The translations under genes were made by a program, and so were the position numbers. Positions 1 through 64,000 of a DNA stretch of 64,000 bases are shown here, in pieces; positions within the stretch are counted from its first letter, which is position 1, and each line of letters starts with the position of its first letter. Source of the DNA: Candidatus Didemnitutus sp. (GTDB lineage: Bacteria > Verrucomicrobiota > Verrucomicrobiia > Opitutales > Opitutaceae); NCBI GenBank assembly GCA_017991595.1, contig JAGOQJ010000009.1, forward strand, positions 1 through 64,000. Direction: 5' to 3'. The notes beneath the pieces are model-generated. The model was not told where the DNA came from. It saw nothing but the letters and a program-made list of their open reading frames with translations, and searched no databases.

Positions 1-6
1 GGTCAG

Positions 7-92
7 TCTCGTAGTAGTGGCTACTACGAGAGCGAGTTGTAGGCACTAGCCACCACTCTCAACAGAGCCTCTGCCAGACTACTGGCTACTAC
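7..92. repeat. Pair of inverted-repeat dyads
   Basis: Positions 7-31 form a perfect inverted repeat with 11-bp arms (TCTCGTAGTAG and its complement) around TGG. Its core is GTAGTA-N5-TACTAC at 11-27. The right half, TGGCTACTACGAG, recurs at 83-95, where positions 76-92 form a weaker dyad. The two dyads start 65 bp apart, an arrangement also seen at 33752-33841 and 43742-43826. The element covers the 5' part of a start-less reading frame. It could be an operator pair or a small palindromic mobile element. Function is unknown. Confidence 0.5.
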
Positions 93-361
93 GAGCCGTC
101 AACGGGGACGCCGGTCGGACGCATACTAAGCAGGCGCTCATATCGTATTTCGACGAAACGATCTGGACTGAATTCCCCAAAAACGAAGCTAACGAAATCG
201 ATTCAGGGCAGGTGATTCTGACCCAAATCGGAATCCAGCTTGCAGACCTGTGTAAAGCTACCCCAGTTGACGATTTCGTTGCTTACGTGGTGACACGTTG
301 GAGTTCGAAGAGAATCAATTGCGCATCATTGCTTCCGATGCGTGTGGAACCCAAGTCCTGA
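50..361 (+). pseudogene. Start-less coding remnant, unknown function
   Basis: This frame stays open for about 103 codons up to TGA at 359-361, after a TAG at 47-49. It has no ATG, and the upstream frame is also open apart from that TAG. The C-terminal peptide includes LADLCKATPVDDFVAYVV, which I do not recognise. The stretch is clearly AT-richer than its neighbours, with many AAA, AAC, GAA and ATT codons, which suggests acquired DNA. The dyad pair at 7-92 overlies the 5' part, so a truncated gene remnant is the simplest reading. It could also be a real gene that begins outside the window and contains a disruption. Confidence 0.35.
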
Positions 362-379
362 AGGGATACAGCAAGGCAG

Positions 380-1348
380 TCACCGCAGCCCGCAGTTCTT
401 CCGGGCGCGGGTGAGCACTCGGTCGGCTACGGCGCGGGCGCGGGCGGCGCCGTCGGCGAGGACCTTGTCCACGTAGTCGAGGTTGGCCACGAGTTCGGCG
501 CGTTTGGCGCGGTAAGGCGCGAAGTAATTCCAGTAGTGCTCGAAGAGCGCCTTCTTCAAATCGCCGTAGCCGAGGCCGCCGGCGCGGAGCCGGTTCTCGT
601 AGTCGGCCGAGACGTCGGTGGGCGCGAAGAACTTGAGCAACTGGATGGCGAGGTTCTTGTCGGCATCGGGCTTGGGCTCCTGCGGCGTGCGCGAGTCCAT
701 GACGATGCCCATGATCTTTTTGCGGAGGGCCTTCTCGTCGCCGAAGATCTCGACGGTGTTGCCGTAGCTCTTGGACATCTTCTGGCCGTCGAGGCCGGGG
801 ATGACGGCGACTTCCTCGGCGATGCGCTCCTCGGGCACGACGAAGGTCTCGCCGTAGGTGAGGTTGAACTTGATCGCGATGTCGCGCGTCATCTCGAGGT
901 GCTGCTTCTGGTCCTTGCCGACGGGAACGACGTGGGTGTCGAAGAGCAGAATGTCCGCGGCCATGAGCACCGGGTAGGCGAAGAGGCCGAAGTTGGGCGC
1001 GATGCCCTTGGCGAGCTTGTCCTTGTAGCTGTGCGCGCGCTCGAGCAGGCCCATGGGCGTGAGCGAGCCGATCATCCACGTGAGTTCGCAGACCTCCGGG
1101 ATGTCGCTCTGGCGCCAGAAAACCGCCTTCTGCGGATCGAGGCCGCAGGCCAGCCAGTCGAGGGCGATGCCCTGGGTGTAGGCGCGGCGCTCCTTCGGGT
1201 CGGTGATGACCGTCATGGAGTGGTAATCGGCGATGAAGTAGAACGCGTCGCCGCCGGCCTGCAGCTCGATGGCGGGGCGCATGGCGCCGAAGTAATTGCC
1301 GATGTGCAGGGTGCCGGAGGGCGTGATGCCGGTGAGGATGCGAGGCAT
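380..1348 (-). CDS. trpS: Tryptophanyl-tRNA synthetase
   Basis: Charges tRNA-Trp with tryptophan in the cytoplasm. The class I signatures are present: TLHIGN near the N-terminus (the HIGH motif in its TrpRS form) and KMSKS in GQKMSKSYGN. The chosen ATG gives MPRILTGITPSG, the usual N-terminus of the family, and about 322 residues, which is normal. An in-frame ATG 48 bases upstream (1396) would add 16 residues atypical of the family, so I reject it. The gene stands alone, with the sugar nucleotidyltransferase gene upstream on the same strand across a gap of about 95 bases. Confidence 0.96.
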   Translation of the reverse strand: MPRILTGITPSGTLHIGNYFGAMRPAIELQAGGDAFYFIADYHSMTVITDPKERRAYTQGIALDWLACGLDPQKAVFWRQSDIPEVCELTWMIGSLTPMGLLERAHSYKDKLAKGIAPNFGLFAYPVLMAADILLFDTHVVPVGKDQKQHLEMTRDIAIKFNLTYGETFVVPEERIAEEVAVIPGLDGQKMSKSYGNTVEIFGDEKALRKKIMGIVMDSRTPQEPKPDADKNLAIQLLKFFAPTDVSADYENRLRAGGLGYGDLKKALFEHYWNYFAPYRAKRAELVANLDYVDKVLADGAARARAVADRVLTRARKNCGLR

Positions 1349-1444
1349 GAGAAAAGACGGTTGAAGGGAGACCGGACGACGGGCCGGACCAACCATGTCG
1401 CCTGAGCGTGCGACGGTTGAAAAGGGAAAATTGCGTCCTGTGGC

Positions 1445-2125
1445 CTAGTCGCGCCGCGGCATAGTGGTCACCGCATGGCGGCTGCGCGCGATCGTGGCGG
1501 CGGGCAGGTAGCCGGCGAAGGGCGTGCACGGCATCACGAGGGCGCGCTTGCCGAGCAACGAGCCGGGATTGAGGACGGCATTGCAGCCCACCTCTGCTTG
1601 GTCGCCGAGGATTGCGCCGCATTTGCGCAGGCCAGTGGAAACGGTGCCGGACGGGAGGCGCACGGTGACTTCGGCTTGATCGAGGCGCAGGTTGGAGCAG
1701 ATCACGCCGGCGCCGAGGTGGGCGCGGTTGCCGAGGATCGAATCGCCCACGTAGTTGTAGTGCGGGGTCTGGACGCCATCGAGGAGGAGGCAGTTCTTGT
1801 ATTCGCTGGAGTTGCCCAGCACGCAGCCTTCGCCCACGAGGACGTTGCCGCGGATGAAGGCGTTCGGGCGGATCTCGGTGCGCGGGCCGATCCACGTCGG
1901 CCCGATGATGGTGGCATAGGCCGGCAGCTTGGCGGTGCGGTCGATCCACACGCGTCCTTCGATGTGCACGCCCGGCGGGAGGTCATGCGGCAGGTGGCCG
2001 TAGTCGATCGAAAGCAGGGCCGGGCCGATCGCGGGCAACCACTGCCACGGCGGCACCTCAGGCGGGAAAAAGGCCGCAAAACGGGCCAGCGAGGCCGGCA
2101 GCGTGAAGAAATCGGAGGCTTTCAC
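1445..2125 (-). CDS. Left-handed beta-helix sugar nucleotidyltransferase-like protein
   Basis: A protein of about 226 residues resembling the acyl/nucleotidyltransferase beta-helix domain of GlmU-like sugar-phosphate enzymes. It has hexapeptide-type repeats such as IGPRTEIRPNAFIRGNVLVG and a conserved N-terminus, KASDFFTLPASLARFAAFF. The start is taken as GTG at 2125. The frame stays open upstream to 2236, but that part runs through a terminator and the tRNA-Gly gene and cannot be coding. The exact substrate cannot be read from sequence; a role in cell-envelope sugar metabolism is inference. Confidence 0.8.
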   Translation of the reverse strand: MKASDFFTLPASLARFAAFFPPEVPPWQWLPAIGPALLSIDYGHLPHDLPPGVHIEGRVWIDRTAKLPAYATIIGPTWIGPRTEIRPNAFIRGNVLVGEGCVLGNSSEYKNCLLLDGVQTPHYNYVGDSILGNRAHLGAGVICSNLRLDQAEVTVRLPSGTVSTGLRKCGAILGDQAEVGCNAVLNPGSLLGKRALVMPCTPFAGYLPAATIARSRHAVTTMPRRD

Positions 2126-2141
2126 TCCCGGTGAGATAAAT

Positions 2142-2170
2142 AAAAAAACCGCTGGGAACCAGCGGTTTTT
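2142..2170 (-). terminator. Rho-independent terminator of tRNA-Gly
   Basis: A 7-bp stem (CCGCTGG with CCAGCGG) and a 3-base loop are flanked by A and T runs. On the minus strand this is a classic hairpin plus U-run about 10 bases after the tRNA 3' end. It separates the tRNA from the nucleotidyltransferase gene. Confidence 0.85.
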
Positions 2171-2175
2171 AAAAG

Positions 2176-2251
<76 letters not shown>

Positions 2252-2264
2252 GAAAGAGAGGCGG

Positions 2265-2292
2265 AGTATTGGGCGCGCTCTTGCTCCGTCAA
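2265..2292 (-). promoter_or_regulatory. Probable sigma-70-type promoter of tRNA-Gly
   Basis: On the minus strand TTGACG (-35) and AATACT (-10) are 16 bases apart and end 13 bases before the tRNA 5' end. Position and -35 quality support it; the -10 is weak. Confidence 0.45.
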
Positions 2293-2403
2293 CTGGAATT
2301 TTTTCGGAAGTGAAAAAGTTCTGCCGGCCGCACCGAAATGAGCTGCGCCCGCCCGTCGAAATCGCTCAACTTCGCCACCTTTTTGGCACACTTCCGGCAT
2401 AAC

Positions 2404-3204
2404 ATGAAGCGCTTGATCAGCCAGCAATCCATCGCCCAGTCGGTCACCGGCGTGAGCGCCGAGGAAATCGCCGCGCACTTCAATCTGCTGCCGGAGCGCT
2501 ATTTTGCCCAGACCGTTGAGACGGACATCGCGCTGCATCTGGCGATGGTCAACCGGCTCCTGCACAACATCTCGGCCGCCGACTCGCTGGGCTCGCTCCG
2601 GCCCGTGATCGAGTGGCGGGACGCACCCGAGCGCGGGTGCAGCATCGTGCACATCGTCACGTGGGACCGCGCCGGACTTTTCTTCAAGCTCGCGGGCGCG
2701 CTCAGCGTCGCGGGGTTGAACATCCTCTCCGCCCGCATCACCACGCGCAACGACCACATCGCGCTGGACAGCTTCGAAGTCACCGAGCCCGGCCACGGCG
2801 TCGTGCAGGACGAGTCGGCCCGCGAGCTCTTCGCCCGCACCGTCGAATCCGCGCTGGTCGCGAACAAGGACCTCTCCCCTGCCATCGCCGCCCAAGCCGG
2901 CCGCTTCGCGCCGCCGGCCGCCACGCTGCAGACGCCGGTGATCGAGGTTTACCAGGAAATCAGTTCGCCCCGCCTCATCGTGGAGGTGCACGCCGCCGAC
3001 CGCTTCGGTCTGCTTTATCGCGTGGGCCGCGTCATCACCGAGCACGGTTTCAACCTCGCCGCCGCCCGCGTGCACACGGAGCGCGGCCTGGCCATCGACA
3101 GTTTCCACTTGGAATCCGCCGACCAGCGCACGCTCGACTCCCAGCGCCTCACCGCGCTGCGTGACGATCTCGCGGTGGCGACGAGCCCCGGCGCGAGTGT
3201 TTAG
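2404..3204 (+). CDS. Stand-alone tandem ACT-domain protein, GlnD C-terminus-like
   Basis: About 266 residues that resemble the C-terminal part of the PII uridylyltransferase GlnD. Two ACT domains are visible. The first is around SIVHIVTWDRAGLFFKLAGA (residues about 80-160). The second is around RLIVEVHAADRFGLLYRVG (about 190-260). ACT domains bind amino acids; in GlnD they sense glutamine. No nucleotidyltransferase or HD domain is present, so it cannot uridylylate by itself. The start MKRLISQQS is chosen over an ATG 66 bases upstream, whose extra residues look non-coding. It may be a nitrogen-status sensor, but this is inference. Confidence 0.75.
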   Translation: MKRLISQQSIAQSVTGVSAEEIAAHFNLLPERYFAQTVETDIALHLAMVNRLLHNISAADSLGSLRPVIEWRDAPERGCSIVHIVTWDRAGLFFKLAGALSVAGLNILSARITTRNDHIALDSFEVTEPGHGVVQDESARELFARTVESALVANKDLSPAIAAQAGRFAPPAATLQTPVIEVYQEISSPRLIVEVHAADRFGLLYRVGRVITEHGFNLAAARVHTERGLAIDSFHLESADQRTLDSQRLTALRDDLAVATSPGASV

Positions 3205-3251
3205 TTTGCTCTCCCCAAGGTCGCGGAAACCGTTCATCTCTTCGCGTTGAG

Positions 3252-4964
3252 ATGGAAGCCATCGCCGCCCGCGACCTCGAGGTGCTTTACCGGATCGCCG
3301 CTCTGGCCTCCGGTGACGGCGACGCCCGCGCCGCAGGCGAGTCCCTGCTGATCGAGCTGATGCGCGTCTTCCCGGCGGAGAGCGGCTCGCTCTCGCTGCT
3401 CAACCCGCACACCGGCTACCTCGAGATCGTCGCCCAGCACGGACTCCCGCCCGACACGGGGGACTTCGCCCTCAAGCTCGGCCAAGGCGTCACCGGCTGG
3501 GCCACGCTCCACGCGAAGCCGTTGCTCGTGTCCGACGTGACCGCCGACCGGCGCTACATCGCCGCGCGCGCCGCCGTCCGTTGCGAGATGTCCGCCCCGC
3601 TGCTCTACGAAGGTCAGGCGGTCGGCTGCATCAATCTCGACGCCGACCGGGCGCACGCCTTCGCCGAGGTCGACCTGCAGCGACTGGCCCGCTTCGCCAC
3701 CGAGGCCAGCCGCACGCTCCACCGCCTCTGGCAACTGGAGCGCCTGCAGGGCGAATCCGCCCAGCTCGAGACCTTGGTGGAACTCGGCCACTCGCTCGTG
3801 GCCCGCCTCGAGGAGAGCGACCTGCTCACCACGCTCACGCGCAGCGGCCGCGGCCTGTTCGACGCCCGTCTGTGCACGCTGCACGCCTGCGATCCCGCGC
3901 AAAAGACCTTCGAACTCCAAGCTTGGAGCAGCGAGCTGAGCTTCGCCGACACGGCGCTGCGCCGCGACCCCTTCGCCGCCGAGCATTCGATGCTCGCCAC
4001 GGCGCTGCGCGTGAACCGCGTGGTCGAATTTCAGGACCTCACCGGCACTGCCGGCCACGGCGCAGTGGACCTGCCGGCCGACGCGGAACTCTGTTCGATG
4101 CTCGCCGCGCCGCTGCTGGTGGACGGCGCGCCCGCCGGCGTGCTCGCGGTCTACACGAACCGTCCGCACCGCTTCTCCGACGCGCAGAAACGCCTGCTCG
4201 CCGCGCTCGCCAGCTTTGCCGCCGTCGCCCTGCACAACGCCCGGCTCTACGCGCGGGTTTTCCAATCCGAGGAGTCGCTCCGCAAGAACCAGACGCTCAC
4301 CACGCTCGGCCTGCTCGCCGCGGAGATCGCGCACGAGATCCGCAATCCGCTCACGGTGATCAAACTCCTCCACGGTGCCCTCGGCACGGATTTCGCGCCC
4401 GACGATCCGCGGCGCCGCGACGTGCAGGTTATCACGGAGAAGATCGAGCAGCTGGAAGGCATCGTCGCACGCGTCCTGTCTTTCGCCCGCACGCCCGCCG
4501 TCCTGCACTCGCGCTGGCCGCTGGCGGGCGTGCTGGAGGACACCTTGCACTTGCTGCGGGCCAAGCTCGGCCAGTCCGGCGTGCAACTCCGCTACACGCC
4601 GCCGGCCAAGAAATTTATCGTCGAGGTCAACAAGGGCCAGCTCCAGCAGGTGTTCCTCAATCTCGCGCTCAATTCCGTGCAAGCCATGCCGCACGGGGGC
4701 ACGCTTTCGGTGGCCTGCAGCGAGTCCGCTGGAGCGGCCGGTCCCGTGGTGCATGTGGATTTCACCGACACCGGTCACGGCATCCCGGAGGACATCCGTC
4801 CGCGCATCTTCGAGTCATTCCTCTCCGGCCGCTCTGACGGCACGGGCCTCGGGCTCGGCATCGCCCAACGCATCGTCAAGGACCACCACGGCGAACTCGT
4901 GTTGCTGGGGACCTCAGCCGAAGGCACGACGATGCGCATCACCCTGCCCCTCGCGCGGGCCTGA
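3252..4964 (+). CDS. GAF-domain sensor histidine kinase
   Basis: A 570-residue cytoplasmic sensor kinase with no transmembrane segment. Two GAF domains lie at roughly residues 10-160 and 175-335. A HisKA domain follows with phospho-acceptor H361 in AEIAHEIRNPLTVI. The HATPase_c domain has N474 in NLALNSVQAMP, then DTGHGIP and GTGLGLG. It should autophosphorylate in response to a ligand or redox signal sensed by the GAF domains. No response regulator is adjacent, so the partner is unknown. The cupin gene follows after 25 bases and may be co-transcribed. Confidence 0.92.
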   Translation: MEAIAARDLEVLYRIAALASGDGDARAAGESLLIELMRVFPAESGSLSLLNPHTGYLEIVAQHGLPPDTGDFALKLGQGVTGWATLHAKPLLVSDVTADRRYIAARAAVRCEMSAPLLYEGQAVGCINLDADRAHAFAEVDLQRLARFATEASRTLHRLWQLERLQGESAQLETLVELGHSLVARLEESDLLTTLTRSGRGLFDARLCTLHACDPAQKTFELQAWSSELSFADTALRRDPFAAEHSMLATALRVNRVVEFQDLTGTAGHGAVDLPADAELCSMLAAPLLVDGAPAGVLAVYTNRPHRFSDAQKRLLAALASFAAVALHNARLYARVFQSEESLRKNQTLTTLGLLAAEIAHEIRNPLTVIKLLHGALGTDFAPDDPRRRDVQVITEKIEQLEGIVARVLSFARTPAVLHSRWPLAGVLEDTLHLLRAKLGQSGVQLRYTPPAKKFIVEVNKGQLQQVFLNLALNSVQAMPHGGTLSVACSESAGAAGPVVHVDFTDTGHGIPEDIRPRIFESFLSGRSDGTGLGLGIAQRIVKDHHGELVLLGTSAEGTTMRITLPLARA

Positions 4965-4989
4965 CCGCTCCCGCCCCGCCTGCCCCATC

Positions 4990-5316
4990 ATGCGCTTCGT
5001 CCGCCTCGCCTCCCTGCCCGCCAAGGAAATTTTCGACGGTCGCATCCGCGGCCACTACGTGCACGGGCAACGGACGACGGTCGGCGAAGTCGTGCTCGCC
5101 GCGCACACCGTCCTGCCTCTGCATTCGCACCCGCACGAACAGGTCACGTATGTGATTGAGGGACGCTTCGAATTCACGGTCGGCGACGAGACCACCGTGC
5201 TCGAGCCCGGCATGGTCGCAACGATCCCCGGCGGCGTGCCGCACGGCGGCACCACGCTCACGCCCTGCCGCCTCCTCGATGTCTTTGCGCCGGTGCGCGA
5301 GGATTACCGCACGTGA
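4990..5316 (+). CDS. Small cupin-domain protein
   Basis: A 108-residue single-domain cupin. The first motif is LPLHSHPHEQVTYVIEG, with likely metal ligands His, His and Glu. The second is PGGVPHGG, with the last ligand His. The preceding region resembles family members that act as sugar or small-molecule binders or isomerases, but the substrate is not identifiable. It lies 25 bases after the histidine kinase. Its stop codon overlaps the GTG start of the next gene, suggesting one operon. Confidence 0.85.
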   Translation: MRFVRLASLPAKEIFDGRIRGHYVHGQRTTVGEVVLAAHTVLPLHSHPHEQVTYVIEGRFEFTVGDETTVLEPGMVATIPGGVPHGGTTLTPCRLLDVFAPVREDYRT

Positions 5317-5543
5317 GCACGGCGCCCAGTCCGTCCGCATCCTCCTCGGCGCGCGGTTCGCGAATCGGGGCAGCGATGGCGATGGTGGCGTGGATCGTCG
5401 GGAGCATGCTGGTGTTGTTCGCCAGCCGGGGCCTGCCGTGGCGCCTGCGCGGCTTGGTCGTGATCGGCTGTCTCCTGCTGTTGATCGGACTGCTCGCCAC
5501 CCTCAAACGCGGGCGCGCCGCCCGACGCACGGCCCGGGAGTGA
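5313..5543 (+). CDS. Small two-helix membrane protein, unknown
   Basis: A 76-residue product starting at a GTG that overlaps the cupin stop (GTGA). Two hydrophobic segments are visible, AMVAWIVGSMLVLF and GLVVIGCLLLLIGLLA, separated by a short basic loop, with a basic C-terminal tail. I do not recognise the family. The overlap with the cupin gene and the terminator directly after it support a real, translationally coupled last gene of the operon. Confidence 0.6.
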   Translation: MSTAPSPSASSSARGSRIGAAMAMVAWIVGSMLVLFASRGLPWRLRGLVVIGCLLLLIGLLATLKRGRAARRTARE

Positions 5544-5552
5544 AAACAAAAA

Positions 5553-5577
5553 CGGCCGGCAAAGGCCGGCCGCTTTT
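5553..5577. terminator. Bidirectional terminator hairpin
   Basis: An 8-bp stem CGGCCGGC/GCCGGCCG with an AAAG loop, preceded by an A-rich run and followed by CTTTT. It lies between the convergent cupin operon and the HNH gene. Confidence 0.75.
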
Positions 5578-5615
5578 GGGGCAGTTGGGGTAGCCGCAAT
5601 GGCGGGGGGTGACCG

Positions 5616-6233
5616 CTATTCCTCGAGCTCGACGTTCCAATAGGCGAGGTCGAGAAAGTCCTTCCATTTTTCGTGCCCGTGGTTGCCGAGCACGAGGGAA
5701 ATGACCGGACGCCACTTCGGGCGGACCGGTTTGCGCAGCAACCGCATGTGCGCCTCGTGCGGGAGGCGGTTGGCCTTGCGCGTGTTGCACTTGATGCAGG
5801 AGCAGACGATGTTTTCCCAAGTCGTCTTGCCGCCGTAGTGACGCGGGATGACGTGGTCGAGGTTGAGCTGCTCGCGCACGAAGGTCGTGCCGCAATACTG
5901 GCAGCGGTTGCCGTCGCGCTCGAAGACGTTGTTGCGCGTCAGCTTCAGCTCCTTGCAGGGCAGCTTGTCGAAGAAGGTCAGCAGAATCACGTGCGGCAGG
6001 CGGATGGCGCGGTTGATCGTGTGCACGGTCTCAAGCGCATCGATCGGCGGATTGTAGGTCGAAAAATCAACCCAATCCATGAGCGAGAACGTCTTGAAGT
6101 TGTCGTCGGTCTGGTGGACGACCTGCGCATGCCCGCGGGCCAGGAGCGCGAAGGCCCGGCGAGCACCGATGATGTTCACCGCCTGCCAGAGGCGGTTGAG
6201 CACCAACACCGGCTGATCGAGCGCGGCTTGCAT
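5616..6233 (-). CDS. HNH endonuclease family protein
   Basis: A 205-residue protein with a zinc-type HNH fold. CQYCG is the first Cys pair, [13 protein letters not shown] contains the DH of the motif, then WENIV and CIKCNTRK complete it. The N-terminal part, [21 protein letters not shown], is typical of a widespread chromosomal HNH family of unknown function that is not a restriction or intron nuclease. The start MQAALDQP is preferred over an ATG 39 bases upstream because conservation begins there. Nothing adjacent suggests a defence island. Confidence 0.88.
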
Positions 6234-6308
6234 GATGCTCAACTGGCTACGGATGCGATGCGGGCCTGTCAAGCGACCGGTCCGGGCTGCCCCGCGGCAC
6301 GGCGTCGG

Positions 6309-8078
6309 TCAGCTCGTCGTGACGAGCGCCGGCTTGAGTTTCACGCCTTTCAGCGGAACGCCTTCGAGCTTCGCGATCACGGTCGCCGCAGCCTCCTCGG
6401 CCACGTCGGCGTGCGTGTGCGTCTCATGGATGTCGATCGCACCGACCACGGCGGCGGGCAGGCGGGTGACGCCGGCGACCTTGCCGACCAGATCGGCGGG
6501 CGTGATCAGGTGCTCGCTCCCGACGTTGAAGGAAACGGTAACGAAGCCCGGTTCGCGCCCCGTGCGCGGCTTGCGCTCGTAGCTCTTCTTGGCGGGCTTG
6601 GCCGCCGCAGGCTGCGTCCGCGGAGCCTCAGTCGGCTTCGCCGCCGGCTGCGATTCGGCGCGGGCAACCGGGGCGGAGGCAGAGACGGGAGCGGAGGCGG
6701 GTTTCGACTTGGCGGAAGATTTCTCCGCGACCCATTTGGGTGCCTTGTCAGCCACCGGTGCGGGCGCCGCGGGCTGCTCGGCCGGGGCACCACCGCCCTG
6801 TAACAGATGGATCAGCGCCGACGCGATGTCCGTGCTGGCGTAGCCTTGCTCGAGCAGCGCATCGACGATGCGGTCGCGCGAGCGGAATTTCTTCTCGTCC
6901 AGCACGCGGCGGAGTTTTTCCACGAAGCTCTCCTCGCGCGCCTCCTCGACCTCTCCCAGCGACGGGATGCGTCCGCGGGTGATCTTCAACCGCGCATAGT
7001 GCGCCATGCTCTGCAGCTTGTAGATCTCGCGGCCGCTGACGAACGTGATGGCGCGCCCGCTCTTGCCGGCGCGACCGGTGCGGCCAATGCGATGCGTGTA
7101 GTCCTCGGCATCGTTCGGCAGGTCGAAGTTGAACACCACTTCGAGGTCGTCGACGTCGAGACCGCGCGCGGCGACGTCTGTCGCGATGAGAAACTCGAAT
7201 CCGCGGCGACGGAACTTGTCCATCACCCGGTCGCGTTGCATCTGGCTGAGGTCGCCGTGCAGGCGGTCGACCGCATAGCCGCGCGCGTGGAGCTGCTCGT
7301 CGAGTTCGTCGACCATGAGCTTCGTGCTGCAGAAGATGATGCCGTAGCGGAAATCGTGCAGGTCGATGAGACGTGTAAGCGCCTCGACCTTCGAGCGCCG
7401 GTCGACCTCGTAGAAAATCTGGTCGACCTGCGGGGCGTTGGCCGCATGCGCCTCGATGCGCACCCAGGCCGGGTCCCGGCTGTAGCGCTTGATGAGGTCC
7501 TGGATCGGCCGCGGCATCGTGGCGGAGAAGAACAACAGTTGCCGCTGCTCCGGCACCGCGCCGAGGATGTGCTCAATGTCGTCGCGGAAACCCATGTCGA
7601 GCATCCGGTCGGCCTCGTCGAGCACGACGACCTTGAGCTGGTCCAGCTTCAGCGAGCCGCGCTGCATGTGGTCCATCACGCGGCCGGGCGTGCCGATGAC
7701 GACCTGCGCGCCCGCCGCGAGACCGCGATACTGGCGCTCGTAGCTCTGGCCGCCGTAGATCGGCAGTTCGAGCAACCCCTTCTTGAACGCCGCGAGCTTG
7801 CCGAATTCCTCCGCCACCTGCACCGCGAGCTCGCGCGTGGGGCAAAGCACCAACGCCTGCACGGCGCGTCGGGCAACGTCGACTTTTTCGATGACAGGAA
7901 TGGCAAACGCCGCCGTCTTGCCCGAGCCGGTCGCCGACTGGCCGACGACGTCGCGGCCGGTAAGACCATGAGGGATGACGGCCGTCTGGATGGGCGAAGC
8001 CTCCTCATAACCCAGCTTGTCGACGGCTTTGAGCACCTCGACGGATAATCCCAGTTCGGCAAACGGACGTTTCTCCAT
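6309..8078 (-). CDS. deaD: DEAD-box ATP-dependent RNA helicase, CsdA/DeaD-like
   Basis: A 589-residue RNA helicase. The core motifs appear in order: the Q motif (ASPIQ), ATGSGKT, PTRELA, TPGRV, DEADRMLD, SAT, and HRIGRTGRAGKSG. The core is followed by a linker rich in Ala, Pro and Lys (about residues 430-510) and a C-terminal DbpA-type RNA-binding domain (GREPGFVTVSFNVG onward). This layout fits the CsdA/DeaD group, which works in ribosome assembly and mRNA unwinding, often in the cold. The symbol is given by domain layout, not proven orthology. It is transcribed away from the threonine synthase gene. Confidence 0.9.
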   Translation of the reverse strand: MEKRPFAELGLSVEVLKAVDKLGYEEASPIQTAVIPHGLTGRDVVGQSATGSGKTAAFAIPVIEKVDVARRAVQALVLCPTRELAVQVAEEFGKLAAFKKGLLELPIYGGQSYERQYRGLAAGAQVVIGTPGRVMDHMQRGSLKLDQLKVVVLDEADRMLDMGFRDDIEHILGAVPEQRQLLFFSATMPRPIQDLIKRYSRDPAWVRIEAHAANAPQVDQIFYEVDRRSKVEALTRLIDLHDFRYGIIFCSTKLMVDELDEQLHARGYAVDRLHGDLSQMQRDRVMDKFRRRGFEFLIATDVAARGLDVDDLEVVFNFDLPNDAEDYTHRIGRTGRAGKSGRAITFVSGREIYKLQSMAHYARLKITRGRIPSLGEVEEAREESFVEKLRRVLDEKKFRSRDRIVDALLEQGYASTDIASALIHLLQGGGAPAEQPAAPAPVADKAPKWVAEKSSAKSKPASAPVSASAPVARAESQPAAKPTEAPRTQPAAAKPAKKSYERKPRTGREPGFVTVSFNVGSEHLITPADLVGKVAGVTRLPAAVVGAIDIHETHTHADVAEEAAATVIAKLEGVPLKGVKLKPALVTTS

Positions 8079-8200
8079 GTCCGCAGGGTGCCCGCATTTT
8101 AGCCGGAAGCATAGCCCAATCTCACGCCCGCCAGCGCGCGACTCCTACGCCATACGTGCTTCAGGCTTTCGCCCGGCACGCCGCCGTGCTGCACTGCGGC

Positions 8201-9364
8201 GTGCACCTTACCCACCTCGCCTGCACCGCCTGCGGCCAGACCCACGACGCCACCGTCCCGCAGAATCTCAGCCCCTGCTGCAGCAAGCCCCTTTACCCCA
8301 CCTACGATCTCGCCGCGGCGGCACGCACGCTGACCAAAGCCGCCCTCGCCGGCCGCCGAGCTGACATGTGGCGTTACCGGGAGGTCCTGCCCGTGCGGCA
8401 CGAAGCCGACATCGTCACGCTGGGCGAAGGCTTCACCCCGCTCCTGCCCGCGCCGCGCCTCGCGGCCCGCCTCGGTCTCGCGCAACTCGCGATCAAGGAC
8501 GAATCGCAGAACCCCACGCAAAGCTTCAAGGCGCGCGGCATGGCCACGGCGGTCTCGATGGCGAAGCAGTTCGGGCTGCGCAAACTCGCCGTCCCTTCCG
8601 CGGGCAACGCCGGTGGTGCCCTCGCCGCCTATGCCGCCCGCGCCGGCCTCGAGGCCCACATCTTCATGCCGGCCGACACGCCCAAGGCCAACATCATCGA
8701 ATGCCGCGAGCTTGGCGCGCACGTCACGCTCATCACCGGCCTCATCACCGATTGCGGCGCCGAGATCGCCCGTCGCAAGCAGTCCGAAGGCTGGTTCGAC
8801 GTCTCGACGCTCAAGGAGCCCTACCGCGTCGAAGGAAAGAAGACCCTCGGCTACGAACTGGCGGAACAACTCGATTGGCAACTGCCCGACGCCATCATCT
8901 ATCCGACCGGTGGCGGCACGGGCCTCGTCGGCATGTGGAAAGCCTTCGACGAAATGGAGCGCCTTGGCTGGATCGGAGCGCGACGCCCCAAGATGTTTTC
9001 CGTGCAGGCGGAAGGCTGCCAACCCATCGTGCGCGCCTTCCAAGCCCAGGCGACGCAGGCCGCCGAGCATGTCGGCGCCCACACCCGCGCATCGGGTCTC
9101 CGCGTGCCGAAGGCGGTGGCGGACTTCATCATGTTGCAGGTGCTGCGCGACTCGCGCGGCGGCGCCATCGCCGTGCCGGACGCGGAGATGCTCGCCGATG
9201 TCCGAGAAGTCGGCACGGCGGAAGGCCTCTTCGTCGCCCCGGAAGGCGCGGCGTGCTACAGCGCGCTCCGCCGCCTGCTCGCCACGGGGACCATCGCCCG
9301 CGACGAACGTGTGGTGCTCTTCAACACCGGCGCCGGCGTGAAATACCTCGAATGCTTCGAGTGA
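8201..9364 (+). CDS. Threonine synthase, zinc-ribbon subclass
   Basis: A PLP enzyme that converts O-phosphohomoserine to threonine or a related reaction. The N-terminus has a short zinc-ribbon-like segment, CTACG then CC. The PLP lysine lies in NPTQSFKARGM, and the phosphate-binding loop in PTGGGTGLVGMWKAF. This is the short subclass, different from the ThrC encoded at 21585-22943. The start is placed at GTG 8201, giving VHLTHLACTACG; GTG at 8156 or 8186 are alternatives. A related substrate such as cysteate synthesis cannot be excluded. Confidence 0.82.
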   Translation: MHLTHLACTACGQTHDATVPQNLSPCCSKPLYPTYDLAAAARTLTKAALAGRRADMWRYREVLPVRHEADIVTLGEGFTPLLPAPRLAARLGLAQLAIKDESQNPTQSFKARGMATAVSMAKQFGLRKLAVPSAGNAGGALAAYAARAGLEAHIFMPADTPKANIIECRELGAHVTLITGLITDCGAEIARRKQSEGWFDVSTLKEPYRVEGKKTLGYELAEQLDWQLPDAIIYPTGGGTGLVGMWKAFDEMERLGWIGARRPKMFSVQAEGCQPIVRAFQAQATQAAEHVGAHTRASGLRVPKAVADFIMLQVLRDSRGGAIAVPDAEMLADVREVGTAEGLFVAPEGAACYSALRRLLATGTIARDERVVLFNTGAGVKYLECFE

Positions 9365-9391
9365 GCCGCACCCGGCGGCTCGCTCCGGCGA

Positions 9392-9943
9392 TCAGGCACT
9401 GTCCCAGTCGCGGTCCTTCGGCAACAGGTGGACGAGCGCGACGTTGATCGCGAGCATCACACCCAAGCCCGCCAGCGAACTCGTCGTCGACGCGAGGAAA
9501 TGGTCCACCGGATCGCGCGTGTAGGCGAAGACCGGCAGCGCCCACTGCGCCGCGATGGTCAACACCTTGGCCGGCAACCACGCCAGCGGTGCCGCGAGCC
9601 GGAGCGTCGGCCAGCGCCGCACCAGCAGCACCGCGAAGCCGACGAACAGCGCCAGCTCGAGCGTCATCAGCCCCGTGCGCTCCCACGTCGGCAAACCGGT
9701 CGTGAGCAGATTCGCCACCGGCACGACCAGCGCGACCAACAGGCCGATCACGCCACCGTAAAGATAGACGGCGACAAAGGCGGTCCAGAACGCCGGCAGG
9801 AGATGAACCCCGAGCGGACGCGCACCGCCCCACGGCGCGATGTGCACCAGGAACGGCACCAGCCAGGCCACGGCCATGAGCACGAGCGTCTCGCGCCAAG
9901 TGGCCCGACTCAGGGAAAACAGACTGCGTGCGGTGATGTTCAT
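9392..9943 (-). CDS. Multi-pass membrane protein, possibly ECF transporter S-component-like
   Basis: A 183-residue very hydrophobic protein with about five or six predicted membrane segments and no clear signal peptide. The central part (LLPAFWTAFVAVYLYGG, then VALVVPVANLLTTGLP) resembles in layout the substrate-binding S-components of ECF vitamin transporters. That is inference from pattern, not a firm assignment. No energising ATPase or T-component gene is adjacent. The start MNITARSLFSL is preferred over an ATG 24 bases upstream. Confidence 0.6.
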   Translation of the reverse strand: MNITARSLFSLSRATWRETLVLMAVAWLVPFLVHIAPWGGARPLGVHLLPAFWTAFVAVYLYGGVIGLLVALVVPVANLLTTGLPTWERTGLMTLELALFVGFAVLLVRRWPTLRLAAPLAWLPAKVLTIAAQWALPVFAYTRDPVDHFLASTTSSLAGLGVMLAINVALVHLLPKDRDWDSA

Positions 9944-10262
9944 TGTTGGAAAAGAGGATGTGCCCATCAGGACACCAAGCGCGGATTCAAAACGAGCCGA
10001 CGCGCGCGGACAAGGGGAGAGTGTCGCCTACCCTCCTGGGGTAAACTCCGCAGGACGGCATGTGGTTGAGGAGCGCGCACGATCGATTCTGGCACAGGCG
10101 AGGCTCTTTCCGACATAGACGCCGCCACCGGCCCAAGCGTTCAAAGGTCCGCCCTCAATCGCCGCGTGTTGCCGCGCACTTGCGGTTGCGGGCTCCTTGC
10201 TCGACGGAGTGACAGGCTCTCCCCTTGCGCTGTCGCAAACCGTCTGCTGAATCGCGCGCTTC
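9944..10262. other. 319-bp divergent intergenic region
   Basis: This gap separates the minus-strand membrane protein from gluconokinase. It must hold both promoters and is long for this compact genome. I compared it by eye with cobalamin, TPP, FMN, SAM and glycine riboswitches, SRP RNA, RNase P and tmRNA, and found no convincing match. A weak GGGGAGAG...AAGGAGC resemblance to glycine riboswitches on the minus strand lacks the second conserved half. No other structure is supported. Confidence 0.4.
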
Positions 10263-10766
10263 GTGTCCTCCTCCGCCACCCGCATCCTTCTCATCACCGG
10301 TGTTGCCGGCTCCGGCAAAAGCACGCTCGGCCAGCAGGCCGCCGCCCGTTTGGGCTGGCCTTACTTCGAAGCCGACGACTTTCACCCGCCGGCGAACACC
10401 GCGAAGATGGCGGCAGGCGTGCCGCTCGACGATGCGGACCGCGCGCCTTGGCTCGCCGCGATCCGCGCCCGTATGGACGAGGTGCGCGCCGCCGGCGGTC
10501 ACGCCGTCTTCACCTGCTCGGCGCTGAAGGCCAGCTACCGGGCCACGCTGCTCGGTGGCACGGACGACGTCGCGCTCATCTTTCTTTCCGGCGATTTTGA
10601 AACCATCCTCGCCCGCGTGCGCGGACGCCAAGGACACTTCATGAAGGAGGAGCTGGTCCGCTCCCAATTTGAAACACTTGAGCCGCCCGCGGACGCGCTC
10701 ACGCTCGATGTGCGCCAATCCCCCGAGGAACTGCTCGCGCAGATCCTCGGCCACGTGCGGCGCTGA
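10263..10766 (+). CDS. gntK: Gluconokinase
   Basis: A 167-residue kinase that phosphorylates gluconate to 6-phosphogluconate. The P-loop is GVAGSGKST near the N-terminus, followed by the family-specific YFEADDFHPPANTAKMAAGVPLDDADRAPWL. The later segments CSALKASYR and GHFMKEELVRSQFETLEPP are also typical of the thermoresistant gluconokinase family. Length matches the family. It starts at GTG. It is not in an obvious gluconate operon, and its 3' end faces the RNase III gene across 18 bases. Confidence 0.93.
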   Translation: MSSSATRILLITGVAGSGKSTLGQQAAARLGWPYFEADDFHPPANTAKMAAGVPLDDADRAPWLAAIRARMDEVRAAGGHAVFTCSALKASYRATLLGGTDDVALIFLSGDFETILARVRGRQGHFMKEELVRSQFETLEPPADALTLDVRQSPEELLAQILGHVRR

Positions 10767-10784
10767 GCCTGCTCCTCGTCCGCG

Positions 10785-11501
10785 TCAGTCGCCCGCGGCC
10801 GCCTGACGCAGCTGGACCAGCGCGGCCCGCGCAGCCTCTTCCTCGGCGGCCTTCTTCGAGCTGCCGCGGCCGACGCCGAGCTTTTGATCGTTGAGATGGA
10901 CGGCGACCTCGTATTGCCGCGCGTGCTTGGGCCCCGTCGCAGCGGTGACATCGTAACGCAGCGCACCGTTGCCGTGCGCCGGCTGGATCATCTCCTGCAA
11001 ACGGCCCTTCGGATTCTCGCCCTCCTCGGTCAACGCCAAGCGCGCCGGGAGCGAGCCATACCAAGCCAGCACCACGCGCTGCACCGTGGCGAAATCGCTG
11101 TCGAGGTAGATCGCACCCACCACGGCTTCCAAGGCGTCCTCGAGGATGGAGGCCCGCTTACGTCCGCCCGCGTCCTCCTCGCTCTGCCCGAGCCGCAGCC
11201 CCGCATCGACGCCGAGATCCAGCGCCAGCCGGGTGAGGAACTCGCCGCGCGTGAGTCCCGCGCGCCGGCGGCTCAACACGCCTTCGCGCTCCTGCGCGAA
11301 CTCGCGGAAGAGCGCATCGGAAAGCACGAAATGCAGGACGGAGTCGCCGAGGAACTCCAGGCGCTGGTTGTGCGCCTTCACGTCCGGGTGCTCCTGCAGG
11401 AAGGAGGCGTGCGTGAGCGCTTCCAGCAGGAGCGCCGGGTCGCGGAAGGTGTGGCCGAGCCGCTTTTGCAAGGCGGCCAGCCGGGCGGGTTGCGAATTCA
11501 T
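10785..11501 (-). CDS. rnc: Ribonuclease III
   Basis: A 238-residue double-stranded-RNA endonuclease for rRNA and mRNA processing. The signature HNQRLEFLGDSVL (about residues 40-52) supplies the catalytic acidic residues, and EDALEAVVGAIYLD supplies the second set. The C-terminal double-stranded RNA-binding domain covers about residues 160-235 (NPKGRLQEMIQ onward, GSSKKAAEEEAARAAL). Length is normal. Confidence 0.96.
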   Translation of the reverse strand: MNSQPARLAALQKRLGHTFRDPALLLEALTHASFLQEHPDVKAHNQRLEFLGDSVLHFVLSDALFREFAQEREGVLSRRRAGLTRGEFLTRLALDLGVDAGLRLGQSEEDAGGRKRASILEDALEAVVGAIYLDSDFATVQRVVLAWYGSLPARLALTEEGENPKGRLQEMIQPAHGNGALRYDVTAATGPKHARQYEVAVHLNDQKLGVGRGSSKKAAEEEAARAALVQLRQAAAGD

Positions 11502-11567
11502 GCGAGAGACGTGGTCGAGATTCCAGTTTCCCCGCCAAAGCTCAATGCGAACCTCACGCCCCTCCGC

Positions 11568-12365
11568 TCAGGAACTGGCGCTCGCATACCGGCGCAATCC
11601 TGCGCGAAAAACCCAGATGGCGACACTGAGCCAGACGATGGCCGTCGCGCAGAGCCAGAGCACGTAATGCGGCTGGAACCCGTGGATGAGCGTCGCCGCC
11701 GGCACGTTGCTGGAGATGACCGCCGGCAACGCCCACACGAACACCACCTCGCGCACGCCGACGAAGGCCTGCCGCGGGAGCCGCCCGAACTCGAACAGCG
11801 TGAAATAGCTGCCCTCGATGCCCTGACTCCCGATCAGCCAGAACGTGAGCGAGACAATCAGCAGCACCGCCGCGTAGTGGATGACCAGCGAGCAGCCCAG
11901 CAGCACCACGTAGATCGCGATGTCGAGCACGCCGGGCGTCAGCCCGAGCTTCGCGGCCGAGTAGATCACCAGCACGATGGCGATGAAGCTGTTGAGCAAC
12001 CCGTCGAGATCGAGCTTGCGCGTCGAGAGCATGAATAGCGGGTTGCCCGGTTGCGCGAGGAAGAAGTCGAACTGCCCGTTGCGGATATTGCGCCCGAACT
12101 CGAAGAGATTACTCCAGAAAAATCCCATCATCAGGCGTTGCAGGATCATCGCCGTGCCGACCAACAGCAGCATCTCATACTGGCTCCAACCCGCGATCGA
12201 GTCCGTGTGCGAGTAGATGACGCCAATGAGCAGGATGTTCACCGCCATCCAGAAAAACTCCACCAACGACCACATCAGAAAATCCATCCGGAACATCATC
12301 GTGCGCACGATCGAGTAACGCGCGCTCGCGAGCCAGATTTTCAGGTAATAGAGGGCCGGTGACAT
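11568..12365 (-). CDS. ABC-2 type transporter permease (second of pair)
   Basis: A 265-residue membrane protein with about six hydrophobic segments and cytoplasmic N-terminus MSPALYYLKIWLASARYSI. The layout (an NGQFDFFLAQPGNPLF loop between the second and third helices) fits ABC-2 export permeases of the DUF990-like group. Such permeases work as heterodimers with a partner and one ATPase. The partner gene is directly upstream (12392-13204), but no ATPase gene is adjacent. Substrate unknown; polysaccharide or drug export is typical of the class. Confidence 0.83.
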   Translation of the reverse strand: MSPALYYLKIWLASARYSIVRTMMFRMDFLMWSLVEFFWMAVNILLIGVIYSHTDSIAGWSQYEMLLLVGTAMILQRLMMGFFWSNLFEFGRNIRNGQFDFFLAQPGNPLFMLSTRKLDLDGLLNSFIAIVLVIYSAAKLGLTPGVLDIAIYVVLLGCSLVIHYAAVLLIVSLTFWLIGSQGIEGSYFTLFEFGRLPRQAFVGVREVVFVWALPAVISSNVPAATLIHGFQPHYVLWLCATAIVWLSVAIWVFRAGLRRYASASS

Positions 12366-12391
12366 GGAGACAAAAGGGCGACGCTGCGAAC

Positions 12392-13204
12392 TCAGCCGCC
12401 GACCGCGGTGTGGCGGCGCAACCCGCGCGACCACAGCGCCTGCGCGCAGACCAGCAGCACGACGACCCAGCAGGCCTGGATCGCGAGACCCGGCCCGATG
12501 GACGCAATGTCGATGCGCCCCGTGAAGATCGCCGCCGGGAAATACATCATGTAGAAATACGGCAGGTAGTGCGAAATCTCGAACAACCACGCCGGCATGA
12601 GATCGAGCGGAAACATCTGCCCGCCCAGCAGCACCTCCACCGCCATCGACAGGATCACGAAGGACTGGATCTCTAGGAACCAAAACGTGAGCAGGCCGAA
12701 ACAGTAGGCGATGGTGAACTGGATCAGCGCCGACATCAGCATCGCCGGCAGACCGTAGGCGAGGCGCAGCGCCCAATCGTCGGGGAACACCAGCGCGTCG
12801 CGCAGCACCGGGTAGGCCAGCGCCAGCGGCAGGAGCACCAGCACGCCCGACACCAGCCGCGCCGCCACGAACACGCTGAAGCGATACGCGTAGTAGTTCA
12901 CCGGCTTGAGCAGGAACTGGTTGATCAGGCCGTTCCGGATCTCCTCGCTCACCTGATAATCCTCGTTGAACGCGCCGATCATGAAATTCAGCGGCAGGAG
13001 AATCACGAAATATGTCAGCGTCTGCCGCAGGTCGAAACCGCCGATCTCCGTCTGCCCCGCAAAAGCCGCGCCCCAGAGCGTGAACACCACCACGAGATGG
13101 AAGAGCGAGAAGAGCCCGCGCACCGCGAAGTTCCACCGGTAAACCAGATTGCTCTGCACCCCGACGAGGAAGACGTGGCGGTATTTGGCGAGCGTGGCGA
13201 ACAT
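12392..13204 (-). CDS. ABC-2 type transporter permease (first of pair)
   Basis: A 270-residue membrane protein with about six helices. It starts MFATLAKYRHVFLVGVQSN and contains the loop RNGLINQFLLKPVNYYAYRF, similar to the loop of its partner downstream. The ATG at 13204 is chosen over one 54 bases upstream because the hydrophobic fold begins here. The 26-base gap to the next permease gene suggests one transcript. The usual third gene, the ATPase, is missing from this cluster. Confidence 0.83.
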   Translation of the reverse strand: MFATLAKYRHVFLVGVQSNLVYRWNFAVRGLFSLFHLVVVFTLWGAAFAGQTEIGGFDLRQTLTYFVILLPLNFMIGAFNEDYQVSEEIRNGLINQFLLKPVNYYAYRFSVFVAARLVSGVLVLLPLALAYPVLRDALVFPDDWALRLAYGLPAMLMSALIQFTIAYCFGLLTFWFLEIQSFVILSMAVEVLLGGQMFPLDLMPAWLFEISHYLPYFYMMYFPAAIFTGRIDIASIGPGLAIQACWVVVLLVCAQALWSRGLRRHTAVGG

Positions 13205-13289
13205 GGGTCGGGAATCGGGCAGTAAGCCGCGGATCAGCGAAAGCGCAAGCGACGGCACGCCGCCGCGCCTTCACCGGCAGGCGCGGACC

Positions 13290-14075
13290 TCACCGCTCCG
13301 TCAGCTTGAAGCGCTCCGCGACTTCCTTCGCGAGCGCGCGGTAGGCCGTCGCGCCCGGGCCGTGCGGGTCGTAGGCGAAGATCGGCTTGCCGAAGCTCGG
13401 CGCCTCGCTGAGCCGCACCGTGCGCGGGATGACGGTCTGGAAAATCTTGTCCGGCAGGTGCTGGCGCACCTCCTCCACGACCTGCTTGGCGAGGTTGATG
13501 CGGCTGTCGAACATCGTCATCACGATGCCGCCGACATCCAGCGTCGGGTTCACACCGGCATTCTTCAAGCGGTCGACGACCTTCAGGATCTGGCCGAGGC
13601 CTTCGAGAGCCATGTATTCGCACTGCAGCGCGATGAGCAGGTGGTCGGCCGCGGCGAGCGAGTTCATCGAGAGCATGCCGAGCGCCGGCGGGCAATCGAT
13701 GATGATCGCGCGGTAGCCGCCGGAGTTGCGGATCGGATCGAGCACGGACTTCAGACGCAGGAGATAGTTTTCCTGCTGGGCCAGCTCGATCTCGATGGCG
13801 GCCAAGTCTACCTCGGATGGGATGAGCGCGAGGTGCGACCACTGGGTGGGCGTGAGCATCTCGAAGGCGTTGCCCTCGCCGTGCAACGGCTTGTAGAGAC
13901 TGCGCCCCTCCTGCTTCTCAATGCCGAGCGCGCTGGTGGCGTTGGCCTGCGGATCGAGGTCCACCACGAGGGTGTGGATCTTCCGCTCCGCCAGGGCAGC
14001 GGCGAGGTTGACGGCGGTGGTGGTCTTGCCGACGCCGCCTTTCTGGTTCGCGATCGTGAAAACCGTGCAGGCCAT
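13290..14075 (-). CDS. ParA-family ATPase (Soj-like)
   Basis: A 261-residue P-loop ATPase for chromosome or cargo partitioning. The deviant Walker A is KGGVGKTTTAVNLAAALA, Walker B is IIIDCPPALG, and the QCEYMALEGL segment is typical of chromosomal ParA/Soj. The ATG at 14075 gives MACTVFTIANQKGG, the usual start; the frame stays open 153 bases upstream, but that part looks non-coding. No parB follows it, which is unusual because the two are normally adjacent. It is divergent from mfd. Confidence 0.9.
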   Translation of the reverse strand: MACTVFTIANQKGGVGKTTTAVNLAAALAERKIHTLVVDLDPQANATSALGIEKQEGRSLYKPLHGEGNAFEMLTPTQWSHLALIPSEVDLAAIEIELAQQENYLLRLKSVLDPIRNSGGYRAIIIDCPPALGMLSMNSLAAADHLLIALQCEYMALEGLGQILKVVDRLKNAGVNPTLDVGGIVMTMFDSRINLAKQVVEEVRQHLPDKIFQTVIPRTVRLSEAPSFGKPIFAYDPHGPGATAYRALAKEVAERFKLTER

Positions 14076-14204
14076 GCGGCGATTAATCGCGGGCGCGCGC
14101 GGGGTGTCTAGCGCGAATTGGACCGGGAGCGGAAGTCGGGCCCGCCCGCGCAGCGCCGTCCGGCTTGCGCCCGCGGCGGGATGCTGCACCGTGGAACGCT
14201 CCGC

Positions 14205-17200
14205 ATGTCCGATGCCGCCAACGCCCACCGCGTGAAGATCACCGGAGTCTGTCCGCCGGCCCGCGCCTTCGCCCTGGCCCGGCTAGCGGCGGCGCACCCC
14301 GCGCCGGTCTGGTTGGTGGTCGTCGAGGAGCCGCGCGAACTCGATCCGCTCGCGGAAGACGTCGCCCTGCTCGCGAGCCAGCGCGACGCCGGCTCAACCG
14401 CGCCGGCCCTGCAGGTGCTGGTGTTTCCGGAATCCCACGCCGACAGCCGGGAGATGCGCGAAGCCTTCCACGCCGCCAGCGACCGGCTCGCTGTGCTCAG
14501 CAAGCTCCGTGGCCGACTGCACGCCACGAGCGCGCCCGACCCCGTCATGATCCTGACCACGCCGGGCGCTTTGCTGCAGGCCGTGCCGCCGCCTGCGGAC
14601 TTCTCCGAGCGGGAAATCGTGCTCCGCAAGGGCGACGAGCGCCCTTTCCAAGGCCTGCTCGAGCTGCTGCGCCAATTCGACTACGACAGCGAAGCGGTCT
14701 GCGAAGCGCCCGGCCAATACGCCGTGCGCGGCGGCATCGTCGACGTTTACCCGATCACCGCGCATCAGCCTTACCGCCTGGATTTCTTCGGCGACACGTT
14801 GGAGGACATCCGCACGCTCGATCCGGTCACGCAACGTTCGGGCGAATCCGTCGCCACCGTCACGCTCACCGCCGCGCCGCAGATCCACGCGGCGGCCGGC
14901 CGCGCCTCGCTACTAGATTACCTCGGTCCCGCCGCTCACGCGGTGGTGCTCGAACCGAAGGCTATCGAGGAAGCCTTCGACCTGCTCGGCGGCGCCGCCG
15001 TCGACGCAGGTAGGGCGAGTTCTCCGAACGAGCCGCGCACTCGGCGGTCGCTCGCATCGGACAACGGCTCGTTCGGAGAACTCACCCTACCGCCGACTCT
15101 CGGCGCACTCGCGGGGCGCGCGGTGCGTTTGTTCGGTGTCAGCGATCTCGATCTGACTTCCGCGCTCTTCGACGGCACCGGCGACGAGCAGACTTGGGAT
15201 ACGGAGTCGTTGCGGCATCACCGTGCGTTCCCCGAGGAGAACCAGCTCGCCCACGAACGCCTTCAAGCCGAGGACGCGGCCCGTCGGGACTTCTTCCTCC
15301 AAGTGCTGGCCTGGCAGCAGGCCGGTTACGCAGTCGAATTCTTCATCTCCAAGGAAGGCGAGGAGCAGCGCACGCGCGAACTCCTCGCGGAAGACGCTGA
15401 ACTCAAGAAATTGAAACCGCGCTACGTCCGCGGCGCGGTCAACGAAGGCTTCCGCATCACGTTCGGTAGGGCGAATTCTCCGAACGAGCCGTCCTCCGCT
15501 CCCGGAAACGCACCCGCGCGCGGCTCGTTCGGAGAACTCGCCCTACCTCGTGCTGCGCGCGGCTACGTCGCCGTGACCGAGACGGAAATCTTCGGCCGCA
15601 AGCGTCAGCGCCGCACCACCAGCAAGCGCGCGCTCGCCACGCCTTCGGCCGTCGACCAGCTGCTCGATTTCTCCGAGCTGGTCGAAGGCGACTTCGTCGT
15701 GCACCTCCAGCACGGCGTCGCCGTCTACCGCGGGCTGACGAAGATCGAATCCCGCGACGGCGTGCGCGAGGTGATTTCCCTCGAATTCGACGACAAGGTC
15801 ACGCTGCACGTGCCGCTGCAGGAGTCGCACCTCATCAGCCGTTACGTCGGTCTGTCGAAGGTGAAGCCGCAGCTCGGCCGCGTCGGCTCCGGCCGTTGGG
15901 AAAAAATCCGCGCCGCCGCCGAGCGCGCCACGCTCGATCTCGCCGCCGAGCTGCTGCAAATCCAGGCAAAGCGAGAGGCGCAGCCGGGCCACGCGTTCGC
16001 CGAGGACAACACCTGGCAGAAGGAATTCGAGGCGGCGTTCCCCTACACGGAAACGCCCGATCAGGCGAAAGCCATCGTCGAGGCGAAAGCTGACATGGAG
16101 AAGACGCGCCCGATGGATCGACTCGTCTGCGGTGACGTCGGCTTCGGCAAGACGGAGGTCGCGATCCGCGCCGCCTTCAAGGCCGTGATGGGCGGCAAGC
16201 AGGTCGCGGTGCTCGTGCCCACGACCGTGCTCGCGCAGCAGCACCTCAACACCTTTCGCGAGCGCATGGCCGGTTACCCGGTCGCGGTCGAGATGGTCTC
16301 GCGTTTCCGCTCGCGCAAGGAGCAGACGCAGATCCTCGCCGCGGTGACGACCGGCAAGATCGACATCCTCATCGGCACGCACCGGCTCGTGCAGAGCGAC
16401 GTGCATTTCAAGGACCTCGGGCTCGTCATCATCGACGAGGAGCAGCGCTTCGGCGTGAAGCACAAGGAGGTCTTCAAGCGCTGGCGGGCGCACGTCGACA
16501 TGCTCTCGATGAGCGCCACGCCGATCCCGCGCACGCTCTACCTCGCGCTCACCGGCGCGCGCGACCTCAGCACGATCGAGACGGCGCCGGTCAACCGCTT
16601 GCCGATCCAGACGATCGTGAAGAGCTACGACGAGAAACTCGTCGTCGAGGCGATCCAGCACGAGACGCGGCGCGGCGGACAGGTTTTCTATCTGCACAAC
16701 CGGGTGATGAGCATCGACCTCGTCGCGTCGCGCCTGCGCGAGTTGCTGCCCAAGCTCCGCATCGGCGTCGGCCACGGCAAGATGGATGAAAACGAACTCG
16801 AGCGCGTGATGACCGACTTCGTGGCGGGCCACTACGACGTGCTCGTCTGCACGACCATCATCGAGAGCGGCCTCGATATCCCGAACTGCAACACGATCAT
16901 CATCGAGGGCGCGGACCGCTTCGGCCTCTCGCAGCTCTACCAGCTCCGCGGCCGCGTCGGCCGTTTCAAGCACCAGGCCTACGCCTACCTCCTGCTGCAC
17001 CGCCACGCCCGCGTGATGGACCTCGCGCGCCAGCGCTTGAGCGCCCTCCGCCAGCACAACCAGCTCGGCGCCGGCTTCCGCATCGCCATGCGCGACCTCG
17101 AGCTGCGCGGCGCGGGCAACCTCCTCGGCGCCGAGCAGAGCGGTCACATCGTCGGCGTTGGGTTCGAGCTGTATTGCCAGTTACTCAAGCAAAGCGTCGC

Positions 17201-17738
17201 CCGCCTCAAGGGCGAGAAGCACGCCGCCGCCGTCCGCGCGGGCGTGAAGCTCGACTTCGTCTTCGTCGGCGAGGGCGCGGATAGCACCACCACTGTCCGA
17301 ACCGAGGCGACCGACAGCTACACGGCGCTCAAGCAAGCCGAGCGCGCGGCCCGCGGCGAAGACCGGATGGTGCAGGCCCGCCTGCCAGCGCGCTACATCG
17401 GAGAGACGCGCCTGCGCATCGACTTCTACCGGCGGCTGGCGATGGCCGAGAGTCCCGCCGCGATCAAGGAGATCGAGGCGGAACTGAAGGACCGGTTCGG
17501 CAAGTTCGGCGACGAGGTGCGGGCCCTCCTCCTGATCACCGAGATCCGCGTCCGGGCGGAACAAAAGGGTCTCCTGTCCGTCGAAACGGATTCCGGCCGG
17601 CTGAAGTGCCTGCGCCACAGCGGGCGCCGCGATGATTTCATCCAGTTCAACAACCGCTTTCCCCGCTTGACCGCCCCCTCCCCCCTCGCAAAGTTGCGCG
17701 AAATACTCGTTTTTCTACAGAATCTCCCGACTCCATGA
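14205..17738 (+). CDS. mfd: Transcription-repair coupling factor Mfd with two REP-encoded insertions
   Basis: Removes RNA polymerase stalled at lesions and recruits UvrA. The product is about 1177 residues. The N-terminal UvrB-homology part is followed by the RNA-polymerase-interacting domain (FVVHLQHGVAVYRGL). The translocase motors follow with GDVGFGKTEVA, DEEQRFGV, SATPIPRT and QLRGRVGR, and then the C-terminal D7 domain. In-frame palindromic elements add 28-residue peptides at about residues 269-296 and 421-448, both in weakly conserved regions before the RNA-polymerase domain. ATG 14205 is preferred; ATG 14181 and 14118 are in frame. The stop overlaps the next start (ATGA). Confidence 0.95.
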   Translation: MSDAANAHRVKITGVCPPARAFALARLAAAHPAPVWLVVVEEPRELDPLAEDVALLASQRDAGSTAPALQVLVFPESHADSREMREAFHAASDRLAVLSKLRGRLHATSAPDPVMILTTPGALLQAVPPPADFSEREIVLRKGDERPFQGLLELLRQFDYDSEAVCEAPGQYAVRGGIVDVYPITAHQPYRLDFFGDTLEDIRTLDPVTQRSGESVATVTLTAAPQIHAAAGRASLLDYLGPAAHAVVLEPKAIEEAFDLLGGAAVDAGRASSPNEPRTRRSLASDNGSFGELTLPPTLGALAGRAVRLFGVSDLDLTSALFDGTGDEQTWDTESLRHHRAFPEENQLAHERLQAEDAARRDFFLQVLAWQQAGYAVEFFISKEGEEQRTRELLAEDAELKKLKPRYVRGAVNEGFRITFGRANSPNEPSSAPGNAPARGSFGELALPRAARGYVAVTETEIFGRKRQRRTTSKRALATPSAVDQLLDFSELVEGDFVVHLQHGVAVYRGLTKIESRDGVREVISLEFDDKVTLHVPLQESHLISRYVGLSKVKPQLGRVGSGRWEKIRAAAERATLDLAAELLQIQAKREAQPGHAFAEDNTWQKEFEAAFPYTETPDQAKAIVEAKADMEKTRPMDRLVCGDVGFGKTEVAIRAAFKAVMGGKQVAVLVPTTVLAQQHLNTFRERMAGYPVAVEMVSRFRSRKEQTQILAAVTTGKIDILIGTHRLVQSDVHFKDLGLVIIDEEQRFGVKHKEVFKRWRAHVDMLSMSATPIPRTLYLALTGARDLSTIETAPVNRLPIQTIVKSYDEKLVVEAIQHETRRGGQVFYLHNRVMSIDLVASRLRELLPKLRIGVGHGKMDENELERVMTDFVAGHYDVLVCTTIIESGLDIPNCNTIIIEGADRFGLSQLYQLRGRVGRFKHQAYAYLLLHRHARVMDLARQRLSALRQHNQLGAGFRIAMRDLELRGAGNLLGAEQSGHIVGVGFELYCQLLKQSVARLKGEKHAAAVRAGVKLDFVFVGEGADSTTTVRTEATDSYTALKQAERAARGEDRMVQARLPARYIGETRLRIDFYRRLAMAESPAAIKEIEAELKDRFGKFGDEVRALLLITEIRVRAEQKGLLSVETDSGRLKCLRHSGRRDDFIQFNNRFPRLTAPSPLAKLREILVFLQNLPTP
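15009..15091. repeat. REP inverted pair (BIME-like), in frame in mfd, copy 1
   Basis: Two 27-bp arms (15009-15035 and 15065-15091) are reverse complements with one mismatch, around a 29-bp centre. Each arm is itself a GTAG plus hairpin unit: GGCGAGTTC, loop TCC, GAACGAGCC. The frame reads GRASSPNEP at the left and GSFGELTLP at the right. Confidence 0.9.
15465..15547. repeat. REP inverted pair (BIME-like), in frame in mfd, copy 2
   Basis: Same 83-bp length and arm design as copy 1: arms 15465-15491 and 15521-15547, one mismatch, 29-bp centre of different sequence. It starts at the same codon position and reads GRANSPNEP at the left and GSFGELALP at the right. Confidence 0.9.
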
Positions 17739-18760
17739 TGTTACGCCGTTCCTGTGCCTCGCTCGCAACCCTGCTGGTCCTTGCGGCGTCCTGGCCCGCC
17801 CTCGCCTCGGCGCAAAACGTCCCCGCCGACGCTGAAGCCGCCGTGACGGAGAAGCTCAACCTCCGTTTTGCCAACGGCATCGCCGCCGTGGTCGAGGAAA
17901 AGGTCATCACCGTCGACGACATTCGCCGCGAGATCGCCCCGCTCCTCCCGCAGATCCAGAGCGATAGTCGCAGCGAGCGCGAGTTCAACGAGAAGATCAA
18001 CGCCCTCCAGGACAGCATCGTGCAGGATCTCATCGACCGCGTCCTGATCGTGAAGGAATTCTACAAGGACGAGAAGCGCTCGGTCCCAGCCAGCTTCATC
18101 GACAACCAGATCGCCGAGATCGTCGCCACCCAGTTCGAGGGCGATCGCAGCAAATACCTCGCCTACCTCCGCTCCCGCGGCATCTCCCAGAAGGACTACC
18201 GCAAGGAGGTCGAGGAAGACATGATCTACGGCTACATGCGCCAGCAACAGCGCAAATCCGCCAGCACCGTCAGCCCGGTGAAGATCCAGACCTTCTACGA
18301 CGAGAACAAGGAGCGCTTCTACCAAGAGGATCAGGTTTACCTCCGCCTCATTCAGCTGAGCCGCACCGCCGAGGATACCGACGACACGATGCGCACGAAG
18401 GCCAACGACATCGTCGAAAAGCTCAAGGCCGGTGCCGACTTCGTCGACCTCGCCCGCCTCTTCTCGCAGGATTCCCGCCGCACTAAGGGCGGCGACTGGG
18501 GTTGGCAGCGCCGCTCCGACCTGCGCCAGGAATTCGCCGATGCCGCCTTCGCCCTGAACAAGGGCCAGTATTCCGAGCCCATCATGCTTCCCGAAGGCGC
18601 CTTCTTCCTCTACGTCGAGGACCGTAAGTTCGCCGGCATCCTGCCGATCGACGAGGTCCGCGACCAGATCGAGCGCATCCTCGTCCAACAATCCGCCCGC
18701 CAAGCCCAGGAGCGCTGGCTCGAGAAGCTCCGACGCAATGGCTACGTGAAGCACTACTGA
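17735..18760 (+). CDS. SurA-like periplasmic peptidyl-prolyl isomerase
   Basis: A 341-residue exported foldase. The N-terminal signal peptide is followed by ALASAQNVP. A SurA-type N-terminal chaperone region follows (AAVVEEKVITVDDIRREIAP, then a KEFY-rich helical part). The parvulin domain spans about residues 190-295 (YLRLIQLSR, GADFVDLARLFSQDSR, GGDWGW). It should help outer-membrane or secreted proteins fold. The ATG overlaps the mfd stop, so the genes are probably co-transcribed. Only one parvulin domain is present, fewer than in E. coli SurA. Confidence 0.88.
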   Translation: MMLRRSCASLATLLVLAASWPALASAQNVPADAEAAVTEKLNLRFANGIAAVVEEKVITVDDIRREIAPLLPQIQSDSRSEREFNEKINALQDSIVQDLIDRVLIVKEFYKDEKRSVPASFIDNQIAEIVATQFEGDRSKYLAYLRSRGISQKDYRKEVEEDMIYGYMRQQQRKSASTVSPVKIQTFYDENKERFYQEDQVYLRLIQLSRTAEDTDDTMRTKANDIVEKLKAGADFVDLARLFSQDSRRTKGGDWGWQRRSDLRQEFADAAFALNKGQYSEPIMLPEGAFFLYVEDRKFAGILPIDEVRDQIERILVQQSARQAQERWLEKLRRNGYVKHY

Positions 18761-18803
18761 GTGCGCACAGCTCGCGGGCCAGCGGGCGAAGCGCCCCGGC
18801 CCG

Positions 18804-19520
18804 ATGAGCGATCCCTACCCCACCCTTCGCGTCAAGGACCTCGCGGTCAACGACCGCCCGCAGGAACGCCTGCAACGGCTCGGCCCGTCCGCGCTGAGCG
18901 ACACCGAACTGCTCGCCCTGCTCCTGCGCAGCGGCGGCAAGGGCAACAACGTCCTCACCATCGCGCAGCAGCTCGTCACTGCCGCCGGTTCACTCCGGCC
19001 GCTCATCACGTGGACCGAGACTGATTTCCGCCGCATCAAGGGCATCGGCCGCGTGAAGGCGCTCCAACTCGTGGCTGTCCTCGAAGTGGCGCGCCGCGTC
19101 CTCGCCGACACAGGCGAGACCGAACCGTTGCTCAATCGCCCCGAGCTCGTCCGCGACCACCTCGCCCCGCACTACACCGGCCTGCAAATCGAGAAGTTCT
19201 GGGTCCTGTGCCTCAACCGCAAGAACCGGCTCCTCAAGCAGGTCGAGATCACCTCCGGCACCGCCACCAGCAGCCTCGCCCACCCGCGCGAAGTCTTCCG
19301 CGAGGCGATCCGCCACGGCGCCACCGCCGTCATCTGCGCGCACAATCACCCGAGCGGCGACCCCGCGCCCAGCGCCGCCGACGCCCAGATGACCCGCCAG
19401 CTGCGCGACGCTGCCCGGGCCATCGACATCGAGCTGGTCGACCATGTCGTCCTCGGCCGCGCTGCCAACGATCCGCACGGCACGGGTTTCTACAGTTTCC
19501 GCCAAGCCGGTGCACTTTGA
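18804..19520 (+). CDS. radC: RadC/JAMM-domain DNA repair-associated protein
   Basis: A 238-residue protein with an N-terminal helix-hairpin-helix region (TDFRRIKGIGRVKALQL) and a C-terminal JAMM metalloprotease-like domain. The metal motif is visible as HNHPSGDPAPSAAD. The name is historical; the biochemical role of chromosomal RadC is still unclear. It follows the parvulin gene with a 43-base gap, so it may be the last gene of the mfd transcript. Confidence 0.94.
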   Translation: MSDPYPTLRVKDLAVNDRPQERLQRLGPSALSDTELLALLLRSGGKGNNVLTIAQQLVTAAGSLRPLITWTETDFRRIKGIGRVKALQLVAVLEVARRVLADTGETEPLLNRPELVRDHLAPHYTGLQIEKFWVLCLNRKNRLLKQVEITSGTATSSLAHPREVFREAIRHGATAVICAHNHPSGDPAPSAADAQMTRQLRDAARAIDIELVDHVVLGRAANDPHGTGFYSFRQAGAL

Positions 19521-19562
19521 GCGGCCGCGCCGCGGCAATCGCGGCAATCGAGAAAAAACCTC

Positions 19563-19592
19563 TTGGCAAACGCGCGTCCGTCCACCTACTTT
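19563..19592 (+). promoter_or_regulatory. Probable promoter of tRNA-Tyr
   Basis: TTGGCA and TACTTT with an 18-base spacer, ending 18 bases before the tRNA. A reasonable but not strong sigma-70 type match. Confidence 0.45.
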
Positions 19593-19610
19593 GACCCCTC
19601 GTTCATTGAT

Positions 19611-19698
19611 GGTGGAGTATCCAAGTGGCCAAAGGGCGTTGACTGTAAATCAATTCGGCTCCTGCCGTTCGCTGGTTCGACTCCAGCCTCCACCACCA
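19611..19698 (+). tRNA. tRNA-Tyr (anticodon GTA)
   Basis: An 88-nt class II tRNA. The acceptor stem is GGTGGAG with CTCCACC, the anticodon loop CTGTAAA sits between TTGA and TCAA, a long variable arm is present, the T-loop is TTCGACT, and CCA is encoded. Confidence 0.97.
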
Positions 19699-19704
19699 CT
19701 TTCC

Positions 19705-19740
19705 AAACCCGCAAGCTCCCTGAGTTTTGCGGGTTTTTTG
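19705..19740 (+). terminator. Rho-independent terminator of tRNA-Tyr
   Basis: A 10-bp stem (AAACCCGCAA with TTGCGGGTTT) followed by a T-rich tail, 7 bases after the tRNA. Confidence 0.85.
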
Positions 19741-19850
19741 TTTTTTCACGGCGCCAGCGACCACGCCCATACGGACCGCGCCCTGCCGACCGTGGGCCGC
19801 TCCCCTGCCGCTTGCCTATTGCCGCAACCGTGCCCTACTTGAATCGCGCG

Positions 19851-21308
19851 ATGGAACAGGAGACCCTCCAACAGGCGGTGGACACGGCCAAGGAGCATCC
19901 GTGGATCCTTGGCGTGTTGCCACACCTGCTGACGGTCGTCGGCTTCCTCCTCGCGATCTTCGCCATCGCTCGCCTGATGAGCGAAAAAAAGCAGCCGGGC
20001 AACACCTTCGCCTGGCTGCTCGCCATCGTCTTCATCCCGTGGCTGAGCGTGCCGCTCTTCCTCCTCTTCGGCGGTCGCAAGATCAAGCGTCTCGCCGCGC
20101 TCAAGGCCCGGCTCTGCCCCATCGTGCCGGGCGCGCCGCGCTCCGCCGCCGCGCAATCCTTCGCCGCCCGAGTGCTCACGCTCAACGGCGCCTGCCCGCC
20201 CGTCGGCGGCAACCGCGTGACTTTCGTCACGTCCGGCGAGGAGTCCTTCCACCAGCTCGAGCGCCACATCCGCGAGGCGAAACACACGATTCACCTCATG
20301 ACCTTCATCCTCGGCCGCGACAACGTCGGCCGACGCATCGTGAAGCTGCTCGCCCAGCGCGCGCGCGAGGGCGTGAAGGTCCGGCTGCTGCTCGACTCAC
20401 TCGGATGCTTCCTCAGCAAGGGCGCCTTCTGCGACCCGCTGCGCGCGGCCGGCGGCGAGGTCGTCGCCTTCATGCCCATGCTGCCGCTGCAGACCCGAGG
20501 CTCCGCCAACCTGCGCAATCACCGCAAAATCGCCGTCTTCGATCACCACGTCGCCCTCATCGGCGGACGCAACCTCGCCCTCGAATACATGGGCCCGCAG
20601 CCGCTCAAACGCCGCTGGCGCGACTTCGGTGCGCTGCTCGAAGGACCGGCAGTCAGCCTGCTCGACGAGATCTTCATCGCCGACTGGGCCTTCGCCAGCG
20701 GCCAGCCGATCGCGCGGCTGCACGAAGAAATCCCCGCCGGTGTGCCGCCGGTCGTCGGCGACAGCGAGATCCAGATCGTTGCCAGCGGCCCCGATGTGCA
20801 GGGCGACCCGCTCTACGAGGGCATCCTCTCGCTCGTGCAACAGGCCGAGCGCAGCATCTGGATCGTCACACCGTATTACATCCCAGACGAAGTGCTGCAG
20901 CGCTCGCTCATGGTCCAAGCCCGCGCCGGCATCGATGTGCGGCTCGTCGTCCCGGCGCGCTCGAACCACCGCATCACCGACCTCGCCCGCCGCCACTACC
21001 TCACGGAACTCCAACAGGCCGGCGTGAAGGTCCTGTTCTACGGTCCGGGCATGAACCACGCCAAGCTGATCCTCGTCGACGAGTCAGTCGGCCTCTGGGG
21101 CTCGGCCAACATGGACCTGCGCTCGCTCTTCGTGAATTTCGAAGCCGCCGCCGTCACCTACTCCGCGCACGACGCTCAAGCCATCGGCTCCTGGATGCGC
21201 GAAGTCTTCGCCCACAGCAAACCCGCGCCCACTCGCCCGCCGGGCCAGCGCAAGTTCTTCCCCAGTCTCGGCGAAGAACTCAGCCGCCTGCTCGCTCCGT
21301 TGCTGTGA
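19851..21308 (+). CDS. cls: Cardiolipin synthase
   Basis: A 485-residue membrane phospholipase-D-family enzyme that joins phosphatidylglycerol molecules into cardiolipin. The two N-terminal membrane segments are LTVVGFLLAIFAIARLM and FAWLLAIVFIPWLSVPLFLLF. The two HKD motifs are NHRKIAVFDHHVALIGGRN and NHAKLILVDESVGLWGSAN. The start at ATG 19851 follows the tRNA terminator. The frame is open much further upstream, but it runs through the tRNA and is not coding. The 3' end faces thrC across a REP-filled gap. Confidence 0.93.
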   Translation: MEQETLQQAVDTAKEHPWILGVLPHLLTVVGFLLAIFAIARLMSEKKQPGNTFAWLLAIVFIPWLSVPLFLLFGGRKIKRLAALKARLCPIVPGAPRSAAAQSFAARVLTLNGACPPVGGNRVTFVTSGEESFHQLERHIREAKHTIHLMTFILGRDNVGRRIVKLLAQRAREGVKVRLLLDSLGCFLSKGAFCDPLRAAGGEVVAFMPMLPLQTRGSANLRNHRKIAVFDHHVALIGGRNLALEYMGPQPLKRRWRDFGALLEGPAVSLLDEIFIADWAFASGQPIARLHEEIPAGVPPVVGDSEIQIVASGPDVQGDPLYEGILSLVQQAERSIWIVTPYYIPDEVLQRSLMVQARAGIDVRLVVPARSNHRITDLARRHYLTELQQAGVKVLFYGPGMNHAKLILVDESVGLWGSANMDLRSLFVNFEAAAVTYSAHDAQAIGSWMREVFAHSKPAPTRPPGQRKFFPSLGEELSRLLAPLL

Positions 21309-21348
21309 GTGAGCTGACCGGGCAGGATACTGCTATGATGTTTAGCCG

Positions 21349-21413
21349 GTAGCGGCGGTCGTCCCGACCGCCACCGCACGCGCCTCGTGGCGGTCGGGAC
21401 GACGCCTCTACCT
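21349..21413. repeat. REP inverted pair in the cls-thrC gap
   Basis: The left unit is GGTAG then a perfect 8-bp hairpin GGCGGTCG, loop TCC, CGACCGCC (21355-21373). The right unit (21388-21413) is its near reverse complement. The spacer is 12 bases. It has the same GTAG plus TCC-loop design as the mfd copies. Confidence 0.85.
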
Positions 21414-21488
21414 CGCTTCGCCAGGTCACTGCATAAAGTTCAAGGCAGCTTCCGTTCCCCTGTTTTCCCCTCCACGGGATCACGACTG

Positions 21489-21573
21489 GGTGGGGGCGGT
21501 TGCCCCAACCGCCCTGGGCTCCCGGTCGGCTAGCGCATCACCCCAAGGGCATCTCGGAGAGACGCCCCCCACC
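21489..21573. repeat. REP inverted pair of the GTGG type
   Basis: The left unit opens GGTGGG and has the hairpin GGGCGGTTG, loop CCC, CAACCGCCC (21494-21514). The right unit is inverted, with GGGCATCTC, loop GGA, GAGACGCCC (21547-21567) followed by CCCACC. Paired in this way the two units span 85 bp just before the thrC stop codon. Confidence 0.82.
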
Positions 21574-21584
21574 ACCTTCACGCC

Positions 21585-22943
21585 TCACACCGCATGCGCC
21601 CGCAGAAAATCCTGCACGGCGCGGGTGTCGGCGGGCAGCCGGTGTTTCACCACTGCGCGCGTCTTCAAAGCGTCGAGCCCGGGGTGCGTGGGCTCCTGCC
21701 CGATCGCGCCGCGCAGCGCATCAGGGAATTTCGCCGGATGCGCGGTGGCCAGCACCACGCTGACGCGCGCCGAGTTGAGGTCCTGAAACGCACAAGCCGT
21801 GTGCGGATCGATGATGTAGCCGTGGCGCTGCGCCACACGGGCGATGTTGGCGCCGATTTCCACGTCCGTCGCACGCGAGGAGCTGAAGGTGTCGTGATCG
21901 AAACCCGCGAGCGTGTAGCGCCCCTCGCGCTGCAGCTGCGCCATGACCTCGCGCACGCGCGCCGGGTCCTCGCCGAGGTTGTAATAGAGCAACCGCTCGA
22001 AATTCGACGCCACCTGGATGTCCATCGACGGCGCGAGGCTCGGGTGCACGGCGCCGACCCGGTATTCGCCGGTCGTGAAGAAGCGGTGCAGGATGTCGTT
22101 CTGGTTCGTGGCGACCTTGAAGCCCGCGATCGGCACGCCCATGCGCTCAAGCAGCCAGCCGGCGAACACGTTGCCGAAGTTGCCCGTCGGCACCACGAAC
22201 TCGACCTCTTCCCGCTGCGCCGGCGGCAGGCGCAGCCACGCGTAAAGGTAATAGACGCATTGCGCGAGCACGCGCGCGAGGTTGATCGAGTTGACCGCCG
22301 AGAGATGATGCCGGGCGGCGAAATCGCGGTCGCCGAAGGCCTCCTTCAGGATGCGCTGCGCGTCGTCGAACGAGCCGTCGATCGCCAGCGCGAAAACGTT
22401 GTCCGCCCCCGTGCAGGCCATCTGGCGCTCCTGCAGCGGCGAGACGCGACCGTCGGGATAAAGGATGAAGATCGCGGTGCGCGGCTTGCCGAGCAGGCCG
22501 TGGATCGCCGCGGCGCCGGTGTCGCCGGAGGTGGCGCCGAGCACGTTCAGGCTGCGGCCGTCCTGCTCGCACATCCAGCCGTAGAGGTTGCCGAGGAACT
22601 GCAGGGCAAAATCCTTGAACGCGAGCGTCGGGCCGTGGAACAGCTCCAGCACGTGCGTGCGCTCGTCGAGCTGGCGCAGCGGCGCGATCTCGGGATGGGA
22701 GAAGGTCGCGTAGGAGCGGTGCACGAGGCGCGTCAGGACGTCCTCCGGCACGTCGGTGGCGAACAGCGCGAGAAACTCCGCGCAGAGCTCCGCGTAGCTG
22801 AGATTTTCCCACGCGCGCAGGCGAGGCGAGATGTCGGGCAGCGTCTCGGGCAGGTAGAGCCCGCCGTCGGGCGCGAGGCCGAGCGCCACCGCTTCGCGGA
22901 ACGAAACCATCGGGGCACGGCCGCGGGTCGAAAGGTATTTCAT
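21585..22943 (-). CDS. thrC: Threonine synthase
   Basis: A 452-residue PLP enzyme converting O-phosphohomoserine to threonine, the last step of the pathway. The N-terminus MKYLSTRGRAPMVSFREAVALGLAPDGG is typical of the long ThrC subclass. The PLP lysine is in TLAFKDFALQFLG, followed by ATSGDTGAAAIHG. lysC lies about 50 bases upstream on the same strand, suggesting a small aspartate-pathway operon. A second threonine synthase of a different subclass is encoded at 8201-9364. Confidence 0.95.
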   Translation of the reverse strand: MKYLSTRGRAPMVSFREAVALGLAPDGGLYLPETLPDISPRLRAWENLSYAELCAEFLALFATDVPEDVLTRLVHRSYATFSHPEIAPLRQLDERTHVLELFHGPTLAFKDFALQFLGNLYGWMCEQDGRSLNVLGATSGDTGAAAIHGLLGKPRTAIFILYPDGRVSPLQERQMACTGADNVFALAIDGSFDDAQRILKEAFGDRDFAARHHLSAVNSINLARVLAQCVYYLYAWLRLPPAQREEVEFVVPTGNFGNVFAGWLLERMGVPIAGFKVATNQNDILHRFFTTGEYRVGAVHPSLAPSMDIQVASNFERLLYYNLGEDPARVREVMAQLQREGRYTLAGFDHDTFSSSRATDVEIGANIARVAQRHGYIIDPHTACAFQDLNSARVSVVLATAHPAKFPDALRGAIGQEPTHPGLDALKTRAVVKHRLPADTRAVQDFLRAHAV

Positions 22944-22994
22944 CGGGCCCAGCCTAAAAATGAGCGCGGCGGGAAACGGGAAGCCCGGTCAGGC

Positions 22995-24212
22995 TCAGCT
23001 CTTGCCCAGCGCGAAGGCGGTGTGGACGGCGCGCTGCGCATCGTCGGCGCGGTCGCGCGGCACGGCGAGCGTCACCTTGATCTCGGAAGTGGCGATGAGC
23101 TCGACGTTGATGCCCTGCTCCGCGAGTGCCTCGAGCATCTGCGCAGCGACACCGGCGTGCGTGCGCATGCCGACGCCGACCACGGAGAGCTTGGCAATGT
23201 TGTCGTAGGCGGCGACCTCGCCGCCACCGAGTTTGGCAAACACCGCCGGGAGCACCTTCACGGCACCGTGCGCGTCGTCCTTCGGCACGGTGAACGTGAG
23301 GTTCACGATGCCGTTGTGGCCGACGTTCTGGACGATCATGTCGACGTTGATGCTGGCCTCAGCCAGCGCCCGCAGGACATGCGCCGCGCTGCCGGCCTTG
23401 TCGGGAAGATTGCTGATGACGACCTTGGCCTGGTCCTTGTCGACGGCGACACCGCGCACGACGACCTTTTCCATGTAGGAGACTTCTTCTTTCACGATGG
23501 TTCCCGGATTGTGGTTAAAGCTGCTGCGGACCTCGAAGACGACGCCGTATTTCTTCGCGAACTCGACGGAGCGCGACTGCATGACCTTCGAGCCCTGCGA
23601 GGCGAGTTCGAGCATCTCGTCGTAGGAAATTTCCTCGAGCTTGCGCGCGTCCTTCACGTGGCGCGGGTCGGCGGTGTAGACGCCGTCGACGTCGGTGTAG
23701 ATCTCGCACTTGTCGGCGTGGACCGCAGCCGCGAGGGCGATGGCGGTGAGGTCGGAGCCGCCGCGGCCGAGCGTGGTGATCTGGCCGAGGTCGTTGAGCC
23801 CCTGGAAGCCGGCGACGATGATGACCTTGCCGGCGTCGAGATCCTTGCGCAGCGCGGTCGGCACGATGTTCTTGATCTTCGCCTTGGTGTGGACGAGGTC
23901 CGTCACGATGCCCGCCTGCGGGCCGGTGTAGGACACGGCGGGCACGTCGAGGGCGTGGAGCGCCATCGCGGTGAGCGCGATCGTCTCCTGCTCGCCGGTG
24001 GCGAGGAGCATGTCCATTTCGCGCGTGTCGGGGCGCGGATTCACGGCTTTGGCGCGGGCGGTGAGCTCGTTCGTGACGCCGGCGCGGGCGGAGACGACGA
24101 CGACCAGCTGGTTGCCTTCGTCGCGCGTCGCCTTGATGCGGGCGGCCACGTTCTTGATGCGCTCGACGTCACCCACGGAGGTGCCGCCGTATTTTTGGAC
24201 GATGAGTGCCAT
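22995..24212 (-). CDS. lysC: Aspartate kinase
   Basis: A 405-residue monofunctional aspartokinase that begins the aspartate-family pathway. MALIVQKYGGTSVGDVERI is the kinase N-terminal signature. The segments GRGGSDLTAIALAAAV and YTDVDGVYTADPR complete the amino-acid kinase fold (to about residue 245). Two C-terminal ACT domains (about 265-330 and 340-400) imply feedback control by lysine and/or threonine. thrC follows on the same strand. Confidence 0.96.
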   Translation of the reverse strand: MALIVQKYGGTSVGDVERIKNVAARIKATRDEGNQLVVVVSARAGVTNELTARAKAVNPRPDTREMDMLLATGEQETIALTAMALHALDVPAVSYTGPQAGIVTDLVHTKAKIKNIVPTALRKDLDAGKVIIVAGFQGLNDLGQITTLGRGGSDLTAIALAAAVHADKCEIYTDVDGVYTADPRHVKDARKLEEISYDEMLELASQGSKVMQSRSVEFAKKYGVVFEVRSSFNHNPGTIVKEEVSYMEKVVVRGVAVDKDQAKVVISNLPDKAGSAAHVLRALAEASINVDMIVQNVGHNGIVNLTFTVPKDDAHGAVKVLPAVFAKLGGGEVAAYDNIAKLSVVGVGMRTHAGVAAQMLEALAEQGINVELIATSEIKVTLAVPRDRADDAQRAVHTAFALGKS

Positions 24213-24293
24213 GTTGCGAACCGGTTTAGCTGGCCCGCGCCTCCGGAGCTTGGCAAGGCGCTAGTCCGCCCCATGCGTCATAGCGACACAGGC

Positions 24294-24929
24294 TCAGGCG
24301 GCGGGTTTCTTCACGAAACGCGGCTCGGTGCCCGCGAGCAGGCGCCGGATGTTCGAATGGTGCCGGAGAATCACGACGGCCGCGAGAACCGTGGCGACAA
24401 CGGCCACAGCCACGCTGTAAGGCAGCAGCCACACGCTGACGATGACGACCACGGCGCCGAGGATGGAGCCGAGCGAAACATAGCGCGTGGTGAAAAACGT
24501 CAGCACCCACGTGACCGCGCCGATCAGGCAGGCAACCGGGATGAGCACGACGAGACCGCCCGCGGCGGTGGCGACGCCTTTGCCACCCTTGAAACGAGTG
24601 AAGACCGAGAACGAATGACCGAGCACGGCCGCCACCACGCCGATGAGCGCGAGGACGTCTTGGTGCGGAGTGTCGATCCAAGGCAGCAGTGGCCAGCCAG
24701 TGGCGACGGCACCCTTGAGCGCATCGAGCACGAAGACGAAGTTGCCCGCGCGCTTGCCCTTGGCGCCGAATTTCTCGCCGAGCACGCGCTTGACGTTCGT
24801 CGCGCCGGGGTTGCCGCTGCCTTCCTTGAAAATGTCGACGCCGTGAGCACGCGCGACGATGTAACCGAAGGGCAACGCACCGAGCAGGTAGCCCGCGAGC
24901 GCGGTGGTGAAGATCCAGAAATTACTCAT
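24294..24929 (-). CDS. plsY: Acyl-phosphate:glycerol-3-phosphate acyltransferase
   Basis: A 211-residue integral membrane enzyme making lysophosphatidate in phospholipid synthesis. The family motifs are GSGNPGATNVKRVLG, then GHSFSVFTRFKGGKGVATAAGG. About five hydrophobic segments alternate with these loops. Length is normal for PlsY. It lies upstream of lysC with an 81-base gap and may be co-transcribed. Confidence 0.95.
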   Translation of the reverse strand: MSNFWIFTTALAGYLLGALPFGYIVARAHGVDIFKEGSGNPGATNVKRVLGEKFGAKGKRAGNFVFVLDALKGAVATGWPLLPWIDTPHQDVLALIGVVAAVLGHSFSVFTRFKGGKGVATAAGGLVVLIPVACLIGAVTWVLTFFTTRYVSLGSILGAVVVIVSVWLLPYSVAVAVVATVLAAVVILRHHSNIRRLLAGTEPRFVKKPAA

Positions 24930-25037
24930 GGGGCCTGCAGCAATGTCGCGCGAGACTTCGGAAGCCCGCGCCAGCGGTCAATGGCGAAGTCCCCCGGAGC
25001 GATTCGCAAACGAACGGCGGCAACGCGCGCTGAATGA

Positions 25038-25063
25038 GGGCGGCTGGGACAGCCGCCCCCACC
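25038..25063 (-). repeat. Single REP unit, GTGG type
   Basis: A perfect 9-bp hairpin GGGCGGCTG, loop GGA, CAGCCGCCC, followed by CCACC. On the minus strand this reads GGTGG plus a hairpin with TCC loop. It lies between plsY and the first prolyl oligopeptidase gene. Confidence 0.8.
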
Positions 25064-25076
25064 GAACGAAAGCGGA

Positions 25077-27212
25077 TCAGTTGGCCGGGCCGCCGGTGAA
25101 GTAGAGCGCGAAGGCGAACTTGTCGGCCGTCTCTTCGACGACCTTGGAGATCGGCTTGCCGGCGCCGTGGCCGGCGTTGGTCTCGATGCGGATGAACATC
25201 GGAAACGCGTTCTGCGGGTTCGCAGCCTGGAGCGCGGCGGTGTATTTGAACGAGTGGCCGGGGTGCACGCGGTCGTCGTGGTCGCCGGTCGTCACGAGCA
25301 TCGCCGGATAAGTCGCGCCGGCCTTCACGTTGTGCACGGGCGAATAGCCCTTGAGGTAGGCGGCCATCTCGGCGCTCTCCTCAGCGGAGCCGTAGTCGCT
25401 GGCCCAAGCCCAGCCGATGGTGAATTTCTGGAAGCGCGTCATGTCCATGACGCCAACCGCCGGCAGCGCGACGCGCGCGAGGTCGGGGCGCTGGTTGACG
25501 GTGGCCGCGACGAGCAGACCGCCGTTGGAGCCGCCGCTGAGGACGAGCTTCTCGTGCGAGGTGAATTTCTCGCTCACGAGGTAGTCGCCCGCGGCGATGA
25601 AGTCGTCGAACACGTTCTGCTTTTGCAGCTTCGTGCCGGCGAGGTGCCACTCGCGGCCGTATTCGCCGCCGCCGCGGAGATTCGGCACGGCGTAGATGCC
25701 GCCGAGCTCGAGCCACGCGATGGTGGAGGTGGAGAAGCTCGGCAGGAGCGAGATATTGAAGCCGCCGTAGCCGTAGAGGAGCGTCGGGTGCGAACCGTCG
25801 AGTTTGATGCCCTTGCGGTGCGTGATGAACATCGGCACGCGCGTGCCGTCCTTCGAGGCGTAGAACACCTGGCGCGTCTCGTAGAGCGAAGGATCGAATG
25901 CCACCTTGGGCGCTTGGAACACCTCGACTTTACCGCTGGCGAGATCGACGCGGAAGTTCGTCGTGGGATACGTGAACGAGGTGTAACTGAAGAACATCTC
26001 GGTGTCGTCCTCGCGGCCGCTGATGCCCTGCACCTGGCCGATGCCGGGCAGTGCGACGTTGCCGAGCGACGCGCCGTCGCGGGCGTAGATCGCGAGCACG
26101 CTCTTCGCGTCCTGCATGTAGTTCACCACGAACTTGCCGCCCACGTAGGAGGCGGAGGAGATGACGTCCTTCGACTGCGGGATGAGCGTCTTCCAGTTGG
26201 CGCGGTCGGGATTCGCGAGGTCGATGGCGATGACCTTGTAGCGCGGCGCGTCGAGGTCGGTGAGGAGGTAGAGCACGGAGCCGTCGTTGCCGATGACGTT
26301 GTAGCTCGCCTCGACGACGTCGATGAGGCGCACGACTTCGCCGCGGAGCTGCGGCTGGCGGACATCCTGAAGATCGAGATAATGCAGCCGGTTGCGCGGA
26401 TCGGTGCCCTCCCAGATATTGATGATGAGGTAGCGTCCGTCCTCAGTGACGCCGCCGCTCAGACCCCACTTCGGCTGGTCGGGGCGCTCATAGACGACGA
26501 TGTCCTCCGCCTGCGGCGTGCCGAGGCGATGGTAATAGAGTTTCTGGTTCTCCAAGTCGCTGAAGACCTGGTTGCCCTCGCGGCGCGGCTCGGGGTAGCG
26601 CGAGTAGAAGAAGCCCGCGCTGTCCTTCGTCCAGCTGAAGCCGGAGAACTTCACCCAGTTGATCACGTCGGCGGTGTCCTCGCCGGTGGCGAGGTTGCGC
26701 ACACGGTATTCGTTCCAATCCGAGCCGGCTTTCGCGATGCCGTAGCCGAGCCACTTGCCGTCGTCGGACGCGGTGTAAGCGGTGAGCGCGACGGTGCCGT
26801 CGGTCGAGAGCATGTTCGGATCAATGATCACGCGGCCCTCGGCGGCGAGGGTGTCCTTCACGTAGAGCGGCGACTGGTTCTGCAGGCCACTGTTGAAGGT
26901 GTAGAAGTAACGGCCGCCCTGCTTCGAAGGCAGGCTGAAGCGAGGGAAGTTCAGCAGTTCCTTCAGGCGCTCCTTGATGGCTTCCCGCTTGGGCAGCTTG
27001 TTCAGGAACTCGAAGGTGACGCCGTTCTGCGCGCCGACCCAAGCCTTGGTGTCCTCGGCGTCGACGTCTTCCAGCCAACGGTAGGGATCGGCGACCTTGA
27101 CGCCGTGGAAATCGTCGACTTGGTCGACGGTCTTGCTCGGGGGATAGGACGGAGTGGCGGCGAAGGCCAGGGCGGGCGCGGCCGCGAGGGTAAGCAGGCG
27201 CATAAGCTTCAT
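25077..27212 (-). CDS. Secreted prolyl oligopeptidase (S9A), paralogue 1
   Basis: A 711-residue exported serine peptidase that cleaves after proline in short peptides. A signal peptide (MKLMRLLTLAAAPALAFAA) is followed by YPPSKTVDQVDDFHGVKVADPYRWLED, the usual start of the beta-propeller region. The catalytic domain contains nucleophile Ser562 in GGSNGG, the Asp in GDHDDRVHPGHS, and the His in NAGHGAGKP. ATG 27212 is chosen because it opens the signal peptide; the frame is open another 153 bases upstream. The gene upstream (27438-29573) encodes a close paralogue. Confidence 0.94.
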   Translation of the reverse strand: MKLMRLLTLAAAPALAFAATPSYPPSKTVDQVDDFHGVKVADPYRWLEDVDAEDTKAWVGAQNGVTFEFLNKLPKREAIKERLKELLNFPRFSLPSKQGGRYFYTFNSGLQNQSPLYVKDTLAAEGRVIIDPNMLSTDGTVALTAYTASDDGKWLGYGIAKAGSDWNEYRVRNLATGEDTADVINWVKFSGFSWTKDSAGFFYSRYPEPRREGNQVFSDLENQKLYYHRLGTPQAEDIVVYERPDQPKWGLSGGVTEDGRYLIINIWEGTDPRNRLHYLDLQDVRQPQLRGEVVRLIDVVEASYNVIGNDGSVLYLLTDLDAPRYKVIAIDLANPDRANWKTLIPQSKDVISSASYVGGKFVVNYMQDAKSVLAIYARDGASLGNVALPGIGQVQGISGREDDTEMFFSYTSFTYPTTNFRVDLASGKVEVFQAPKVAFDPSLYETRQVFYASKDGTRVPMFITHRKGIKLDGSHPTLLYGYGGFNISLLPSFSTSTIAWLELGGIYAVPNLRGGGEYGREWHLAGTKLQKQNVFDDFIAAGDYLVSEKFTSHEKLVLSGGSNGGLLVAATVNQRPDLARVALPAVGVMDMTRFQKFTIGWAWASDYGSAEESAEMAAYLKGYSPVHNVKAGATYPAMLVTTGDHDDRVHPGHSFKYTAALQAANPQNAFPMFIRIETNAGHGAGKPISKVVEETADKFAFALYFTGGPAN

Positions 27213-27369
27213 ATGGGGCACGAAGCCAGCCACAACCCGGCGCGCGCGCAAGCGGAAGTTGGCCAGTGGTTCCTTCGGGCTAACGAACGGCACCGGAAGC
27301 GCGACGAGCTGCGGCGGACTGCAGCGCCATTCAATCGTGCCCGCGCGCGACCGAGGAGAATCCACTCAA

Positions 27370-27395
27370 GGGCGCCTCGGAGAGACGCCCCCACC
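27370..27395 (-). repeat. Single REP unit, GTGG type
   Basis: Hairpin GGGCGCCTC, loop GGA, GAGACGCCC with one mismatch, followed by CCACC. It has the same orientation and design as the unit at 25038-25063. It lies between the two prolyl oligopeptidase genes. Confidence 0.78.
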
Positions 27396-27437
27396 CTGCC
27401 GGCGCGACGCCCGTTCAGCGGCGCGGGGCGTCGGGGC

Positions 27438-29573
27438 TCACTTGCCCCAGCCGGCGTAATGCGCGCCGAAGCCCATGCGCAGCGCCCAATCGGCGATCGT
27501 CTTCGAGACGGGCGACGAGCCGCTGGAGCCGCCGTGGCCGGCGTCCTTCTCGATGTGGATGAGGATCGGCCCGGCCTCGGGCGCGACGGCCGCCTGCATC
27601 GCCGCCGTGTATTTGTAGGAGTGCGCCGGGTGCACGCGGTCGTCGTGGTCGCCGGTGGTGACGAGGATCGCCGGATACTTCGCGCCGGCCTTCACGGTGT
27701 GCAGCGGCGAGTAGGCCATCAGGTAGGCAAAGCCCTCGGGCGTGTCGGACGTGCCGTAGTCGCGCGCCCAGGAGGCGCCGGCCGTGAATTTGTGATAGCG
27801 GAGCATGTCCATCACGCCGACCGCGGGCACCGCCGCCGCGCAGAGGTCGGGACGCTGGTTCACCACGGCACCGAGCAGGAGCCCGCCGTTGGACCGGCCG
27901 TCGAGCACGATCCGGGAATGCGCTGTGTAGCGCTCGCGCACGAGATACTCGGCGGCGGCGATGAAGTCGTCGAAGACGTTCTGCTTGCGCGCCTGCGTCC
28001 CGGCGTCGTGCCAGTCACGGCCGTATTCGCCACCGCCGCGCAGGTTGGCCACGGCGTAGACGCCGCCGCGCTCAATCCACACCAGCGGCGGCACGGCGAA
28101 TTGCGGGCGCATGACGACGTTGAAGCCGCCGTAGCCGTAGAGCCACGCGGGATGGGAGCCGTCGAGCTTCAGGCCCTTCTTGTGCGTCACGAACATCGGG
28201 ATCCGCGCGCCGTCCTTCGACGGATAGAAAACCTGCTTCGTCTCATACTGGCTGGCGTCGAAATCCGTCTTCGCCTCACGCCAGACCTCCGTGCGCTGCG
28301 TGTCGAGGTGGTGGCGCAGGTGCGTGCCGGGATAGAGGAACGACGAAAAACTCACGAACACCTCGGGGTCCTTGAACTTGCCGACGACGGACGGCACGGC
28401 GCCGATCCCCGGCAACGGAATCTCGCCCGCGGGCGTGCCGTCGAGTTGGTAGATCGCCACGCGGCTCGCGACGTCGCGCATGGTGGTCACGACGAAGCGC
28501 GAGGCGGAGATGCGCGCGGCATCGATCGTCTCCGCGCTCTCGGCGATCACCGTGCGCGGCGTGAAGCCCGCGTCGTCGAGCCCGACCGCCACGATGCGTC
28601 CACGCGGAGCGTCGTGCGTGGTGACAAAATAGAGCGTGCGCCCGATGTTGCCGATGAAGGAGTAGCTCTCGTCGAAGGTCGACCGCAGCATCTTCACCGG
28701 CGCGGTCAGCACCGGTCGCTGCGGATCCTGCAGATCAACGTAAGCGAGCGCGTTGCCGCGTTGCCCGGGTTGCGAGATGCTGATGATGAGGTAACGCCCG
28801 TCGGACGAGACCTGCCCGCCGAAGGAGCGCGTCGGATGCTCGGGCCACTCGAAGATCAACCGGTCCTCGCTCTGCGGCGTGCCGATGCGGTGGTAGTAGA
28901 GCTTGCGATGTTCGATCTTGCTGAAGACCGCCTTGTCGCCGCCCGCCGGCTCCGGATAGCGCGCGTAGAAGAAGCCCTTGGCGTCGTGCGTCCAGCTCAG
29001 GCCGGAGAACTTGATCCACTTCAGATGATCGGCCGCGTCAACTCCGGTGGCGATGTCGCGCAGGCGGAACTCGACCCAGTCCGAGCCCGCGCTGGCGAGA
29101 CCGTAGCCGAGCCACTTGCCATCCGGCGACGGCGAAGGCGAGCGGAGCGCCACGGTGCCGTCAGCAGAGAGTTGGTTCGGATCGAGCAACACGCGCGGCG
29201 CACCGTCGAAGCCTTCCTGCACGTAGAGCACGGATTGGTTCTGCAAGCCGTCGTTCTTCGTGTAGAACACCCAGCCGGCCTCCTTGAACGGCGCGTCGTA
29301 GCGCTCGTAGTTCCACAACGCCGTCAGGCGTTCGCGCACCTGCCCCACCTCCGGCATCTGCGCGAGGCGCGCCGCGGTGAAGGCATTCTGCGCCTGCACC
29401 CAAGCCCGCGTGTCGGCGGAGTCGAGGTCCTCCAGCCAGCGGTAGGCATCGACCACTTGGCGGCCGGAATAATCGTCCACGTGCTCGACGGTGCGCGTCG
29501 GCGGATAAGCAACGGCGGCCGCAGCGAACAGCGGCGCGATCGCGAACAGGGGTAAGCAGGCAGCGAGTCGCAT
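27438..29573 (-). CDS. Secreted prolyl oligopeptidase (S9A), paralogue 2
   Basis: 711 residues, the same length and layout as the neighbouring paralogue. The signal peptide MRLAACLPLFAIAPLFAAAA precedes YPPTRTVEHVDDYSG. The catalytic Ser561 is in DGRSNGG, where the usual first Gly of GGSNGG is Arg. The Asp is in GDHDDRVHPAHS and the His in DAGHGGSSG. Tandem duplication followed by divergence is the likely origin. The Arg near the nucleophile may change substrate preference; this is inference. Confidence 0.93.
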   Translation of the reverse strand: MRLAACLPLFAIAPLFAAAAVAYPPTRTVEHVDDYSGRQVVDAYRWLEDLDSADTRAWVQAQNAFTAARLAQMPEVGQVRERLTALWNYERYDAPFKEAGWVFYTKNDGLQNQSVLYVQEGFDGAPRVLLDPNQLSADGTVALRSPSPSPDGKWLGYGLASAGSDWVEFRLRDIATGVDAADHLKWIKFSGLSWTHDAKGFFYARYPEPAGGDKAVFSKIEHRKLYYHRIGTPQSEDRLIFEWPEHPTRSFGGQVSSDGRYLIISISQPGQRGNALAYVDLQDPQRPVLTAPVKMLRSTFDESYSFIGNIGRTLYFVTTHDAPRGRIVAVGLDDAGFTPRTVIAESAETIDAARISASRFVVTTMRDVASRVAIYQLDGTPAGEIPLPGIGAVPSVVGKFKDPEVFVSFSSFLYPGTHLRHHLDTQRTEVWREAKTDFDASQYETKQVFYPSKDGARIPMFVTHKKGLKLDGSHPAWLYGYGGFNVVMRPQFAVPPLVWIERGGVYAVANLRGGGEYGRDWHDAGTQARKQNVFDDFIAAAEYLVRERYTAHSRIVLDGRSNGGLLLGAVVNQRPDLCAAAVPAVGVMDMLRYHKFTAGASWARDYGTSDTPEGFAYLMAYSPLHTVKAGAKYPAILVTTGDHDDRVHPAHSYKYTAAMQAAVAPEAGPILIHIEKDAGHGGSSGSSPVSKTIADWALRMGFGAHYAGWGK

Positions 29574-29698
29574 AAGCCGGCAGGCAAGCCGCAATCCCGG
29601 CTGCCTGCAAGTCTGCGCCGCCCCCCCCGCACGTTCGCGGCGCGAGACCGGCACTTTGCGCCTTCCGGCGCCGCGCGAATCGTGTTTTCCTCCGCGCC

Positions 29699-30310
29699 GT
29701 GAGCCTCTCTCCCGCCGACCGCCTCGAACGCCAGATCCGCTTCATCATCGAAGCCGACAAGCTGAAGGAAGTCTTCCGCCAGACCCTCTGCACCCAGAGC
29801 CGTCGCTACGAGAACAGCGCCGAGCACAGCTGGCACTTCGCGCTCATGGTCATCATCCTCGCCGAGCATGCCAACCAACCCGTCGACGTGCTTCGCGTGC
29901 TGAAGATGGTGCTCATCCACGACCTCGTGGAGATCGACGCCGGCGACACCTACGCCTACGACACGGCCAACATGGCCACGCAGCACGCGCGCGAGGCACA
30001 GGCAGCAGACCGCATCTTCGGTCTGCTGCCGCCGGACCAAGCCGCCGACTACCGCGCACTGTGGGAGGAATTCGAAGCGCGCCAGACGCCCGAGGCGAAA
30101 TTCGCCGCTGCCTGCGACCGCTTTCACCCGATGCTCCTCAACTGCCTCACCGGCGGCGAGACGTGGCGCAAACACGGCGTGACGCACGACAAGGTCGTCG
30201 CCCGCAACCAGCACACGAAGGAAGGCTCCGAGGCCCTCTGGGCCTACGCCGCGCGGATGCTGGACGAGGCGGCGGCGCAGGGTTGCTTCAGTCTCCTGAC
30301 CGAGAAGTGA
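29699..30310 (+). CDS. HD-domain phosphohydrolase, YfbR/HDDC2-like
   Basis: A 203-residue metal-dependent phosphohydrolase. The first His is in RYENSAEHSWHFALM, the HD pair in VLIHDLVEIDAGD, and a later Asp in ACDRFHPML. The layout fits the 5'-deoxynucleotidase-like group (YfbR/HDDC2) that removes nucleoside monophosphates. Start GTG at 29699. A related but different HD protein is encoded at 62857-63447. Its stop codon overlaps the start of the next gene. Confidence 0.85.
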   Translation: MSLSPADRLERQIRFIIEADKLKEVFRQTLCTQSRRYENSAEHSWHFALMVIILAEHANQPVDVLRVLKMVLIHDLVEIDAGDTYAYDTANMATQHAREAQAADRIFGLLPPDQAADYRALWEEFEARQTPEAKFAAACDRFHPMLLNCLTGGETWRKHGVTHDKVVARNQHTKEGSEALWAYAARMLDEAAAQGCFSLLTEK

Positions 30311-30969
30311 CAACCGCTGAAAGATTCGTCCTCCTGCCTGGCATGGGCGCAGACGAACGGATGTATCCTTCGCCATGGACCTCCTTGCCACACTGCACCG
30401 TGGTGCGCTGGCCGGTCTGGCGGGGTGAACAATCGATCGAAGATTTGGCTGATCGAGTCATGGTCGAAGCTTCAATCGACTCAGGAACCTGGCTGATTGG
30501 CTCTTCTCTAGGAGGGATGGTCGCGTGCGAACTTGCAGCGCGCACTTCCGCCAGCGGACTAATCTTGGTCGGGAGCGCCGTTTCCTCGTCAGAAATCCCC
30601 ATCTTGTTGCGCCAGCTCGCACCGTTAGCCCAAGCATTGCCACTCAAGATGCTAAAGGCCGCAGCGGCCCGACTGCCGAGCGACTTGATGCAGATGTTCA
30701 GCACATCCGATCCGGGATTCCTTGGTGCGATGTGCGTTGCAGTATCGAAATGGAAAGGAGCCTCCACGCTACCGAAGGCATTTCTTCGAATCCACGGTTC
30801 ACGAGATCTGGTCATCCCGCCCCCGTCCACCCCTCACATCATGATTTCAGGTGGGCACCTAATCGCGATGACGCACGCGCCAGAATGTGTCCATGCCGTG
30901 CGGAGCTTTGTCCTAGCTCAGCTCAGATCCCGGAACGACCCGAACTCCGGGTCGAACAACCGGCGGTAG
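30307..30969 (+). CDS. Small alpha/beta-hydrolase, probably acquired
   Basis: About 220 residues, starting at GTG 30307 inside the previous stop (GTGA). FVLLPGMGADERMY opens the fold, and the nucleophile elbow is GSSLGGMVA. The His is in ISGGHLIAMTHAPE near the C-terminus. The gene is visibly AT-richer than its neighbours. Its last 52 bases overlap the 3' end of the convergent dGTPase gene. Substrate unknown. The composition suggests recent transfer; this is inference. Confidence 0.72.
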   Translation: MTTAERFVLLPGMGADERMYPSPWTSLPHCTVVRWPVWRGEQSIEDLADRVMVEASIDSGTWLIGSSLGGMVACELAARTSASGLILVGSAVSSSEIPILLRQLAPLAQALPLKMLKAAAARLPSDLMQMFSTSDPGFLGAMCVAVSKWKGASTLPKAFLRIHGSRDLVIPPPSTPHIMISGGHLIAMTHAPECVHAVRSFVLAQLRSRNDPNSGSNNRR

Positions 30970-32189
30970 GTGCGCACGATCATGCCGTCCGTGAGGCCCG
31001 CGAGGTAGTCGCAGAGGCGGCGCGCCTTGCCGTCGAGCGTCTTCTCGGCGTCGATCAGGCGGCTGACGTTCTCCGGCAGTATCCGAATCACGCGCTCGCT
31101 GCGCTCGGCGTAGTTGTCCCAGATCGCTTGGAACAGCGCGTTGAGGATGACGCGAGCCTTGTGCTCGAGCTGCTCGAGCTGCGGGCTCTCGAAGATGATG
31201 TCGTTGGCCATCCGCTTGAAGAACGCCGCCTCGGCCAGCGCGGCCTCGTCGACGACGAGCTCGAAGGCGTAGCGGTTGGTCTTGGCCGACATGAAGTTTT
31301 CCCGCTCCTTCAGGCGGCAGGCTTGGATGAAGGCACCGATCTTCTGCGAGAAGACGTTCTCCAACCGGTCGGCGCGGATCGCCGCGAAGAGCGACTCCAT
31401 GTGCCGCTGCTGGTGCGCATCGATCGGCTGGCCCGCGGCCCAGCGCTCGACGCGCTCGATCGTGAGGAAGCCCGCGCGCACGCCGTCGACGATGTCGTTG
31501 AGCGAATACGCCGCGTCGTCAGCCCAGTCCATGATCTGGCACTCGACGCTCTTGAAATCGTTCAGCGCGTTGCCGCGCAAGAGCGAGCCGGGGATGCGCG
31601 CGTCGCCAAAGACCCAGTCGCGGATCGCGCCCTGCGAGTCGTAGATGAAGTGGTTGATCGGCGGCGTGGCGAACTCGGTGTAGAGCTGCTTGTATTTGAG
31701 GATGCCGTCGAGCAACGCACGCGTCGGCTGCATGCCGCGCACGCCGGTCTCGTTCTGATACATCGTCTCGCAGAGCAGGTGCAGCGTCTGCGCATTGCCC
31801 TCGAAGCCGCCGCGGCGCTTCATCAGCTCCTGCAGCGTGCGCTCGCCGCTGTGGCCGAAGGGCGGATGGCCCATGTCGTGCGCGAGGCAGCTGGCCTCGA
31901 CGAGATCGGAGTCGATGTAGAAATCCTCCGCCAGCGGCGCGCCGCGACTGAGCAGGTAGTGGCAGATCGAGCGTCCGATCTGCGCGACTTCCATCGAGTG
32001 CGTGAGGCGCGTGCGGTAGAAATCGTATTCGCCGCTCAGGAACACCTGCGTCTTCGACTGCAGCTTGCGGAACGCATGCGCATGGATGATGCGGTCGCGG
32101 TCGATCTGGAAGGGGCTGCGGTAGTCGGGCTTGCGGCCCCCGCCCCACTCTTGCACGTCGAAGGCGTTGTAGAACTTGTTTTGCGGCAT
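30918..32189 (-). CDS. dgt: dGTP triphosphohydrolase
   Basis: A 423-residue enzyme hydrolysing dGTP to deoxyguanosine and triphosphate. The HD motifs are RLTHSMEVAQIGR and LAHDMGHPPFGHSGE. The N-terminus YRSPFQIDRDRIIHAHAFRKL and the C-terminal region are typical of the family. ATG 32189 is chosen because the conserved N-terminus starts there; the frame continues upstream for about 500 bases without homology. The 3' end overlaps the convergent hydrolase gene by 52 bases. Confidence 0.93.
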   Translation of the reverse strand: MPQNKFYNAFDVQEWGGGRKPDYRSPFQIDRDRIIHAHAFRKLQSKTQVFLSGEYDFYRTRLTHSMEVAQIGRSICHYLLSRGAPLAEDFYIDSDLVEASCLAHDMGHPPFGHSGERTLQELMKRRGGFEGNAQTLHLLCETMYQNETGVRGMQPTRALLDGILKYKQLYTEFATPPINHFIYDSQGAIRDWVFGDARIPGSLLRGNALNDFKSVECQIMDWADDAAYSLNDIVDGVRAGFLTIERVERWAAGQPIDAHQQRHMESLFAAIRADRLENVFSQKIGAFIQACRLKERENFMSAKTNRYAFELVVDEAALAEAAFFKRMANDIIFESPQLEQLEHKARVILNALFQAIWDNYAERSERVIRILPENVSRLIDAEKTLDGKARRLCDYLAGLTDGMIVRTYRRLFDPEFGSFRDLS

Positions 32190-32493
32190 CGTGGGCTTCC
32201 TTGGTCCCGCAATCGCGCGCCAGCGGCAACGCAAAAACCGGGCCGCCCCGCCCCAGCGTTCCTTTTCGACAGCGCCGAACAGCTGCGCAAGTGGCGCTCG
32301 CATGCCCCACCTATCCCTGCCCCACGCGTTGGTCGTGTGCGTTGCCCGGCTGGTCGCCGCCGTGCCCGGCCACGCTGCGCCCGACGCGCGTATCGCAGCG
32401 CGAGCATGTGACCGCGCGGAATTCGCCGCCCGTTTTTCGTCGTCGCGGCGCGGCCTGCCCTGCGCTGGCTTGCGCCCGATGCTCGCGCCACCT
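32190..32493. other. 304-bp divergent intergenic region
   Basis: Separates dgt and ogt, which are divergent. Reading frames cross it on both strands, but they have no conserved content. No hairpin, repeat or strong promoter could be identified by eye. Probably promoters only. Confidence 0.4.
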
Positions 32494-33030
32494 ATGTCCT
32501 CCGTCATGCCCCACACGCTGTTCCCAACCGCCTTCGGCACGTGCGGCGTCGCGTGGAACGACACCGGGCTCCTCGGCTTCCAATTGCCCGAGGAAGACGT
32601 CGAGGTCACCGAGCGGAAACTCGCGCAACGCGCACACACCAAGGCCGCCACGGAACCGCGCCCTGAATGGTTGCGGCGGGTCATCGAGCGCGTGCAGGCG
32701 CACCTCGAGGGCCGGTTGCAGGATTTCGCCGACGTGCCGCTCGACTGGACGCGCGTGAGCGACTTCCAGCAGGCGGTTTACCGGCACGCGCTGGCGATCA
32801 AGCCCGGCTACAAACAAAGCTACGGCGACATCGCCAAGGCCATGGGCTTGGGCAACGAGGCCGCGCGCGCCGTCGGCGTGGCGCTCGCCACGAATCCCTG
32901 GCCGCTCATCGTGCCCTGCCATCGCGTCGTCTCCGCCAGCGACAAGATGACGGGCTTCTCCGCCCCCGGCGGCGTGCGCACGAAGACGCGCCTGCTCGCC
33001 CTCGAAGGCGCGGAGTTGATCTCGGAATGA
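32494..33030 (+). CDS. ogt: Methylated-DNA--protein-cysteine methyltransferase
   Basis: A 178-residue suicide enzyme that removes O6-methylguanine adducts. The active-site cysteine is in LIVPCHRVV, and YKQSYGDIAKAMGLGNEAAR is the DNA-binding helix-turn-helix. Start ATG 32494 gives MSSVMPHTLFP; ATG 32479 and 32506 are also in frame. The stop overlaps the start of the DNA glycosylase gene (ATGA), so the two alkylation-repair genes are co-translated. Confidence 0.93.
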   Translation: MSSVMPHTLFPTAFGTCGVAWNDTGLLGFQLPEEDVEVTERKLAQRAHTKAATEPRPEWLRRVIERVQAHLEGRLQDFADVPLDWTRVSDFQQAVYRHALAIKPGYKQSYGDIAKAMGLGNEAARAVGVALATNPWPLIVPCHRVVSASDKMTGFSAPGGVRTKTRLLALEGAELISE

Positions 33031-33758
33031 AGCGCCGCGCCCGCGCAGCCCGAGCGCCCGAAAACTCGGCGGATTCCGATCGCGTCCAGCTCACGCGTGA
33101 ACCAAGCCCCGGGCTCGCTTACGATCCCGCCGCCGCGCTCGCCCACCTGCGCGGCGCCGATCCGATCCTCGCCGACCTGATCGAGCGCGTCGGTCCCTTC
33201 GCGTTGGAGCCCCAGCCCGCCGCGACGTTGTTCGAGGCGTTGTTGCGCTCCATCGTCTATCAACAACTCCACGGCAAGGCGGCCGCCACGATCCACGCCC
33301 GGGTGCGCGACGTCCTTGCGCCGCACGGCGGCACTCATCCCGCCGCGCTGCACGCGGTCAGCCCCCTAGCCTTGCGCGGCGCCGGACTCTCGCGGGCGAA
33401 ACTCGCCGCGCTGCTTGACCTCGCCGCCCAATGCGAAGCCGGCGTCGTGCCCACCTTGGACGCCGCGGCGAAGATGGAGGACGACGAACTGGTCACCCGC
33501 CTCACCACCGTGCGCGGCATCGGCCCGTGGACCGTGCACATGCTCCTGATCTTTACGCTCGGCCGCCCCGACGTGATGCCCACCGGCGATTTCGCCATCC
33601 GCCTCGCCTTCCGGAAACTCTACCGCAAACGCCGCGAACCCTCGCCTGCCGCCATTCTAAAGCACGCCCGCCGTTGGCAACCCTACCGCAGCGTCGCCAG
33701 TTGGTATCTCTGGCGCTCCCTTGAGCTGCCCGCGCCAACCGCCCCCGACAACTTGTAG
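33027..33758 (+). CDS. DNA-3-methyladenine glycosylase II, AlkA-like
   Basis: A 243-residue helix-hairpin-helix GPD glycosylase that excises alkylated bases. The HhH is VRGIGPWTVHMLL, and the catalytic Asp is in PTGDFAIRLAF. It lacks the long N-terminal domain of E. coli AlkA, as many homologues do. It is coupled to ogt by a 4-base overlap. Its TAG stop lies inside a palindromic element (33752-33774), so the element supplies the end of the gene. Confidence 0.9.
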   Translation: MKRRARAARAPENSADSDRVQLTREPSPGLAYDPAAALAHLRGADPILADLIERVGPFALEPQPAATLFEALLRSIVYQQLHGKAAATIHARVRDVLAPHGGTHPAALHAVSPLALRGAGLSRAKLAALLDLAAQCEAGVVPTLDAAAKMEDDELVTRLTTVRGIGPWTVHMLLIFTLGRPDVMPTGDFAIRLAFRKLYRKRREPSPAAILKHARRWQPYRSVASWYLWRSLELPAPTAPDNL

Positions 33759-33841
33759 TCTATTAGATTACAAGTGTGCTCTCACGCTGCCGAGTGCGAG
33801 CGACTCGACCAATTTTGTTTGTAGTCTAATAGACTACAAAC
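33752..33841. repeat. Pair of inverted-repeat dyads between the AlkA-like gene and tdh
   Basis: The left dyad is CTTGTAGTCTA, T, then its complement with one mismatch (33752-33774). The right dyad is GTTTGTAGTCTA, A, and a perfect complement (33817-33841). Both have the core GTAGTC-N5-GAYTAC, and the cores start 66 bp apart. Between them is a weaker hairpin CGAGT/ACTCG. The same two-dyad layout is at 7-92 and 43742-43826. Possibly a repressor operator pair or a small mobile element. Confidence 0.6.
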
Positions 33842-33979
33842 AGATTTGGGCCCCGCACTCGGGCTGTTAGCGGGGCGAACGCGGTGATTAGGGCGTTTGG
33901 AATCCCGGACGTCGGCTGGTTCGGGGTTGTTTCGGCTCGGGCCGCATCTAGCTTGGCGCAAACCAACCCCTTCCCCGCC

Positions 33980-35023
33980 ATGTCCGCGAAAAAAATGCGC
34001 GCCATCGTCAAACCTACGGCCGGTCCCGGCCTGATCATGACCGATGCCCCGGTGCACACGCCGGGCGTCAACGATGTCCTGATCAAGATCAAGAAAACGT
34101 CCATCTGCGGCACCGACGTCCACATCAACAAGTGGGACCAGTGGGCCGCGCGCACGATCAAGCCGCCGCTGATCATCGGTCACGAATACGTCGGCACCGT
34201 CGCCGATGTCGGCGCGGGCGTGGAAGGCTTCGAGCTCGGCCAGCTCGTCACCGGCGAGGGCCACATCGTGTGCGGCCACTGCCGCAACTGCCTCGCCGGC
34301 CGCCGCCACCTTTGCCCGAACACCAAGGGCGTCGGCGTGAACCGCGATGGCGCCTTCGCCGACTACGTCACCATTCCGCAATCCAACGTCTGGAAAGTCC
34401 CGGTCGGCATGGACACGGATGTCGTCTCCTGTTTCGACCCACTCGGCAACGCCGTGCACACCGCGCTGTCCTTCGATCTCGTCGGCGAGGATGTGCTTAT
34501 CACCGGTGCCGGCCCGATCGGCTGCATGGCCATCGCCGTGGCGCGCGCCGCCGGGGCGCGCAAGATCGTCATCACCGACATCAACGACGGTCGCCTCGAA
34601 CTCGCGAAGAAACTTAATCCCACCCGCGTGGTGAACGTCGCGAAGGAGAACCTTCCCGACGTCTGGCACAAGGAACTCGGCATGACCGAGGGCTTCGACG
34701 TGGGTCTCGAGATGTCCGGCAGCCCGCAGGCACTCCGCCAGATGATCGACAACATGGTCAACGGCGGGCGCATCGCCCTCCTCGGCATCATGTCCGGCGA
34801 GGTCGCCATCGACTGGAACAAAGTCGTTTTCAAAATGCTTCACCTCAAGGGCGTCTACGGCCGCGAGATGTTCGAGACTTGGTATAAGATGACGGCGCTC
34901 GTGCAGGGCGGCATGGACATCCGCCCAGTCATCACCCACCGCTTCCCCGTCGAGCGGTTCCAAGAAGGCTTCGAGCTCATGGGCGCCGGCAAGTCCGGCA
35001 AGATCGTCCTCAACTGGGAGTGA
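33980..35023 (+). CDS. tdh: L-threonine 3-dehydrogenase
   Basis: A 347-residue NAD-dependent, zinc alcohol-dehydrogenase-type enzyme oxidising threonine to 2-amino-3-ketobutyrate. [14 protein letters not shown] and GHEYVG belong to the catalytic zinc site. The structural zinc site is [17 protein letters not shown]. The Rossmann motif is [12 protein letters not shown] 33980 starts [11 protein letters not shown]; the frame upstream is not conserved. kbl follows after 4 bases, forming the usual threonine-to-glycine operon. Confidence 0.96.
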
Positions 35024-35027
35024 TTTC

Positions 35028-36218
35028 ATGAATTCCGCCTACTACGACCACCTGCGCCAGACTCTCGGCGAAATCGACGCCGCGGGCCTCTACAAGCGCG
35101 AGCGCATCATCACCACCCAGCAGACCGCGCACATCGCCGTCGCCTCCGGCCAACGCGTGCTGAACATGTGCGCGAACAATTACCTCGGCCTCGCGGACAA
35201 TCCCGAGCTCATCGCCGCCGCGCGCGCCTCCCTCGACCGCTGGGGCTACGGCCTCGCCTCCGTGCGCTTCATCTGCGGCACGCAGCAGCTCCACAAGGAC
35301 CTCGAAGCCGCGATCTCGCGCTTCCTCGGCACCGAGGACACCATCCTCTACTCCTCCTGCTTCGACGCCAACGGCGGCCTGTTCGAGACGCTGCTCGGCG
35401 CCGAGGACGCCGTGATCTCGGACGAGCTGAACCACGCCTCGATCATCGACGGCGTGCGCCTCTGCAAGGCCCAGCGTTACCGCTACAAGAACAACAACCT
35501 CGAGGACCTCGAGGCCAAGTTGAAGGAAGCCGACGCCGCCAAGGCCCGCTTCAAGCTCATCGCCACCGACGGCGTGTTCTCGATGGACGGCTACATCGCC
35601 AACCTCGCCGGCATCTGCGACCTCGCCGACAAATACGGCGCGCTCGTCATGGTCGACGACTCGCACTCCGTCGGCTTCATGGGCCAGACCGGCCGCGGCA
35701 CGCACGAGCACTGCGGCGTGATGGGCCGGATCGATGTCTTCACCGGCACGCTCGGCAAGGCCCTCGGCGGCGCCAGCGGCGGCTACACCTCCGGCAAGAA
35801 GGAGATCATCGACCTGCTCCGCCAGCGTTCGCGCCCCTATCTCTTCTCCAACACGATCGCGCCCGCCATCGGCGCCGCCTCGCTCAAGTGCCTCGAACTG
35901 CTCAGCCGCTCGACCGCGCTGCGCGACAAGCTCGAGGACAACACGCGTTTCTTCCGCGAAGGGCTCACGAAGGCGGGCCTGACGATCAAGCCCGGCACGC
36001 ATCCGATCGTGCCCGTGATGCTCGGCGACGCCGCGCTCTCGCAAAAGTTTGCCGCCAAGATGCTGGAGAAGGGCGTTTACGTGATCGGCTTCTTCTATCC
36101 CGTCGTGCCACAGGGCGCGGCCCGCATCCGCACGCAAGTCTCCGCCGCCCACAGCAAGGAAGACCTCGCGTTCGCGATCGAGAAATTCGCCGAGACGAAA
36201 CGCGAGCTGGGGCTCTGA
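35028..36218 (+). CDS. kbl: Glycine C-acetyltransferase (2-amino-3-ketobutyrate CoA ligase)
   Basis: A 396-residue PLP enzyme splitting 2-amino-3-ketobutyrate with CoA into glycine and acetyl-CoA. The PLP lysine lies in [24 protein letters not shown] and the N-terminal [10 protein letters not shown] are family signatures. It lies 4 bases after tdh; the two products form one pathway. The secreted-protein gene begins 3 bases later. Confidence 0.96.
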
Positions 36219-36221
36219 TTC

Positions 36222-37010
36222 ATGCGCCGCCTCGTTCTCGCGCTCTGCTGCCTGCTCCCACTGGGAGCGGCGGCGCAGCATGTCGAGTGGGACCGGATCC
36301 ATCTGGGCGAGATGGACCGCCGGTTAAATGAACTGCGCTACGAAGCGAACGACGCCATCGCTGCCGACGACACGGATCTGTTTCGTCGCAAAGTCGCCGA
36401 GATGCAAAAAGTCGTCGACGAAACCGTCGATCGCGTCTCCCCGGGCACGAGCTTCGCGCTGAAACTGGACATGCAGCTGGCCTTCACCCTGCTGGAGGAA
36501 ATGGCGTTCTACTTGCGACAATCCCGCGCGCTGCAGGAGGTCAACGTGTTCGACTTGCAGAACCTCAGCGACACCGGCGGTTTCGTGGCGCGTCAGGAGC
36601 GCGTGCGCCAAGTGATTGACGCGAATAGCCAGCTTCTCGACCGACTCGCCAACGTGACGCAGACGATCACCGATTTCGCGGCAAAATCAGCGCGTGATCC
36701 CGTCCGACAGGCCGCGCTCGCCAAGCGTGCCGAGGCGATGATGGAAGAGAAACTCTCTCCGCTGCGCACGTTCCTGGAGATCGATCGCGAGTGTCTGTTG
36801 CAAATCGACCAGATGCTCGGGCTCCTGCATCTGCACCCGAATGGGTGGGCCGTCGGCCGAACCGGAGGCATGCGCTGGCTCGACCGTGACGTGGAGACCA
36901 AGTTCAAGACGATGCTCCAGGCGCTGGTGCTTTCCGAGGAACGCCGCCTGACCGCGGGTCGGAAGATTCGCGGGCTCGCCTACGACTACGACCGCGCCAA
37001 TCCCCGGTAA
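36222..37010 (+). CDS. Secreted helical protein, unknown
   Basis: A 262-residue protein with a short signal peptide (MRRLVLALCCLLPLGAAAQ). The rest is mainly alpha-helical, with heptad-like segments such as DLFRRKVAEMQKVVDETVDRV and RVRQVIDANSQLLDRL. No catalytic motif or membrane helix is visible in the mature part. I do not recognise the family. It begins 3 bases after kbl and may simply share its transcript. Envelope localisation is inferred from the signal only. Confidence 0.65.
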   Translation: MRRLVLALCCLLPLGAAAQHVEWDRIHLGEMDRRLNELRYEANDAIAADDTDLFRRKVAEMQKVVDETVDRVSPGTSFALKLDMQLAFTLLEEMAFYLRQSRALQEVNVFDLQNLSDTGGFVARQERVRQVIDANSQLLDRLANVTQTITDFAAKSARDPVRQAALAKRAEAMMEEKLSPLRTFLEIDRECLLQIDQMLGLLHLHPNGWAVGRTGGMRWLDRDVETKFKTMLQALVLSEERRLTAGRKIRGLAYDYDRANPR

Positions 37011-37027
37011 AATCCCCGCCCAACGCA

Positions 37028-37798
37028 TCAAAGGGCGGCGGCAAATTCTCGCAACGTGCGCCAGTAATGCTCGCGCGCCACGGCATCGAGTCCGCCATGG
37101 CCACCACCGGGCACGATGAGCTTCCGCTTCGGCTCGTGGGCCGCACCGAAGAGTGCTTCGCCGTGCCAGACCGGGATCACGGGATCGGCCGTGCCATGCA
37201 GCACCAACACCGGGCAATGCACGTCGCGCAGCCTGCGCTCGTTGGGAAACATGTCGCCCCACAGAACCGGCCAGCGCGTCATCACGCGATAAGCGCTGAC
37301 GAACGTGCTCTCCAGCACCAGCCCCGCGAGCGGCTCAGTCCGAGCCAGCTCCACCGCCGAGCCGCCGCCCAGCGAAAAGCCGAAGGCGATCACGCGATCG
37401 GAAGGCGTGCCGTTTTGATTCAGCCACGCGAGCAGGAGGCGTGCGTCGGCATGGCAGTTCGCTTCACTCGGCGTCCCCTGCGTGTGGCCGTAACCGCGGT
37501 ATTCGTAAGTCAGCACCGAGAATCCGGCCTTCACATATTCGGGCAGATAGCTCGCGAGCGCGCCGAGTTCCTCGCCGTTGCCGGAGAAATAGAGCAAGGT
37601 GAACTTCGCTTCCGGATTCTTCCAGTGCCGCGCGTGCAACGTGATGCCATCGGGCGTCTGCAAGCGGATCGTCTCCGGCGCGAGCGGCGCACGCGCTGAC
37701 GGACGCAGGAACATCATCCCGGGGGCGACGATCCGCGCCAGCAGGCAGGCCGTAACATAGAGCGCGAGCAGGAGTGCGGACACGCCGAGGATTTTCAT
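37028..37798 (-). CDS. Membrane-anchored alpha/beta-hydrolase
   Basis: 256 residues with an N-terminal hydrophobic anchor (GVSALLLALYVTACLLARIV). The fold is opened by FTLLYFSGNGEELG, the nucleophile Ser is in GFSLGGGSAVE, the Asp follows HGTADPVIPV, and the His is in GGGHGGLD. This layout resembles the BEM46/YfhR-type hydrolases, whose physiological substrate is mostly unknown. It faces the secreted-protein gene tail to tail across 17 bases. Confidence 0.85.
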   Translation of the reverse strand: MKILGVSALLLALYVTACLLARIVAPGMMFLRPSARAPLAPETIRLQTPDGITLHARHWKNPEAKFTLLYFSGNGEELGALASYLPEYVKAGFSVLTYEYRGYGHTQGTPSEANCHADARLLLAWLNQNGTPSDRVIAFGFSLGGGSAVELARTEPLAGLVLESTFVSAYRVMTRWPVLWGDMFPNERRLRDVHCPVLVLHGTADPVIPVWHGEALFGAAHEPKRKLIVPGGGHGGLDAVAREHYWRTLREFAAAL

Positions 37799-37834
37799 CG
37801 GGCGCGCGCTTCCTTTCTCAGCTGGTTGAACGGG

Positions 37835-39148
37835 CTAGCGCCCGCCCAACGCATCGCGCACGGCCTCGACCACGCGGTCGCGCGGCACTTCGCGCTCGGA
37901 GCGGTCGGACATGTCGCGGATCTTCACGACGCCCTTGGCGAGTTCGTCGCCGCCGTAGATGAGCGCGAGTTTCGCGCCGGCCTCGGCGGCCGCTTTGAAC
38001 TGCTTGCCGAAGGCGACGTCCTTGAGCGGATAGTCGACCCGCCAGCCGGCGGCGCGCAGCGCGCGGATGTCGGCGAAGGCCGCGGCACGCTCCGCCTCGC
38101 CGCCGATGACGGCGTAGACGTCGGGCGCGTTGACGAAGGTCGGCGTGAGGCCGCGTTGCTCGAGCAGCAGGCCGGTCGTCACGTCGCCGATGGCGAAGCC
38201 GACGGCCGGCAGGTCGGCGTAGCCGAGTTTCTTGACGAGATCGTTGTAGCGTCCGCCACCGGCGAGGGCGCGGAGATCGCCCTTGCGGTCGAAGGCCTCG
38301 AAGACGAAGCCCGTGTAGTAGGCGAGGCCGCGCACGACGGCGAGGTCGACGCTGACGAAGTCACCGAGGCCCATCGCGGCGAGGCCGCCGAGAACCTTGC
38401 ACCAGTCGGCGAGGCGCGCGTTGAGTTTTTCGGAGCCGAACGGCGCGAGCGCCGCTTCGAGGTCGTCGAGGCTCTTGATCTGGAGAAACGCGAGGACCTT
38501 GCCCTTCTTCGCCTCGTCGAGCGCGCTGTGCGCCTCAACGTAGCCCTTGAAGGCATCGTCCCCCATCTTCTCGTAGCGATCGATCGCGCCGAGGATGCCG
38601 CGGGACTGCGCGTCGTCGAAGCCGAGCGCTTCGAGGTAGAAAAACCACAGGTCGCGGTCGCTCAGGCGGACGTAGAAATCGTCCTTCGTCAGGCCGAAGC
38701 CCGTCATGCACTGGATCAGCAGCGCGATGAGCTCGATCTCAGCCTCGGGGCCGGCTTCGCCGAAGATGTCGGCGTTGAATTGGTTGAAGGCGCGGAGGCG
38801 GCCCTTTTGCGCGCGTTCGTAGCGGTAGAATTCCGCGATGCTGAACCACTTGATCGGTCGCTTGAGCGCGCCGGCCTTGGCGCCGACCATGCGACAGACC
38901 GTCGGGGTCATCTCCGGGCGGAGCGAGACTTCGCGACCACCTTTATCGGTGAAGGCGAACAGCTGCGTCTCGATTTCGTCGCCCGACTTGGTCGTGTAGA
39001 GTTCGAGCGGCTCGAGGACGGGCGCGTCGTATTCCTGAAAGCCGTAGGACTGAGCGGCTTGGCGCCAGAGACGGAAGATGTGCTGAAGACGGGAGAAGTC
39101 TTCCGGATAAAATTCCCGGAAGCCTGGGAGGGACTGAAAACCGGCCAT
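37835..39148 (-). CDS. hisS: Histidyl-tRNA synthetase
   Basis: A 437-residue class II aminoacyl-tRNA synthetase. Motif 2 is WFSIAEFYRYERAQKGRLRAFNQFNADIFG. The HisRS-specific signature LAYYTGFVFEAFD and the glycine-rich ALAGGGRYNDL are present. The C-terminal anticodon-binding domain occupies about residues 335-435. Length matches the family. A nucleoid-protein gene lies 29 bases upstream on the same strand. Confidence 0.95.
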   Translation of the reverse strand: MAGFQSLPGFREFYPEDFSRLQHIFRLWRQAAQSYGFQEYDAPVLEPLELYTTKSGDEIETQLFAFTDKGGREVSLRPEMTPTVCRMVGAKAGALKRPIKWFSIAEFYRYERAQKGRLRAFNQFNADIFGEAGPEAEIELIALLIQCMTGFGLTKDDFYVRLSDRDLWFFYLEALGFDDAQSRGILGAIDRYEKMGDDAFKGYVEAHSALDEAKKGKVLAFLQIKSLDDLEAALAPFGSEKLNARLADWCKVLGGLAAMGLGDFVSVDLAVVRGLAYYTGFVFEAFDRKGDLRALAGGGRYNDLVKKLGYADLPAVGFAIGDVTTGLLLEQRGLTPTFVNAPDVYAVIGGEAERAAAFADIRALRAAGWRVDYPLKDVAFGKQFKAAAEAGAKLALIYGGDELAKGVVKIRDMSDRSEREVPRDRVVEAVRDALGGR

Positions 39149-39177
39149 GAAACGGGTGCGCTACCGACGGACGTCGC

Positions 39178-39543
39178 TCAGGACGTCTCGTCATCGTCGC
39201 CGTCGTCGGCCGAGGCCGGCGCGGGCGGGTTGGCCTTCAGTTGATCGAGGCTGAGGGCCTTGATCTTCTGTTTCAAAATCTTGCCGCTCTTGAACTTCAC
39301 GACGGCGCGCTCCGGGATGACGACTTCCGTCTCCGGCTTGTTCGGGTTGCGGCCGACGCGGGCTTTGCGCACTTGCACTTCCAGAACTCCGAAGTTGCGC
39401 AACTCGACGTTCCGGCCCGCGGCGAGCGCGTCCATGACGATATCGAGAGTCATCTGCACAGTATCTTGGATTTGTTTCTGCGGGAACCCGGTCTTCTCGT
39501 AGATTTCGAGGACGATTTCGCGTTTGGTCAGATTGGTCGACAT
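39178..39543 (-). CDS. HU/IHF-family DNA-binding protein
   Basis: A 121-residue nucleoid protein. The typical HU fold covers residues 1-95: NLTKREIVLEIYEKTG, then VELRNFGVLEVQVRKARVGRNPNKPE, the arm that contacts DNA. The C-terminal extension of about 25 residues is acidic and ends DDGDDDETS, unlike standard HU. Whether it is an HU or an IHF subunit cannot be told. It is upstream of hisS on the same strand. Confidence 0.92.
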   Translation of the reverse strand: MSTNLTKREIVLEIYEKTGFPQKQIQDTVQMTLDIVMDALAAGRNVELRNFGVLEVQVRKARVGRNPNKPETEVVIPERAVVKFKSGKILKQKIKALSLDQLKANPPAPASADDGDDDETS

Positions 39544-39651
39544 GGCGTGGGCGGGGTTAAGTGATGACGCTAGGTTGACGGCACAAACAATTCACCACCG
39601 CGTGCTTGCGTCAATGGCAAACCCGCGTAAGGGGTTCTGCCTATCCGACTC

Positions 39652-40347
39652 ATGCCCGATCCCACCGCAGTGCGCTCCATGTTTGCCCGGATTGCCGGGC
39701 GCTACGATGTGGCCAACCACCTTCTCAGTGGCGGCGTTGATTATTGGTGGCGCCAACGTCTGGTGCGCGCCGTGCACGACGCCCGCCCGCAGGACGTGCT
39801 CGATCTCGCAACTGGCAGCGGTGACGTGGCTTTCGCGATTTCCAACGGTTTGCCGCGCACGGTGCGGATCACCGGCATGGATTTCTGCCAGCCGATGCTG
39901 GACGAGGCGGTGAAGAAGCGGGCGGCGAACGCGCGCTGGCGCGACATTGCCTTTCAGCAAGGTGACGGCATGGCCCTGCCCTTGGCCGATGCGCAGTATG
40001 ACGCAGTCACGATCTCCTTCGGCCTCCGCAACATGGCGGACCGACACAAGTCGCTGAGCGAGATGCGCCGCGTGCTGCGCCCGGGCGGGCGGCTGTTCGT
40101 GCTGGAGTTCTCGCAGCCCGCCGCGTGGTTCCGTCCGTTTTATTATGGTTACCTGAAGTTCGTGCTGCCGACGATCGCGAGTGTCGTGACTGGCGACCGC
40201 GGCGCCTACGAGTATCTCTGCGGGTCAATCGAACAATTTCCCGGACGCGAGGCGATGAGCGCGGAGATCCTACGCGCCGGCTTCAAGCGCGTGCACGCGA
40301 CGCCGCTGACCTTCGGCATCGTGGCGTTGCACGAAGCGGTGGCCTGA
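39652..40347 (+). CDS. ubiE: Demethylmenaquinone methyltransferase
   Basis: A 231-residue SAM-dependent methyltransferase for the last step of menaquinone (or ubiquinone) biosynthesis. VLDLATGSGDVAF is the SAM-binding motif. YDAVTISFGLRNMADRHKSLSEM and RVLRPGGRLFVLEFS are UbiE/MenG signatures. The N-terminus FARIAGRYDVANHLLS is also typical. The gene is alone on the plus strand between convergent and divergent neighbours. Confidence 0.95.
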   Translation: MPDPTAVRSMFARIAGRYDVANHLLSGGVDYWWRQRLVRAVHDARPQDVLDLATGSGDVAFAISNGLPRTVRITGMDFCQPMLDEAVKKRAANARWRDIAFQQGDGMALPLADAQYDAVTISFGLRNMADRHKSLSEMRRVLRPGGRLFVLEFSQPAAWFRPFYYGYLKFVLPTIASVVTGDRGAYEYLCGSIEQFPGREAMSAEILRAGFKRVHATPLTFGIVALHEAVA

Positions 40348-40410
40348 GACGACACGGCATCACGCGCCGCGAGTCGCACGCCGCGCCGCGCGCCCGAGCC
40401 CAAGGTTGCG

Positions 40411-40608
40411 CTACTTCGTGGTGCGCACGGCGCGCTCGAGCTTGGCCGCGCGCTGGTCGGCGTAATGGTTGTTCACCACGAGCACGGCGTGGATCGCCCC
40501 GGGCACGTAGAAGCAGAGCGTGAGCAACAGGTTCAGGAAAAACTGCACGGGTTTGCCGCAGAGCAGCACCGCGACCGGCGGCAGGACGATGGCGAGGAAG
40601 AGTCGCAC
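40411..40608 (-). CDS. Pmp3/YqaE-family small membrane protein
   Basis: A 65-residue proteolipid with two hydrophobic segments, LFLAIVLPPVAVLLC and FFLNLLLTLCFYVPGAIHAVLVV. It ends in a charged tail. The Pmp3 signature PPVAVLLCGKP and the motif FYVPGAIHA are clear. It starts at GTG 40608, directly after the stop of the IscA-like gene. Family members help maintain membrane potential or respond to stress. Confidence 0.85.
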   Translation of the reverse strand: MRLFLAIVLPPVAVLLCGKPVQFFLNLLLTLCFYVPGAIHAVLVVNNHYADQRAAKLERAVRTTK

Positions 40609-40609
40609 G

Positions 40610-40927
40610 TCAGTTGAAGGATTTGCCGCAACCGCAGGTGCTCTGCGCATTGGGATTCCGGATCTCGAAGCCCTTGCCTTGGAGGCCGTCGTCGAAATCC
40701 ACGCTCGAACCGCTGAGGTAAACAAGGCTGGTCGCATCCATCAGCACCTCGACGCCCTCGGTGACGAAGCGTTGATCGCCGTCCTTGGGCAGATCGAAGG
40801 ACATGCCGTATTGGAAACCGGAGCAGCCGCCGTTCTCGATGAACACCCGCAGTCGCTTCTGCGGGTCACCGAGGCCGGCTTGCATCGAGCGCACTTGCTG
40901 GGCGGCGCGGGGCGTGAGCGTGATCAT
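40610..40927 (-). CDS. Iron-sulfur cluster assembly A-type carrier
   Basis: A 105-residue A-type Fe-S carrier (IscA/ErpA family). Three conserved cysteines are visible: one in ENGGCSGFQYG and two in STCGCGKSF near the C-terminus. Length and motifs match the family. Which paralogue it is (IscA, ErpA, SufA) cannot be told from sequence alone. The Pmp3-like gene follows directly on the same strand. Confidence 0.92.
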   Translation of the reverse strand: MITLTPRAAQQVRSMQAGLGDPQKRLRVFIENGGCSGFQYGMSFDLPKDGDQRFVTEGVEVLMDATSLVYLSGSSVDFDDGLQGKGFEIRNPNAQSTCGCGKSFN

Positions 40928-41064
40928 GCGCGCAACCTAAACCCGCTCTCCCGCTTGTCAACGGACGCCACCGCCTGCGACTGCTGGTAAATCCGTGCGG
41001 CGCGCGGACCGTGCCCCGGGTGATTCCTCCCTCGTGAAGCAGGAACCGTGCAACTTTCGCCGCT

Positions 41065-42102
41065 GTGTTCTTGCCAGCTTCGGCCCCGGCCCGTTTTCTC
41101 CCGGCAGTGGCCTCCTTGAAGCACATCTTCAACGAACTGCATTACGAACTCACCCGGAAGATCTCCGAGGGTGGGATGGGCGTCGTTTACGAAGCCGTGC
41201 AGCGCGGCTCGGGCCAGTTCAGCAAGGTCGTCGCGATCAAACTCATCCGGGAGGAATATTCCTCCATCCCGGAATTCCAGAAAAACTTCATCGGCGAGGC
41301 CCGGCTCGTCGCCGACCTGATCCACACCAACATCGTCCAGACTTACCACCTCGGCCAGATCGGCGGGCAGTATTTCATGACGATGGAATACGTGAACGGC
41401 ATGAACCTCGAGCAGTTCCTCGAGCGCCATGCCGAGTTGAAGCGCCCGCTGCCGGTCGACCTCGCGGCCTTCATCGTCTCCCGCGTCTGCCGCGGCCTCG
41501 CCTACGCGCACACGAAACGCGGCACCGACGGCCGCCTGCTCGGCATCGTCCATCGCGACGTGAACCCGAAGAACGTCATGCTCGCCGTCGAAGGCGACGT
41601 GAAGCTCACGGACTTCGGCATAGCGAAGGCTCTGGACCTGATGTATAACGAGGAAGGCAAAGTCATCCCGGGCAAGGACGAGTATCTCTCCCCCGAGGGC
41701 GCCAGTTACGCCGTGACCGATGCCCGCTCCGATCTTTTCTCGCTCGGCATCGTGTTGTCCGAGCTGCTGCTGGGCCGGAACTGCTTCCGCTCCGCCAACC
41801 GCCTCGATTCGCGCCGCAACATCCTCCAGATGCCCATCCCGCGCTTCAGCGTGCTGCGCCCCGACATCGACGCCCGCCTCGAAGGCATTCTGCAACGCGC
41901 GCTCCAACGCCCCCGCGAGCTGCGTTATCAATCCGCCTCCGAGATGATGACCGATCTCGAGCTCTACCTTTACAGCGACCGCTACGGCCCGACCAACGAG
42001 AAGCTGGCCGTTTACCTGCGCGAGCTGTCCGCCCCGCCCACGCCATCCCCCACCGCTCGCCCCGCGCTCCCCACCCCGCCACCCCTTGAACGCCTCGGCT
42101 GA
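41065..42102 (+). CDS. Serine/threonine protein kinase
   Basis: A 345-residue Hanks-type kinase without a transmembrane segment. The glycine-rich loop is [11 protein letters not shown], the lysine is in VVAIKLIRE, the catalytic loop is [11 protein letters not shown], and DFG is in [14 protein letters not shown] replaces the usual APE. The C-terminal tail is rich in Pro. Starts at GTG; GTG 41107 is an alternative. The rpoN gene begins 12 bases after the stop, so the kinase and sigma-54 are probably co-transcribed. Its target is unknown. Confidence 0.9.
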
Positions 42103-42114
42103 TCCATCGCGCGC

Positions 42115-43584
42115 ATGAGTGGTCCGGGCTTCCATCAAGGCTTCCAGCAGCGGCAGACGCAGCAGCTCGTGCTCGCGCCGCAGATGCGGCAGTCGCTCAA
42201 GATCCTGCAGGTCGCGGCCATGGATCTGCGCGCCGCCATCCAGGAGGAACTCCAGGCCAATCCCACCCTTGAGGAACTGCCCATGGAGGGCATCAGCCTC
42301 GACCGCCGCGAAGCCAACACTGAGAACGAAGGCGATGCCTCGCCTGAGACCGGCTCGCAGGAGGCGATGGATTTTTCCAAGGACAAGGACCTCGAGATCC
42401 TCGGCAAACTCAACGATGACTGGCGCGACCACCTCAGCGACACCGGCGGCGTCCGGCAGACCACGCCCGAGGAAGACGAACGTCGCCAGCACTTCCTCGA
42501 TTCCCTCACCAGCGAGACGTCCCTCTCCGAGCATCTCATCCAGCAGGCCGAGCTCACCGAGGCGACGCCTGAGGTGCGCGCCGCCATGCGCTACCTCGTC
42601 GGCAGCCTCGACGATCGCGGTTTCCTCACCGCGACCCTCTCCGACATCGCGATGATGTCGGGCCTGCCGCTCGATGTCGTGCAACAGGCCTCCAAACTGC
42701 TCCGCACCTTCGATCCGCCCGGCATCGGCGCCGTCGACCTAGGCGACTGCCTGCTGCTCCAGCTCGCGCACAAGGGCCGGGAAAAATCCGTCGCCGCGCG
42801 CATCATCCGCGATCACTTCGAGTTGCTCGTCCGCCGACGCATTCCCGACCTCGCGCGCCGCACCGGCCTCGGCCCCGAAATCATCCAGGAAGCCATCGAG
42901 GAGATTGGCACGCTCGACCCCGCGCCGGGCCGCCGCTTCGGCGACGACTCCAACCGCGTCGTCGTGCCCGATGTCACCGTCGAGAAGGAAGGCACCGAGT
43001 GGAAGATCACGCTCAACCAGGATTACATCCCGCGCCTCCGGCTCTCCAACACCTACAAGGATCTCATCGCGAAGGGCACGCTGAACAAGACCGAGCGCGA
43101 CTACCTCCGCGAGAAGCTCCGCTCCGGTAAGTTCATCATCAATGCCATCGAGCAGCGCCAGCGCACGATCGAGCGCATCACGCGGGAAATTCTGCGCCAC
43201 CAGGCCGAGTTTTTCGAGGAAGGCGTCTCGAAATTGAAGCCGCTCACGATGACCCAGATCGCCGACATCATCGGCGTGCATGAGACCACGGTGAGCCGCG
43301 CCGTCGCCAACAAATACATGCGCACGCCGCACGGCGTCTTCGACATGAAGTTTTTCTTCACCTCCGGCTACCAATCGGAGGCGGGCCAAGCCGTGGCCAA
43401 CACCAGCGTGAAGGAAATGATCGCCGACATCGTAGCCGGCGAGGACCCCGGCGCGCCCTTGAGCGATCAGGACATCGTCGGCGTGCTTGACAGCAAAGGC
43501 CTCAAGATTGCCCGCCGCACCGTGGCCAAGTATCGCGAGGAACTCGGCTTGCTGCCGAGCAACCTGCGGCGGCGTTACGATTGA
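42115..43584 (+). CDS. rpoN: RNA polymerase sigma-54 factor
   Basis: A 489-residue sigma factor that needs AAA+ enhancer-binding proteins. The N-terminal glutamine-rich activator region is QQRQTQQLVLAPQMRQSLKIL. It is followed by the core-binding region and the helix-turn-helix (MTQIADIIGVHETTVSRAVANKYM). The C-terminal RpoN box is ARRTVAKYREELGLLPSNLRR. Length is typical. It is preceded closely by a protein kinase gene, an uncommon partner. Confidence 0.96.
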   Translation: MSGPGFHQGFQQRQTQQLVLAPQMRQSLKILQVAAMDLRAAIQEELQANPTLEELPMEGISLDRREANTENEGDASPETGSQEAMDFSKDKDLEILGKLNDDWRDHLSDTGGVRQTTPEEDERRQHFLDSLTSETSLSEHLIQQAELTEATPEVRAAMRYLVGSLDDRGFLTATLSDIAMMSGLPLDVVQQASKLLRTFDPPGIGAVDLGDCLLLQLAHKGREKSVAARIIRDHFELLVRRRIPDLARRTGLGPEIIQEAIEEIGTLDPAPGRRFGDDSNRVVVPDVTVEKEGTEWKITLNQDYIPRLRLSNTYKDLIAKGTLNKTERDYLREKLRSGKFIINAIEQRQRTIERITREILRHQAEFFEEGVSKLKPLTMTQIADIIGVHETTVSRAVANKYMRTPHGVFDMKFFFTSGYQSEAGQAVANTSVKEMIADIVAGEDPGAPLSDQDIVGVLDSKGLKIARRTVAKYREELGLLPSNLRRRYD

Positions 43585-44044
43585 ACTCACTCGGATGCGG
43601 ACGCGGCTCGGGGTCAGCGCTTTCACCGCGCGCCCGCCGTCGCCCCTGTTGTCGGTTCATGCGCCCGCCGTCGCCCATGATCACCGCATCGATCCCGCCC
43701 CACGTGCACCCAGCTATGGTGCGGCCCACGCCGGTGGCAAAGTAACCTATTAGGTTACCAATGTGAATGACGCGACCGCGTCGTTTCACTCTGGAGTGAG
43801 GCGAAAAGCGTAACCGAATGGGTTACACAACAGGACGCGCGACTGACGGCTTGGTTCGACCGCCCCAAAAGCACGGAGTCATCCTCCTCCGACCGGTCCT
43901 GTAGCCAACGGGAACCACGGGAAGATGGATGACTCCCCTCCATGACGCAGGCCACGTGCCACGGTTACGTGAGGCATTGCACGGAAAATCGACGCTCCGC
44001 GCACAACGGCGCGCGCGCATGCGCGCCATGCCCGCGTGCGCACC
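43585..44044. other. 460-bp intergenic region with dyads and direct repeats
   Basis: Between rpoN and the convergent receiver gene. It contains a 16-bp direct repeat (GCGCCCGCCGTCGCCC at 43630-43645 and 43661-43676). A pair of GTAACC-type dyads follows at 43742-43826, with two short perfect hairpins between them (GACGCG/CGCGTC and TCACTC/GAGTGA). No convincing open reading frame was found. It looks like a structured non-coding segment, but its role is unknown. Confidence 0.5.
43742..43826. repeat. Pair of inverted-repeat dyads downstream of rpoN
   Basis: The left dyad is GTAACCTA, T, TAGGTTAC (43742-43758). The right dyad is GTAACC, GAATG, GGTTAC (43810-43826). Starts are 68 bp apart. The half-site and N5 spacing match the layout at 33752-33841 with different bases, so pairing is conserved while sequence is not. 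Confidence 0.6.
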
Positions 44045-44434
44045 TCAGGCGCTCAGTCCCAGCGCATCGTGCAGCGCCTTGCGGATCTGCTGCACCGTAG
44101 CGGGCTTCAGGAGCAACGCGCTCAACTCCGCCAGCGGCACGCCACGACTGAGCAGATCGGGATTCATGTAGCCCGTCATGAGAATACGTTTCGCGTTCGG
44201 CTGCTGGTTCATCGCCGTGACGAGAAATTCCAAGCCCTGCATGCGACCGGGCAACATGTGGTCGCAGAGCAACGCGTCAAATTGCCGGGTGGCGAGGAGC
44301 ATCAGTGCCTCGTCAGCCGTGGCCGCCGTCTCGATCTCGAACTCTCGCTCGAAGTTGAGACACATTGCCTTCGTCAGTTGCGGCTCGTCCTCGAGCAGCA
44401 AAACGACGGGCCGGCGGCGACTCTCCTCGGACAT
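44045..44434 (-). CDS. Single-domain response regulator 1
   Basis: A 129-residue receiver domain with no output domain. The acidic pocket is VVLLLEDEPQ, the phospho-acceptor Asp is in ALLCDHMLPG, the Thr is in ILMTGYMNPDLL, and the Lys in ALLLKPAT. It starts 2 bases after the stop of a similar receiver gene, so the two are co-transcribed. It may act by protein contact, for example with a kinase or motor. No histidine kinase is adjacent. Confidence 0.9.
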   Translation of the reverse strand: MSEESRRRPVVLLLEDEPQLTKAMCLNFEREFEIETAATADEALMLLATRQFDALLCDHMLPGRMQGLEFLVTAMNQQPNAKRILMTGYMNPDLLSRGVPLAELSALLLKPATVQQIRKALHDALGLSA

Positions 44435-44436
44435 GC

Positions 44437-44856
44437 TCAGTGCGTCGCCTGATCGTAGAGTTTGGCCGCTTCCTGCACCGTTTTCACCAGCTCCGGCAAG
44501 GAGACCGGCTTGAGCAGGTAGCGGTAGAGCGCCGCCTCGTTCACGCTGCGCAGCAGCATCTCGGGCTTCATGTAGCCGGTGACGAGGATGCGCTGCGTGT
44601 CCGGATATTCCTCCCGCACGTGCACGAGGAAGCCCAGCCCGTTGCCACCGGGCATCAGATGATCGCACACGAGCACCTTGTAGGGCTTCTTGTGCAGCAG
44701 AAAGCCCGCCTCGCGCGCGGAGCTCGCGGTATCGACCTCGAAGTGCGGCGAGAGCGCCTCCGCATAGAGCGAGAGCAGCGGCTTCTCGTCGTCCACGAGC
44801 AGCACGGAACCAAGCTTGGCAGGAACAGGGGAAGGCGCACTGGCCGGAGCGGTCAT
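44437..44856 (-). CDS. Single-domain response regulator 2
   Basis: A 139-residue receiver domain preceded by a short Pro/Ala-rich N-terminus. The acidic pair is LLVDDEKPLL, the phospho-acceptor is in VLVCDHLMPGG, the Thr is in ILVTGYMKPEML, and the Lys is in RYLLKPVS. The CDHxxPG and TGYMxP motifs shared with the next gene suggest tandem duplication. No DNA-binding or enzymatic output is present. Confidence 0.9.
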   Translation of the reverse strand: MTAPASAPSPVPAKLGSVLLVDDEKPLLSLYAEALSPHFEVDTASSAREAGFLLHKKPYKVLVCDHLMPGGNGLGFLVHVREEYPDTQRILVTGYMKPEMLLRSVNEAALYRYLLKPVSLPELVKTVQEAAKLYDQATH

Positions 44857-44970
44857 CGCTCACGAACCTTGTTTGCGCCCAACGGCTTGGCAAACCCAAA
44901 GACGCCGGTCCGCCACCGGGAATTGGTTTGCGTGACTCGCGCCTCGCCTGTTCTCTGGCGGGTATTGCTC

Positions 44971-47381
<2,411 letters not shown>

Positions 47382-47393
47382 GCCCCGCACCGG

Positions 47394-47930
47394 ATGTTCT
47401 CCACGCGCTCATTCGTTCTCGCCGCGGTTGCGACTCTGCTCGCGACCGCGCCCTTCGCCTCGGCAGCGGAACCGACCAAGGAGCAACCTGCTCCCGCCGC
47501 CGCCGCGCCGGCCCCTGCGCCTGCGCCCGCTGCCGCCCCGGCGAAGAAGGAAGCCCCGCCCGCACCACCGACCGTCGGACCGGTCGTGGTGATGCCTGAG
47601 TTCCAAGTCACCGGCGGACGCCTCCGCGAGATCGACAACCGCATCAAGCGCGTCGAGAAGCAGATCACCCGCGAGAAGAAGGCGCTCGCGAAGAACCCGG
47701 TCAACGAGACCATCAACTCCGACAAACTGTCCAAGGCCGCGATGGTGTTCGGCGGTAATTCCGCCAGTCATCTGGCGGCCCTCGCCGCCGCCCGCGTGGC
47801 CTCGTTGGAGAAGGAGCTGTCGATGCTTGAGACACTGCGCACTCCGCTGACCGCGGAGCAGCGCCAGTTGCTCGAAAAGGAAATCGAGGCCCAACGCGTC
47901 TATCGCCGCGAGCTCGATCAGGTCCGCTAG
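47394..47930 (+). CDS. Secreted protein with Ala/Pro linker and coiled coil, unknown
   Basis: A 178-residue protein with signal peptide MFSTRSFVLAAVATLLATAPFASA. A low-complexity Ala/Pro/Lys linker (about residues 30-60) follows. Then comes VGPVVVMPEFQVTGGRLREID and a helical segment of coiled-coil character, RLREIDNRIKRVEKQITREK. I do not recognise the family. It follows eno by 12 bases and ends at a strong terminator, so it is probably the last gene of that transcript. Confidence 0.65.
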   Translation: MFSTRSFVLAAVATLLATAPFASAAEPTKEQPAPAAAAPAPAPAPAAAPAKKEAPPAPPTVGPVVVMPEFQVTGGRLREIDNRIKRVEKQITREKKALAKNPVNETINSDKLSKAAMVFGGNSASHLAALAAARVASLEKELSMLETLRTPLTAEQRQLLEKEIEAQRVYRRELDQVR

Positions 47931-47969
47931 ACTCAGCGAGATCGCACCGCGCCCGCGCCAAAACTTACC

Positions 47970-48002
47970 GGCCGGACTTCACCCGAAGTCCGGCCTTTTT
48001 TT
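47970..48002 (+). terminator. Rho-independent terminator after the eno transcript
   Basis: An 11-bp perfect stem (GGCCGGACTTC with GAAGTCCGGCC), a 4-base loop, then seven T. Confidence 0.9.
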
Positions 48003-48046
48003 GCCCGCAAAGCGCGGCGAACGAGCGACCGGAATCCGGTCATCAC

Positions 48047-49615
48047 TCATTTCGCCCTCAGCAAAGTGCTGGCGGTCTCATGCAACCATGCCGACGCAGA
48101 GGCATCACTGTCCTCGCCCTGCAAGACCAGCACCACATGCGCCGCGTCCGCCCGGCGGCGCCCATCGGCCAAACGCCGCAGGCGATGCGCCGGCAGAAAA
48201 TCGTCCCCGCGCTCCCGCATGGTGCGCCCGTGGAAAGCATCCCACACGCAGAAAAACACGTGCTGCGTTTTCCCACCACCGCTGAATCGATAAGCCGCGA
48301 ACACGATCTCCCTTCCCTCGACCGTCACGGTTTCCGCCGGCAACTCCGCCTGCAATTCAGCCCCCAGCGAAGGCATGCATACGGTTGGATCGTGTCCGAC
48401 CCCCGCCAAATCGAGCTGTCCCGCATCTTCCCACCGCAGCGCATACGCGACGGCTTGGCGCGCCCCTCCGGGACCCGTCCAGCTCATCCCCTCTCCGCTG
48501 GAGTAGCGCAGGATTCCGCGGATGCGCTCCGAGATCGGCAACGGAGTCCACCCCGCCAGCTCGCCACGCAACTCCCACTGAGCGCTCGCCCCCGCCCGTT
48601 CATGCCAGCCAAACCACGCCCGTGTGCCCGCCTCCGTCAGCGCCAGCGGCACGAGCACCGCCAATCCAACCCATCGAGCCAGCACTCCAGTCTGAGGAGC
48701 CGCCCCCCTTCGCTCCGGGGCAACGTTCGCCTGCCGTGCCAACCACCAAGCGGCCAACCCCACCGCGACAAACGTCGCGACCATCGCCGCCGTGCCGGCC
48801 GGGTCGTGCCAGCGCCCTCCATTTTCCGCTCCCTCGAGCGCGATACGCCACGTGAGAAACACCGTGCGCAGCAGATTCCCTGCGAACGCGATTACCCACC
48901 CGCAAATCACCAAGGCCGCGCGCCGCCACGCACCCAACCGCAGCAACTCCCCGCCAAACCAGCTCACCATCCACACCGCCTGCAACGAGCGCAAGCCCGC
49001 ACAGGCCTCATCCACTCCCACGACCCCCGCCCCGACTTCGATCAAGTTGCCCTGCACTACGGCGGGATGCCCGAGCAGGGACACCGCTTCGGCCGCGAGC
49101 GCGGCATTGAAGCGGGCCAATCCCTGCAAGAGCGGCACCTGCACCGCCGCCGGCCAAGTCAGCGCCGTCGTCGCGAAAAACAGCGGAAACACAAAATGCC
49201 CCGCCCACCGCCAGCCGCCCGCGCAAACCAGCAAACCGAGCGAAACCAGCAGTGCACCGCCCGCCGCCACCCACTGCGCCGTCGGCCACAAGCGGTTCGC
49301 CTCCAGCACCGGCACCGTCGTCACCAGCACCAGCAAGCCCGCCGTCACCGCCATCGCGCTCGCGCGCCGCTCACCTCGGCCCGCTGCCTCCGCCACCGGC
49401 GCCGTGCCCTTTCGCTCTATCATCAGCCACGCACAAAGCAGCGGCACGACCCAGCCGTGCGCCTGCTCGACACTCGCCGCCCACGCCGATGCCAACCGCA
49501 GCGCCAGCACGACCCAAGTCGCACCGAGCGCGATCCAAAGCCAGTATCCCGCACCAACGGGATCGCGTAACAACGGGGCGACCGGCGAAGCTGATGGGGT
49601 GGCGGGAGCGGACAT
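48047..49615 (-). CDS. Exosortase fused to an EpsI-like C-terminal domain
   Basis: A 522-residue membrane protein. The N-terminal part has about eight hydrophobic segments and the exosortase catalytic set: Cys205 in VDEACAGLRSLQ, Arg250 in NLLRTVFL, and His270 in GRWHDPAG. The last 200 residues form a soluble domain resembling EpsI, which in other systems is a separate gene. It should cleave and anchor proteins carrying a PEP-CTERM tail. It is divergent from the TPR gene, with a PEP-CTERM gene after that, so the three form one locus. Confidence 0.88.
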   Translation of the reverse strand: MSAPATPSASPVAPLLRDPVGAGYWLWIALGATWVVLALRLASAWAASVEQAHGWVVPLLCAWLMIERKGTAPVAEAAGRGERRASAMAVTAGLLVLVTTVPVLEANRLWPTAQWVAAGGALLVSLGLLVCAGGWRWAGHFVFPLFFATTALTWPAAVQVPLLQGLARFNAALAAEAVSLLGHPAVVQGNLIEVGAGVVGVDEACAGLRSLQAVWMVSWFGGELLRLGAWRRAALVICGWVIAFAGNLLRTVFLTWRIALEGAENGGRWHDPAGTAAMVATFVAVGLAAWWLARQANVAPERRGAAPQTGVLARWVGLAVLVPLALTEAGTRAWFGWHERAGASAQWELRGELAGWTPLPISERIRGILRYSSGEGMSWTGPGGARQAVAYALRWEDAGQLDLAGVGHDPTVCMPSLGAELQAELPAETVTVEGREIVFAAYRFSGGGKTQHVFFCVWDAFHGRTMRERGDDFLPAHRLRRLADGRRRADAAHVVLVLQGEDSDASASAWLHETASTLLRAK

Positions 49616-49655
49616 GAGTGATCGATAAATTTTCGGCGCTTGCGGGCGCGGAGCG

Positions 49656-51425
49656 ATGCTTCACCAAATGAAGCCGCCCGCAAGCCGGCGCGCACCGCTT
49701 ATGATCCAACGCTGGAAACACCTGCTCGCCCACTGGAGCGGGCGCTGGAACGATCTCTACGACGGCCAGCGCCGCGCACTCCGTTTGGTCGCGCTGACCG
49801 CCGCAACCGCCGTGGCCGCCTCCCTCGCCTACATCGCCACGCGACCGGCGATCGCAGACTGGAGACATCGCCACGCGCTCGACCAAGCCGACGGATTCGA
49901 GCGGCAGGAGGACTACCGCAATGCGCTTCTCGCCCTGCACCGCGCCACGCAGATCAAGCCAAGCGACATCGAGACATGGCGCCGCGCCGCCAGCCTGCTC
50001 GACGCGCTCGGCCACAGCGACGCCCTAGTGGCCCGAGAAAACCTCGTCGCGCTCGATCCCGCCGATGCGAACGCTCGCGTCGCGCTCGTCGCGGCGGCAT
50101 TGCGCCTCGATGCGCCCGATGTCGCACGCCGGGCTCTGCGCGAGCTCGAACGCGCCCCCGCGCAACGCGAACAATTCCTCCGCCTGCAGGCCGAACTCGC
50201 GCGCGATGCTGCCGACCTGTCGCAATACGAGACACATCTCGCCGCCTTGCATGCGTTGCTGCCGCACGACGCCGAGGTGCGCTATAACCTTGCCCTGCTG
50301 AAACTGCGCGCCACCGAGCCTGCCCAGCAGGCCCTCGGCCGCGAAGAGATGCGCGACCTGCTCGGCGAACCCTCCGTGCGTGTGCGCGCAGCGCTCGATC
50401 TTTTGCGCGAAGCCGCCGACCGACGCGACTCCGCGCTTGCCGGCGCGACCGTGCACCTCGTGGTCGAGCGCTTGGCCCCGGTGGCCGCCCGCGGCCGGGC
50501 GAGCGTCGATCCCTGGCCGGCCTTACGCTCCGGACTGCAGCTCGCCGCAGCGCGCGATGGCGCCGATGCGGCCCGCGTGGCCCGCTGGTTCGCCAGTGTG
50601 CGGCTCGCCGACGAAGCGCTGGCGTGGCTCGACAGTCTTCCCGCCTCGATCGCCCGCACCGCTGCGGTGCGCGACGCCACCGCGGAACTCTGCGCCCGCA
50701 CCTCCCGCCTCGATCGTTTGCAGGACCTGTTGGAAGCAGGCGCATGGGACACCTTGCTCCGCCGTCCGGTCTCCCTCGCGCTCGAGGCCCGCCGGCAACA
50801 CGAGCGCCAGCAACGCGCCCGCAGCGTGGCGCTCTGGCAGGATGCCGTGGTCGCTGCGAGCAACTCCCCCGTCACGTTGCGCGCTCTCGCCCGCCTCGCG
50901 AGTCTCTGGCAAAATCCCGAAGCCACCGAAGCCGCGCTCCGCGCCGCTCTCCGCGTGCGCCCAAAGTCCATCTGGGCTTACCGCGAGTTGCGGACGCTAT
51001 ACTTCAACCGAGCCGACACGCCTCGCCTGCTGCAGGTCTGTGAGGCATGGGCCAACGCCCATCCAGCTTCGCCCGTCGCGCTCAGCGCCTGGATCCGCAC
51101 CGCCGCCGCGGTCGGACAAATCACCCAGCCGATGGATAGCCGCACGGCCAACCTGCTCGCGGAGCCGGAATCGGGCTTTCACGCTGTCCTCGCCCGTGCC
51201 GTGGTTCTGGCGCACACACGACAAACCGAGGCCGCGCTTCGGTTGCTCGAGCCGCTGCCACCCGCTCAACGCTCCAACCCGGAAGTTCTCTTTTTGCTTA
51301 CTTGGATCCACCGCGAACGCAGGGATCTCGCCGCAGCCGCACGCTTGGCCGTGCAAATTCCTGCCCACAGTCTGCTCAAGGAAGAGCAGGAGATGCTTAA
51401 GGCCCTGCCGATTCGCGCCGAATAA
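49656..51425 (+). CDS. Membrane-anchored TPR-type repeat protein
   Basis: 589 residues with one N-terminal transmembrane segment (VALTAATAVAASLAYIA) and a long helical-repeat part of the tetratricopeptide type, such as YRNALLALHRATQIKPSDIETW and AALRAALRVRPKSIWAYRELR. It is likely anchored with the repeats outside the cytoplasm. ATG 49656 is used; ATG 49668 and 49701 are in frame. Such proteins often accompany exosortase loci. A role in surface assembly is inference from position. Confidence 0.75.
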   Translation: MLHQMKPPASRRAPLMIQRWKHLLAHWSGRWNDLYDGQRRALRLVALTAATAVAASLAYIATRPAIADWRHRHALDQADGFERQEDYRNALLALHRATQIKPSDIETWRRAASLLDALGHSDALVARENLVALDPADANARVALVAAALRLDAPDVARRALRELERAPAQREQFLRLQAELARDAADLSQYETHLAALHALLPHDAEVRYNLALLKLRATEPAQQALGREEMRDLLGEPSVRVRAALDLLREAADRRDSALAGATVHLVVERLAPVAARGRASVDPWPALRSGLQLAAARDGADAARVARWFASVRLADEALAWLDSLPASIARTAAVRDATAELCARTSRLDRLQDLLEAGAWDTLLRRPVSLALEARRQHERQQRARSVALWQDAVVAASNSPVTLRALARLASLWQNPEATEAALRAALRVRPKSIWAYRELRTLYFNRADTPRLLQVCEAWANAHPASPVALSAWIRTAAAVGQITQPMDSRTANLLAEPESGFHAVLARAVVLAHTRQTEAALRLLEPLPPAQRSNPEVLFLLTWIHRERRDLAAAARLAVQIPAHSLLKEEQEMLKALPIRAE

Positions 51426-51477
51426 AGCCCTGCCCGCGCTTTGACACGGAAGAGGTCCAGATTTCGTGAATCGAAGT

Positions 51478-51506
51478 TTGACAGGGTGTTTACCCCATAA
51501 ATTAGT
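51478..51506 (+). promoter_or_regulatory. Possible promoter of the PEP-CTERM gene
   Basis: TTGACA at 51478-51483 with ATTAGT 17 bases later. The -35 is perfect, the -10 is poor. A second TTGACA lies at 51441. The short spacer also holds a hairpin GGGT/ACCC. Confidence 0.3.
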
Positions 51507-51512
51507 AGGGCC

Positions 51513-52673
51513 ATGCTTCGCTCATCCACATCGCGCAACACGCTGTTCGCCGCCCTCGCGGCGCTCGTGTGCGGTGCGGTCGTGAGCGCACAGACCATCG
51601 CGGAACAATCCCTCGCAGGATACGACGAACTCGTTCGCAGCTATAATGTTGTAACATTCGGCAACCTAACCCTGAATGGCACGCACACGGACGGCGGCAT
51701 CGCGGTGGGCGGTAATTTGACGTTGGGTAGCGGCACGGTTGTCGCGATGCACGACACTCCCTCGACCGGTCCCGATCCTTCGCTCTACGTGCAGGGGCAG
51801 ATTACGTTGAATGGGAATTCGCAGCTCAACCGCGGCTACGTCTCCACCCCGGCTCTCTCCAACACCGTTCAGTGGACGTATAATCCCGCCAATAACCAAT
51901 ACCAGCGCGAGCTGAGTGTCGGCGGCAACGCCCTCGCCTACAACACTTCGGATCCCCTCGCCTACGCCGATCCGCGCACGGTCGCTGGTCCCGCCGGCTG
52001 GGACTGGAGCGTCGCGCAGGCGACGGCGATATCGGTCTCGTTGGATCTAGCCAGCACCGCCGCCACCGGCGCGATCGGCATTTCGGGCCAGACGCTGACC
52101 TTCACCAGCACCGCCGACGGGGTGGTCGTCTTCACTCTCGACGCCAGCCTGATCGTCAACGGCATCTACGACATCAACGGCGACGGCATCTTCGACCAAA
52201 ACAACGAGCGCATCAGCAACATCCAAGTCAATGTCGGCGACAACCAGCACTTCGTCGTGAACGTCCTCAACTCCACGTCGGACGACGGCAGCAAGGTGCT
52301 CTTCGGCGGCGTCAATAATTTCACCGCCGGCACCAACAACGACCAGCTGCTCTGGAACATCATCCCCGACTCGAACGCGAATACAACCGACCTCCTCACG
52401 CTCGGCACCGATTTCCACGGCAGCATCCTCGCCCCGCTCGTCGACATACAGAACAACAATCACTACCTGAATGGCCAAGTGATCGCCGGAAGCCTCACCC
52501 AAACCGGCGCCGAGATTCACTACGCGGGAGGCTTCGACGGCCCGGTGATTTTCTCCCCAGTTCCCGAGCCCGGCACTTACGCACTTATTGCCTGTGGTCT
52601 GTGCGTCGTCGGCATCCTCGCTCGTCGCCGACTGCAGACCCACCGGGCAGCTCGGCCCCCGGCGGACATCTGA
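51513..52673 (+). CDS. PEP-CTERM protein with choice-of-anchor A-type domain
   Basis: A 386-residue exported protein. The signal peptide (RNTLFAALAALVCGAVVSAQ) precedes a beta-rich region beginning FGNLTLNGTHTDGGIAVGGN. This resembles the choice-of-anchor A domain of extracellular proteins. The C-terminal sorting tail is VPEPGTYALIACGLCVVG followed by ARRR. This is the expected substrate of the exosortase encoded at 48047-49615. The codons are AT-richer than those of its neighbours. Function at the surface is unknown. Confidence 0.85.
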   Translation: MLRSSTSRNTLFAALAALVCGAVVSAQTIAEQSLAGYDELVRSYNVVTFGNLTLNGTHTDGGIAVGGNLTLGSGTVVAMHDTPSTGPDPSLYVQGQITLNGNSQLNRGYVSTPALSNTVQWTYNPANNQYQRELSVGGNALAYNTSDPLAYADPRTVAGPAGWDWSVAQATAISVSLDLASTAATGAIGISGQTLTFTSTADGVVVFTLDASLIVNGIYDINGDGIFDQNNERISNIQVNVGDNQHFVVNVLNSTSDDGSKVLFGGVNNFTAGTNNDQLLWNIIPDSNANTTDLLTLGTDFHGSILAPLVDIQNNNHYLNGQVIAGSLTQTGAEIHYAGGFDGPVIFSPVPEPGTYALIACGLCVVGILARRRLQTHRAARPPADI

Positions 52674-52788
52674 TCGCACCGTCCGGCCGCGGCCCGCGGT
52701 GATGGATTCCGACTTGCTGGTCGGTTTTCCGGGGCGGGCGCCAAGCCCATCCACTGCCCGCATGCCGGTCGCCGGCCCGCTTTCGCGA

Positions 52789-53592
52789 TCACCGCCCGCC
52801 GAGCGGCGATCGCTCCACACCGAGGTGCGCGCAATGGAATTTCAGCGCATCCTGCACGTGACGGTCCCAGTAATCCCAATCGTGCCCGCCCTTGTGCTCG
52901 TGGTAGGCGTGCGGGATGCCCGCCGCCTCAAGCTGCGCGTGAAACGCACGGTTGTCCTCGATCAGAAAATCCTCCGTCCCGCAGTCGAGCAGCAGGTGCG
53001 GCAGGTTGCCCTCCGCCAGCGCGCGCTGGGCGAGCCGGAGGATGTCGTGGTCCGTGCCCTGCGGGCGCGCGCCAAACACCCGGCGTAGCTCGACGAGGAA
53101 CTCCTTCGGCTTGTCCCGATGCTGCCCGGCCTCCTCGGCCTCGTGACTGAAGTCGGCGTTCGAGCGCGCCAGTGAGCCCGAATGGCTGTTCACCGAGCAA
53201 AACCGATCGGGGAAACCCAGTCCCAGCCGCAGCGCGCCGTAGCCCCCCATCGACAAGCCGCCGATGGCCCGCCCCGCCCGCTCGGCCCGCGTTTGGAAAT
53301 TCCGGTCAATGAAGCGCACCAGTTCGCTCCCGAGATGCTTCGCGTAGGCCGGGCCTTGCTCGTTGTTGGTGTAGAATCCGCGGTAGCCGTCCGGCATCAC
53401 CACCATCAGCGGCAGGTCACGCACATACCACTCGATCCGCGAGTGGCGCAGCCAGATCGTCGAGTCGCTGCCGATGCCGTGCAGCAGGTAGAGCACGGGG
53501 AACGGCGGCTTGCCAACGCGCGGCAGCAACACCTGCACCTCCGTGTGCTTGTCGAGCACATCGCTGCGCCAATGAACTTGGGCCCAAGGCAT
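52789..53592 (-). CDS. Esterase D-type alpha/beta-hydrolase
   Basis: A 267-residue cytoplasmic esterase resembling S-formylglutathione hydrolase and tributyrin esterase. The fold opens with LYLLHGIGSDSTIW. The nucleophile Ser is in GGLSMGGYGALRL, the Asp in DCGTEDFLIEDN, and the His in GGHDWDYW. Start MPWAQVHWRS at 53592 is chosen over an ATG 72 bases upstream. The substrate cannot be told from sequence. Confidence 0.85.
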   Translation of the reverse strand: MPWAQVHWRSDVLDKHTEVQVLLPRVGKPPFPVLYLLHGIGSDSTIWLRHSRIEWYVRDLPLMVVMPDGYRGFYTNNEQGPAYAKHLGSELVRFIDRNFQTRAERAGRAIGGLSMGGYGALRLGLGFPDRFCSVNSHSGSLARSNADFSHEAEEAGQHRDKPKEFLVELRRVFGARPQGTDHDILRLAQRALAEGNLPHLLLDCGTEDFLIEDNRAFHAQLEAAGIPHAYHEHKGGHDWDYWDRHVQDALKFHCAHLGVERSPLGGR

Positions 53593-53701
53593 GGACGCAG
53601 ACTGAATCCGCCGGCCCGCGCAGCGCAAGCGCGGGCACCGGAGACGCGCCGGCCCGAAACTCAAGCCAACAGCCTAGCTCCGCAGCTCCCTCGCGCGGCG
53701 A

Positions 53702-54862
53702 TCACTCCACGCGCAGGATGTAGCCGCGGAGGTATTCGCTCTCGGGCATCGTCGCGAGCACGGGATGGTCCGGCGGCTGGTGGCACCACTCGAGCACGTG
53801 CACGCGGCGCTTGGCGTCGTTCGCTGCCTGCGCGATCACCTGCCGCAGTTCCGCGTCCTGCATGTGGTGCGAGCAAGTGTAAGTCGCGAGCACACCACCG
53901 GGCGTCAGTGCCTTCATCGCACGCAAGTTGAGTTCCTTGTAGCCGCGGAGCGCGTTCTCGAGCGCGCTTTTCGATTTCGCGAACGGCGGCGGGTCGAGCA
54001 CGATCACGTCCCATGCGGGAGCGGCGTCGCGCTGGGCGGTGAACCAGTCGAACACGTTGGCCGACACGAATTCCGCCGTCACGCCGTTGCGGGCGGCGTT
54101 TTTCTGCGCCTGCGAAACCGCGTCGTTCGCGCTGTCGAGCCCAAGCACCTGCACGGCACCGGCTCGCGCCGCGTGCAACGCGAAGGAGCCCTGGTTGCAG
54201 AACGCATCGAGCACGCGCTTGCCCGCGGCGTATTTCGCCACGGCCGCATGCTGGAATCGCTGGTCGAGGTAGAAACCGGTTTTCTGCCCGTTTTGCAAAT
54301 CGAGCCAGTAGTCGAAGCCGTCGATCGTCGCCCAGCGCGGCGCCCACGGTTGCCCGCTGCGGGTGTGCGTCTCCATCGGGAGTCCTTCCAATCGGCGCAG
54401 GTTCGAGTCGTTGCGGAAAACGATCTCGGTCGCACCGGTCAACTCCGTCAACAGGTCGCCCAGCAACCCCGCGCGCTTGTCCATCGCGAGGGTCTGGATC
54501 TGCAACACGACCGTGTCGCCAAACTGATCCGCCACGACGCCGGGCAGTCCGTCGGACTCGGACCACACAAGCCGCTTGAACGCGCCCAACCCGCTGCGGC
54601 GCGCGATGCCCGCCGACAACGCCGCGCGCAGATACGCCTCGTCGAGCGCCACGCGCTCGCGCGCCAGCCGCCGCCACACGATTTGGGATTTCGAATTGTA
54701 GAGACCGGTGCCGAGCAAGCGTCCCACGCGATCGCGACACTCGACAATCTCGCCGTCGTGTTCGGACGGTAGCAGCGCCTCGACTTCGTTGGCGAACACC
54801 CACGGGTGTCCGTCCAGCACGCGCCCCTTGGCGTTGGGTTTTAGTTTAAGTGAAAGTAGCAC
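53702..54862 (-). CDS. RlmI-like 23S rRNA (cytosine-C5) methyltransferase
   Basis: A 386-residue SAM-dependent methyltransferase. An N-terminal PUA-like RNA-binding domain (residues 1-75) precedes the RlmI middle part (YLDQRFQHAA). The Rossmann domain has VLDAFCNQGSFALHAARAGA and the catalytic DPPPFAKSK. In E. coli, RlmI methylates C1962 of 23S rRNA; the same target is likely but not proven. It starts at GTG 54862. Confidence 0.88.
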   Translation of the reverse strand: MLLSLKLKPNAKGRVLDGHPWVFANEVEALLPSEHDGEIVECRDRVGRLLGTGLYNSKSQIVWRRLARERVALDEAYLRAALSAGIARRSGLGAFKRLVWSESDGLPGVVADQFGDTVVLQIQTLAMDKRAGLLGDLLTELTGATEIVFRNDSNLRRLEGLPMETHTRSGQPWAPRWATIDGFDYWLDLQNGQKTGFYLDQRFQHAAVAKYAAGKRVLDAFCNQGSFALHAARAGAVQVLGLDSANDAVSQAQKNAARNGVTAEFVSANVFDWFTAQRDAAPAWDVIVLDPPPFAKSKSALENALRGYKELNLRAMKALTPGGVLATYTCSHHMQDAELRQVIAQAANDAKRRVHVLEWCHQPPDHPVLATMPESEYLRGYILRVE

Positions 54863-55117
54863 AGCCCCGCATCATTCGGGGTTTGCGCCGGCGCAGAAGC
54901 ACAAAATGACCCACCGCGCTCGCTGGGACGCGGGAGGAGCGACTGCCACGCCGACGCGAGCAACCCGACGAGGGTGTGCCACCGCGCCTGTCTCCATGCT
55001 TTCATGTCCTGATTTTCGGCGCGCTCGCCGCCTGGCTTGAGCCGCGCGTTTGTAAGCGCCTCGCGTCTTCTGCAGATTTCCCGAAGGGAATTGGATTGCC
55101 TGACTTCCGCAGGCACA

Positions 55118-55900
55118 GTGCATTCGACGGCACATCAACCTGTGTCCCTTCCGAGCAGCGCCTACCCCACGTCCGTCCTGCCCATCACCGTCCACGCCGA
55201 CCGCGTGGCGCGCGTGCTGACCGCGATTCTCCTTCTGCTCCTGACGGCCAACGTGGCCATCGTCTACGTGCAGTGGAGCTATGGATATTTCCATCCGTTG
55301 TCGGGACTGACGAACTTGTTCCTGCTCGGCGGCGAGGCGAACCTCCCGACCTATTTCTCGTCCGGCTGCCTTCTCACGGCCGGCCTGTGCCTCGGGGTGA
55401 TTGCGCGTGCCAGCACGGACGGGCTGCGGTGGTATTGGTGGGTGCTGTGCGGCGGGTTCATCTTCCTGAGTCTCGATGAATCGGCGCAATTGCACGAAAC
55501 CATCCTCAGCACCGCGGCCCAGCATCTGCTCGGCAAGTTCAAGTTTCCCGGCTTCCGCCAGCTCTGGGTGCCGTTGGCGCTGGTGCTCTTCGCTTTCGCC
55601 GTGCCGCTGGGCATTCGTTTTATCCGGCGCCTCCCGCGCTGGTATGCCGTGCGCTTCTTCCTCTGCGGCGCCGTTTACGTTTTTGCCGCAGTCGGCCTGG
55701 AGATCGCCGAGGGAGTCATGACGGTGCGCAAAGTCGACGCCGTTTGGCTGGTCTTCACCGTGCTCGTGGAGGAATCCCTCGAGACACTGGCGATCATCTG
55801 CTTCATCCACGCGCTCCTGCGTTACCTCGCGCATCAGAATCTCGGGGTCCAACTCGCCTTTGCCGCCCCGGCGTCCGCCGCGGGCAGCTCCGGGCCGTAA
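55118..55900 (+). CDS. Multi-pass membrane protein with DESAQLHE motif, unknown
   Basis: About 260 residues with five or six membrane segments. The segment LSLDESAQLHETIL near the middle contains Asp, Glu and His in a hydrophobic context and may bind metal. A second charged helix is VEESLETLAIICFIHALL. I do not recognise the family. The start is uncertain: GTG 55118, GTG 55142 and TTG 55037 are in frame, with no clear ribosome site. It could be an envelope enzyme, but nothing more can be said. Confidence 0.6.
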   Translation: MHSTAHQPVSLPSSAYPTSVLPITVHADRVARVLTAILLLLLTANVAIVYVQWSYGYFHPLSGLTNLFLLGGEANLPTYFSSGCLLTAGLCLGVIARASTDGLRWYWWVLCGGFIFLSLDESAQLHETILSTAAQHLLGKFKFPGFRQLWVPLALVLFAFAVPLGIRFIRRLPRWYAVRFFLCGAVYVFAAVGLEIAEGVMTVRKVDAVWLVFTVLVEESLETLAIICFIHALLRYLAHQNLGVQLAFAAPASAAGSSGP

Positions 55901-56061
55901 ACGCGCACCTGCTACGCGGCTTCGCCCCGGCGACCTCTCCGCGAGCACACCCGGCCAACCGCGCCTTTTCGCGTGGTTGCCATTCCCACCTTACCATGGG
56001 TAGGCAGCGCCCAAAATTGGCTTCCCCTTGCGCCCGGGAAGCTCTTCCTTGAGCCCCTTTC

Positions 56062-57744
56062 ATGTCCAACGCCGTCCAGGAAACCGCCCGCCGCCGCACC
56101 TTTGCGATCATCTCGCACCCCGATGCGGGCAAGACGACGCTGACCGAAAAGTTCCTCCTCTACGGCAACGCCATCCATCTCGCCGGCACCGTCACCGCCC
56201 GCAAGAACCAGCGCGCCACCGCCTCCGACTGGATGGAACTGGAAAAACAGCGCGGCATCTCGATCAGCTCGACCGTCCTGCAGTTCGATTTCGCCGGCTG
56301 CGCTGTCAACCTCCTCGATACCCCCGGCCACAAGGATTTCTCCGAGGACACCTACCGTGTGCTCACCGCCGTCGATGCCGCGCTGATGGTGATCGACGCC
56401 GCCAAAGGCGTGGAGTCGCAGACGCGCAAGCTCTTCGAAGTCTGCCGTCGTCGCGGCGTGCCGATCTTCACGTTCATGAACAAGTGCGACCGGCCGACGC
56501 GCAATCCGCTCGAGCTGCTCGACGAACTCGAAAGCGTCCTCGGCCTCCAGTCCTCTCCCGTCATCTGGCCGCTCGGCAACGGGCCGTCGTTCAAGGGCGT
56601 GTTCGACCGTCGCACGAAGCAGGTCCACCTCTTCGAGCGCACGCCGGGCGGCAAGTTCCAGGCACCGGTCAACGTGACCTCGCTCGAAGACCCGCAGGTC
56701 CGCGCCAAGCTCGACGACGACACCTATGCCGCCGTGAAGGAGCAGCTCGAGATGCTCGACGGCGCCGGCCACCCGCTCGACCTCGATGCCGTGCGCCACG
56801 GCCAGCAGACACCGGTCTATTTCGGTTCCGCGGTGAACAATTTCGGCGTCGAACTCCTCCTCAACGGTTTCCTCAAGGACTCCGTCCCACCCGCGCCGCG
56901 CCGCGCGATGACCGTCACCGGTGTCGGCCTCGAGGACATCGCCCGGGCCGCCTCGCAGCCCGCGACCGAGGAGAACTCGCGCGTCATCCCCGTCGATTAC
57001 CCGAAGTTCTCCGGCTTCATCTTCAAGATCCAGGCGAACATGGACCCGAAGCACCGCGACCGCATCGCGTTCCTCCGCGTGTGCTCTGGCAAGTTCGAGC
57101 GCGACATGGTCGTCACCCACCAGCGCACGGGCAAACAGGTGCGCCTCTCGTCGTCGCACAAGCTGTTCGGCCAGGAACGCGAGACGGTCGATGAGGCTTG
57201 GCCGGGCGACGTCATCGGCCTCGTCGGTCACGACGCCTTCGGCATCGGCGACACGCTGACCGAGGATCGCACGATCCTCTTCAACGAGATCCCGCGCTTC
57301 CCGCCCGAAGTCTTCACCTACATCTCGAATCCCACCGCCGGCGACGCGAAGAAATACCGCGCCGGCCTTGAGCAGCTTTTGCAGGAAGGCGTCGTCCAAT
57401 CCTTCACCGCGAAGAACGCCCCGCCCGGCGCCACGCTGCTCGCCGCGGTCGGTCCGCTGCAATTTGAAGTCGTCCAGTGGCGCCTCCAGAGCGAATACGG
57501 CGCCGAGTCCCGCCTCTCGCCCACACCGTGGACGCTTCTCAAGTGGGTCGACATCCCCGACGCGCTCAAAGGCCCGAAAGGCTTCGACACCTCGCGGGTC
57601 GTCGTCGCTACCGGCGTCAGCTTCGGCGCAGACAAATTTGAAAACCCCGTCGTGCTTTTCCCGAACGACTGGACGATGCGCTACTTCGTGGAGAAAAACC
57701 CGGAGTTGAAGCTCCGCGACCTCCCGCCCGAGCAGACCGGCTGA
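56062..57744 (+). CDS. prfC: Peptide chain release factor 3
   Basis: A 560-residue translation GTPase that recycles RF1 and RF2 after termination. The G motifs are SHPDAGKTTLTEK (G1), the RGI switch in QRGISISS, DTPGHKDFSEDTYR (G3) and NKCDR (G4). The C-terminal RF3 domains complete the normal length. ATG 56062 gives the standard start MSNAVQETARRRTFAIIS. It stands alone. Confidence 0.96.
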   Translation: MSNAVQETARRRTFAIISHPDAGKTTLTEKFLLYGNAIHLAGTVTARKNQRATASDWMELEKQRGISISSTVLQFDFAGCAVNLLDTPGHKDFSEDTYRVLTAVDAALMVIDAAKGVESQTRKLFEVCRRRGVPIFTFMNKCDRPTRNPLELLDELESVLGLQSSPVIWPLGNGPSFKGVFDRRTKQVHLFERTPGGKFQAPVNVTSLEDPQVRAKLDDDTYAAVKEQLEMLDGAGHPLDLDAVRHGQQTPVYFGSAVNNFGVELLLNGFLKDSVPPAPRRAMTVTGVGLEDIARAASQPATEENSRVIPVDYPKFSGFIFKIQANMDPKHRDRIAFLRVCSGKFERDMVVTHQRTGKQVRLSSSHKLFGQERETVDEAWPGDVIGLVGHDAFGIGDTLTEDRTILFNEIPRFPPEVFTYISNPTAGDAKKYRAGLEQLLQEGVVQSFTAKNAPPGATLLAAVGPLQFEVVQWRLQSEYGAESRLSPTPWTLLKWVDIPDALKGPKGFDTSRVVVATGVSFGADKFENPVVLFPNDWTMRYFVEKNPELKLRDLPPEQTG

Positions 57745-57834
57745 GCGCGGCAGCGCCGCCCCGCAACGCGACGTGCGCGCAGAAGTGCACGGTGGGCGAC
57801 CGTTGGGAAAATCCGGAAAACTGCCGGCACTCGC

Positions 57835-57861
57835 TCAAGTGCGCGCGACCCGTGCCGATGT
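57835..57861 (+). promoter_or_regulatory. Sigma-28 (FliA)-type promoter of flagellin
   Basis: TCAAGTGC and GCCGATGT with exactly an 11-base spacer, close to the FliA consensus TAAA...GCCGATAA. It lies about 75 bases before the flagellin ATG, a typical late flagellar promoter. Confidence 0.5.
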
Positions 57862-57936
57862 GAGCAACCGTCGTTACCCCTTGAGCGACACGGGCGGCAC
57901 GGAAGCCGCATCTCCACGCCGGATCACGGACGAATC

Positions 57937-59178
57937 ATGTCAGTCGTCATCAACACCAATTACGCCGCGACCCTCGCGAGCGACAACCTCGCGGCCTCGA
58001 GCCAGCTGTTGCAACGCAGCCTCAACCGCCTCTCCAGCGGCTCGAGGATCGTCAATCCCTCCGACGATGCCGGCGGCCTCGCCGTCTCGATGAAACTGAC
58101 GGCCACCGCCAAGCGCCAAGGCGCCGCCGCCACCAATCTCAGCAACTCCGTCTCCTACCTTCAATCGCAGGACGGCGTGCTGAAAACCACCGCCAAAGTC
58201 CTCGAGCGCATCGGCGAACTGAAGACCCTCGCCGCCGATCCGACGAAGAACGCCTCCGACATCGCCAACTACAACGCCGAGTTCAGCACGCTGCAGGATC
58301 AGCTCGTCTCGCTGGCCGCGGAAAAATTCAACGGCAAAGCCCTTTTCGGGCCGGATGAATTGTCCGTGCCCGCCACCGCCGACGGCACCAGCTCGATCAC
58401 CCTGCCCGGAGTGGAGCTGCTCGGCAGTCCGGCCTTCCCCGCGCTGACCGACAGCTTTGCCAATCTCAGCCAGTGGAGCGACGACAGCTTCGGCGGTTCG
58501 GCCTACGTGGCCGGCGGCGTGCTCAATCTCGACGGCTCCTTCGGTATCGTGACCTCGAACCAGAGCTTTTCCGAGCCCTTCGAACTCAACCTCGAATACC
58601 AGAGCAAGGCCACCGGCGACATTTTCTCAGTGTGGCTGGACGACACCGGCACCATCATCGGATCCGCCAATCCGGGCGACACCAACTGGCACAGCATGCG
58701 CATCGTCTTCGATGGCACGACCGCCAACGCCTATATCGACGGCTCGCCGACGCCCAGCATGACGACCAATCCGAGCCCCGCATCGGGTCCGATCCAGTTG
58801 TCGTCCAACGCCGCCAACGGTATCCGCGTGCGCAATCTCTCCGTGGCGAGCACCGAGGGTTCCGGCAGCGAAGTCTCCACCGTCACGTCGGCGGCCGACC
58901 TGCAAAGCCTCTCCCTCTCCTCGATCACCGCCGCCCTCAGCGATGTCGCGACCTTTCGCGCCAACAACGGCGCACAACAATCCCGCCTCGGGTTCGCGGC
59001 GGAGGTCCTCGCCGTCAACAAGGCCAACATCGAGGCCGCCAACAGCCGTATCACCGACGTCGATGTCGCGCAGGAATCCACCCAACTCGCGCGCTACAAC
59101 ATCCTCGTCCAATCCGGTGCCGCCATGCTCAGCCAGGCCAACCAGTCCGCGCAGATGGCCTTGCGCCTGCTCGGGTGA
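57937..59178 (+). CDS. Flagellin with LamG-like domain in its variable region
   Basis: A 413-residue flagellar filament protein. The conserved N-terminal D0/D1 part (residues 1-138) contains RLSSGSRIVNPSDDAGGLAVS. The C-terminal part (about 335-413) ends QANQSAQMALRLLG. Between them, about residues 171-305 look like a concanavalin/LamG-type beta-sandwich (LNLEYQSKATGDIFSVWLDD, then WHSMRIVFDGTTANAYIDG). Such a domain may bind glycans at the filament surface. No other flagellar gene is in the window. Confidence 0.92.
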   Translation: MSVVINTNYAATLASDNLAASSQLLQRSLNRLSSGSRIVNPSDDAGGLAVSMKLTATAKRQGAAATNLSNSVSYLQSQDGVLKTTAKVLERIGELKTLAADPTKNASDIANYNAEFSTLQDQLVSLAAEKFNGKALFGPDELSVPATADGTSSITLPGVELLGSPAFPALTDSFANLSQWSDDSFGGSAYVAGGVLNLDGSFGIVTSNQSFSEPFELNLEYQSKATGDIFSVWLDDTGTIIGSANPGDTNWHSMRIVFDGTTANAYIDGSPTPSMTTNPSPASGPIQLSSNAANGIRVRNLSVASTEGSGSEVSTVTSAADLQSLSLSSITAALSDVATFRANNGAQQSRLGFAAEVLAVNKANIEAANSRITDVDVAQESTQLARYNILVQSGAAMLSQANQSAQMALRLLG

Positions 59179-59224
59179 CCCGCGCCCTCATTGACGCGCC
59201 CGCGGCCTTCGCCAGAGTGACCGC

Positions 59225-59995
59225 GTGAACTTTTTTGCCCGTCGGATACTCTCGCTTGTCGCCGGGACGCTGGCCCTCGCCGCTCCGCTCGCCGCCCGCG
59301 AGGGCGCCCCGCAGACCTTCCTCATCGTCCACGGCGCCTGGGGCGGTGCCTGGCAATTCGCCAAGGTCGACCCGCTGCTGCGCGAGCGCGGCTACGATGT
59401 GCGCCGCGTCACGCTCACCGGTCTCGGCGAACGCGTCCACCTCGCCTCGCCCGACATCGGGCTGCAGACCCACATCGACGACGTCGTGAACGTCATCCTC
59501 TTCGAGAATCTCCGCGACATCGTTCTCCTCGGCCACAGTTACGGCGGCATGGTCATCAGCGGCGTGGCCCAGCGCGTGCCTGACCGCATCGCCCGCCTGG
59601 TCTATCTCGACGCCATCCTGCCGAACGACGGCGAGAGCCTCCTGACCGCGCGCGGCGACCGGGCAAGCAGCCTCGATCTGTCGAAGATGACGCGCGACGG
59701 CTTCCTCGTGCCCTTGTGGGTGCGCCCCGACAAACCACACCCGTTCGACGTGCCGCATCCGTTGAAGACCTTCACCGATTCCGTCGCGCTGAAAAATCCC
59801 GCCGCGGAGAAGATTCCTGCGCTCTACATCCTGACGGTCGATCCCGGCAAGAAGCCGGAGGAGGACGATTTCTGGCCCTTCGCCGAGCGTGCCCGCGACC
59901 GCGGCTGGCCCGTCGTCGAAATGGTCGGCGACCACAACCCGCAGTGGCGTCAGCCCGCCGCGACCGTCGAGGTCCTCGCGGGCGCCCTCCACTGA
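59225..59995 (+). CDS. Secreted alpha/beta-hydrolase
   Basis: A 256-residue protein with an N-terminal signal peptide (SLVAGTLALAAPLAA). FLIVHGAWGGAWQFAKV opens the fold, the nucleophile is in LLGHSYGGMVISG, and MVGDHNPQW gives the His. The layout resembles the hydroxynitrile-lyase/methylesterase-like group, with a salicylate-esterase-type GAWGGAW motif. Substrate unknown. It starts at GTG and ends before a strong terminator. Confidence 0.82.
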   Translation: MNFFARRILSLVAGTLALAAPLAAREGAPQTFLIVHGAWGGAWQFAKVDPLLRERGYDVRRVTLTGLGERVHLASPDIGLQTHIDDVVNVILFENLRDIVLLGHSYGGMVISGVAQRVPDRIARLVYLDAILPNDGESLLTARGDRASSLDLSKMTRDGFLVPLWVRPDKPHPFDVPHPLKTFTDSVALKNPAAEKIPALYILTVDPGKKPEEDDFWPFAERARDRGWPVVEMVGDHNPQWRQPAATVEVLAGALH

Positions 59996-60022
59996 GGGCC
60001 TCGTCTTCATCCCTGAAAATGC

Positions 60023-60056
60023 GAAGGCCGCCTACCCCTAGGCGGCCTTCTCTTTT
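60023..60056 (+). terminator. Rho-independent terminator
   Basis: A 12-bp stem (GAAGGCCGCCTA with TAGGCGGCCTTC), CCCC loop, then TCTTTTA. It ends the hydrolase transcript. Confidence 0.85.
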
Positions 60057-60347
60057 ACCCTAACACACAAGCAAACATATGAACTAACAACGATGGGAAA
60101 GACGCCGCTCCGCAGATTTCGTTCAAACGTATTCTGTTTTTCCGGCCGGTAATTTACCTCGCCGTAACATCCGCCACCGCGCCGTCGCCCGAAACCGCGA
60201 AAAATGCCCTCCGCCGGCATTGTCAGCGGCCCGCGACCAAGCCAAGTTGACCGCCAGAGGTCTTTTCCCCGCTGCGGCTTCCCGCTCCACGCCCTCGAAC
60301 GGCATCGTGCGACGCTCCAGCGCAGAAAGCGCCTAGTCCGCCTCCTC
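60057..60347. other. 291-bp gap upstream of 60348
   Basis: The first part (60057-60190) is AT-richer than the surroundings, with CAAACATATGAACTAACAA and GTAATTTACC. No coding pattern is supported on either strand, and no clear repeat was found. It may contain the promoter of the next gene. Confidence 0.35.
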
Positions 60348-60758
60348 ATGCCGCCTCCCCGCGAAGTTCCGTCCCGCTCCGCCAAGGTCGTCCACCGCCA
60401 CGCCTGGCTCTGGGAGCCGCTGGAAGAGGAGCCCAGCTTCGTGCTGCGCGCGATGTTCGGCGCCAAGGCCGTCTATCTCGACGGCCGGCTCCTGTTTTGT
60501 TTCTGCGCCGGCGAGGAACCTTGGCGCGGCCTGCTCGTGTGCACAGAGCGCGAACACCACGCGAGCCTCTGCGCCGCCCATCCGGAGCTCGCCCCTCATT
60601 CCATCCTGCCGAAATGGCTCTATCTGCCCGAGACAGCCCCGCGCTTCGAGAACACCGGCACGGCCCTCGTGCAACTCGCCCGCCGGCGCGACCCTCGCCT
60701 CGGCGTCCTGCCACGGCCCAAACGCGGTCGTCCCCACAGCACCACCCGCCCACGTTGA
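60348..60758 (+). CDS. TfoX N-terminal-like small protein
   Basis: A 136-residue basic protein. The segment RAMFGAKAVYLDGRLLFCFC resembles the start of TfoX-like domains (MFGGxxxxxDGxxF). The rest (LLVCTEREHHASLCAAHPEL, then LPKWLYLPE) is conserved-looking but not assigned. The start at ATG 60348 is used because the frame upstream lacks conservation. It lies 4 bases before the YdeI-like gene, with which it is probably co-transcribed. Confidence 0.65.
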   Translation: MPPPREVPSRSAKVVHRHAWLWEPLEEEPSFVLRAMFGAKAVYLDGRLLFCFCAGEEPWRGLLVCTEREHHASLCAAHPELAPHSILPKWLYLPETAPRFENTGTALVQLARRRDPRLGVLPRPKRGRPHSTTRPR

Positions 60759-60762
60759 GCCC

Positions 60763-61323
60763 ATGAGCGCCATCTTTTTCGCCACCGCCGCCGAGTTCCG
60801 CCGCTGGTTGCTGACCAACCACGCCCGCGTCACGGAATTGCAGGTCGGTTTCTACAAAAAGAGCGCCACCCGCAAGGGCCTGACCTATCGCGAAGCCGTC
60901 GAGGAGGCGCTGTGCTTCGGCTGGATCGACGGCCAGGTGCGCCGGATCGACGAGGAGCGCTACCAACACCGTTTCACGCCCCGCCGCCCCGGCAGCACGT
61001 GGAGCAACGTCAACGTGGCTCACGTGGAGCGCCTGATCGCAGCAGGACGGATGCACGCCTCCGGGCTGGCCGCATTCCACGCCCGCCTGCCCGCCAAGAC
61101 CGGCGTTTACTCATTCGAGCCCGCCACGCCGCCGGTCTTGCCGGCTGCGATGGCCCGCCGCTTCCGCGCCGAGAAGGCAGCCTGGGCTTTTTTCCAAGCC
61201 CAGCCTCCGGGCTATCGCCGGCTGGCTCTCCACAAGGTCGTCAGCCCGAAGCAGGCCGCCACCCGCGAACGTTGGTTCGCCCGCCTGATCGCCGCCTCCG
61301 CCGCCGGTCGACGGCTGGAATAG
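60763..61323 (+). CDS. YdeI/OmpD-associated family protein
   Basis: A 186-residue soluble protein. The N-terminal part is FFATAAEFRRWLLTNHARV, then FYKKSATRKGLTYREAVEEALCFGWIDGQ, the YdeI signature. It is followed by the RFTPRRPGSTWSNVNV motif. Function of the family is poorly known; some members are linked to OmpD in Salmonella or to peptide resistance. It is probably co-transcribed with the gene at 60348. Confidence 0.85.
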   Translation: MSAIFFATAAEFRRWLLTNHARVTELQVGFYKKSATRKGLTYREAVEEALCFGWIDGQVRRIDEERYQHRFTPRRPGSTWSNVNVAHVERLIAAGRMHASGLAAFHARLPAKTGVYSFEPATPPVLPAAMARRFRAEKAAWAFFQAQPPGYRRLALHKVVSPKQAATRERWFARLIAASAAGRRLE

Positions 61324-61475
61324 GCCCTCCGCGCGGCGGGGTCGTCGTGAACGACGAAAAGTTGCCCCTCGCCGCCGCGCGCTCCGGCAACGGAACAATT
61401 CTCCGCCAGCGAATGGCAAGAGACGCGAGGTCGGAGGCGGCAAAACCTGATTTACTGCGACGCTTGAACCCCACC

Positions 61476-61718
61476 ATGCCTACCGAAATCCATGGTCATG
61501 CCGTGATGGACTTGATGCAGGCGTCCGGCCGCACGTTTTGCCGGAAATCTCTCGTCGCCTACATCGAGCATCACTTCGGCCGCCACACCCGTTTCTGCAC
61601 CTGTTCCTGCTCCGATCTCACGGCGGAACAATTGGTCGATTTTTTTGCCGCCCGCGGCAAATTCAAGGGCACCGAGGACGCCTTCACGCTCGATCCCGGA
61701 CACGCCTGCCACCACTGA
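61476..61718 (+). CDS. YecH-family small metal-binding-type protein
   Basis: An 80-residue protein. MPTEIHGHAVMDLMQASG is the characteristic start. Conserved Cys residues in RFCTCSCSDLTAEQLVDFF and the C-terminal GHACHH suggest metal binding. Length and motifs match YecH (DUF2492). Function is unknown. It lies upstream of the ROK kinase by 31 bases and may be co-transcribed. Confidence 0.85.
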   Translation: MPTEIHGHAVMDLMQASGRTFCRKSLVAYIEHHFGRHTRFCTCSCSDLTAEQLVDFFAARGKFKGTEDAFTLDPGHACHH

Positions 61719-61749
61719 CCTCCCTCGCTCCAGCCCAGCCTGATCACTC

Positions 61750-62787
61750 ATGACCTCCGCCAAGCTTTTCCTCGGCACCGACAGCGGCGCCACGACCTCC
61801 AAGACCGGTGGCATCCGCGCGGATGGCACGATCATCTCCCAAGAATTGCGCCAGATCTCGACCAACGCCCAGGACGGCACCGCCGGCGTCGTGCGCGGCT
61901 GGGTGCAGGGAGCGAACAATTTTCTGACGGAGCACGGGTTCACTTGGAACGAGGTCGGCGGCGTGGGCCTCGCGCTCCCCGGCCCTTACCTCAGCTACGG
62001 CATCATGGGGCGCGCGGCCAATCTGCCCGCGAATTTCTACGGTTGGAACTTCCACGCCGACTACGCCGCCGCGCTCGCCGAGGCCGCCGGACGCCCCATC
62101 CCGCTCGTCGTGGGCAACGACGGCAATTTCGGCGGTGTCGGTGAGGCCCATCGCGTCGCCGCCGGCCGCGCCGCCAGCGTGCTCATGCTCGCGCCCGGCT
62201 CCGGACTCGGCGCGGCCTACGTCGATCCGCGCGGCCTGCCGCTCGACGGCGACACCCTCTCCGGCATGGAGAGCGGCCACATGCCCGCCCCGCTCCACCT
62301 GCTCGGCAACATCCGTCCCTTCCGCTGCGGTTGCGGACGCGAGTGGGGCTGCATCGAAGCCTACACGACCATCTCCGGGCTGCCCCAGTTGCTCGACGTC
62401 TTCCTCGAGAAACATCCCCGCCACCCGCTGGCCAGCTCCACGCAGCCGATCAAGGAGAAGGTCCTCTCCCTGCGCACGCTGGCGCAGCAAGGCGACGCGC
62501 TCGCGCTCGACATCTTCGACTTTCAGGCACGTGCGCTCGGCCTGCACATCGCCAATCTGTTGATGTCGCTCGACACCGAATACGTCGTCATCGGCGGCGG
62601 TCTCATCGATCCCGGCGCGACGACCCACGCCTTCCGCGAGCGTTACCTGGCCGGCATCCGCGCCGCCGCCGAACCCTACCTGTGGGAACCGCAACGCGCC
62701 CGCCTGAAGATCTTCGCCGCGACACTCGGCGAGCTCTCCCAGGCCATCGGCGCCGCGCTGGTCGCCCGCGCCAAGTTCGGCACCTGA
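61750..62787 (+). CDS. ROK-family sugar kinase
   Basis: A 345-residue sugar kinase or repressor-like ROK protein without a DNA-binding domain. The ATP-phosphate site is LGTDSGATTSKTGG. A zinc-binding motif is CGCGREWGCIEAYTTISGL, and VGNDGNFGG holds the catalytic Asp. Glucose, N-acetylglucosamine or N-acetylmannosamine are the usual substrates; which one cannot be told. Confidence 0.88.
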   Translation: MTSAKLFLGTDSGATTSKTGGIRADGTIISQELRQISTNAQDGTAGVVRGWVQGANNFLTEHGFTWNEVGGVGLALPGPYLSYGIMGRAANLPANFYGWNFHADYAAALAEAAGRPIPLVVGNDGNFGGVGEAHRVAAGRAASVLMLAPGSGLGAAYVDPRGLPLDGDTLSGMESGHMPAPLHLLGNIRPFRCGCGREWGCIEAYTTISGLPQLLDVFLEKHPRHPLASSTQPIKEKVLSLRTLAQQGDALALDIFDFQARALGLHIANLLMSLDTEYVVIGGGLIDPGATTHAFRERYLAGIRAAAEPYLWEPQRARLKIFAATLGELSQAIGAALVARAKFGT

Positions 62788-62791
62788 GCGC

Positions 62792-62811
62792 GGCCCCGTC
62801 GCGGGCCTTTT
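62792..62811 (+). terminator. Probable terminator after the ROK kinase
   Basis: A 5-bp GGCCC/GGGCC stem with a 6-base loop followed by TTTTC. Short but well placed. Confidence 0.5.
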
Positions 62812-62856
62812 CATTCTCGTTGCGCACGGGTTCAGGTGGAGCATCTTGCCAGCGCC

Positions 62857-63447
62857 ATGAACCCGGCTGAACTCCACGGCTTGCTCGCCTTCCTCCGGCA
62901 CGCGGAACGGTTGAAAACCGTCACGCGCACCGCGTGGACTTCCGAGGGCAAACCCGAGTCGACCGCCGAGCACACGTGGCGCATGGGCCTGTTCGCGCTC
63001 AGCCTGCAGCCCTGGTTCCCCGAACTCGACTACGGCCGCGTGCTGGGGCTCGTCGTCGTGCACGACCTCGGCGAGGCGATCAACGGCGACATCTCCGCCG
63101 TCCAGCAAGCCGGCGCCCCGCCGAAGCTCGAACAGGAACGCCGCGATCTCCTGCAACTGCTCGCGCCCGCCCCGGCGAACGTCCGCGACCGCCTCGTCGC
63201 CCTCTGGGAGGAATACAACGCCGCAACCACGCCCGAGGCGCGCTTCGTCAAGGCCGTCGACAAGCTCGAGACGCTGCTGCAGCACAACCAAGGGCGCAAC
63301 CCGGCCGATTTCGACTACGCCTTCAACCTGCCCTACGGCCAGGCCTACACGCGCTGCCATCCGATCATCGAGCAACTCCGCGCCGCCCTCGACGCCGAGA
63401 CCCGTGTGCGCGCCGACGGCAACCGCCCCGCCCCACCCGCGGCCTGA
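62857..63447 (+). CDS. HD-domain phosphohydrolase, YfbR-like
   Basis: A 196-residue metal-dependent phosphohydrolase. The first His is in ESTAEHTWRMGLF, the HD in VVHDLGEAINGD, and a later Asp in FVKAVDKLETLLQHNQ. The layout is shared with the gene at 29699-30310 but the two differ clearly. A 5'-deoxynucleotidase activity is probable. ATG 62857 is preferred over GTG 62836. Confidence 0.82.
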   Translation: MNPAELHGLLAFLRHAERLKTVTRTAWTSEGKPESTAEHTWRMGLFALSLQPWFPELDYGRVLGLVVVHDLGEAINGDISAVQQAGAPPKLEQERRDLLQLLAPAPANVRDRLVALWEEYNAATTPEARFVKAVDKLETLLQHNQGRNPADFDYAFNLPYGQAYTRCHPIIEQLRAALDAETRVRADGNRPAPPAA

Positions 63448-63546
63448 TGCACTACAGCTCGTGCGCCACCCCGAGGTAGCGAGTTTACGCTGTGGGGCGC
63501 CAACGCAGGGCAAGCTGACGCCTTCGCAGGTTCCACGTTCGGACGC

Positions 63547-63571
63547 AAAAAAGCCCGCCGGTCAGGCGGGC
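63547..63571 (-). terminator. Terminator of aspS
   Basis: On the minus strand a 7-bp stem (GCCCGCC with GGCGGGC), 5-base loop and then TTTTTT. It lies about 50 bases after the aspS stop. Confidence 0.85.
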
Positions 63572-63618
63572 TTCGCGTTTCGGTCACACGACGCAATGCG
63601 TGTGGCGTTCGGGCGTGC

Positions 63619-64000
63619 TTACTTCGCCTCTTCGACCACGCGGATGTGGAGGTCGCGGAGCTGTTTCTCCGTCACGGGCGTCGGGCTCTGGTTCATCAGG
63701 TCCTGCGCCTTCTGCGTTTTGGGGAACGCGATGACGTCGCGGATCGACGTCGTGCCGCAGAGCAGTGCGCACATGCGGTCGAGCCCGAAGGCGATGCCGC
63801 CGTGCGGAGGCGCACCGTATTTGAACGCCTTCAGCATGTAGCCGAAGCGGCTCTCGACGACGTCCGCCGGAATCTTGAGCACGTCCGTGAACACCTTCTC
63901 CTGCAGTGCCGGCTGGTGGATACGGATCGAGCCGCCGCCGAGCTCCATGCCATTCAACACGACGTCGTAGTGCTGGCCGCGCACGGCCTTCGGGTCGCTG
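63619..64000 (-). CDS. aspS: Aspartyl-tRNA synthetase, C-terminal part
   Basis: The 3' part of aspS (about 127 codons); the 5' part lies beyond the window. The segments YDVVLNGMELGGGSIRIH and KYGAPPHGGIAFGLDRM are class II motif 3 and its surroundings, with AspRS-type spacing. IRDVIAFPKTQKAQDLM is diagnostic for AspRS. The gene ends at TAA 63619-63621 and is followed by a terminator. Confidence 0.94.
   Translation of the reverse strand, partial: SDPKAVRGQHYDVVLNGMELGGGSIRIHQPALQEKVFTDVLKIPADVVESRFGYMLKAFKYGAPPHGGIAFGLDRMCALLCGTTSIRDVIAFPKTQKAQDLMNQSPTPVTEKQLRDLHIRVVEEAK

Follow-up and report, generated by a model that had tools for sequence, protein, structure and literature searches.

Two palindromic elements lie in frame within the mfd gene of Candidatus Didemnitutus sp., a member of the Opitutaceae, the family to which Opitutus terrae also belongs. 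We analyzed a window of 64,000 nucleotides (positions 1 to 64,000 of contig JAGOQJ010000009.1, assembly GCA_017991595.1), in which mfd is an intact open reading frame with two candidate starts (Table 1). The domains UvrB_inter, CarD_TRCF_RID, DEAD, Helicase_C and TRCF all score above cut-off in this frame, and the frame runs without interruption across both elements.

Each element is a dimer of GTAG-tagged REPs whose 27-nt arms are 96% complementary and are separated by 29 nt. Even when three mismatches were allowed, the pattern matched only these four arms in the 64 kb, and it matched none in 100 shuffles. All four arms carry the GTTC stem or a stem one change away from it. Each element begins on a first codon position, and the two encode closely similar peptides, GRASSPNEP...GSFGELTLP and GRANSPNEP...GSFGELALP, which occupy residues 269-296 and 421-448 counted from the ATG at 14205. 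A preliminary description of this DNA gave the two inverted pairs, their arm and center lengths, coordinates and peptides exactly, and its reading of them as REP-family pairs sitting in frame inside mfd is supported by our analysis. It also described 83-bp elements encoding 28 residues; the 28 codons stand, but 83 is not divisible by three, and the repeat unit in frame with mfd measures 84 bp.

The complete elements fold strongly as single strands (free energies of -57 and -59.3 kcal/mol, with z scores of -8.5 and -9.5). Isolated arms are no more stable than shuffled sequences, with 33/200 and 95/200 shuffles folding equally well. Arm 15009-15035 forms the hairpin expected for a REP arm, and arm 15465-15491 does not.

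Table 1. Positions of mfd, its two REP dimers and their parts in the window.
Feature	Coordinates	Strand	Remarks
mfd, transcription-repair coupling factor	14118..17738	+	intact ORF; 1206 aa (TTG 14118) or 1177 aa (ATG 14205); two candidate starts
REP dimer 1, head-to-head GTAG pair	15009..15091	+	with one further base 3', encodes peptide GRASSPNEPRTRRSLASDNGSFGELTLP
Dimer 1, left REP arm	15009..15035	+	GTTC stem subtype
Dimer 1, center (29 bp)	15036..15064	+	
Dimer 1, right REP arm	15065..15091	-	GTTC subtype; differs from the pattern at one base
REP dimer 2	15465..15547	+	with one further base 3', encodes peptide GRANSPNEPSSAPGNAPARGSFGELALP
Dimer 2, left REP arm	15465..15491	+	ATTC/GAAC; own stem altered at one position
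Dimer 2, center (29 bp)	15492..15520	+	
Dimer 2, right REP arm	15521..15547	-	GTTC subtype

The REP family and its candidate transposase

The arms share a common architecture: GTAG, followed by GGC-GA-nnnn-TCC-nnnn-GA-GCC, in which the two n blocks pair. The GTAG tag stands unpaired beside the short palindromic stem (GGTAGGGCGA-nnnn-TCC-nnnn-GAGCCG), and the inner blocks match in most copies listed. Below, G000 denotes the source genome, which is 87% complete, other G numbers denote comparison genomes and L numbers the loci taken from them. The preliminary description proposed searching the source genome and its relatives for such arms. With up to two mismatches, we found 38 arms on 12 of the 18 contigs of G000, compared to one for a reversed-pattern control, and at least one match in 15 of 38 genomes (G000 included), several of which have one match only. 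By hand count, 20 of the 38 arms in G000 lie close together in 10 opposed pairs, GTAG facing outward, and 25 of the 38 have GTTC as the 5' half of the stem. The center sequence of these pairs varies from copy to copy. Among relatives, the inner stems vary on both sides (GTTC, GTCG, ATCC, GTCC, ACCC and GGCG). Hand counts of exact arms gave GTCG/CGAC for 52 of 76 in G007 and 14 of 25 in G001, and GTTC/GAAC for 23 of 35 in G003.

All eight genomes searched for Y1 transposases contain matches. A Y1_Tnp gene in G007 (27 bits; 190 aa; L355 1020-1589) encodes the stretches PDHLHML and KTEYIRMNP and has GTCG-type REPs on either side; the first of these REPs overlaps the beginning of the gene's reading frame. 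In G005, GTTC REPs flank a match that scores under the cut-off; in G001, a GTCG REP adjoins a weak match. We infer that a RAYT mobilizes these REP dimers. The 87% complete source genome has three Y1_Tnp matches, with no GTTC-type REP within 1.5 kb on either side of them. Around the weakest of these matches, which is below the cut-off (L033 ~1178-1848; C14 near 186385), we observed a different GTAG repeat, GTAGGGGCGCAGTCTTGCTGCGCCC.

Occupancy of the two Mfd sites and of other genes

A first search for Mfd matched all 57 genomes of the set, G000 included; the best matches in G029, G030, G036 and G050 are weak and may not be Mfd. Across the family, 144 of 150 genomes (again with G000) match at E 1e-20. 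We compared 146 Mfd genes or gene pieces; outside this set are G047 and G049, whose genes are split or cut, G084 and G106, which are among the matching genomes, and the six genomes with no match. A palindrome-type insert is present at one or both sites in 24 of the 146 (three of these, G062, G090 and G092, called from one end motif only), and six genomes have inserts at both. Judged by eye, the inserts comprise about nine types. GTAG-type arms occur in 9 of 143 testable genes at site 1 and in 13 of 145 at site 2, where 8 of 145 contain other palindromes.

The related Mfd genes, whose comparison the preliminary description had also proposed, either lack the inserts or contain other palindromes in their place. 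No REP is found at either site in the close relatives G008, G009, G004 and G010, or at site 1 in G001. In G003 (93% identical in the compared piece), site 1 has the same GTTC left arm, immediately before a contig end. GTAG REPs of other subtypes occupy the same places in G007, G005, G002, G006, G059, G069, G102, G110, G117 and G168; other GTAG types are found at site 2 in G001, G005 and G102, and also in G040 and G042; and palindromes lacking the GTAG tag are found in G123, G158, G157, G074, G077, G107, G138 and G110 (site 2). We take the repeat in G123 and G158 to resemble the REPs of Pseudomonas. At site 2, G077 (L109) and G107 (L135) have simple repeats, GATTTTC and AAATCCC among them, in long inverted copies. 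Because other genomes hold different but related elements at the same sites, the arms are unlikely to be an assembly artifact.

Past residue 60, the compared Mfd genes contain 19 strong inverted repeats, 16 of which fall inside the two loops. The two loop regions make up 9% of the scanned codons, and the binomial p for this enrichment is 1e-14, uncorrected for kinship. The other three repeats are at residues 134, 136 and 477, the last of which is still within the site 2 loop region. Residues 134-136 (numbered from 14118) form a third, rarer place with long inverted repeats, seen in L109 (G077) and L043 (G006).

On a FastTree tree of 143 rows, from which G003, G089 and G132 were left out for missing flanks, family labels set by eye need 8 or more changes at site 1 and 20 or more at site 2. 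Scoring presence alone gives minima of 8 and 17, with gains and losses counted together. No insertion junction could be fixed to the base in the Mfd or HrpA comparisons because the loops diverge even among near relatives.

Mfd is not the only protein with such inserts. The hrpA gene of the source genome (L200 2752-6954) contains two in-frame REP dimers with 22-bp centers, and G003 has the same subtype at both places. As in Mfd, two HrpA loops hold lineage-specific REPs and are empty in other genomes (G004 and G010). The second HrpA loop of G005 (L219) and G002 (L233) seems to contain two successive palindromic repeats of differing types. The view in the preliminary description that two insertions in one essential-type repair gene are unusual is not supported, given this hrpA gene and the double insertions that the main text of PMC3733652 reports in both O. 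terrae uvrA genes.

Further in-frame REPs in the source genome lie in a gene for an FMN-dependent dehydrogenase (FMN_dh), in one for a protein of the Mur ligase family, where they separate the middle from the C-terminal domain, and in one for a protein with a DUF480 domain, after that domain. Together with mfd and hrpA, these genes account for 12 of 30 arms examined, out of the 38 in the genome. This count leaves out ORFs that span an arm but lack a Pfam domain (L001, L004, L016-L019, L021, L022 and L024-L026), for which mostly one spanning frame was tried. L010 and L011 have no spanning ORF of 120 aa; at L003 and L005 a domain is present, but the REP precedes it.

The data do not establish a specificity for repair genes. 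With 30 loci per gene, Mfd has 7 strong inverted repeats (in 6 loci), the RNA helicase HrpA 8 (in 5 loci), UvrA 1 and RpoB 0, and other kinds of genes are hit in the source genome. Codon-shuffled controls gave no strong inverted repeats. RecG was unusable as a control gene: its model, TIGR00643, exceeded the cut-off in 0 of 57 genomes of the order, compared to 8 of 14 control genomes, and the rows compared were Mfd genes. The recG gene may be absent from the order.

Reading phase and predicted loop structure

In the Mfd loops, every one of the 18 recognizable GTAG left arms begins with a whole codon (phase 0). For the GTTC, GTCG, ATCC, GTCC and ACCC subtypes, the frame used encodes GRAxxPxEP and is the most polar of the frames, with a mean hydropathy of -1.7 to -2.1. 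The second frame is open and reads VGRVLRTS or similar, and the third opens with a stop. Type B of the GTAG arms differs: in the one composite arm that represents it, another frame is more polar than the one used. The frame of the right arm depends on the gene. Identical peptide ends on both strands, which the preliminary description ascribed to the element itself, are tied to the center length and frame in Mfd: the right arm reads GSFGELALP there and ARAENSPY or ARSENSPY in the HrpA of the same genome, where the center is 22 bp. The short motif also matches in another phase, with no partner arm, in HrpA (once), UvrA (once) and RpoB (twice); we take these matches to be ordinary codons.

We modeled 600 residues, counted from the ATG at 14205, with AlphaFold2. 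Both inserts are predicted as low-confidence coil, with block pLDDT values of 35-49, compared to 81-85 for the adjoining elements, in a model built from 14 sequences with a mean pLDDT of 71 and further stretches likewise below 50. Insert 1 lies between H251-269 and H297-305 and insert 2 between E416-419 and E453-458. Among 119 repeat-free Mfd genes, site 2 is the stretch most variable in length, and the variability of site 1 is moderate (ranks 16-47 of 94 windows).

Origin and persistence of the inserts

We think it probable that GTAG REP pairs entered two tolerant loops of Mfd, were kept there through frame and phase, and that the loops were later refilled, emptied or exchanged. Each element would be a small, non-autonomous, head-to-head REP pair, probably moved by a RAYT-type HUH transposase, that inserted into mfd at one of two flexible loops between secondary-structure elements. 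Three features would let the inserts persist: a net length that preserves the frame, an arm phase that is free of stops and yields a polar linker (GRAxxPxEP in this REP type), and a loop that accepts extra residues. Over time, individual loops may have been filled, emptied or exchanged, with other lineages placing other types of palindrome at the same spots. By this account the inserts are presumably neutral for Mfd, and selection would act as a filter that leaves these sites. The loops thus look like spots that tolerate mobile DNA inside a conserved gene.

In-frame intragenic GTAG REPs were published in 2013 (PMC3733652), and therefore the mfd dimers are a well-documented further example of something already known; what is new is the recurrent filling of the same loops. 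According to the main text of that paper, over half of the inserts within genes are dimers or groups, 20-30 residues are encoded, such REPs are most numerous in O. terrae (Verrucomicrobia), and many repair genes are tagged. The present elements share the GTAG tag, the head-to-head dimers, the length of the encoded segment, the repair genes and the double insertions. The same text reports REPs at one site in Xanthomonas recB and at differing sites in other genes, whereas here two loops are reused family-wide by about nine types of palindrome. It does not name mfd, and among the open-access papers listed by our literature searches no title or abstract opening reports palindromes in mfd. Our addition is a family-wide series at two Mfd loops and a parallel series at two HrpA loops. 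The two series show where a pair of large, conserved proteins naturally accept approximately 10-60 additional residues, and their filled and empty alleles allow REP gain, loss and subtype exchange to be dated.

The preliminary description compared the elements to Rickettsia palindromic elements. The likeness holds for the mode of working, in that palindromic repeats supply in-frame segments to unrelated proteins (here the products of mfd, hrpA and the FMN_dh, Mur ligase and DUF480 genes). It fails for the organisms and for the tag: R. conorii elements are reported to end in CGTC, and a dedicated transposase is apparently missing for CGTC repeats (main text of PMC3733652), unlike the GTAG ends found here. 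REPINs or BIMEs, the RAYT-linked REP doublets (PMC8266576; see also PMC3116915), likewise have opposed REPs and the GTAG tag, and the Y1 transposase gene between REPs in G007 fits them. However, the centers here differ from copy to copy, and their mobility is putative. Long inverted repeats also occur in protein-coding genes of nematomorph mitochondria, but these are animal mitochondrial genes and the opening of the abstract mentions no link to REPs (PMC6649704).

A possible but less likely history is a single old insertion per site within the genus, with the arms rewritten in place to the dominant REP subtype of each genome by conversion or transposase-driven replacement. The Mfd arms do match the common subtype of their genomes (by hand count, GTTC 25/38 in G000 and GTCG/CGAC 52/76 in G007), and the center is 29 nt long at each of the two sites in G000 and in G007, as it is at site 2 of G002, although maintenance of the frame alone limits the possible lengths. 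Sequence comparison of the centers, from which a length filter excluded one 21-nt center, gave mixed results. At site 2, G007 and G002 are clearly common by descent (24/29), and G000 is identical to them at 14/29 and 15/29 positions, respectively (shuffle p 0.03 and 0.02); at site 1, the centers of G000 and G007 are unrelated (7/29, p 0.77). The HrpA centers of G000 and G001 agree at 13/22 positions (p 0.003), compared to 8-10/22 for five other G000 centers, but G000 and G002 agree at only 9/22 (p 0.15) and a non-homologous pair reached 15/29 (p 0.008). Moreover, G008 and G001 group with G007 yet are empty or have another REP type, and the very different palindromes of other genera require separate events. 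The stronger proposal, that the Mfd and HrpA loops are recurrent docking sites at which arms are continually swapped for the dominant subtype, seems to us unlikely. If true, in-place replacement would mean that a bacterial transposase system rewrites coding sequence and that the loops evolve in concert with the repeats of the genome, a test case of transposase-driven concerted evolution within genes.

An adaptive or regulatory role, through altered Mfd activity (e.g., a mutator effect) or hairpins that tune mfd expression, appears improbable. The strong folding of the whole dimers would suit it, as would a repair translocase and an RNA helicase being the two most-hit of the four genes compared. 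The main text of PMC3733652, noting its many tagged repair genes, proposes altered activity and speculates on a mutator effect, and it also weighs neutrality in loops. The dehydrogenase, Mur ligase and DUF480 genes of the same genome are hit as well, however, and the inserts vary among relatives, with most of the 146 Mfd genes lacking them. Least probable of all is that a transposase target sequence, and not the tolerance of the protein, chose the sites: place and codon phase do recur, but untagged palindromes (e.g., in G123, G158, G074, G077, G107 and G138) occupy the same site 2 loop, and the flanking DNA is unlike between genera.
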